Virus record (IMG/VR): IMGVR_UViG_3300032087_005744
Span: 1 to 27,640 of that record
Source of the DNA: a virus
Length of the DNA stretch: 27,640 nucleotides
Direction: 5' to 3' (one strand)
Each line of letters begins with the position of its first letter. Within the stretch, counting starts at the first letter, position 1. A program made the translations under genes and the position numbers. Shown piece by piece: positions 1 to 27,640 of this stretch. The notes under the pieces are model-generated. The model did no database searches. It was not told where the DNA came from and saw only the letters and a list, made by a program, of their open reading frames with translations.

Positions 1-514
1 CTTTGTATTGTTTAAATTTTTCTTCGGCAGGCTTATTAAAATAAGAACTAAGTAAAACACCTAAAGCATCTGCCCAGCCCTCAATAGAATCGTTAACGAG
101 AAACCTTCTCGTGCGCTTAGAGTTGGGAAGCGTAATCTCTGGCAACCTCTCAACATGGTGCTTCTGCACTGAATATCCCACTCCTGTTCCGCCAAGAAGC
201 AAAAACATAGCTTCACCAAAGCAGCGCCAGTCATCAGCAGGCATAAAAGCACAGTTAAAGATACGGTTTGGTGCAACTTCGATGGGCTTGCCACCAAATT
301 GCATCGAGCGCATAGAAGGAAGAACCTTCTTATCAAATACCATTTTATAAGCTTTTCTAATCTGAAGTTCCATGTTCGGAAACTTCTTAAGGTGCATGTT
401 CATATTCCTAGTTACAAGCTCAGCCCAAGTTTCCCTGCGTTGCTTATCCTCTAGATATCTAGCATACTTCATATGCACAGTGATCTCTGATAAAATTCTA
501 TTTGATAATTCCAT
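1..514 (-). CDS. nrdJ: Class II ribonucleotide reductase, N-terminal part (runs off window)
   Basis: The first 171 residues of a reductase that makes deoxyribonucleotides for phage DNA synthesis. The frame is open from an ATG at 514 to the window edge. A strong Shine-Dalgarno (GGAGGAAAT) lies in the 3' end of the helicase gene, whose stop is one base away, so the two are probably translationally coupled. Visible signatures are an N-terminal helical part with KYARYLEDKQRRETW, then VLPSMRSMQFGG near residue 65-75, FNCAF with a conserved-type Cys near residue 88, and EAMFLLLGGTGVGYSV near residue 101-116. Together these resemble the monomeric adenosylcobalamin-dependent reductases (Lactobacillus leichmannii RTPR/NrdJ type). 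T4 uses class Ia NrdA/NrdB instead. The glycyl-radical class III and class I patterns fit less well. The radical-bearing Cys and the C-terminal Cys pair lie outside the window, so the class is likely but not proven. Confidence 0.8.
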   Translation of the reverse strand, partial: MELSNRILSEITVHMKYARYLEDKQRRETWAELVTRNMNMHLKKFPNMELQIRKAYKMVFDKKVLPSMRSMQFGGKPIEVAPNRIFNCAFMPADDWRCFGEAMFLLLGGTGVGYSVQKHHVERLPEITLPNSKRTRRFLVNDSIEGWADALGVLLSSYFNKPAEEKFKQYK

Positions 515-515
515 T

Positions 516-1907
516 CTAATTTCCTCCGTTTCCTTCTTTACTACTCTTTTTAAAGACTGCGTATTTTTGCTTCAAATTGTCTAACCTCTCTTTAGAGGAC
601 CTTTCCACTATCTCACCTATAGACTCGTTTGTCTTATTTAGGACTTTTATTTTTACATTGCTCGTATCCATAAAAATAGGAAATATTAAACCGTCGGGCC
701 CATTCCTGTTTTTAGCAAGAAAGATGCGACCCTGATTGGTATTCTTATCCTCAATCGTTCTTGAAACAGTAAAAATAAAGTCTGCGACAAAACACTTATT
801 GAACGCCTCTGATATCGATTCCATTGTTATTACTTCGGCATTCAACCCAGACCTATTCGTTTGTGATGCGGTCCACACAGGGCAACCACATTCTTGTGCT
901 AAGCCTCGCAACTCTTCGTAAATAGTCTCTAGTTGGTGCCTTTTTTCTGTCTTATTCGAAGATTCTGGCTTAATCAAATCTCCATAATCTATGATTATCA
1001 TGTCGGGCGTGAAATCTCTTCTTCGTAACTTATCGATATGATTTCTAATTGTCTGAATCGTTGCGGACCTAGTTGGATATTCCTTTACGATCAATTTTCC
1101 TGTCAAATCTTTGATTTCATCATAAATCTTTTCTTTAAAAACCGCTAGATTCTTTAATTCAACACCTGTTATAGATGAATCGTATCTACTGGCCACAATA
1201 GTGTCTGCTAGCTCTAGCGTATAGTGCAGTACGTTCTTGCCTTGCTTAAGTGCTTGGGCGCCCAAATGAACCAAAACCATTGACTTGCCGGCACCAGTAG
1301 GTGCAACAACGACACCTAACTCGCCCTTTCCCAAGCCGCCCTTTGAAATGTCGTCAATCTGTTGCCATCCAGTTGAAATCGGATCTCGAGCACGGATTTC
1401 AAACCTCTTTTCAAAGTCCGCAATATATTCATACCCAAAAGAGTTATCAGAACCCAGCTTTAAAGCCCCGTCAATAATTTTAGACACTTCATCAAAAGAT
1501 GAAGACTTAATGAGATCAACTGATTTGATAAGTGCTTCTTTTAATTTTTGCTTTTTACAGAAATCAAGCGCAGTATCTTTGATATATTCAGAAGAGTTTG
1601 GGATGTGGCCTTTTGCCAGAACCCTTGCATAATACTCCCTGATTCGCACCTTGATTGATTCTGGTTCTGCATCCAAACCTGTTCGTATGATGGAATGCAT
1701 AATATTAGATGTAGGGTGGACTCCATACTTCTTTCTATACTCCTTGATCTTTTTGACGAAAACTCTAAGATGCTTCAACTCAAGGAAGTTGACGTCTAGA
1801 ACCTCAAACATCTGATCAGCAAATGGCCTATCATTTAAGACAAGATGACACAAATCTTCCTGAAAAGATTTTCCAAATTTTGAAAAACTGACTGTTGTAG
1901 GTTCCAT
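516..1907 (-). CDS. dnaB: Replicative DNA helicase, DnaB/T4 gp41 type
   Basis: A 463-residue hexameric helicase that would unwind DNA 5'-3' ahead of the phage replisome. The RecA-like C-terminal domain begins at STGWQQID near residue 178. Walker A is APTGAGKS at 202-209, the catalytic Glu candidate is in TLELAD (E232), Walker B is MIIIDYGD at 303-310, a Gln-bearing sensor motif ASQTNR is at 347-352, and a likely arginine-finger region is LAKNRNGPDG at 397-406. The roughly 160 residues in front have the size of a DnaB N-terminal domain but little recognisable sequence. The C-terminus is Lys/Gly rich. The start is an ATG preceded by GGGAGATC. It lies between the 5' nuclease and the ribonucleotide reductase in the replication block, and an extended -10 promoter sits just upstream. 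No separate primase is visible in the window, so priming must be encoded elsewhere or by the host. Confidence 0.93.
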   Translation of the reverse strand: MEPTTVSFSKFGKSFQEDLCHLVLNDRPFADQMFEVLDVNFLELKHLRVFVKKIKEYRKKYGVHPTSNIMHSIIRTGLDAEPESIKVRIREYYARVLAKGHIPNSSEYIKDTALDFCKKQKLKEALIKSVDLIKSSSFDEVSKIIDGALKLGSDNSFGYEYIADFEKRFEIRARDPISTGWQQIDDISKGGLGKGELGVVVAPTGAGKSMVLVHLGAQALKQGKNVLHYTLELADTIVASRYDSSITGVELKNLAVFKEKIYDEIKDLTGKLIVKEYPTRSATIQTIRNHIDKLRRRDFTPDMIIIDYGDLIKPESSNKTEKRHQLETIYEELRGLAQECGCPVWTASQTNRSGLNAEVITMESISEAFNKCFVADFIFTVSRTIEDKNTNQGRIFLAKNRNGPDGLIFPIFMDTSNVKIKVLNKTNESIGEIVERSSKERLDNLKQKYAVFKKSSKEGNGGN

Positions 1908-1934
1908 GATCTCCCTTGGTTTATTTATTTAGGT

Positions 1935-1943
1935 ACTATATCA
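1935..1943 (-). promoter_or_regulatory. Extended -10 promoter candidate before the helicase gene
   Basis: Read on the minus strand, TGATATAGT is a TGn extended -10 with a 5/6 match to TATAAT. Transcription would start about 8 bases downstream, leaving a leader of roughly 20 bases before the helicase ATG. The -35 position (TTCCTT) is poor, as expected for extended -10 promoters. An inverted repeat, TCAGATT-TT-AATCTGA (1941-1956), spans the exonuclease stop codon and most of the spacer, so it could be an operator as well as an RNA hairpin. The assignment rests on sequence pattern only. Confidence 0.45.
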
Positions 1944-1947
1944 GATT

Positions 1948-2913
1948 TTAATCTGAAAAGGAAGTGATAATGTCATTAAATTTTTGCTCTAGGTCTGACA
2001 TATTCACTGTTAACACACCATCTTGCAGCATCAATTTTCTCACTTCAGTTTGGTTATAATGTGGCTGATACTCTTCAAGAGTTTGATCTATCCTGGTTTT
2101 ACACTGGATAGACATTTGTGGTGAAGAAAGTTGCATAATATCATAGTTTTCCTTGATTATTTCTTCAGATTCCAGCACATTTTGATATACCTTTAGTTTA
2201 TTATTGTTGGAATCAGATGATTCGTCCAGAATATCAGATATGTAATAATCCTTATCTTCTTTTAAGAAAGGGAATCGTTTTGCAACGGTGCCCAATCCTA
2301 CTCTAGGCACACCTGCAAGATTGTCGCTTGGGTCACCTGCCATAGCTCGAGCCAGAGCAAAATTCCTAGGATGAATACCATACTTCTCGATAACGATGTT
2401 CGTATTTAACACCTCTTTTTGAATTGGCCTAAACAAGAGTGTCCTGTCATCCAACAATTGAATGAAATCTTTGTCGGCTGAAACAATAACCTTTTGCCAT
2501 TCCTGAAATGTTGAAGAAGATTTAATGTAAGATATCACATCATCTGCTTCTACCTCTGGTTCCATGAACTGAATGATTGGCGTATGATTGAGATACTCTA
2601 TCACTCTGAGTTGCTGCCAAAGTTTGTTGTTATCTGTGTCTTGTGGCGTCATCCCATCAGAATCCCAATTGACCCTTAGAGGCTTTCTGCCAGCCTTATA
2701 ATTCTTGTTCATGGATCTGCGCTTTCGTGATCCGCCTTGTCCATCCCAAACCACCACAATCATATCTGGTTTTGTTTCCCGAGTGATCTTGTTCAGGATG
2801 TTAATAAAGGTACGCATTCCTCCAATGGGGTTTCCGTTCGGATTCTTGCTAGGATCTACGATATAACCTCGCAGAAACTGATTGAACGCATCTACAATCA
2901 TTACTCTCTTCAT
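1948..2913 (-). CDS. 5'-3' exonuclease / flap nuclease (PolI 5'-nuclease and T4 RNase H family)
   Basis: A 321-residue nuclease of the FEN/PIN fold that removes RNA primers and 5' flaps. The metal-binding acidic residues are in the expected order: D8 in VMIVDAF, D57 in VVVWDG, the cluster EPEVEADD at 118-125, D147 and D149 in SADKDF, and D194/D197 in GDPSDN. The helix-three-turn region follows as AGVPRVGLGTVAK (200-212). A basic arch-like stretch (GSRKRRSMNKNYKAGRK, 61-77) fits substrate threading. The length matches T4 RNase H (about 305 aa). The start ATG has GGAG ten bases upstream. It sits between uvsX and the helicase. The polymerase in this window has no 5'-nuclease domain, so this separate enzyme would supply that activity. 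Confidence 0.92.
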   Translation of the reverse strand: MKRVMIVDAFNQFLRGYIVDPSKNPNGNPIGGMRTFINILNKITRETKPDMIVVVWDGQGGSRKRRSMNKNYKAGRKPLRVNWDSDGMTPQDTDNNKLWQQLRVIEYLNHTPIIQFMEPEVEADDVISYIKSSSTFQEWQKVIVSADKDFIQLLDDRTLLFRPIQKEVLNTNIVIEKYGIHPRNFALARAMAGDPSDNLAGVPRVGLGTVAKRFPFLKEDKDYYISDILDESSDSNNNKLKVYQNVLESEEIIKENYDIMQLSSPQMSIQCKTRIDQTLEEYQPHYNQTEVRKLMLQDGVLTVNMSDLEQKFNDIITSFSD

Positions 2914-2933
2914 GTTTTATTCTCCAAATGAAT

Positions 2934-2954
2934 GGCCCGCCAGATAGGCGGGCC
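2934..2954 (-). other. GC-rich perfect hairpin between uvsX and the exonuclease gene
   Basis: An 8-bp perfect stem (GGCCCGCC/GGCGGGCC) with a 5-base loop lies in the 49-base gap between the two genes. No U-tract follows on either strand, so it is not a standard intrinsic terminator. It begins nine bases after the uvsX stop and lies upstream of the exonuclease ribosome binding site. It could protect the upstream mRNA 3' end, be a processing site or cause partial termination. Confidence 0.6.
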
Positions 2955-2962
2955 TGGTAGGG

Positions 2963-4105
2963 CTACTGAATCTCTTCGGAGAGATCTTCCGAATCGTAAA
3001 AATCAGTAGCGTTGCCTTGTCTATTCTTGAATTTCAGAATAACATCCTCGTCCATGATTGTCAAGACGCTTTTACGAAAATCTTCCTTTTGAAGCTTTTC
3101 TGCCCACTGCTTTCGCTGGAACTTTTCTTCTGAGCCATCATCCTTTACCAGAGCAAACCATGCTCCAGATTGCTTCAGTCTCTCAGAAACTTGAATTGCA
3201 TCAAACCAACTCTCCTCATCTTGAACGCCGATATCTTCATCACCCCAAAGAATCTTGAAGTTACAGGTTCTGCCGGCTGTACCAAAACGAGACTTCTCAA
3301 GCTTTACCTTGACCTCAGAGCCAATACGATATCCGTTTTCATCGGTAATAAAAGAGGCCTTTGCCTTTCGAGCAGTAAGCCAAACTCGGAGAGAGTAGGC
3401 ATATGACATTGCCTTGCCACCCGGAGTGAAATAAGGTGTAGTCATAGCCTCTGCAGGGGTTCGAGCTGCCATGTTTGTCTTCAACTGATTAAGAACCAGC
3501 AACGTTGCATTAGCATCTGCAATAGGGATAGTCAACTTGGCCATACCCTTCGACAGAATTCTTGGCTTTACGGCCATAGAAGACTGAGGGTTAAAGTCAC
3601 CCTCAACATCTGAAATGGAAGGCGTTAGCGCTAAAGAGTCCCAAATAAACAACCACTTGTTACCGGTGCTCAAAAGCTCTTCCATAGTCTCTAATACAAA
3701 CTCTACTGACTCCGCTTGAACATACATGAGCCTCTCGAGATCACATCCTGCTCTCTCCAGAAAACTAGGGTCCAGAGCAGATTCTGAATCGAAATAAACA
3801 ACATCGATCCCCATCTTTTGGGCATTGCCAGCAATCTGTGCTGCCATAAATGACTTACCAGTTGCTTCCAGGCCGGCAATCTCTGAGATCTTGCCGACTG
3901 GAACACCCGCTAGTTTACCCTTGCAGATGATTGAATCTAACCACCTGGACCCCGTAGGGATCCATTCAGTGACTTCAGTTGGGTTATTATCTTGAAGAGA
4001 GTGTGCTACTTCTCTTCCTGCTTTCTTATTGATAATACCGCGAACGGCAGCAATATCAAGAGAGCCTTTACCCAATTTTGTAGTTTTTGTTTTTGCTCTA
4101 GCCAC
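2963..4105 (-). CDS. uvsX: UvsX-like recombinase (RecA superfamily)
   Basis: A 380-residue strand-exchange ATPase that forms filaments on single-stranded DNA and drives recombination-dependent replication and repair. Visible motifs are TGSRWLDSIICKG (51-63), Walker A GLEATGKS (78-85), the catalytic-Glu region YFDSESALD (104-112), Walker B WLFIWDSL (151-158) and the LLVLNQLK segment (202-209) ahead of DNA-binding loop L2, which contains YFTPGGKAM. The length is close to T4 UvsX (391 aa). The start is GTG, supported by AGGAG nine bases upstream. The gene follows the gp32-like gene after 11 bases, which suits proteins that compete and cooperate on single-stranded DNA. The C-terminus is acidic (DFYDSEDLSEEIQ), as is common in this family. 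No UvsY mediator is recognisable in the window. Confidence 0.93.
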   Translation of the reverse strand: MARAKTKTTKLGKGSLDIAAVRGIINKKAGREVAHSLQDNNPTEVTEWIPTGSRWLDSIICKGKLAGVPVGKISEIAGLEATGKSFMAAQIAGNAQKMGIDVVYFDSESALDPSFLERAGCDLERLMYVQAESVEFVLETMEELLSTGNKWLFIWDSLALTPSISDVEGDFNPQSSMAVKPRILSKGMAKLTIPIADANATLLVLNQLKTNMAARTPAEAMTTPYFTPGGKAMSYAYSLRVWLTARKAKASFITDENGYRIGSEVKVKLEKSRFGTAGRTCNFKILWGDEDIGVQDEESWFDAIQVSERLKQSGAWFALVKDDGSEEKFQRKQWAEKLQKEDFRKSVLTIMDEDVILKFKNRQGNATDFYDSEDLSEEIQ

Positions 4106-4116
4106 CGTTCTTGCTC

Positions 4117-4875
4117 CTATGAGTTCAAAAGATCGTTAAAAGCTGCTTCGACAGCATTTGCGGATCCTTCAATTTCTGTTGGTTTTCCATACTTTTCGAC
4201 TTCCGTATTTCCGGTTTCGCCTGACAGAAACTGATCCAGAATAGACTGGACCTCCTCTGTTGCCTTTCTTTCGAAAAGGGAATCAAAATCCGGAATAGTC
4301 TCGAGAAGTTCTGCACAACGCTCATCTCCACCGACTGCATCATCACAAAGAATGGTCTTTCGGGGGCGCGGTCGGATATCTGTTCGTGGGAAGCTGGCTC
4401 CAGGCAATTTCCCATACATCAGCTTCAAGTCGTTTCCATTTTCTGGATCTGTGATGTCTCCGTAGTCCGGGTCGAGCACGATAGTCAGAAGCTTTTCATA
4501 TGCCATCTTACCATATCCCCAAATACGAATCCCCTGGTCCTCTTCTCCTCTGACCAAAACAGGGGAAAAGAAACGCTGCTTTGCGAAAAGATCCTTGGCC
4601 TGGCGCTTACTCTCTTCAGTTCCCTCGTTCCAAAGCTGGTTTGCAAAGTTACAAACCGGGCAGTCATCTCCAAAGTTCCTCTTGGGGCATAAGAAGCCAG
4701 ATGTGCCAACGTTATAGTGGAAAAACCTCTCCTTGAAGGGGTCGCCGTCGGGAGTCGAAACGATCCTGACATTATTCTCTCCGTCTTCTGGGCGCCAAAA
4801 CTGATTCTTGGTGCTGTCACCCTTTCCATTCAACTTATCGAGCTTTGCTCGCATTGCGTCTAAATTAAGTGCCAT
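4117..4875 (-). CDS. 32: Single-stranded DNA-binding protein, T4 gp32 type
   Basis: A 252-residue helix-destabilising protein that coats single-stranded DNA at the fork and organises the helicase, recombinase and polymerase. The N-terminal stretch LDAMRAKLDKLNGKG resembles the basic cooperativity region of gp32. A zinc knuckle matches the His-Cys3 pattern of gp32: H53, C63, C72 and C75 within HYNVGTSGFLC and DDCPVC. The aromatic, basic core (FWRPEDGENNVRIV; RFFSPVLVRG; IRIWGYG) fits the OB-fold DNA-binding surface. The C-terminus is mildly acidic and ends FNDLLNS, usually the partner-binding tail. It is shorter than T4 gp32 (301 aa). The ATG has an excellent ribosome binding site (GGAGGT). 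The gene has its own strong promoter and a leader hairpin, in line with the autogenous translational control known for T4 gene 32. Confidence 0.93.
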   Translation of the reverse strand: MALNLDAMRAKLDKLNGKGDSTKNQFWRPEDGENNVRIVSTPDGDPFKERFFHYNVGTSGFLCPKRNFGDDCPVCNFANQLWNEGTEESKRQAKDLFAKQRFFSPVLVRGEEDQGIRIWGYGKMAYEKLLTIVLDPDYGDITDPENGNDLKLMYGKLPGASFPRTDIRPRPRKTILCDDAVGGDERCAELLETIPDFDSLFERKATEEVQSILDQFLSGETGNTEVEKYGKPTEIEGSANAVEAAFNDLLNS

Positions 4876-4927
4876 ATTTAATACCTCCTATGGTTATTGT
4901 TGTTTTTTTGCACTCTCGGCTATAGCA

Positions 4928-4947
4928 GGTCAGCAAATATCCTGACC
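4928..4947 (-). promoter_or_regulatory. 5' leader stem-loop of the gp32-like mRNA
   Basis: On the minus strand GGTCAG and CTGACC form a 6-bp perfect stem with an 8-base A/T-rich loop. The predicted transcription start from the promoter at 4958-4986 is about position 4951, so the hairpin would sit at the 5' end of the mRNA, followed by about 45 A/U-rich bases and the ribosome binding site. T4 gene 32 mRNA has a 5' pseudoknot that nucleates gp32 binding. An equivalent role is an inference; stabilisation of the 5' end is the simpler alternative. Confidence 0.5.
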
Positions 4948-4957
4948 AACTGTTGTA

Positions 4958-4986
4958 ATACTACTATATTTTTATTGTTCTGTCAA
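4958..4986 (-). promoter_or_regulatory. Strong sigma70-type promoter for the gp32-uvsX-replication block
   Basis: On the minus strand a perfect TTGACA (4981-4986) is followed after 17 bases by TAGTAT (4958-4963, 4/6 to TATAAT) in an A/T-rich spacer. The -35 overlaps the last codons of the tubulin-like gene, so the replication genes can be transcribed separately from the structural/polymerase operon upstream. Confidence 0.7.
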
Positions 4987-5820
4987 CTGTATTTTTGGAG
5001 AAAAATATTCGACATAAATGTAGTCGTTTTCGTATTGTGTCGAATAGATGCCAAAATAGGCTTTTCTTTCGTCTGCTATTCGGGCCTTGACGCTAGTGGT
5101 CAAATCCCTAAGTAGACTACCTTGTGTCTTTAGTTTTTCCTCATTAATACCAAGGTAGTATAACACCTCCACTTCTTGCTTAAAAGGAGAAAACATCCTA
5201 TCTTCACAATTGATGCTGCTGACACCAATGGTTCTTATTCTACAAGATTCCCTTATCTTTGAGAAGGTTGACATCACTGGTTTTGTGTTTTTGAAAAGCT
5301 CAATCATGTGATAGCTGTCACAAAAGATAGAATTTATCTGACTATAAAATTCGTAAATGTTTGCATCATCTCCTAAAAGATCTTGAAGGGTCTTGTTATC
5401 TACAACGGTAATATCCCTGAATAAGCCAGAACGCGCATATTCCTGTAGGACAGCTTTTACAACCTTTTCTTGCAAAAGCTGCTCATCTGAAAGAAAATCA
5501 AGAACCGGCTGAAAATAGACTACCCTTATGCTTGTTCCCTTCTTGTGAAGAGACTCTAAAATCTTTAGGCTCATAGCTGAGGTCTTTGAGGCTCCGCAGA
5601 CAAAAAAGGTGACTTCTTCCTTAATTTTGCCAAGAAACTTGATCTTACTCAGTAAATTTAAGTTTTCATATTGTTCTGCTGAGTCTAGCTCTGGAACAAT
5701 ATAAGTGTTTTTAGAATTTTCACCATTATTTTTGATTCTATAGATGTTGTATTGTTCATACTTTTCTAAAGAGGTCACAATGTTGCATGCTGCGTTACCG
5801 AGAGCCAAAATATTCTTCAA
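4972..5820 (-). CDS. Degenerate tubulin/FtsZ-superfamily protein
   Basis: This 282-residue protein follows the tubulin/FtsZ pattern. The N-terminal strand and loop NILALGNAACNIVTSL (3-18) mimics the T1 loop. TFFVCGASKTSAMSLKILESL (71-91) lies where the glycine-rich GGGTGSG loop belongs. A long helical region then leads to ITVVDNKTLQDL (137-148), which resembles the tubulin VDNEAIYDI strand. YSQIN (159-163) matches the YxxLN helix, so candidates for guanine-contacting residues (N142, Y159, N163) are kept with tubulin-like spacing. The phosphate loop has lost its glycines, and no NxDxxD-type T7 loop is evident, so GTP hydrolysis and ordinary polymerisation are doubtful. The start is TTG (overlapping the polymerase stop as TTGA), supported by AGGAAGG seven bases upstream. 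The coupling suggests a role alongside the polymerase. A Rossmann-type protein unrelated to tubulin is the alternative. Function is unknown. Confidence 0.6.
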   Translation of the reverse strand: MKNILALGNAACNIVTSLEKYEQYNIYRIKNNGENSKNTYIVPELDSAEQYENLNLLSKIKFLGKIKEEVTFFVCGASKTSAMSLKILESLHKKGTSIRVVYFQPVLDFLSDEQLLQEKVVKAVLQEYARSGLFRDITVVDNKTLQDLLGDDANIYEFYSQINSIFCDSYHMIELFKNTKPVMSTFSKIRESCRIRTIGVSSINCEDRMFSPFKQEVEVLYYLGINEEKLKTQGSLLRDLTTSVKARIADERKAYFGIYSTQYENDYIYVEYFSPKIQLTEQ

Positions 5821-6956
5821 ATTGTTACCTTCCTCATTTCTCCAAAATTCTTTCCAATACTCACGTTAGATAAGAACCTGCCAAAAAGATTTGTTTCAAA
5901 AATATTCTTTATCTCTTCTACGAGACAGGAATCTTCTCTAGCAAAATCAAGAACAACAGAGTCATGCATCGTAAAGGCAATAAAGCTTCTTTTTCCTCTT
6001 AAAAGTTTCATTATATCGTAAGCGTTACTCAATACTATATCACTAGTTGTTGATTGAAGCAAATAATTTAATGCTCTTCTTTCGTCTACAGGCAACCTTC
6101 TGCCAAATGGAGTTTGTATGGAATCGTTTACAAAATGTTCTAAATATGCTTTTTTATTATAGATTCTATCATAAACCTCATGCTCTGACTTTGGGTTATA
6201 CAGCCAGGCAAAAAACTGCTCTTTTGCCTGTTCTCTGGAAATCCAAGGCTCTATCTGTTTCGTGTTCCAAGAGTGTATATCTTCTTTGGGTTGCTCAACA
6301 CCAGAAAACGCTAACAGTGTTCTAATTTCAGCGCCATTTAAATCTAGCTCCAGATATAAATCATTTTTAGGCTTTATGTTTGATCTTTCGTTTTTATGTA
6401 AATTTAATACGGGAAATGATCCTTTTTTTGTTGCAAGTCTTCCAGTGGCAGAGGAGAACATATCGTACATCACCCTCTCGTCATTTCCAGAGACTTCGAT
6501 ATCCTGGTTTGCTATTTCTGATGTTAGGACGTGTATTTTGTGCAAAATATCATAGTCTGATGGCCTATCTATCTCTTTGGAAATACCCTTCATCGCTGAC
6601 TCTCTCAAAGTGAGCCACCTGTTTAAAAGATGATCAGGCAACAAATCATAGAAACACAGAGAAGCAAGGTCTATTTTAGCTGTCAAAGCTGCTTTTTTCT
6701 GCGATTCTATCGCTTCTGCAACGCTTTTCATGTATATTGGATCACTAGAGTATCCTTCTAGGGATTCCGATCGCAAATAAAGGCTTAAATAAGTATATTT
6801 AGCGTCTTCTTGTAGAATAGGCGAATGTTTCCAGGCAAAACTTGATTCTTTCAATATCTGCGAAAAACCCTCAAAGTAAACCTGACCTTCTGTGAAAATA
6901 CCTACACAATTGTTTTCGATATTAAGTGCTTGGATTATTCTCTCTTCTTGATTCAT
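5817..6956 (-). CDS. polA: Minimal family A DNA polymerase (PolA polymerase domain only)
   Basis: At 379 residues this is essentially the palm and fingers of a PolI-type polymerase. In order: SSATGRLATKKGSFPVLNL (168-186) corresponds to the TGRLSS...PNLQN region; motif A is YLELDLNGAEIR (201-212) with catalytic D205 plus E210 and R212; the fingers O-helix keeps R241, K245, F249 and Y253 in RxxxKxxxFxxxY register; RRALNYLLQSTTSDI (293-307) matches the helix with RAxNxxxQGTAAD; motif C is FTMHDSVVLDF (328-338) with D332. The roughly 160 N-terminal residues are too short for a 3'-5' exonuclease plus full thumb and show no exonuclease motifs, so proofreading must come from elsewhere or be absent. 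It starts 35 bases inside the upstream gene without a clear ribosome binding site, so its expression depends on that gene's translation. T4 uses a family B polymerase (gp43). Confidence 0.88.
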   Translation of the reverse strand: MNQEERIIQALNIENNCVGIFTEGQVYFEGFSQILKESSFAWKHSPILQEDAKYTYLSLYLRSESLEGYSSDPIYMKSVAEAIESQKKAALTAKIDLASLCFYDLLPDHLLNRWLTLRESAMKGISKEIDRPSDYDILHKIHVLTSEIANQDIEVSGNDERVMYDMFSSATGRLATKKGSFPVLNLHKNERSNIKPKNDLYLELDLNGAEIRTLLAFSGVEQPKEDIHSWNTKQIEPWISREQAKEQFFAWLYNPKSEHEVYDRIYNKKAYLEHFVNDSIQTPFGRRLPVDERRALNYLLQSTTSDIVLSNAYDIMKLLRGKRSFIAFTMHDSVVLDFAREDSCLVEEIKNIFETNLFGRFLSNVSIGKNFGEMRKVTI

Positions 6957-8097
6957 ATATACTCTTTATTATTTCCGCAGATATCTGCCCGATCTTACCT
7001 GTAGCTTGTTTTATACCATAGATCCTATAGTTTTGCAAGACAATTTCTTCATTTTGTCTGAAAGCTTCATCTGAATATTTTCCAAGCTCCATCATGCGGA
7101 CCATAAGTAAAAGGCTCAACCATTCCTCAGAAGAGAGCATCTCAATCTCTGGTCGGAACACATTACTGATCTCAGTTGAGGAGCTTCTATTATTATAGCG
7201 TATTTCTGTGAAGAATGGAACTTGTTTCTTTATATCGTTGTACGTTTTTATGACAAAGTCCTGCAAATCATATAAATCATCATCGTGAGATTTGAGGCGA
7301 TATATTGAATCCATGATTTTTTCTACATCATAAGGTGCCGCATTCTCATCCAAAGCTGCTCCAGCCTTCCGAATTCTAGTTTTTATTGTTGGGTGCTCCA
7401 AATTGGCGTGCAATCTCCAAGGGCTATATTTGTCGACAAAAAAACCGTTAGAAGAAGCATAGTCCAAAAAACATTGGAAATTAGGGCTTTGTATTATTTC
7501 ACCTTTCTCGAAATCACTATTGTAATCCAAATTCGATAGTTCTACGGACAATCCAGAAGTTCTAATATTATTGTGTCTCGAAAGTATGAATCCGCTCCTC
7601 GTTACCGGGAATGCGTTAATGTGGGTTTTCAATAATTGCTTTAAAGCAATCAAATAGCATCTGTAGTCATTAACGGTGCGGTCATTCTGCAATAGAGAAG
7701 AATACTTGATAGAAACATAGGTCAAATAATCGCCATATAGCGGCTCTAAGGGCTCATATCCCAAAACCGGCACTACACCATCCAAAAAGGGTGGATACCC
7801 TCTTGTAGTGTTCTCAATGCGCGTGGTATAGTCGTTTCTAAAGGCATTGAATGCCTTCGCAACAAACCCAAGACATCTAACATCACTAGCTATATCTCCG
7901 ATTGAAATCATAACATCGGGGTCGTCAATCAAATAAACTGGCTCATAGTTCTTGTTGATCAGGCCATATGAGAAATTGTTGTATAACGTGTCGATCATCC
8001 CAGGAAAATCAACCAGAGTCTTATATTTAAGCCTCTCACTAAACTCTGCTTTAAGCGTAGAAGTAGAACCGCCTAAAAATGTTATTTTTTCAGCCAC
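6922..8097 (-). CDS. Conserved-looking protein of unknown function between hub and polymerase
   Basis: 391 residues, not identified. No signal peptide, membrane segment, Walker motif or nuclease DxE pattern is visible. The most distinctive part is the middle (about 165-235): TRSGFILSRHNNIRTSGLSV, then SPNFQCFLDYASSNGFFVDK followed by YSPWRLHANLEHP. I associate this 'FFVDxxxPWRLxANLxxP' style of segment with uncharacterised, probably virion-associated proteins of marine T4-like phages, but that is from memory only. The C-terminal part is helical and charged. The start is GTG, seven codons' worth of sequence away from nothing better, and it overlaps the end of the hub-like gene by 8 bases. Its 3' end overlaps the polymerase gene by 35 bases. 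Context allows either a baseplate or tail component or a replication accessory factor; I slightly favour structural. Confidence 0.6.
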   Translation of the reverse strand: MAEKITFLGGSTSTLKAEFSERLKYKTLVDFPGMIDTLYNNFSYGLINKNYEPVYLIDDPDVMISIGDIASDVRCLGFVAKAFNAFRNDYTTRIENTTRGYPPFLDGVVPVLGYEPLEPLYGDYLTYVSIKYSSLLQNDRTVNDYRCYLIALKQLLKTHINAFPVTRSGFILSRHNNIRTSGLSVELSNLDYNSDFEKGEIIQSPNFQCFLDYASSNGFFVDKYSPWRLHANLEHPTIKTRIRKAGAALDENAAPYDVEKIMDSIYRLKSHDDDLYDLQDFVIKTYNDIKKQVPFFTEIRYNNRSSSTEISNVFRPEIEMLSSEEWLSLLLMVRMMELGKYSDEAFRQNEEIVLQNYRIYGIKQATGKIGQISAEIIKSIYESRRENNPST

Positions 8098-10879
8098 GTC
8101 CTCTTAATCTCCCCGTAACATCTCTACCTATAACTAGAACTACTGCCTTATCTTGTGGCCTCGAATCGTCAATCTCAACTATCTCTCCTCTTACTAGGTT
8201 GTACCTAACGGCTCCTGAATTGATATTTTTACTCTTGTCAATAACTCCTGGGATGGAAGATCTAGTCGTTTCTTGATTTAGAATATAGTCATTGGAAATC
8301 TGTCTCGCAAGGGTACTGTCCATAACTCTTTCACCAGTGAGGGGATCGGTCAAGCTTTCCAGTTGGTTGACATAATTAACTTGAGATACGTTGGGCAAAT
8401 CCGTAGACAAGGGAGCAGGGTCGCCTGGGATTGCGTCATTACTAGGTCTTACCTTGTTTATAAAGTCGATAGTCCTTGGAGACATCTCGACTCCTGATAG
8501 GCCCAATTGATCCCCAACTGGTGCGCCAAAGGAGCAATCAAGATCCGTGCTCAGCACACCATTGGAAAACGTGGTTTTCACTCCTAGTACTGAATAATAC
8601 CCGCCCAAACCTATCTTGAAGGCCGGGGAGTCAGTGTCAGTGGGCGAACCAAATCCAATATTATTGGGGTTTATAAATATTTGACTCCCCGGAAAAAACA
8701 AATTGTTTCCAATCATAGAGATGCTAGCCTGGTATGGCATTTTAAGTTCATCATACAATCCGACTTGATTTGTCATTAACTGCTCTTGTGCAAAAGGTAC
8801 ATCAAATCTACTAAAATTTATTTCTTTTATTAATCCTCGATTCTTTCCCAATAAGAAATGATAAATACCGTCTCTAGAATCCTTATCTTCATTGCCGGCA
8901 CGATCAGAGGCTAATTCTCTATCAACTTTTTGAAAAATGACAAAATAATCATTTTCGTCTGTTATCCCTAAAGCTCTAAAGTCTTTCTGAGGGCTGGGTA
9001 CTGCTTCTGGATCAAGATCTGCACTCTTTGCTATGGCGCTCCTAAGTTGTGGACCAGTGTATGTCGCAGATACAAAGCTTGGGGGCGCTGATATAATTTG
9101 AGGCGCTATTCCTACATTAGACCATGCTCTACCGAAAGCGTTTGGCAATAGAGTCGAAATACAGTCATTTAAAAACTGTGGTACCGTATAAGTGTTCCTA
9201 TACGAGTTAATGATTTTGTCATACATGAATTCCTGGTATAGTTCCAATGACACTGGTATATCGGCTATATTTATTCTTGCCATTTCCTCATCCCCTGATG
9301 AGGTGTGGTGCTTATATTCAATATCCGCCATGAACACTTTAAAAGTTGTCAGCTTCTTTATTGCTCCATTTATGACCGCTATTATTTTGTTTTTTTCATC
9401 CTCTGATTTTTTCGAAATAGCTAACAGATCCTTAAACTCGTTCTCTGTGACTTTTAAGGAGGTGGCGAGAGCTTTTCTAAATTGTTGATCTCTGTCTTGG
9501 ATGTCTTTAGGGATCAATGGTAACTTTTTTAGCAATTGCGCCGACTCTTTGAGAGACTCTTTTGTCTTTAAAAAGAATGCCTCTATCAGATCCCCGAACA
9601 AAACATAGTTTATTGTCCTGTTTGAATTATCCAGATCGTTTATCATTTTAGTTAATTCTTCGGATTTTCGGTTTTCATTTTCGATCTGGTCCTTTGGGGG
9701 TTCTTGCGACTTTCCTGTCAAACTAGTTGATGCTTCTGTGGGCGCCGTTGCCGTAGTGTCACCCATGACAGTGTATTCTAGCATCTTCAGATCATTATCG
9801 GAAGTCTTTGTCACCAAAGAATGTATTTTGTTTTTAGACTCTAGAATTTCCATTATCTTTCTTATTTCTAGCGCCTTTTGTATTTGGCTCCTCCTTGAAG
9901 ACCCTGGAGTCTCTGGCTTATCTTTCTTGTCTAGAGAGTCTGTGTTTTTACCCTCTGAGGAGAAAAGTTGCCTTATATTTGCCCTTTTCAATAAATCAGT
10001 CGGAGTGTCTGTTGAGCTAAATATTTTATCTCTGGCTGTATTATTTATTCTAGCTGTATATTCTATATTTATCTCTGCAGATCCATCTTGTTTGACCTTG
10101 ATGTCGTGCTTTATAACGTTCATGCGAAGGGCCAAATTTGAACTTTGGATCTCCCTTATTTCCTCTTGTGTGAACAAACTCAAACTTGAAGGAGGGATGC
10201 TGTACCCTAAAGTAGCTGCTACTTCAATAGGCCGCTCCAAATCACCAGACGTAACTGTTGCTCCATTAACTTCCTTTTTTTGTGCGCTCCTGGCAATAGA
10301 AATCGTAAATAAATCAGCTAATCTTGCATAACCAGGCTGTTTATCAAATATATTAGCCAAGTTATCCACATATAGTTGTAAATCCGCTTTCAAAAACCTT
10401 GGGGCTGTAAATGGATCTGTACCCAGGAAATCAACAGAAAAAGTTTTCACTCCCGAAGCCTTGAGTCGGCTACGCCCCTGTAGTGTCGCTGCTTCGTCAC
10501 CCAAAGAAGATATAGGAAAAAAGAAAGGAGTATATATGTCGTCCTGCACCAAAAAAAACCTTATTTCTGGTACCAATGCAGTAATCTTGTGAGTCTCAAG
10601 ATTAAAAAAATGTGCTTTTATAAGCTTTTCACCTGCAGAGTCCCTTGAGTTGTATATTTTAGACATAACTGACTCTGGACGATAGCTGCCAACCAGCCTA
10701 TGGATAGAAGTAGCGTCACCGCCAGGAGACAAATCGCTTGACTTTAAACCTGAAGACGCCCCCTCTGTTGAAGCTCTTTCTCCGAAGCCCAATCCGCCTC
10801 CCGAAAAATGCAGAAACATAAGAAAAGCCTGCGGGTGGAAATGGTTTAAAATAAATTCTGATTTTTCTTTAACTGACAT
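8090..10879 (-). CDS. Large baseplate/hub-like virion structural protein
   Basis: A 929-residue protein placed right after the gp53-like wedge gene, without signal peptide or membrane segments. The C-terminal third is the most informative. PYQASISMIGNNLFFPGSQI, a nearby FINPNNIGFG, and then KIGLGGYYSVLGVKTTFSNG with LSTDLDCSF resemble the repeated beta-barrel segments of tail hub proteins (T4 gp27 / gpD-like), where 'PGS.I...P...GLGGYY.V..V' recurs. The middle (about 330-520) is charged and Lys/Glu rich with likely coiled coil. The N-terminus starts MSVKEKSEFILNHFHPQAFL and includes a Gly/Ser-rich stretch. It is about 2.4 times the length of T4 gp27, so fusion with another baseplate function is possible. 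No lysozyme active-site motif was recognised. It starts one base after the gp53-like stop and overlaps the next gene by 8 bases. Confidence 0.65.
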   Translation of the reverse strand: MSVKEKSEFILNHFHPQAFLMFLHFSGGGLGFGERASTEGASSGLKSSDLSPGGDATSIHRLVGSYRPESVMSKIYNSRDSAGEKLIKAHFFNLETHKITALVPEIRFFLVQDDIYTPFFFPISSLGDEAATLQGRSRLKASGVKTFSVDFLGTDPFTAPRFLKADLQLYVDNLANIFDKQPGYARLADLFTISIARSAQKKEVNGATVTSGDLERPIEVAATLGYSIPPSSLSLFTQEEIREIQSSNLALRMNVIKHDIKVKQDGSAEINIEYTARINNTARDKIFSSTDTPTDLLKRANIRQLFSSEGKNTDSLDKKDKPETPGSSRRSQIQKALEIRKIMEILESKNKIHSLVTKTSDNDLKMLEYTVMGDTTATAPTEASTSLTGKSQEPPKDQIENENRKSEELTKMINDLDNSNRTINYVLFGDLIEAFFLKTKESLKESAQLLKKLPLIPKDIQDRDQQFRKALATSLKVTENEFKDLLAISKKSEDEKNKIIAVINGAIKKLTTFKVFMADIEYKHHTSSGDEEMARINIADIPVSLELYQEFMYDKIINSYRNTYTVPQFLNDCISTLLPNAFGRAWSNVGIAPQIISAPPSFVSATYTGPQLRSAIAKSADLDPEAVPSPQKDFRALGITDENDYFVIFQKVDRELASDRAGNEDKDSRDGIYHFLLGKNRGLIKEINFSRFDVPFAQEQLMTNQVGLYDELKMPYQASISMIGNNLFFPGSQIFINPNNIGFGSPTDTDSPAFKIGLGGYYSVLGVKTTFSNGVLSTDLDCSFGAPVGDQLGLSGVEMSPRTIDFINKVRPSNDAIPGDPAPLSTDLPNVSQVNYVNQLESLTDPLTGERVMDSTLARQISNDYILNQETTRSSIPGVIDKSKNINSGAVRYNLVRGEIVEIDDSRPQDKAVVLVIGRDVTGRLRGRG

Positions 10880-10880
10880 T

Positions 10881-11228
10881 CTATCTTTCTCTTGTGGCTA
10901 TTCTCAATGCTACGTCTAACTCTTTTGGAATGTAAACAATATCTCCAATTTTGAAATGCGCATCAGTTGGCTTGTTATTATACCACGCAATAATCCACCA
11001 ATAATCAACATTTCCATAATATTCATAGGCAAACTTGTAAAGTTTATCTCCAGTCGAATAAATTCTTTGAATCGAAGTGAGGTTTTGCCTCAGTTCCTCC
11101 TCTGTTGGGTCTCCTGATGGCATTCTTGATAAAATTTTAGTAGTTTCTATGAATCGTCTATCGTGAACGGTATTTCTATGAAATTTATCAATGATTTCAG
11201 TAAATCTGTATGTATTTCTACTGGTCAT
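10881..11228 (-). CDS. 53: Baseplate wedge protein, T4 gp53-like
   Basis: 115 residues. The C-terminal half, GDKLYKFAYEYYGNVDYWWI followed by AWYNNKPTD and KIGDIVYIP, is typical of gp53, whose fold resembles a LysM module with the pattern 'GDxLxxIAxxxYGxxxxWWxIxxxN...P...GxxIxIP'. In T4, gp53 joins wedges into the hexagonal baseplate around the hub. The N-terminal half (TYRFTEIIDKFHRNTVHDRR) is basic and probably forms the wedge contact. T4 gp53 is 196 aa, so this is a compact version. The ATG is preceded by AGGA. It sits 15 bases after the gp48/54-like gene and one base before the large hub-like gene, as expected for a baseplate cluster. A LysM cell-wall protein is less likely because there is no signal peptide and the context is structural. 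Confidence 0.8.
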   Translation of the reverse strand: MTSRNTYRFTEIIDKFHRNTVHDRRFIETTKILSRMPSGDPTEEELRQNLTSIQRIYSTGDKLYKFAYEYYGNVDYWWIIAWYNNKPTDAHFKIGDIVYIPKELDVALRIATRER

Positions 11229-11243
11229 AGTCTTGTTCCTGTA

Positions 11244-11930
11244 TTAGTCTGTTAGTAATCTATCAATATTTGCTGAGTTAAGCCTGGCATTATCTCCTCC
11301 CTGGTTTGTTACAGATGTTGAAACTCGACCGGTCGAATAAGGGAATTCTTTAGTCAAAAATTCGGTTGTTTCTGCATCCCAGCCCAACGGAGATTCATGT
11401 TGAGGCACAAAATTAAAACTAATGTTAAACTTTTTAGGGTACAATTCTCCAGATCTTTCTACAAAATATCCCATTTCTTTATCTGGTTCAAAATTGACCC
11501 CTTCTATACAACCAAGTAAAGCGCCGCCAGCAGCGCCGGCTGACTGGATCATATTCACAAATTTGACTCTTAGCAAAGGTGGGGCTTTGATTGTTCTCCC
11601 TACGGATCCGCCAGAGCCATCAAGCGGAGCACTATATACGGGATACATCATCCTTACAAGTGTTTGAAACTTTTCCAAATTCTCTATAGCACTAGTAAAA
11701 TTTGGAGACAAAACGTCAAATGCCACTGATAAGCGACGAGTCGTATCCTGGTATGGTTTGATAGGATCATTTCTTCCGAAGATCTTCTCACTACCCCAAC
11801 CGACCTGATAAGTATCTCTGTATTCTGTTAAAAAAGCAGGAAATGCTACAGTTGTGTTTGTTGCAACATGAGTTAAAACTACTTCTTGATTTTTACTCTT
11901 TGCAACATCATTAAAATTTGTAAAACTCAT
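11244..11930 (-). CDS. Baseplate tail-tube junction protein, T4 gp48/gp54-like
   Basis: 228 residues. In T4, gp48 and gp54 cap the baseplate and start tail-tube polymerisation. The evidence is the set QVGWGSEKIFGRNDPIKPYQ followed by DTTRRLSVAFDV (about 48-78), then NLEKFQTLVRMMYPVYS, PPLLRVKFVNMIQSAG, GGALLGCIEGVNFEPDKEMG, LYPKKFNISFNF and HESPLGW, a series I recognise from tube-initiator proteins of T4-like phages. I set the start at the ATG at 11930 because GGAGG lies eight bases upstream; an in-frame TTG at 11945 would overlap that ribosome binding site and has none of its own. Only one such gene is seen here, where T4 has two. The tape measure gene lies just upstream, matching the physical order from tube to baseplate. 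Confidence 0.75.
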   Translation of the reverse strand: MSFTNFNDVAKSKNQEVVLTHVATNTTVAFPAFLTEYRDTYQVGWGSEKIFGRNDPIKPYQDTTRRLSVAFDVLSPNFTSAIENLEKFQTLVRMMYPVYSAPLDGSGGSVGRTIKAPPLLRVKFVNMIQSAGAAGGALLGCIEGVNFEPDKEMGYFVERSGELYPKKFNISFNFVPQHESPLGWDAETTEFLTKEFPYSTGRVSTSVTNQGGDNARLNSANIDRLLTD

Positions 11931-11938
11931 GTTTTTAT

Positions 11939-11943
11939 CCTCC
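11939..11943 (-). promoter_or_regulatory. Ribosome binding site fixing the gp48/54-like start
   Basis: GGAGG on the minus strand, eight bases before the ATG at 11930. It lies inside the alternative longer reading from TTG 11945 and therefore decides for the shorter protein. It is also within 12 bases of the tape measure stop codon, indicating coupled translation. Confidence 0.8.
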
Positions 11944-11948
11944 AAACA

Positions 11949-13532
11949 TTACTGTGGTCCGATTGTTATTTCGCCCTTGCCGTCGATTATTTTAATGGTC
12001 ATTCCTCCGAAAGCATTAGTTATCGCGTCAGTAATAGACCCAAGAACTTGTTGAGTAACTGTGATCTTTCCAATGTTCTCTTGCATCCCCTTGGCTATCG
12101 CCGCGCCGGCTGCGGCAGCGATAGTAGAATCCATTTTCGTAACGTTGTCTCTAACAAACTTGTCTATACTCGAGATCATGTTATTTGTCTTGGTCAAGAC
12201 GCCAGCAATATTCACACGTTCAATAATTGGCCTTCCCTGATCATCCATTGCAACCTGGCCGGTAGCTTTAGCAGCTTGTGCCATAACTATCGTAGGAATA
12301 GAAGCTCCTGCTTCGGATAATCCTTTAGTAAATTTATTTAAACCTTCAAGTGTTTTCTCCTCCATCTCGACACCTAATCTAAGCATCTGCAGCTGCATTG
12401 TCTCTAGTGGTGTTCTGGTTTTATTGATGGTATTTATCAAAAAATCCATGGTATCGCCGAGTTGTCTAGATTTGATCGTGTTGGGATCCGCAGCTTCGAT
12501 TCTTGCCATGGCGCCCCTTTCGTCGAGGGCAAGGTCCCCTCTGAGGAATCTTCTTGTTTCTTCTACACTTCCGAACCCAAGAGACTTTTGAAGTGCCAAA
12601 ATCTCGAACTTACCCATATCTTCAATACTGCGACCAGATTCCATGATCGCTGAGCGTACTCGAGTGGCGCGCTCTGTCTCTGTCATGGTCAACAACTCCA
12701 TGCTGTTGAATGCAGACTTACCCAAAATCTGGTTTAATTGACCTGCCATTTGGGCTGATCCCCTAAAGGTATCAAGATTTTGACCAAAGACATTCGTTAA
12801 AGCGCCGAAGCTGATTCCAGTGGTTGTCGACATCTTTTGCAGACCAATAAAATTATCCATCATCTGATCTGCAGAATAAGCAAAATCCTGCTGGGCTCTA
12901 CGAAAGTTTTGCGCCAGCTCCCTTCCCGAGACTGGTATCTCCCTCTGGACATTGATAAGAGTAGAAGTGAGCGCGTCTATCTCTTGCTCATTGCTGTTGA
13001 AAGCTAAGGCTGCAGAGTCAACGATTTTTGCAAATTCCCCTATATTGAATCCTGCTCGATCAAGAACAACTGATTGTTTCATCAATGATTCTTGAAAGTT
13101 TTCATTCGTAAAAGCCAAAACTTTTGTCGATGCTGCCCAATCTTGATTGATCCTGGCTCCAGCTTTAGCATTACCATTGAACAAGATGCTTGCCCTATTT
13201 GCCGCATCGATGGCCTTTGAAAAATCAAACATCTGGCCGGTGAAACCCTGTTGGAGATAGTTCTGAGTTGCCTTTGTGAGTTCTTGCGTCCTTTGTATCA
13301 AGGAATCAAATTGCTTATTGATCCGTTCCGTCGGCCTGAGTGCTTCCTCTATTGCTTCTGCGATATTTGTTACACTTTTGCCTATAGCTTGACGGACCTC
13401 TCCCGGTCTATCATCATCCCTGCCGGCGCCTAGGTCAATGCCGCGCTGCCTGAACACTTCTCGCAGGCGTCGAAGTTCGCCCTCATCTGCATCCCGGACG
13501 GCTTGAACAATCTCGTTTATTTCTAATCCCAT
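11949..13532 (-). CDS. Tail tape measure protein (T4 gp29 role)
   Basis: 527 residues, mostly helical. In myophages this protein fills the tube and sets tail length. The central part, NFIGLQKMSTTTGISFGALT with NVFGQNLDTFRGSAQMAGQL and NQILGKSAFNSMELL (about 225-280), is characteristic of phage tape measure proteins. The N-terminal region has heptad-like charged helices (DADEGELRRLREVFRQRG). The C-terminal region contains small-residue helices (STIAAAAGAAIAKGMQENIG) and ends in a short beta stretch (MTIKIIDGKGEITIGPQ). T4 gp29 is 590 aa, so the tail should be slightly shorter than T4's if the usual residue-to-length ratio holds. It starts at an ATG preceded by a modest GGGA. It sits between the gp26-like/small chaperone-position gene and the gp48/54-like gene, the standard place. 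No programmed frameshift chaperone is apparent upstream. Confidence 0.85.
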   Translation of the reverse strand: MGLEINEIVQAVRDADEGELRRLREVFRQRGIDLGAGRDDDRPGEVRQAIGKSVTNIAEAIEEALRPTERINKQFDSLIQRTQELTKATQNYLQQGFTGQMFDFSKAIDAANRASILFNGNAKAGARINQDWAASTKVLAFTNENFQESLMKQSVVLDRAGFNIGEFAKIVDSAALAFNSNEQEIDALTSTLINVQREIPVSGRELAQNFRRAQQDFAYSADQMMDNFIGLQKMSTTTGISFGALTNVFGQNLDTFRGSAQMAGQLNQILGKSAFNSMELLTMTETERATRVRSAIMESGRSIEDMGKFEILALQKSLGFGSVEETRRFLRGDLALDERGAMARIEAADPNTIKSRQLGDTMDFLINTINKTRTPLETMQLQMLRLGVEMEEKTLEGLNKFTKGLSEAGASIPTIVMAQAAKATGQVAMDDQGRPIIERVNIAGVLTKTNNMISSIDKFVRDNVTKMDSTIAAAAGAAIAKGMQENIGKITVTQQVLGSITDAITNAFGGMTIKIIDGKGEITIGPQ

Positions 13533-13591
13533 ATACTGTGGATTCCCTTATGATCTCTCATATAGAATAAATAGGCAAGAAAAGAGTTTTA

Positions 13592-13834
13592 TTATTCTGG
13601 TTTCTGTTCAAAGTCTCGCACTAAGCGCTCGACAAACCATTCTCGTAGGCGAACTGGCAAACTATAAGCCTCTGTGAAAGACCAGTTTGCATGCTTCATA
13701 AGTATGAAGATTGATTCGTAAGTAGATTTCTCAACATATTCTTTAGTTAGTCCAAAACCAGCCCACAGAAAAGGGCACCTCCTTTTCCGCTGTGGCAGAA
13801 CATTCAGAACAAGCAACTTCTTGGCTCGTATCAA
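13592..13834 (-). CDS. Small protein at the gp51/tail-chaperone position
   Basis: The open frame gives up to 80 residues, but only about the last 56 look like protein under selection: GLTKEYVEKSTYESIFILMK, then HANWSFTEAYSLPVRLREWF and VERLVRDFEQKPE. The 'W(S/T)F.E.y.LPv.lR.WFveRL' style is familiar from small proteins between gp26-like and tape measure genes of T4-like phages, where T4 has the hub catalyst gp51. The beginning is unclear. A TTG at 13834 gives 80 residues but has no ribosome binding site and overlaps the gp26-like gene by 92 bases. A strong GGAGG at 13778-13782 points to a start near 13768, where the in-frame codon is CTG, giving 58 residues. I give the longest frame with a usual start codon but think the shorter protein more likely. 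Function is inferred from position only. Confidence 0.65.
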   Translation of the reverse strand: MIRAKKLLVLNVLPQRKRRCPFLWAGFGLTKEYVEKSTYESIFILMKHANWSFTEAYSLPVRLREWFVERLVRDFEQKPE

Positions 13835-14633
13835 AGACTGGAATGTTGGTGTTATGGACTATCTTTATTTTTCTTGCATCTGCAGAAGGTAGAACTTCTG
13901 TTAATTTTGCTAAATCTGAAGGGTCTGTCTCTCCGTTGGCTGAGACGAGGACTCTTCTTAAGAATTCTATTGTGTCACTATGGGGCAAAGATAATTTTTG
14001 CTTTTGTTCTTTTGATTTGGCCAAATAAGCAAAATCTTCATTGTTTAAGATTCGGATCACAACATTAAGCTTTGTGACAGGCAACTCAAAAGATAGCGTT
14101 CCGCTTGTCTTATCAAATGTCCAGTCATCTCCATCTTCTATAGTGAATTTTTCTGTTTTTGCCTTGTCCAACATATCAGATAAACTAATATCAACTTCTC
14201 CGGTGTGACCACACTCTCCACAGTTGTGGATGATTGTTAGCTCGTCGCCATATCCTGTTTTTCTAGCTGCAGTCAATAAGGCAACCTTATCACAATCAAT
14301 AAAGTCTGAAGCTTTAACACCTGGTGTGATCAAAAGAGAGTCAATTAACTTATCAAACACAATACCTTGCTCGAGATAGCTATCATTTATCATGATATCC
14401 TCTTCTTTAGCAGTCATCGCCTTAAGTTCGATAGTCTCAACACCTTTTAGGGGACTGTTTTCACTATAGAAATTGCCGCCACTAGGCAAATAAACTATTT
14501 CTGTTGCGACTGCAAAGGAAAGCCCAAATGGATTGGGCCTTTCTTGCGGAACTTCCGGTAAAACCGGTGTTGGGGTGGTGTTAATTGGTTCTTTTTGTCT
14601 AGGTACTCTATTGCGGTTGGTATTTCTTCCCAT
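13743..14633 (-). CDS. 26: Baseplate protein, T4 gp26-like, with two CxxC pairs
   Basis: 296 residues. After a Pro-rich N-terminal arm (about 1-36) comes VYLPSGGNFYSEN (48-60), ETIELKAMTAKEEDIMIN (66-83), then DKLIDSLLITPGV and a Cys/Asp/Arg-containing segment ending RKTGYGDELTI. This matches the T4 baseplate protein family containing gp26, which takes part in hub assembly. C138/C141 (CGEC) and C275/C278 (CSEC) could together bind one zinc, as in related phage proteins. The C-terminus PFSVGWFWTN is also typical. It is longer than T4 gp26 (208 aa). The ATG is preceded by AGGA. It lies between the tail tube and the small gp51-position gene, whose ribosome binding site is embedded in the final codons of this gene. 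Confidence 0.8.
   Translation of the reverse strand: MGRNTNRNRVPRQKEPINTTPTPVLPEVPQERPNPFGLSFAVATEIVYLPSGGNFYSENSPLKGVETIELKAMTAKEEDIMINDSYLEQGIVFDKLIDSLLITPGVKASDFIDCDKVALLTAARKTGYGDELTIIHNCGECGHTGEVDISLSDMLDKAKTEKFTIEDGDDWTFDKTSGTLSFELPVTKLNVVIRILNNEDFAYLAKSKEQKQKLSLPHSDTIEFLRRVLVSANGETDPSDLAKLTEVLPSADARKIKIVHNTNIPVFDTSQEVACSECSATAEKEVPFSVGWFWTN
13778..13782 (-). promoter_or_regulatory. Strong ribosome binding site inside the gp26-like gene end
   Basis: GGAGG (as AAAGGAGGT) on the minus strand, 36 bases before the gp26-like stop. The only frame it can serve is the small downstream gene, nine bases ahead of an in-frame CTG at 13768. No ATG, GTG or TTG lies at a workable distance in that frame. 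Confidence 0.6.
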
Positions 14634-14667
14634 GCTTCCTCTTTAAATAAACTAAAACTCTGTATTA

Positions 14668-15255
14668 TTAACCCTCTGGGTTAAAACCAGCTCCAGCTTG
14701 GCTGTTGAAGGTCCAAAGTGTCGAGCCAGCGTAGTTGCCAGTAGCTGTGCGTCCCTCTAAAGTTGCGTAGTCATATTTGATGGTGACATCAATGTTCAAC
14801 AATTCATCGGAACTATAATCTAGTGTATCAAAAGTTGCGGCAGTTATTAAGGGGTTTTTTATTACCCAAGTCTCAATAGGGGTTGTTCCATCTGCAGAGA
14901 GCTGAGAGAGCTTTATCTCTGTTCCTAGAGCATCAACCATGCCTTGCTTGGAGATTGTAGCAGCTGCTGCCTCTGAATACTCACTTGGGATGACATACCC
15001 AGAATTCTCTAGGATCTTGTAAAGGCTCTTTGTTGAATCGGGATCAACAGGATCAACAATCTTAATCTGTACCTCGTCCCATGTAACGCGGCCTGGATAA
15101 TAAAACTCGTAGTTTAAGAACTGATGTGGTGTTGTTGCGACCTTGTAAGCCGGCTTCTTCACACTCTTGACTACAAACTGTGGTACGCCAGACCAATAAA
15201 GAAGCCACCTAAACTTTCTCTTTGGCTCGACTGTTTTTTCACTCCAAAATGCCAT
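14668..15255 (-). CDS. 19: Tail tube protein, T4 gp19-like
   Basis: 195 residues, close to T4 gp19 (163 aa). This protein stacks in hexameric rings to form the inner tube that carries DNA into the host. Typical parts are MAFWSEKTVEPKRKFRWLLY, then the hairpin region KKPAYKVATTPHQFLNYEF (33-51), YPGRVTWDEVQIKIVDP (53-69), KNPLITAATFDTLDYSSDEL (133-152) and IDVTIKYDYA near 154-163, matching the tube fold with 'F.fPG...W..i.i.l.D' and 'N.wI....FG.LdYs.de.l.i...++yD'. The ATG has AGGAG twelve bases upstream in an A/T-rich gap. The gene follows the sheath gene by 42 bases, the invariant sheath-then-tube order of contractile tails. Confidence 0.92.
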   Translation of the reverse strand: MAFWSEKTVEPKRKFRWLLYWSGVPQFVVKSVKKPAYKVATTPHQFLNYEFYYPGRVTWDEVQIKIVDPVDPDSTKSLYKILENSGYVIPSEYSEAAAATISKQGMVDALGTEIKLSQLSADGTTPIETWVIKNPLITAATFDTLDYSSDELLNIDVTIKYDYATLEGRTATGNYAGSTLWTFNSQAGAGFNPEG

Positions 15256-15297
15256 TATTTAAGTCTCCTATTAATATATATTATTCTCTACGTTTTT

Positions 15298-18189
15298 TTA
15301 GTCCTCAAAAGAGGCTCCGGAGCGAGTTATAACAAAATCTACTGCGATAAACTCGATAGCGCGCGCTGGCTTCAAGAAAATCTTTGCGTACATAATGTTT
15401 CTGTCGATAAGATCCGGAGTTGTCGTGGTTCTATCGAGCACCACTTTAAAGTCAGCCAAACCAAGGCGAGTCTTTACACTCTCGAGGAAAGGAACGACTT
15501 GGCCAGTGAATCGGTTCCATGTGGCCGGCAAGTTCTGGTCGAACAACAAGCCACTGGCAATTCTCGATACCTCTTTCTTAACGAAAATCAACAAACGTCG
15601 AACATTGATACGATCCAGAGCCGATGGTGTCATTTGCAAGGTCTTCTGACCAAAGACAACCAAACCCTCTGAAACAAAAGAGGCAATTGGATTAATATTC
15701 GCCTCATAAAGGGTGTCTCTTTGAGAAGAAAGCAGTTGCTCTGAAGCCTGTAGGACTGGCAATCCGGCATTACCCTCATTGAGGCCTCCTCGGTTGAAGC
15801 CAGCAGGAGCAAACCAAACTTCATCTCTCTGCTCGGTGTAACCCATGACACCCAGAGCAATAACCGAAGGTGGTGCCCAAACATCCCTAGAGTTAATCGT
15901 ATCTCTGACCTTTACCCAAGGATAGTATGTGGCTCCGTAAGAAGAGTTGATCTGACGTGCCTTAAGTGCTTTTGCACTCTTTTCTGGGTTAGTATTATCA
16001 ACCCTATCCTTAAATGTGCTGCAGCGCTGCTCATGAGGAGGAATATACACATCTGGAAGGTCAATGATTGCAAGAGCATCTGCTCTAGCTTCACAAGTTT
16101 GAATCAATTTCGTCGTAAGAGAAGCGTTTGTGATGCCAGGCATGGCTGCAAGGTTCATTTCAATTGCCTCTGGGTCTCTCACTAACTCAATAGCTCTATC
16201 AATTGAGGCATGTGCGTAGCTGGTTCTAGTTGTCGAATCAGCATTTACTATTCTCATATTGAATGGGTCAGCCTCAGTGACATCCACCCCGTCAAAACCA
16301 TGCGCTAATGGCATGGAGAAAGTAGATACAACACTTGCAAGTGCTGATGCAGAAGCGTTGCTTAAGGAAGTGTAAGCCGTTCCAGCACGTTGAGAGCCGC
16401 TAATAAATGCTACGCTTGTAGGCTGGAATGTACTTAAATCTGCAACGTTAGCTGTCGTAGTGCCGGTCAGGAAGACCTCATCCATCGAAAAGATATATGA
16501 ATATTCACCTGTGGAAGCAATACCGCTAATCTGCTCATTCAAAATCGCACTGCTGTTCCAAGAGCTAGCCCTTCTTAAGTGGTCTTTCATGCCCTTATTA
16601 ACAACTGCGAAACTGCCCGTACCATTTGCATCCTTTAGATATTCGGTACTTCCGAGGATGTATTCGGATGCCAGGTCTGCACTTCTAGAGCCTGTCACAA
16701 CGCGGGGACATTGTGGCCACTTCAAAGTCAGCGCTTTGCTCCCGTGAGCTGCCCCGAAGTTAATAGACTGGTTTAACCACTCACTCGCGCCGTCGAGAGT
16801 GCCAGCACCAGAACCGTCTAGCGTTTCTGTTACAGCAGTGGGTACGATAGGCCCAAAGAAACCGAAAGGCACTGAGGCTGGGTCAGTTGGCCCATTTTCA
16901 CCGACAGCCTCAGACATTTCGACACGAATGTAACTAGACTGGTTCGGATAGTTGCCGTATACCTTGTTTCTCTTCTCTACTGCGTCCCACTCAAAATACT
17001 GATCACCGATGCGGCGAGCAATAAAGTTGTTAGAGTTTGGATTAAGGTTTAAGTTTTCATAACTGTCAACAACATATATACGATCACCTCGGCGCTGTTC
17101 GACAACAACATCAAACCGACCATAAGAAGACGGGCTGCCGGGATCGGCAATCTTGATGTTTGCAATCTTAATATTCAGATCCATACCCTGCTCGCCTTCT
17201 TGAATTGCAATAAATCTAAAGAGCCTTTCAAGATTCTCGGGAGCAAAAGAACCTGTTGCACCATTATACTGCGGGATTACCCATCCAGATCGAGCTGCAG
17301 CAAGTTGATGCTTATCGCTCTTGAAGTCTTCCATAGACTCGCTGAGCTTTGCTGCAAAGACAAACATAGCCAGAGTTCCGCCGGAAGTGGTAACTTCTTG
17401 AACTATTCTTTCATACTCCTCTTCAAATGTCTCACCGAGCCAATAGTCTTCCGCCAAAGAGCCAGAACTAGGAGCAATAACATTGCTGTTTGTGGCAACC
17501 GGGTTGGTATTGAGAACGTCTCTTATGAAATTTTTACCGTTACGGAACGAAACAGTCTTGTTTACCGTTTTAACCGGAGAGCTGTTATTCTTCAGAGCTA
17601 TTGTAAACTGGTGACCGGAAGTAGAAACTGGCTGAACCTGTACTGAGGATCCTGCAGCCTTCGCGTAGGAGGAAGTAACAGTAGCTGGGTCTGAATAGAG
17701 TGCGCCGTTAACACCAAACTCGAAATTTGCATCATTAGTATAAACTATTGCTGCAAGTGATGCAGAGAGCGGACCACCGGAAGAACCACTTTGGCCTACA
17801 AACAGACCAAAAGCGTTTGTGGCTTCCCATCCTGCCTGACCTGCATCAGAAGCATCATCACCCTGAACGCCTGCAAGACGAATCACAGTTACTGGTGAAT
17901 CAATGTCTGCTTTTAGATAAGCCTGGGCAGCATAGGGCGCATAGGCTGGTGCCAATAATCCATTTCCATCTCTCCATGGATCCTGACCTTCATTACCAGG
18001 GATTGGCTCGCCAAAGACTTCAACAAACTCTTGGAACGATGATACCTTTACTGGTTTCATCGCGGGCCCTCTTCTAGTGCGACCTATTATTACTGGTCCG
18101 ACACCATCACGAATGGCTGGAAGCTGGCTATTATCAATCTCACTCAAGAAGACACCAGGCGAGACAAACTTAAATTTCTTTGCAGACAT
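15298..18189 (-). CDS. 18: Tail sheath protein, T4 gp18-like, oversized
   Basis: 963 residues; the contractile sheath subunit. The N-terminus KFVSPGVFLSEIDNSQLPAI followed by GPVIIGRTRRGPAMKPVKVS and FQEFVEVFGEP is the classic sheath entry, with strands that link neighbouring subunits. The conserved C-terminal core includes RLLIFVKKEVSRIASGLLFD, NLPATWNRFTGQVVPFLESV, GLADFKVVLDRTTTTPDLID and IFLKPARAIEFIAVDFVITR. T4 gp18 is 659 aa. Here about 300 extra residues lie between these ends and probably form surface-exposed inserted domains, for example the Gly/Ser-rich stretch around 125-235 and the region with YNGATGSFAPENLERLFRFI. The ATG has AAGGAGA nine bases upstream, preceded by a second copy of the same leader segment. 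It is separated from the fibre-like gene by a terminator and followed by the tail tube gene. Confidence 0.93.
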   Translation of the reverse strand: MSAKKFKFVSPGVFLSEIDNSQLPAIRDGVGPVIIGRTRRGPAMKPVKVSSFQEFVEVFGEPIPGNEGQDPWRDGNGLLAPAYAPYAAQAYLKADIDSPVTVIRLAGVQGDDASDAGQAGWEATNAFGLFVGQSGSSGGPLSASLAAIVYTNDANFEFGVNGALYSDPATVTSSYAKAAGSSVQVQPVSTSGHQFTIALKNNSSPVKTVNKTVSFRNGKNFIRDVLNTNPVATNSNVIAPSSGSLAEDYWLGETFEEEYERIVQEVTTSGGTLAMFVFAAKLSESMEDFKSDKHQLAAARSGWVIPQYNGATGSFAPENLERLFRFIAIQEGEQGMDLNIKIANIKIADPGSPSSYGRFDVVVEQRRGDRIYVVDSYENLNLNPNSNNFIARRIGDQYFEWDAVEKRNKVYGNYPNQSSYIRVEMSEAVGENGPTDPASVPFGFFGPIVPTAVTETLDGSGAGTLDGASEWLNQSINFGAAHGSKALTLKWPQCPRVVTGSRSADLASEYILGSTEYLKDANGTGSFAVVNKGMKDHLRRASSWNSSAILNEQISGIASTGEYSYIFSMDEVFLTGTTTANVADLSTFQPTSVAFISGSQRAGTAYTSLSNASASALASVVSTFSMPLAHGFDGVDVTEADPFNMRIVNADSTTRTSYAHASIDRAIELVRDPEAIEMNLAAMPGITNASLTTKLIQTCEARADALAIIDLPDVYIPPHEQRCSTFKDRVDNTNPEKSAKALKARQINSSYGATYYPWVKVRDTINSRDVWAPPSVIALGVMGYTEQRDEVWFAPAGFNRGGLNEGNAGLPVLQASEQLLSSQRDTLYEANINPIASFVSEGLVVFGQKTLQMTPSALDRINVRRLLIFVKKEVSRIASGLLFDQNLPATWNRFTGQVVPFLESVKTRLGLADFKVVLDRTTTTPDLIDRNIMYAKIFLKPARAIEFIAVDFVITRSGASFED

Positions 18190-18200
18190 ATTAACTAATC

Positions 18201-18232
18201 TCCTTAAAATCAGGCTTTTCCTTAAAATTAGG
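18201..18232 (-). repeat. Tandem 18-bp leader repeat carrying the sheath ribosome binding site
   Basis: Two 14-base copies, CCTAATTTTAAGGA and CCTGATTTTAAGGA on the minus strand, start 18 bases apart and differ at one base. Only the copy nearest the gene is at working distance from the sheath ATG; the other provides a second Shine-Dalgarno-like AAGGA about 28 bases upstream. Confidence 0.7.
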
Positions 18233-18242
18233 ATTCATGTAA

Positions 18243-18285
18243 AAAGTAAAATATTACTTTAGTAAATAGTTGTACGTTTTTTCAA
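18243..18285 (-). promoter_or_regulatory. Possible sheath-gene promoter and hairpin
   Basis: The 183-base gap between the fibre-like gene and the sheath gene needs a promoter after its terminator. The best I can offer is TTGAAA (18280-18285), 18 bases, TAAAGT (18256-18261, 4/6). The adjoining AAAGTAA-AATA-TTACTTT inverted repeat (18243-18260) overlaps the -10 and could be an operator or leader hairpin. The match is modest. Confidence 0.3.
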
Positions 18286-18296
18286 AAGAATAAAAG

Positions 18297-18329
18297 AAAA
18301 GAAAAGAAAGCCCCGGCCGAAGCCGGGGC
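18297..18329 (-). terminator. Intrinsic terminator after the repeat-rich virion protein gene
   Basis: On the minus strand an 8-bp perfect stem GCCCCGGC/GCCGGGGC closed by a stable TTCG tetraloop is followed by a U-rich tract (TTTCTTTTCTTTTC). It sits 43 bases after the stop codon of the 1209-residue protein and separates it from the sheath operon. Confidence 0.9.
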
Positions 18330-18372
18330 ATTTTGGGTGAGAAGTGTGAGGTAAATTTTGGTAAGTATTCTT

Positions 18373-21300
18373 TTAGGCCTTAATGTACTTGACAACAACC
18401 TCATCTGCAGCCACTAGGCTGTTTGCACCAGCGAGTGAGAGGGTTGTGTTGCCTGTACCGCCAAGAGCGTAATCGTAGTCCTGCGACTGCATCATACCAT
18501 TGACGAATACGAAAACAGATCCTGTAGAAGCAGGTGCCTGTGAAAGGGTACCAACAGTACCACTAACTGCGACGTCAGAGCCAGTGAAGCGGTCCTCGAT
18601 TGAAAGAATCGACATAACGCCACTTGAAACCTGAAGACCGTCACCAGCCTGGAAGCTGGAGATATCATCAATGCTCTCAAGCTGATGGGTGCTGCCATCA
18701 GAATCCAACATCAAGAACTTGTCGCCAGAGGCAACCGCAACATCACTGTACTCGGAAATGTCAAGCTCAAGTGCGCCACTCGAAGCAGCAATACCGTCTC
18801 CTGCGATAGCAGTAGCGTAGTCAGCCAAGCTCTCCTTCTTGGTGCTGTTGTCTGTAGCATCAACAAACAAGAAGCTGTCAGCCGATGCGTCAACGTCTGC
18901 TGCTGAAATTTCGTTGAAATCTACAGCGAGAACACCACTAGAAGCACTAAGACCGTCACCAGCAGCTGCGGTCATGATGTCTGCAATGCTCTCCTTCTTT
19001 GTGCTGTTGTCTGTAGCGTCAATGATAGCAACACTGTCAGCGCCGACATCAACAGCTGCAGCAGCAAGATCATTGAGATCCAAGTTGACATCGTCGGCAT
19101 TAACCGAAAGACCACCGTTGCTAGCATTAACAACAGCAAGAACACCACTAGAAGCAGCAAGACCGGCGCCTGCCTGGAAGCTAGAAATGTCATCAATGCT
19201 TTCAAGCTGATGAGTGCTGCCGTCAGAGTCGAGCATCAAGAACTTGTCGCCCGAAGCAACTGCAACGTCGCTGTACTCAGATATATCAAGCTCTAGTGCG
19301 TGAGAGCTAAGTGCCAAACCATCACCAGCAATGCCAGAAGCCAACTGAACTTCGTCAGAAGCAATCTGGAAAGAAGTGCTGTTTGCCTGAACTGCAAGAA
19401 CACCACTGGAAGCTGCAAGAGCGTCACCAGCCATGAAAGTGGCGATATCATCAATGCTTTCCTTCTTGGTGCTGTCATCAGTTGCATCGTGGAAGACAAA
19501 CTTGTCACCAGAAGCAACAGAAGCATCAGAAATCTCAGAAGCGTCCATCGAGAGAACACCGCTAGAGGCAGCAAGACCATCACCAGCCATGAAGGTGGCG
19601 ATATCATCGATGCTTTCCTTCTTAGTGGTGTCATCAGTTGCGTCATGGAAGACGAACTTGTCGCCAGAAGCAACAGCTGCATCGGAAATCTCAGATGCAT
19701 CAACCGAGAGAACACCAGAAGAGTGCGCCAAACCGTTACCTGCAACATCGCTGGTAACCTTTGCAGAACCAGATGCAGAAAGCATATCAGCGCCGTCAAA
19801 CTTAACAACCTGGCCGGAAGCCATGTTGAGGTGATCGGAAAGATCCCAAGAATCAACACCGTCATAGAGGAACGAAGCCAACTCGCTTCCGCCCTCTCCC
19901 GCAATGTTGATGCCGGCACCGCCGGCAGCTGCAATCTGGCTGTCGTTCGAACCTGAAGCAAGAACCATTGCCTTATCGGCGATTGCTACGACAGTAGAAT
20001 CAACAGTTGTCGTCGTACCCTGAACTGTTAGGTCACCGCTCAAAGTAAGATCGGTAAATTGTGGGCTGTCGCCAGTACCGAGACCCAAGCTTGTACGAGC
20101 AGTGTTGCCGCTCTCATAAGCGAAAGCGCCAGCACCAGTAGCAACGATAAACTCACCGTCAGCTGAAGCGGCGCCGAGGCTGTCGAGGTCTTCTAGAACA
20201 CCGTCAACAGCGAACTGTCCACCAGAAGCAACAATACCGGTACCGGAAGCCATGGCAGAAGCTAGGTCTGCAATGCTTTCCTTCTTGGTGCTGTTGTCTG
20301 TTGCATCAATGATAGCGATGCTGTCAGCAGAAGCATCAACTGCAGCTGCAGCAAGATCATTAAGGTCAATGTTAATGTCATTAGCATTAACAGAAAGACC
20401 ACCATTAGTGGCATTGACAACAGCCATAACTGCCGAAGAAGCAGTCATACCAGCACCTGCGAATAGGGCTGCGATATCGTCAATGCTTTCCAACTGCTCG
20501 GTTGATCCATCGGAATCAAGAACAAGCAATTTGTCGCCCGAAGCGATCTGAACATCGGAGTATTCAGAAAGATCAAGACTCATAACACCACTGGAAGCAG
20601 CAAGACCTGCTCCAGCGAGGCCGGCAGCTACGTCGTCATTCAACATAGCGTCCTGAACAGCGTCATTGGCGATAGTAAGAGCACCACCAGCTGCGATTGT
20701 TGCGTCACCGGAAACATTTCCGAAGACTGCGTCCTCGAAGTCACTAAAAGTGATCTTCTTAGGAAGGTTGCTCGAGTCTGCATCTGCGAATGCAAGAACG
20801 TCAGTCTGAGCGATTGATGCGGCCGAAAGACCGGCAAGGTCAAGAACAAGTGCGGACTTAGCATCCGCCGAACCCGACAAACCACCTGACCCTGAAAGGG
20901 CAATCTGTCTTGCTGAAATTTGTAGTCGCTTAGCCATTGCGTTTCCTCCTCCAGATTCGGCTGCTCCGCCGGAAAAACTGGTTATAGATAGGTTAGTTGT
21001 ACTCGATGACTCAACATCACTGCTGTACTTCACCGAGGTTATTGTTGTGTTACCTGCTGTACCGTGATTATCATTAGTTAAACTTAACGTGCCAGCACTT
21101 GCTACCGCTGTTATCTGAATAGGCATGCTATTAATGATATCAGCAAGATATGCGGCCATGGCTGTTTCAGAGCCAGATGTAGAGTTGCCTGGTCCATACA
21201 TTCGTATGTCAGTTGAGTTGTTTTGGATCGAATACACAGGCTCGTCAGGGGCGCTAATCTTTGCAGTAACATACCCTGCACCGGTACCTGTTGTTATGTG

Positions 21301-22002
21301 ATTCCAGAAAACATCCTTACTTGTGTTTGACCAGGAGCCAGATGCTCTCTTTAGTCTTACCATCATAGGAGCCTTTGAGATACCGTTTGATTCTGCACCA
21401 ATTTGCAGATACGTGGTACTCAAGACTCTGAGGTAGGTAGAAGCATGAAGGCTCATATCTCCATCTGTTCTAGCCTGCTGTAGAATATACAGCATCTCAT
21501 TAGTGAAAGTCCCTGCCGCAAGTCCTGCTCCACTACTGCCGTAGGTGTTAAGCTCGTACTCGCCAGAAGAAACCTTTCGAGAATGTGTTGCATTTGTGAC
21601 GTCTGCAGTAAAGCTGGACGTATTAACAAATGTGACATTAACTGTGTTTCCATCATAGTCTTTAAATTCTAGAACTGCAGGTGTTGAACCGCCAGTAGAA
21701 ATATCCTGAAAAAAGGATGCATCTTGGCTCGCTGCTCCAAAATTTAGATACAAATAAGCAACATGATTTGCATTGGTTGTGTCATTACCATAAATTGTAA
21801 CAACCTTTGACGCATTGCCGTTAAAGATGTTGTTATTGTTCGATGTACCTAGGGCTGCTTGGTCTCCCAATGCACTACCAACAGTTTGCCCCATATAAAA
21901 TGTGACTTGACTGTGGCCGTTGCCCTGTCCATCATCAATGGTAATTCTTGCATGTCGCTCAGGTATGCCTGTAAAGACTATTTGTCCTGTTGCTTTTGCC
22001 AT
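18373..22002 (-). CDS. Long repeat-built virion protein (tail fibre/appendage candidate)
   Basis: 1209 residues in four parts. Residues 1-355 form an N-terminal region (GQIVFTGIPERHARITIDDG; later LTNDNHGTAGNTTITSV and FSGGAAESGGG) that resembles beta-rich domains found in phage structural proteins. MAKRLQISARQIALSG at 356 looks like a second N-terminus, with its own strong ribosome binding site. From about 460 to 1133 there are about ten units of roughly 52 residues of the form 'AGDGLAASSGVL...SGDKF...DATD.STKKESIDDIA', interrupted by a different module (FTDLTLSGDLTVQGTTTTVD). The C-terminus (about 1134-1209) is a small beta module ending ADEVVVKYIKA. The composition is Ala/Ser/Asp rich without Cys, as in fibrous appendages. 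It lies between the small-protein block and the sheath, with its own leader and terminator. Fibre or head/tail decoration are both possible; receptor binding is not shown. Confidence 0.75.
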   Translation of the reverse strand: MAKATGQIVFTGIPERHARITIDDGQGNGHSQVTFYMGQTVGSALGDQAALGTSNNNNIFNGNASKVVTIYGNDTTNANHVAYLYLNFGAASQDASFFQDISTGGSTPAVLEFKDYDGNTVNVTFVNTSSFTADVTNATHSRKVSSGEYELNTYGSSGAGLAAGTFTNEMLYILQQARTDGDMSLHASTYLRVLSTTYLQIGAESNGISKAPMMVRLKRASGSWSNTSKDVFWNHITTGTGAGYVTAKISAPDEPVYSIQNNSTDIRMYGPGNSTSGSETAMAAYLADIINSMPIQITAVASAGTLSLTNDNHGTAGNTTITSVKYSSDVESSSTTNLSITSFSGGAAESGGGNAMAKRLQISARQIALSGSGGLSGSADAKSALVLDLAGLSAASIAQTDVLAFADADSSNLPKKITFSDFEDAVFGNVSGDATIAAGGALTIANDAVQDAMLNDDVAAGLAGAGLAASSGVMSLDLSEYSDVQIASGDKLLVLDSDGSTEQLESIDDIAALFAGAGMTASSAVMAVVNATNGGLSVNANDINIDLNDLAAAAVDASADSIAIIDATDNSTKKESIADLASAMASGTGIVASGGQFAVDGVLEDLDSLGAASADGEFIVATGAGAFAYESGNTARTSLGLGTGDSPQFTDLTLSGDLTVQGTTTTVDSTVVAIADKAMVLASGSNDSQIAAAGGAGINIAGEGGSELASFLYDGVDSWDLSDHLNMASGQVVKFDGADMLSASGSAKVTSDVAGNGLAHSSGVLSVDASEISDAAVASGDKFVFHDATDDTTKKESIDDIATFMAGDGLAASSGVLSMDASEISDASVASGDKFVFHDATDDSTKKESIDDIATFMAGDALAASSGVLAVQANSTSFQIASDEVQLASGIAGDGLALSSHALELDISEYSDVAVASGDKFLMLDSDGSTHQLESIDDISSFQAGAGLAASSGVLAVVNASNGGLSVNADDVNLDLNDLAAAAVDVGADSVAIIDATDNSTKKESIADIMTAAAGDGLSASSGVLAVDFNEISAADVDASADSFLFVDATDNSTKKESLADYATAIAGDGIAASSGALELDISEYSDVAVASGDKFLMLDSDGSTHQLESIDDISSFQAGDGLQVSSGVMSILSIEDRFTGSDVAVSGTVGTLSQAPASTGSVFVFVNGMMQSQDYDYALGGTGNTTLSLAGANSLVAADEVVVKYIKA
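18601..20620 (-). repeat. Imperfect coding repeats, 156-bp unit, in the long virion protein
   Basis: The clearest adjacent copies start at 19431 and 19587, exactly 156 bases (52 codons) apart, with differences mostly at third positions. A larger composite unit (SEYSDV...SDGST.QLESIDD followed by VVNA.NGGLSVNA and LDLNDLAAAAVD) occurs twice, around 18970-19300 and 20260-20590, and its first half a third time around 18650-18790. About 540 bases of unrelated coding sequence (roughly 19720-20260) interrupt the array. Confidence 0.85.
20935..20952 (-). promoter_or_regulatory. Internal ribosome binding site and in-frame ATG within the repeat protein gene
   Basis: GGAGGAGG (20945-20952) is followed after seven bases by ATG (20935-20937), codon 356 of the long frame. 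Initiation here would give an 854-residue product starting MAKRLQISARQ. The site is as good as any genuine start in the window. It coincides with a Ser/Gly-rich domain boundary (AESGGGNA), where Gly codons could also create it by chance. Confidence 0.6.
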
Positions 22003-22039
22003 TTAAAATCCTCCTGTTTTTGTTTTACACAGGCTGACT

Positions 22040-22069
22040 GTTATATTATGTGATTAAATAAAATGGTAA
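22040..22069 (-). promoter_or_regulatory. Possible promoter for the repeat-rich virion protein
   Basis: On the minus strand TTACCA (22064-22069, 4/6) is followed after 18 bases by TATAAC (22040-22045, 5/6 to TATAAT). It lies in the 82-base gap before the gene, whose ATG has a strong GGAGGA. The -35 is weak, so confidence is limited. Confidence 0.35.
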
Positions 22070-22084
22070 GGTAAGATTAGTAAA

Positions 22085-22510
22085 TTAGTCTTTATTAAAA
22101 ATAACTTTTTCACTTTCGCTGGTCGGTAACTGAACTGAATATCCCTCTGAGGGGATTCCGTACTCTAATCGAAGAGAGTCTAATTCCTGATAGAAACCTT
22201 TTGTTGCTTCAGAGATTTCTTGTAGTAGCTGTCTCTTTCTTGATTCATAAGTAAGAACGAGATCTGCTATTGCAGTTTTTGATTTATTAACTCGCTCAAA
22301 TTTCTCAAACAATACTCGAGACTCTTCCTCGGTACACTCTAAATAGTGTGAATCAGCCTCAACTTCCTCATTTTCTTCGTCGTGAAGTGGGGTTTCTTCT
22401 AAGTCCTCAGGATCTGAAGATATTATTTGATCTTCCTCTATTTCTGTCTCTTTTTTTGATTCACTTTCCATTGCTTCTACAAGATCTTTTAATTTATCTA
22501 AAATACTCAT
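22085..22510 (-). CDS. Small acidic coiled-coil protein, likely paralogue of the gene at 22838-23200
   Basis: 141 residues, not identified. The N-terminal half is strongly acidic (EIEEDQIISSDPEDLEETPL) and looks disordered. The second half is helical with heptad-like spacing (VLFEKFERVNKSKTAIADLV, then RKRQLLQEISEATKGFYQEL). It ends YSVQLPTSESEKVIFNKD. That ending closely resembles YELKLPASSGEKGYFVRKE in the 120-residue protein two genes upstream, and both follow a coiled-coil segment, so I infer duplication. No Cys-rich, membrane or enzymatic motifs are visible. The ATG is preceded by GGGAGA at a rather long 13-base distance. It is the last gene of a three-gene block before the long repeat protein, so an assembly or attachment role with that protein is conceivable but unproven. 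Confidence 0.6.
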   Translation of the reverse strand: MSILDKLKDLVEAMESESKKETEIEEDQIISSDPEDLEETPLHDEENEEVEADSHYLECTEEESRVLFEKFERVNKSKTAIADLVLTYESRKRQLLQEISEATKGFYQELDSLRLEYGIPSEGYSVQLPTSESEKVIFNKD

Positions 22511-22528
22511 GTGTATGTTTTTCTCCCA

Positions 22529-22768
22529 TTATGAAAAAAGAATTTTCTTAAGATTCCTAACATTATTATCAAACTTACAAAAATCAGACTCTAAAAATTC
22601 TAGAGACTTAATTTTGCATTCTTCATTCGAGTCTTCGAACTGAAAGATAAACTTGCCCGTTTCGGCTCTCTTGCAAGTAACCAGCTTAAAGCCCTGTAAT
22701 TGCAAATAGGCAGCAATACCAATGTCGCTAGTTGTGAAAAGCTTAATGTTATCTTGTGTATCCGACAT
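22529..22768 (-). CDS. Small DUF5659-like protein
   Basis: 79 residues. The pattern KLFTTSDIGIAAYLQLQGFK followed by GKFIFQFEDSNEE and LEFLESDFCKFDNNVRNLKK resembles the small family DUF5659 ('F.T.D..lAAyL...G..l......g...F.F.d.......+..y.......+......++.LK..l'), found in phages and bacteria with no assigned biochemical role. It is a compact alpha/beta protein without signal peptide. The ATG has GGAGGG at about 7-8 bases. It sits between the two coiled-coil paralogues with short gaps, so all three are probably made from the promoter at 23237-23265. The family call is from memory of the consensus and should be treated as likely, not certain. Confidence 0.65.
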   Translation of the reverse strand: MSDTQDNIKLFTTSDIGIAAYLQLQGFKLVTCKRAETGKFIFQFEDSNEECKIKSLEFLESDFCKFDNNVRNLKKILFS

Positions 22769-22837
22769 CTATTTACCCTCCAATATCTTTATACGTACAA
22801 GATAAATAGAAGTTCCGTATTGATATCGCCAGGTGTT

Positions 22838-23200
22838 TTACTCTTTTCTAACGAAATAGCCCTTTTCGCCAGAACTTGCCGGAAGCTTAAGTTCGTAAGT
22901 AAGATTTTCATCAATATTTAGACTATTTTGAAGCTTCTGAGCCATAGAGTATAGGTCTGCTTGACCGTAAATGATTTGATTCATTAGGTTTGCCTTGTTT
23001 TTCTCGAATTGGAGGCACATATTTGAGAAATATGTCTCAAGATTCTCAAGACGGGCCTTGAATTCAAAAACTGGCTGTACGTTTTCCCAATCAACCTCAA
23101 TGATTTCGCCAGTTTGAGAAGTATTTGTGTTTTCTGCTGTTTCTGTTGTTTCTGTTGTGCTTTCGCTTACGGGAAGCTTCTTTTTTGTTGCTTTGGCCAT
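22838..23200 (-). CDS. Small coiled-coil protein, likely paralogue of the gene at 22085-22510
   Basis: 120 residues, not identified. It has a basic start (MAKATKKK), a Thr/Glu-rich low-complexity stretch (about 12-32), then a helical part (PVFEFKARLENLETYFSNMC, LQFEKNKANLMNQIIYGQAD, LYSMAQKLQNSLNI) and the ending YELKLPASSGEKGYFVRKE. The ending and layout match the 141-residue protein at 22085-22510. The ATG has AGGAG ten bases upstream. It is the first gene after a good promoter, which suggests that this small block is made at its own level, separately from the neck genes before it. A chaperone, scaffold or minor virion component would fit the context, but nothing in the sequence decides. 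Confidence 0.6.
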   Translation of the reverse strand: MAKATKKKLPVSESTTETTETAENTNTSQTGEIIEVDWENVQPVFEFKARLENLETYFSNMCLQFEKNKANLMNQIIYGQADLYSMAQKLQNSLNIDENLTYELKLPASSGEKGYFVRKE

Positions 23201-23236
23201 TGCTTAGTGCTCCTTTTAGTGTTTTAGCCTGTTAAT

Positions 23237-23265
23237 AATATATCACACCAAAAGAATATTTTCAA
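23237..23265 (-). promoter_or_regulatory. Sigma70-type promoter with extended -10
   Basis: On the minus strand TTGAAA (23260-23265, 5/6) is followed after 17 bases by TATATT (23237-23242, 5/6), with TGA directly in front giving a TGn extended -10. The -35 overlaps the last codons of the gp15-like gene. It resembles the helicase promoter (TGATATAGT) in the -10 region. Confidence 0.7.
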
Positions 23266-24485
23266 CCTTTTATGTAAGTAATTCGCACCACATCGCTTGA
23301 ATCTAAGTCATATTGAAAAACAATCTGATTTGAGCCTTGCACCACATAATCGTTTGTTGCCCCAAGCGCTTGAATCACACCGTTAACAGTTACAGTCTCC
23401 GTGTTCGACCTAATGTCATGAATAGTTGTAAAAGTCCTCTTATCACCTGGTAGCGCTTCGTCCTCCTCCTTTAGCACCTCGTTTATAGAAAACCTAGAAG
23501 CCATTTCTGATGCCAGATTATCAGTTGTGACCACGTTTGCAGAAACATTGGCGCCTCCGCCAGTACCACTCGTGCTGAAAAAACTAGCAGCTGGAGCATT
23601 ACCCAAGATATAGGGCGACATCAACAAAGAAGCTAATACCTCTTCCGGAACTCCTGCAAGGCCATAGTATGCCCCGTATTCATGTTCTGGAATCTCTCCT
23701 AAAGTAATTCTTTCTCTTGGTATCTTTATCTCCACTGCGTTCTCTCTTATTGCATAGTGGGGCTTTTCTCTGTTCTTACCCTCTCCCACAATATAACCTA
23801 TTACCTTAAGACTTATCTTGGTCTCAAATTTCCGTTCATCGGATGAAAAATCATTTAAGTTGTCATTAGAAGTAAAATCAGGCTGAATAAATCCTTCATA
23901 TTTATGATCTTTTTCAGTCAAAGTAACAAAGTTAATGGTTCCAGGCTTTGTTATAAAAGGTGTCATCAGGTCATTCATTTGCTGCTGGTATTCTGTTCTT
24001 AAGGTTATCTCATAAGTCACCTCAACGTTTACCGGCATAGGAACCGAAACGGTTCTATATACAACCTTTGGATTAGGGCCTGGGTAGTTTTTCTGACCAT
24101 AAAGCCTAAGAGCATCAGCGTTAGCAAATTTAAGCGTCTTTTGTTGGAATATTGTTCTCGTGATATTTAGAGCGCCGCCTTTGTCATCTTGGTTCTCCGG
24201 AACATTACCCTGGAACACACCTGGACTTTGTCTTGATTTAACAAAGTTTGTTCTGCGTATCGAAATAATAGGCAACACTAATAAACCTTGCTGGTCTCTT
24301 ATCTCCTTGTTACTCTTTACTTGGAAGGCTCTTTCTGCGGTACCCCAAATAACTGGTACTGGCTTGAAACCTTTATTAGTAAGAGTCGATAAATTGAGTG
24401 ATTCTACAAAATTTAAAACAGACTGATCTATCGTTTCTATAGTGGAGACTTCAAAATGTACTTTTTTATCAACTGTTTCTGACAT
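23262..24485 (-). CDS. 15: Tail completion / sheath stabiliser protein, T4 gp15-like, with extra C-terminal module
   Basis: 407 residues against 272 in T4 gp15, which caps the finished tail and joins it to the neck. The evidence is PVPVIWGTAERAFQVKSNKE followed by LLVLPIISIRRT (42-77), then VVYRTVSVPMPVNVEVTYEI (about 140-160), LRTEYQQQMNDLMTPF, YEGFIQPDF, RKFETKISLKVIGYIVGEG and AVEIKIPRERITLGE. This series is typical of sheath stabilisers in T4-like marine phages. The residues after about 300 are extra: a Gly/Ser-rich linker, then a small beta module (VTVNGVIQALGATNDYVV ... DVVRITYIKG) that matches the C-terminus of the 1209-residue repeat protein. The ATG lies 17 bases inside the gp14-like gene. 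A promoter for the next block overlaps its 3' end. Confidence 0.75.
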   Translation of the reverse strand: MSETVDKKVHFEVSTIETIDQSVLNFVESLNLSTLTNKGFKPVPVIWGTAERAFQVKSNKEIRDQQGLLVLPIISIRRTNFVKSRQSPGVFQGNVPENQDDKGGALNITRTIFQQKTLKFANADALRLYGQKNYPGPNPKVVYRTVSVPMPVNVEVTYEITLRTEYQQQMNDLMTPFITKPGTINFVTLTEKDHKYEGFIQPDFTSNDNLNDFSSDERKFETKISLKVIGYIVGEGKNREKPHYAIRENAVEIKIPRERITLGEIPEHEYGAYYGLAGVPEEVLASLLMSPYILGNAPAASFFSTSGTGGGANVSANVVTTDNLASEMASRFSINEVLKEEDEALPGDKRTFTTIHDIRSNTETVTVNGVIQALGATNDYVVQGSNQIVFQYDLDSSDVVRITYIKG

Positions 24486-24969
24486 TGAACAAGCCCTCTC
24501 TAGCTCTTACGCATGTTGCTGCAATTTCAAAACTTGATTCTACTTGACCGAACAGCCATTTTGGCTCCTCAAGGGTTAAAATCTCATACATGTGTTCGCC
24601 ATATTGTATAAAATCACCTTCTCGAACAAAAAGATCTTGATCTTCTGTTAATCTCCTTTTATGGAAGGCAACAGATATCTTCTCAACCCTATCAACACCT
24701 AGAGGTGTCGTAGTCGTTGTTTGTGACTGATATTTAACCATCGCGTAGACTCTGATTGGGTCCAAAAAAGATTTATCGATCGATTCTCCATAAAGCTTAT
24801 GGAATTTTGTATGTTCCAGACTTATTGGATAATATACTATAGTCTGGCCGATTACTCTTTCAATGACCTCATCATTAACCTGCTTTACAAAGTCCTTTTC
24901 CTTTTTGCCAGTAAATAATGGCGGGGGAGGACTTGCAGGTTGTGACCATCTGTTGTCGTCGCTTGCCAT
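24469..24969 (-). CDS. 14: Neck protein, T4 gp14-like
   Basis: 166 residues. In T4, gp14 sits below gp13 in the neck and helps attach tails to filled heads. Recognisable parts are DEVIERVIGQTIVYYPISLE (about 33-52) followed by HTKFHKLYGESIDKSFLDPI (53-72), and FVREGDFIQYGEHMYEILTL (112-132) with EPKWLFGQ, similar to the 'E...r..G..v.Y......iYGE......' and 'GDfI.yG..yYEI' patterns of neck connector proteins. The N-terminus is Pro-rich (ASPPPPLF) and probably flexible. It is shorter than T4 gp14 (256 aa). It starts five bases after the gp13-like stop with GGGTAAT as a weak ribosome binding site and overlaps the gp15-like start by 17 bases, fitting the neck order gp13-gp14-gp15. Assignment rests partly on this position. 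Confidence 0.65.
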   Translation of the reverse strand: MASDDNRWSQPASPPPPLFTGKKEKDFVKQVNDEVIERVIGQTIVYYPISLEHTKFHKLYGESIDKSFLDPIRVYAMVKYQSQTTTTTPLGVDRVEKISVAFHKRRLTEDQDLFVREGDFIQYGEHMYEILTLEEPKWLFGQVESSFEIAATCVRAREGLFNVRNS

Positions 24970-24974
24970 TTATA

Positions 24975-26234
24975 TTACCCCACAAAAATATAGTTTGGAA
25001 TCTTCTGGACTGTCTTTTCTGCATTTTCCAACATTGTTGAGTCTCTCTCAGATAATTTAAGATAAGTTAATTCCGACAATGTGGTCTTCAACTCTTCTCT
25101 TAATTTCTGTTGCTCATCTTTTGCCTCAGCCAATAGGGCTGGGCCGTTTAGAGTAACCTGCTCGCCGGGGATTGGCACCGTCCCGAACTTGGACCTTACT
25201 TGGCCCAAAATCTCCTTGCAGAGGGCCAATGCGAACCTTCGAATCCACTGTTTACCTATTGCGTTGATACTAACAAATGGTATATTACCAATCGGAAGAG
25301 TGTTCATGTTATTGACACCATCTTGCGCAGGATCATCACCTTCCCAAACATCCTCAGGGATCGAAAAATCAACCCACATCTTTGTTGGGCCACCAGTATA
25401 TGGTATCGGGAACAATCTTAACTTATTGTTCTTCAGCTCATAAGAAAAATGAGACATCCTTGTGTATATCGCGTCCTCAAAAGCCATGGCTTGTGCTTTG
25501 TTGTGCCAAGCTGGAATCAGCTGAAAAGTCGAATCATCAGAGAACTGGCCATAATTATGCAAGTTACCCACGACGTTTAAGCCACCATAATACCCAAAGA
25601 ACCGCCACATGGCGTGAGGTGTCTTATAATACACCTTCTTAACAAGAATCTTTTTATCACCAACAGACCCGGAAAATTCTGTACTGGTTGATATTATGTC
25701 TTGCAGATCATAATCTTGCTTTCCCGTTTCAATATTAACACTGGCAGAGAACTGTATAGAGTTCTTTAGTCCGATGTCTGCGCTTACGCCCTCTGTGGTT
25801 CTCCTTGACATCCCATAATCAAATCTAGGATATTTTAAGGCGACATGTTTGCCTCCCAGAGAGGAAGATAGAGAGCCAGACATTATATTGCCCTTAGAAT
25901 CAAAACTACCTGTTGTGCTTCCTAGGGCATCTGAAAGCATGTTTGTTGCTTGGTGGACGTTTATTAGATAAGAATATTCCAATACAGCTTCTTCATATGC
26001 TGCATAAACATTTCCTTCTGTGATCTCTAGATCAAGAACATCGCCTCCAAGCTTTTTATATACGTAAGATACTTGATCTACCGCGCCGGATAAGAATTCG
26101 GAAGAATAAAGCGGAGCAGTGTCGTCTGAATAAATCTTATATGGCAGCGCATCATTAACATTCGATATAGTGCCCGTCACAGGCAGCACTACTGCAGAGA
26201 GCGTGCTGACTGGGGTCAGAGTAGGTAAAGACAT
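24975..26234 (-). CDS. 13: Neck protein, T4 gp13-like
   Basis: 419 residues; T4 gp13 is 309 aa and completes the head by closing the portal end. Supporting segments are NVYAAYEEAVLEYSYLINVH (about 75-95), a region with NIETGKQDYDLQDI, and towards the end QWIRRFALALCKEILGQVRS followed by KFGTVPIPGEQVTLNG (about 325-360), then a charged helix (LLAEAKDEQQKLREELKTTL). The 'yaLAl.KE.LG.vR.Kf...piPG..v.LNG..L' signature is the feature I associate with gp13 homologues in marine T4-like phages. The start ATG is preceded by GAGGGA. A 7-bp A/T-rich hairpin lies in the leader. It follows the small charged proteins and leads straight into the gp14-like gene, matching T4's neck order. Confidence 0.75.
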   Translation of the reverse strand: MSLPTLTPVSTLSAVVLPVTGTISNVNDALPYKIYSDDTAPLYSSEFLSGAVDQVSYVYKKLGGDVLDLEITEGNVYAAYEEAVLEYSYLINVHQATNMLSDALGSTTGSFDSKGNIMSGSLSSSLGGKHVALKYPRFDYGMSRRTTEGVSADIGLKNSIQFSASVNIETGKQDYDLQDIISTSTEFSGSVGDKKILVKKVYYKTPHAMWRFFGYYGGLNVVGNLHNYGQFSDDSTFQLIPAWHNKAQAMAFEDAIYTRMSHFSYELKNNKLRLFPIPYTGGPTKMWVDFSIPEDVWEGDDPAQDGVNNMNTLPIGNIPFVSINAIGKQWIRRFALALCKEILGQVRSKFGTVPIPGEQVTLNGPALLAEAKDEQQKLREELKTTLSELTYLKLSERDSTMLENAEKTVQKIPNYIFVG

Positions 26235-26254
26235 TCATTGTCCCTCGCTAAATA

Positions 26255-26273
26255 TAGTTATTCAATATAACTA
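26255..26273 (-). other. A/T-rich hairpin in the gp13-like leader
   Basis: TAGTTAT and ATAACTA form a 7-bp perfect stem with a 5-base loop in the 64-base gap before the gp13-like gene. There is no U-tract and the stem is weak. It may affect leader stability or be incidental in A/T-rich sequence. Confidence 0.35.
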
Positions 26274-26298
26274 GTATTTGAGGCTGGCAAATGGCTGA

Positions 26299-26682
26299 CT
26301 AGTCTGTTTTTGTTTTGGTAGTGCGGCGTTTACGAGCTGTAGTCTTCTTAGTCGTGGTAGTTTTTTTAGTTGTTAGCTTCTTTGTTACGGCCTTCTTGAG
26401 GCCATTTGGCTTATTGTTCGAAGTTGTTTCGACTTGCTGTAGCTGCAATTCAGGCTCTAAAACTACTGTAGGAGAATCCTCTTTTATGTTCTCTGGTTCT
26501 TTGTTTTTAACAACAATGATATCGGATTTGCTTTCTTCTATTAGGTCTTTTGTTGTGACAATTTCCATACCAGATGAGGTGTCCTCTATGTTTGTAGAAC
26601 TTTCTTTTGATTGTTCTAATCCAATGTTTTGCCTTAAAGTAGCAAATTTCTTTTTAAGTAGTCTGCGCTTTTTCTTTCCCAC
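26299..26682 (-). CDS. Lys/Thr-tailed, histone H1-like small protein
   Basis: 127 residues, not assigned to a family. The ends are very basic: MGKKKRRLLKKKFATLRQ at the start, and a C-terminal tail of about 35 residues built from Lys, Thr and Arg (KKAVTKKLTTKKTTTTKKT, then ARKRRTTKTKTD). The middle (about 25-90) is acidic and Ser/Thr-rich. The tail resembles histone H1/Hc1-type tails and should bind nucleic acid non-specifically. The start is GTG with AAGGAG five bases upstream, inside the end of the preceding small gene, so the two are coupled. Lying between the capsid and neck genes, it could be packaged with DNA, help condensation, or act during head assembly. Low-complexity sequence prevents a firm homology call. 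The frame is clean, with a well-placed ribosome binding site. Confidence 0.65.
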   Translation of the reverse strand: MGKKKRRLLKKKFATLRQNIGLEQSKESSTNIEDTSSGMEIVTTKDLIEESKSDIIVVKNKEPENIKEDSPTVVLEPELQLQQVETTSNNKPNGLKKAVTKKLTTKKTTTTKKTTARKRRTTKTKTD

Positions 26683-26684
26683 GG

Positions 26685-26852
26685 TTACTCCTTTTCGTCT
26701 TCGTCTTCATGAGGGCAAGGCTCCTCTTCGCATTCATGCTCCTCAGCAGCAGGCGCCTCTTTCACAACCGGCTCAGGTGCTCTTCTAATCAATCCGTTCA
26801 ATTTTTCTGCAAGTCTTTGCAGAAATCTCATCTTCTTTTTCTTGACCGCCAT
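26685..26852 (-). CDS. 55-residue charged protein with basic head and acidic Cys/His tail
   Basis: A small frame: ATG at 26852 with GGAGGG about eight bases upstream, TAA at 26685-26687 two bases before the next gene's GTG. The first half is basic (MAVKKKKMRFLQRLAEKLNG, then LIRRAPEPVV), the second acidic (KEAPAAEEHECEEEPCPHED, then EDEKE) with a loose Cys/His set, C41, C46 and H40/H48. Zinc binding is possible but unproven. It is the first gene after the capsid terminator and is translationally coupled to the H1-like protein. No family is recognised. The strong ribosome binding site, exact spacing to the next gene and lack of an alternative gene in this gap support it as real. Confidence 0.65.
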   Translation of the reverse strand: MAVKKKKMRFLQRLAEKLNGLIRRAPEPVVKEAPAAEEHECEEEPCPHEDEDEKE

Positions 26853-26893
26853 TTTGAATACCCTCCATTCAGGCTATGTATTAAATAGTTCTT

Positions 26894-26925
26894 CAAAAAA
26901 GAAAAGCCCCGCACAAGGCGGGGCT
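26894..26925 (-). terminator. Intrinsic terminator after the major capsid gene
   Basis: On the minus strand an 8-bp perfect stem AGCCCCGC/GCGGGGCT with a 5-base loop is followed by TTTTCTTTTTT. It lies 41 bases after the capsid stop codon. No convincing new promoter is seen before the next gene, so partial read-through probably feeds the neck genes. Confidence 0.88.
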
Positions 26926-26965
26926 CAACTCAATAGATTTCTCTATTACTTGTTATTGGGCGCTA

Positions 26966-27640
26966 TTAGGCACCGGACTCACCGAGGAGACCACGGACAA
27001 CAACAAGGCCGTACATGTCAGGACGTACCATCTTCTTGGCATAGCGCGTCATGACGCCCTTGCGAGGTACGAAGTCCTCGGTGCCAAAGATGGTGGGAGT
27101 GACCTGCAACGGTACGTATGGAGCATAAACGAAGCCGCTCTCGAGGAACGAGCTACCCTTACGACCAACGAGGATAACGTTGCGCAAGAAGTAAGGATCA
27201 ACATAAACGTCGAACTTCTTGCTTAAGCTACCGGCGCGGACTGCGCCGATTGTGCCACGGTCCTGATCAGCAGTAACGCTTGCGCGGAAACCGCTGGTGA
27301 ACTCAAGGATGTTAGCAACCTCAGGCGAACAAACAACAAAGTTTGCACCACCGCGAAGTGTCTTGCGATGAATCTGAGCACTTACGTCATTGATGGTTTC
27401 GAGAAGTGTCTCGTACCATTCGCTAACTGTACCGGTGAAATCAGGAGCAGCAGCGGAAGCTCCAACTTCAGCACCAGTTGTTTTGTTAACGAAGAGACCT
27501 GGAGAACGGCTCCAGTAGTAAGTACCAGCAGATGCGCCCTTAACGAGGTCTTCGAGGATCTCTTGATCGATTTCAAGAGCGATTTGCTCGGAAAGAATGC
27601 TTGTAAGCTCAACTTCTGCATCGAGATTGTGGTAAGCATT
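26966..27640 (-). CDS. 23: Major capsid protein, T4 gp23-like, C-terminal part (5' end outside window)
   Basis: 224 residues open to the window edge, then TAA. This is the main head subunit, normally processed by the prohead protease during maturation. Diagnostic stretches are AYHNLDAEVELTSILSEQIA followed by LEIDQEILEDLV, then WYETLLETINDVSAQIHRKT, LRGGANFVVCSPEVANILEF, the YVDPYFLRNVILVGRKG segment, GFVYAPYVPLQVTPTIFGTE and DFVPRKGVMTRYAKKMVRPD, all typical of the gp23 HK97-fold core and C-terminus. T4 gp23 is 521 aa, so a bit more than half is missing, including the N-terminal cleavage site. It ends YGLVVVRGLLGESGA. Codon use is biased towards C/G-ending codons compared with the neighbours, as expected of the most highly expressed gene. 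A terminator follows directly. Confidence 0.95.
   Translation of the reverse strand, partial: NAYHNLDAEVELTSILSEQIALEIDQEILEDLVKGASAGTYYWSRSPGLFVNKTTGAEVGASAAAPDFTGTVSEWYETLLETINDVSAQIHRKTLRGGANFVVCSPEVANILEFTSGFRASVTADQDRGTIGAVRAGSLSKKFDVYVDPYFLRNVILVGRKGSSFLESGFVYAPYVPLQVTPTIFGTEDFVPRKGVMTRYAKKMVRPDMYGLVVVRGLLGESGA

Follow-up and report, generated by a model that had tools for sequence, protein, structure and literature searches.

Phage tubulins in the literature cited here either form GTP-driven filaments in jumbo phages or belong to partition systems. TubZ acts together with a DNA-binding adaptor, TubR, and hydrolyzes GTP. Recruitment of an unrelated enzyme fold to a family A DNA polymerase is also known: the accessory subunit of mitochondrial Pol gamma carries the fold of a class II aminoacyl-tRNA synthetase. 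The longitudinal contact of canonical tubulin protofilaments is formed by loop T7, the base of helix H8, and strand S9 (PMC3678025). Our survey of the open literature, in which few subscription papers or preprints were covered, did not uncover any account of polymerase coupling for a tubulin relative.

Here, we analyzed a 27,640-nucleotide stretch of viral DNA (the window; IMG/VR record IMGVR_UViG_3300032087_005744), in which a gene for a diverged tubulin/FtsZ-fold protein lies between the genes for a short family A DNA polymerase (PolA) and a gp32-like single-strand DNA-binding protein (SSB) (Table 1).

The replication block and the start of the tubulin-fold gene

The window represents part of the genome of a T4-like phage with a contractile tail and also encodes a T4-type baseplate protein, a tail sheath, and the gp23 capsid gene. 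The start of a ribonucleotide reductase alpha-domain protein is located right after dnaB (positions 2–514), with a match slightly below the Pfam cut-off. Upstream of polA are two conserved, fast-evolving proteins of 391 and 929 amino acids (6922–8097 and 8090–10879) without a family match. A 1209-amino acid protein (18373–22002) differs from the rest of the window in its raised GC content (0.50) and positive AT skew; its PHROG match is weak only.

The open reading frame of the tubulin-fold gene, its length, and the motifs quoted in the initial annotation lie where that annotation had placed them: NILALGNAACN at residues 3–13, VCGASKTSAM at 74–83, VVDNKTLQDL at 139–148, and YSQIN at 159–163. 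The TTG start codon (5820–5818) overlaps the stop codon of polA (5819–5817), and relatives carry AAAGGA or a similar sequence before a TTG or ATG at a similar position. The commonest arrangement of the two genes across the family is a 4-nucleotide overlap of start and stop codons (59 distinct members); in some branches, 0.3–2.5 kb separates polA from the tubulin-fold gene. Among 124 distinct members, 37 start with TTG, and these apparently make up most of the branch to which the window belongs. Initiation at TTG possibly sets a low ratio of the tubulin-fold protein to PolA.

Table 1 Features of the tubulin-fold gene and the surrounding replication block, in window positions
Feature	Positions	Strand	Evidence
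DnaB-like replicative helicase	516..1907	(-)	phrog_19 E 1.2e-78
Separate 5'-3' exonuclease of PolA type	1948..2913	(-)	Pfam 5_3_exonuc_N E 6e-28
UvsX-like recombinase, same replication block	2963..4105	(-)	phrog_97 E 8.2e-58
gp32-like single-strand DNA-binding protein, adjoining the tubulin-fold gene downstream	4117..4875	(-)	Pfam gp32 E 8.4e-12, phrog_1192 E 1.5e-24
Tubulin/FtsZ-fold protein, 282 aa, TTG start	4972..5820	(-)	ORF, AlphaFold2, Foldseek, family dN/dS
Short linker in place of tubulin T7 and H8, residues 178–194	5239..5289	(-)	Fixed length; both models
Y159..N163, start of core helix H7	5332..5346	(-)	Conservation and H7 in model
N142, predicted guanine contact (T6)	5395..5397	(-)	95% conserved; motif spacing
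T4/G-box position, residues 74–83, VCGASKTSAM (distant members GGSGDISGA)	5572..5601	(-)	Alignment
T1-like loop, residues 6–13, ALGNAACN (family consensus GLGxAGCN)	5782..5805	(-)	Aligns with PhuZ GGAGINIG
Short family A DNA polymerase, 379 aa	5817..6956	(-)	Pfam DNA_pol_A, phrog_17, catalytic motifs
Shine-Dalgarno-like GAGGAAGG within the 3' end of polA, 7 nt ahead of TTG	5828..5835	(-)	Sequence

Family, fold, and nucleotide pocket

Single-sequence searches revealed no relatives of the tubulin-fold protein in Pfam, PHROGs, NCBIfam, PDB sequences, or 50,697 phage records. A tblastn search of these phage records, which include PhuZ phages, with members of the family likewise gave no match, and no relative was found in cultured phages. 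IMG/VR contigs yielded 62 relatives at 45–100% identity. Use of the polymerase and SSB as starting points widened the set to 124 distinct full-length proteins, which an 80% identity limit reduced to 92 non-redundant members. One scan of genome contigs disclosed no cellular copies. The median dN/dS of the family is 0.077 (26 close pairs), a value that indicates strong purifying selection. The family represents a real, conserved protein; this ratio and the presence of the gene at every polA locus tested led us to discard the notion of a decayed remnant.

Two groups of database matches were set aside. Profile matches to designed PPR proteins are repeat artefacts in which each stretch scores less than 5 bits. 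Several INPHARED records labeled as phage (OR846604.1, MT835570.1, AFYI01000001.1, and others) contain an ordinary bacterial ftsZ and resemble contaminating bacterial contigs; E. coli FtsZ matches in these records served solely as FtsZ sequences.

Comparison of profiles by hhalign connected the family to the phage tubulin PhuZ, represented by seven sequences. The 92-member family aligned with this profile at a score of 44.7, whereas the scores of 40 column-shuffled PhuZ profiles did not exceed 20.6 (mean 14.6) and those of eight families of these phages without a relation to the protein did not exceed 19.4. A 40-member set scored 40.6 (unrelated families, 21.2 or less), which is level with the positive control of PhuZ against FtsZ by the same method (40.3). 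The hhalign probability for the alignment, which spans S1–S5, was 65–78%. Comparison with a shallow FtsZ profile brought the expected loops into alignment and scored 23.5, compared with 23.6 for its shuffles; because the score does not exceed the shuffles, we did not count the FtsZ profile comparison as evidence. The closest sequence relative found is PhuZ, not FtsZ, and PhuZ was reached through profiles only. The Pfam Tubulin model matched neither the window nor any of six large contigs. When Pfam models were compared with 40 members, weak matches to NAD-binding TrkA_N appeared in 14 (best E 0.0007, in one member) and to Tubulin in 7 (best E 0.019). Membership in an NAD(P)-binding Rossmann family did not emerge, the best folds being those of FtsZ and tubulin, and no enzyme family provided a convincing match.

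AlphaFold2, supplied with 40 sequences, folded the window protein at a pLDDT of 88.6 and a pTM of 0.88. With names assigned by correspondence with FtsZ, the elements of the model occur in the order S1, H1, S2, S3, H3, S4, H4, S5, H5, S6, H6, H7, S7, S8, H10, S9, S10, and the long core helix H7 comprises residues 155–177. The best 50 Foldseek matches to this model in the PDB are all FtsZ (E from 2.2e-12; TM by query no higher than 0.73). The top hit among predicted structures of viral proteins is UniProt A0A6J5RW92, a 452-amino acid annotated FtsZ of an uncultured Caudovirales phage (TM 0.77 by query); a tubulin encoded on a myovirus contig ranks second. A replicate model of a member with ~33% identity, folded together with distant relatives, reached a pLDDT of 95.7 and a pTM of 0.92; its best matches in the PDB are FtsZ, TubZ (4ei7, 2xka), and microtubule tubulin (E from 6.7e-13). 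The two-domain fold is present, with a nucleotide-binding domain formed by S1–S6 and H1–H6, the core helix H7, and a C-terminal domain formed by S7–S10; neither H8 nor H9 is present. FtsZ structures align along the entire chain, and thus also over the C-terminal domain that follows H7.

The likeness to tubulin that the initial annotation had read from a few motifs therefore lies beyond chance, given the margin of the PhuZ score over every shuffle and the agreement of the predicted fold. Two outcomes named in advance as contrary to it were a confident model devoid of the tubulin nucleotide-binding fold and profiles that lead to a Rossmann family of another origin. Neither occurred: the tubulin/FtsZ fold is seen in the confident model, and the profiles point to PhuZ. 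By fold and by homology, the window protein almost certainly belongs to the tubulin/FtsZ superfamily.

Conservation among the 92 members delineates the nucleotide pocket. G8 of the T1 loop is found in 100% and a glycine at position 11 in 82%; in the T4 loop, G76 is found in 99%, serine at position 81 in 76%, and glycine at position 82 in 61%. The residues proposed in the initial annotation as candidate guanine contacts are conserved: N142 is retained in 95%, N163 in 96%, and Y, F, or H at position 159 in 97%. By position and spacing, we take N142, Y159, and N163 to be the equivalents of N206, Y224, and N228 in the established tubulin structure; FtsZ has F..N/D in place of the latter two. Distant members contain GLGxAGCNIA, YKID, GGSGDISGA, and VDN...GYYDxLN, and resemble canonical tubulins more closely than the window protein does. 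The G-box signature GGGTG(S/T)G was not found in T4 of the family: the window protein has VCGASKTSAM, and GGSGDISGA of the distant members resembles the signature in part only. Because distant members read GGSGDISGASLRILEQL at the G-box position, loss of the G-box glycines is a trait of the branch. The initial description of a degenerate protein with a G-box devoid of glycines is thus accurate for the window's branch but does not extend to the nucleotide pocket of the family as a whole. At the end of helix H5 (window 5428–5445), Q126, R130, and S131 are 99–100% conserved among the 92 members. We know of no counterpart of these residues in tubulin; they perhaps constitute a partner-binding site.

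Loop T7, which was not evident in the window protein, is missing throughout the family. The NxDxxD motif occurs in 0 of 92 members, the segment that separates H7 from S7 (residues 177–194) is exactly 18 amino acids long in 92 of 92, and neither AlphaFold2 model contains a helix (H8) at this location. With T7 and H8 lost from the protofilament contact, it is unlikely that the family forms ordinary GTP-hydrolyzing filaments. Because T7, the loop that defines GTPase-active tubulins, was looked for and is absent, classification of the protein as a PhuZ, TubZ, or FtsZ would be inappropriate.

A short polymerase and its neighbor

The polymerase matches phrog_17 (E 2.8e-14) and Pfam DNA_pol_A (E 1.8e-6), the latter with 27.6 bits, which does not reach the cut-off of 34.3. 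Its length ranges from 353 to 414 residues in 119 relatives, and residues of motif A (D205, E210, R212), motif B (R241, K245, Y253), and motif C (H331, D332) are invariant in 21 sequences. No proofreading domain is recognizable in the polymerase, and 15 large contigs (127–194 kb) selected for carrying the replication block yielded no 3'-5' exonuclease of the DnaQ or PolA type; a minimal polymerase that could need a partner is therefore plausible. The large contigs also contain no family B polymerase and no psbA. Multi-subunit RNA polymerase was detected in 0 of these 15 contigs, which may be incomplete, compared with 14 of 14 controls, and for this reason we dismissed the idea that the protein is the PhuZ of a phage that forms a nucleus. 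A search with PF02916 (T4-type sliding clamp) matched no control.

The initial annotation called for a survey of the neighborhood of the short polA. All 54 independent polA loci for which the downstream sequence sufficed carry a homologue of the tubulin-fold gene, on the same strand and adjoining or close behind polA. When SSB was used as the anchor, 47 of 49 loci carry the gene; the exceptions are L163, in which it is located elsewhere on the same contig (L028), and L192, which is a short fragment. Exactly one copy is found in each of the 15 large contigs. No TubR-like neighbor was noticed among the conserved genes. Distances between the tubulin-fold proteins track those between the polymerases after the contribution of SSB and UvsX is removed (partial r 0.61), a correlation that may reflect only co-inheritance because linked genes share their history. 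At 83 loci with all four genes, the median distance of PolA and the tubulin-fold protein is 1.2–1.3, compared with 0.4–0.6 for SSB and UvsX. Insertions of ~1–3.6 kb, which are perhaps mobile elements, separate polA, the tubulin-fold gene, and ssb at several loci (L003, L037, L107, L128, L204, and others).

Among cultured phages, the replication block most closely related to that of the window is found in the 190-kb Microcystis phage Mel-JY01 (PP395634.1, L229, 9781–17576), in which polA, SSB, UvsX, exonuclease, and DnaB follow in the same order as in the window. The tubulin-fold gene is absent from the stretch read, and none of the genes located between polA and ssb proved to be a relative of it. 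Such a polymerase can thus do without the tubulin-fold gene, which was either gained in the marine clade or lost outside it; the phage may serve as a comparator. The 408-amino acid gene at 9781–11007 of Mel-JY01 is an unannotated, very diverged PolA.

Possible roles and comparison with known systems

We propose a model in which the diverged superfamily member, lacking T7 and H8, would bind guanine nucleotide without hydrolysis and would not form canonical filaments. The protein and the short PolA would be made together through translational coupling and would assemble into one replication complex, where the tubulin-fold subunit may serve as a PolA accessory that provides processivity, positioning, or a nucleotide-responsive clamp. 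Fold, family, loss of T7 and H8, conservation of the guanine contacts, linkage to polA, and purifying selection are supported computationally, and nucleotide binding, lack of hydrolysis, contact with PolA, and the accessory role are inferred from them. Adjacency of the genes does not imply contact between their products, and both the spacing of 0.3–2.5 kb in some branches and the lack of the gene in Mel-JY01 weigh against the model. We put the model forward tentatively, as a reading that falls somewhat short of being probable. The broader proposition, that a tubulin fold has turned into an obligate, non-polymerizing subunit of a replicative polymerase throughout a large clade of marine T4-like phages, is possible but more doubtful. 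The protein may also, as suggested in the initial annotation, act as a fork-associated scaffold or nucleotide sensor.

The main alternative is a cytoskeletal scaffold, in which static filaments containing guanine nucleotide as a structural component would hold or position replicating phage DNA and PolA would be cargo. Retention of the fold and pocket fits this alternative, as do the activities of the phage relatives PhuZ and TubZ, which position or segregate DNA (PMC4244570, PMC3678025), and the suggestion that the FtsZl1 family may build filaments by a novel mechanism after C-terminal losses (PMC2875224). However, T7 and H8, which belong to the longitudinal interface (PMC3678025), are missing in 92 of 92 members and in both models, and we noticed neither a DNA-binding adaptor nor a tail extension like those of TubZ and PhuZ. 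We therefore regard static filaments as unlikely, though worth weighing seriously.

An improbable alternative directs the protein at the host: a T7-less mimic would cap protofilaments of host FtsZ and thereby block division during infection. Phages attack FtsZ, as exemplified by T7 Gp0.4 (PMC4944311) and lambda Kil (PMC3961180), and an intact nucleotide face without a T7 face could conceivably cap a filament. An inhibitor of this type is difficult to reconcile with the fixed site between polA and ssb, with the predicted translational coupling to polA, and with PhuZ rather than FtsZ as the closest sequence relative found. Little credence can likewise be given to a sensor of nucleotides or dNTPs, or a small enzyme, built on the Rossmann-like half, that would neither form filaments nor contact the polymerase. 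The excess of weak TrkA_N over Tubulin matches and the ribonucleotide reductase fragment behind dnaB are compatible with such a protein, but the full chain including the domain after H7 aligns with FtsZ, the conserved N..Y..N set suits guanine binding of the tubulin type, and enzyme families lack a convincing match. Finally, an unrelated Rossmann-fold protein with a convergent or accidental likeness to tubulin would agree with the silence of the Pfam Tubulin model and the FtsZ profile score, but is very improbable in view of the PhuZ comparison, far above every shuffle, and of two independent confident models whose best full-chain matches are in the tubulin superfamily.

In every examined genome of a diverse group of ocean phages, a tubulin fold has been retained under strong selection after the loss of T7 and is locked to polA. 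This pattern is suggestive of recruitment of a cytoskeletal fold to virus DNA replication. Binding to the polymerase would give the tubulin fold a role in DNA synthesis itself; static filaments, if formed, would show how a replication site could be organized without GTP turnover. Either reading offers a single-gene test of the purpose of the tubulin pocket once hydrolysis is lost.

Among known systems, PhuZ (TubZ of phage phiKZ and relatives) is similarly phage-encoded, shares the tubulin fold and a T1 loop resembling GGAGxNIG, and exhibits profile homology over S1–S5. It differs in having T7 with a catalytic aspartate, H8, helix H11, and dynamic filaments (PMC3678025), and in residing in nucleus-forming jumbo phages with the multi-subunit RNA polymerase not found in the 15 large contigs. 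FtsZ provides the best structural matches in the PDB and the same order of elements from S1-H1 to H7 and in S7–S10; in contrast to FtsZ, the family lacks the T7 NxDxxD motif, H8, H9, and the C-terminal tail, with ~8–15% identity and a weak profile match. TubZ of Bacillus plasmids and a clostridial phage is a structural match (4ei7, 2xka) and likewise serves extrachromosomal DNA, whereas the neighbors of the tubulin-fold gene are PolA and SSB. FtsZl1 (Makarova and Koonin 2010) is also a highly diverged branch of the superfamily with unrecognizable C-terminal elements (PMC2875224). Unlike the phage family, FtsZl1 retains GGGTG(S/T)G, has no recognizable T6-H7, and is a cellular protein encoded in vWA membrane-remodeling operons (PMC2875224); both families have lost elements, but different sets. 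The accessory subunit of Pol gamma is a precedent by role only, since its origin is an aminoacyl-tRNA synthetase and not a tubulin.
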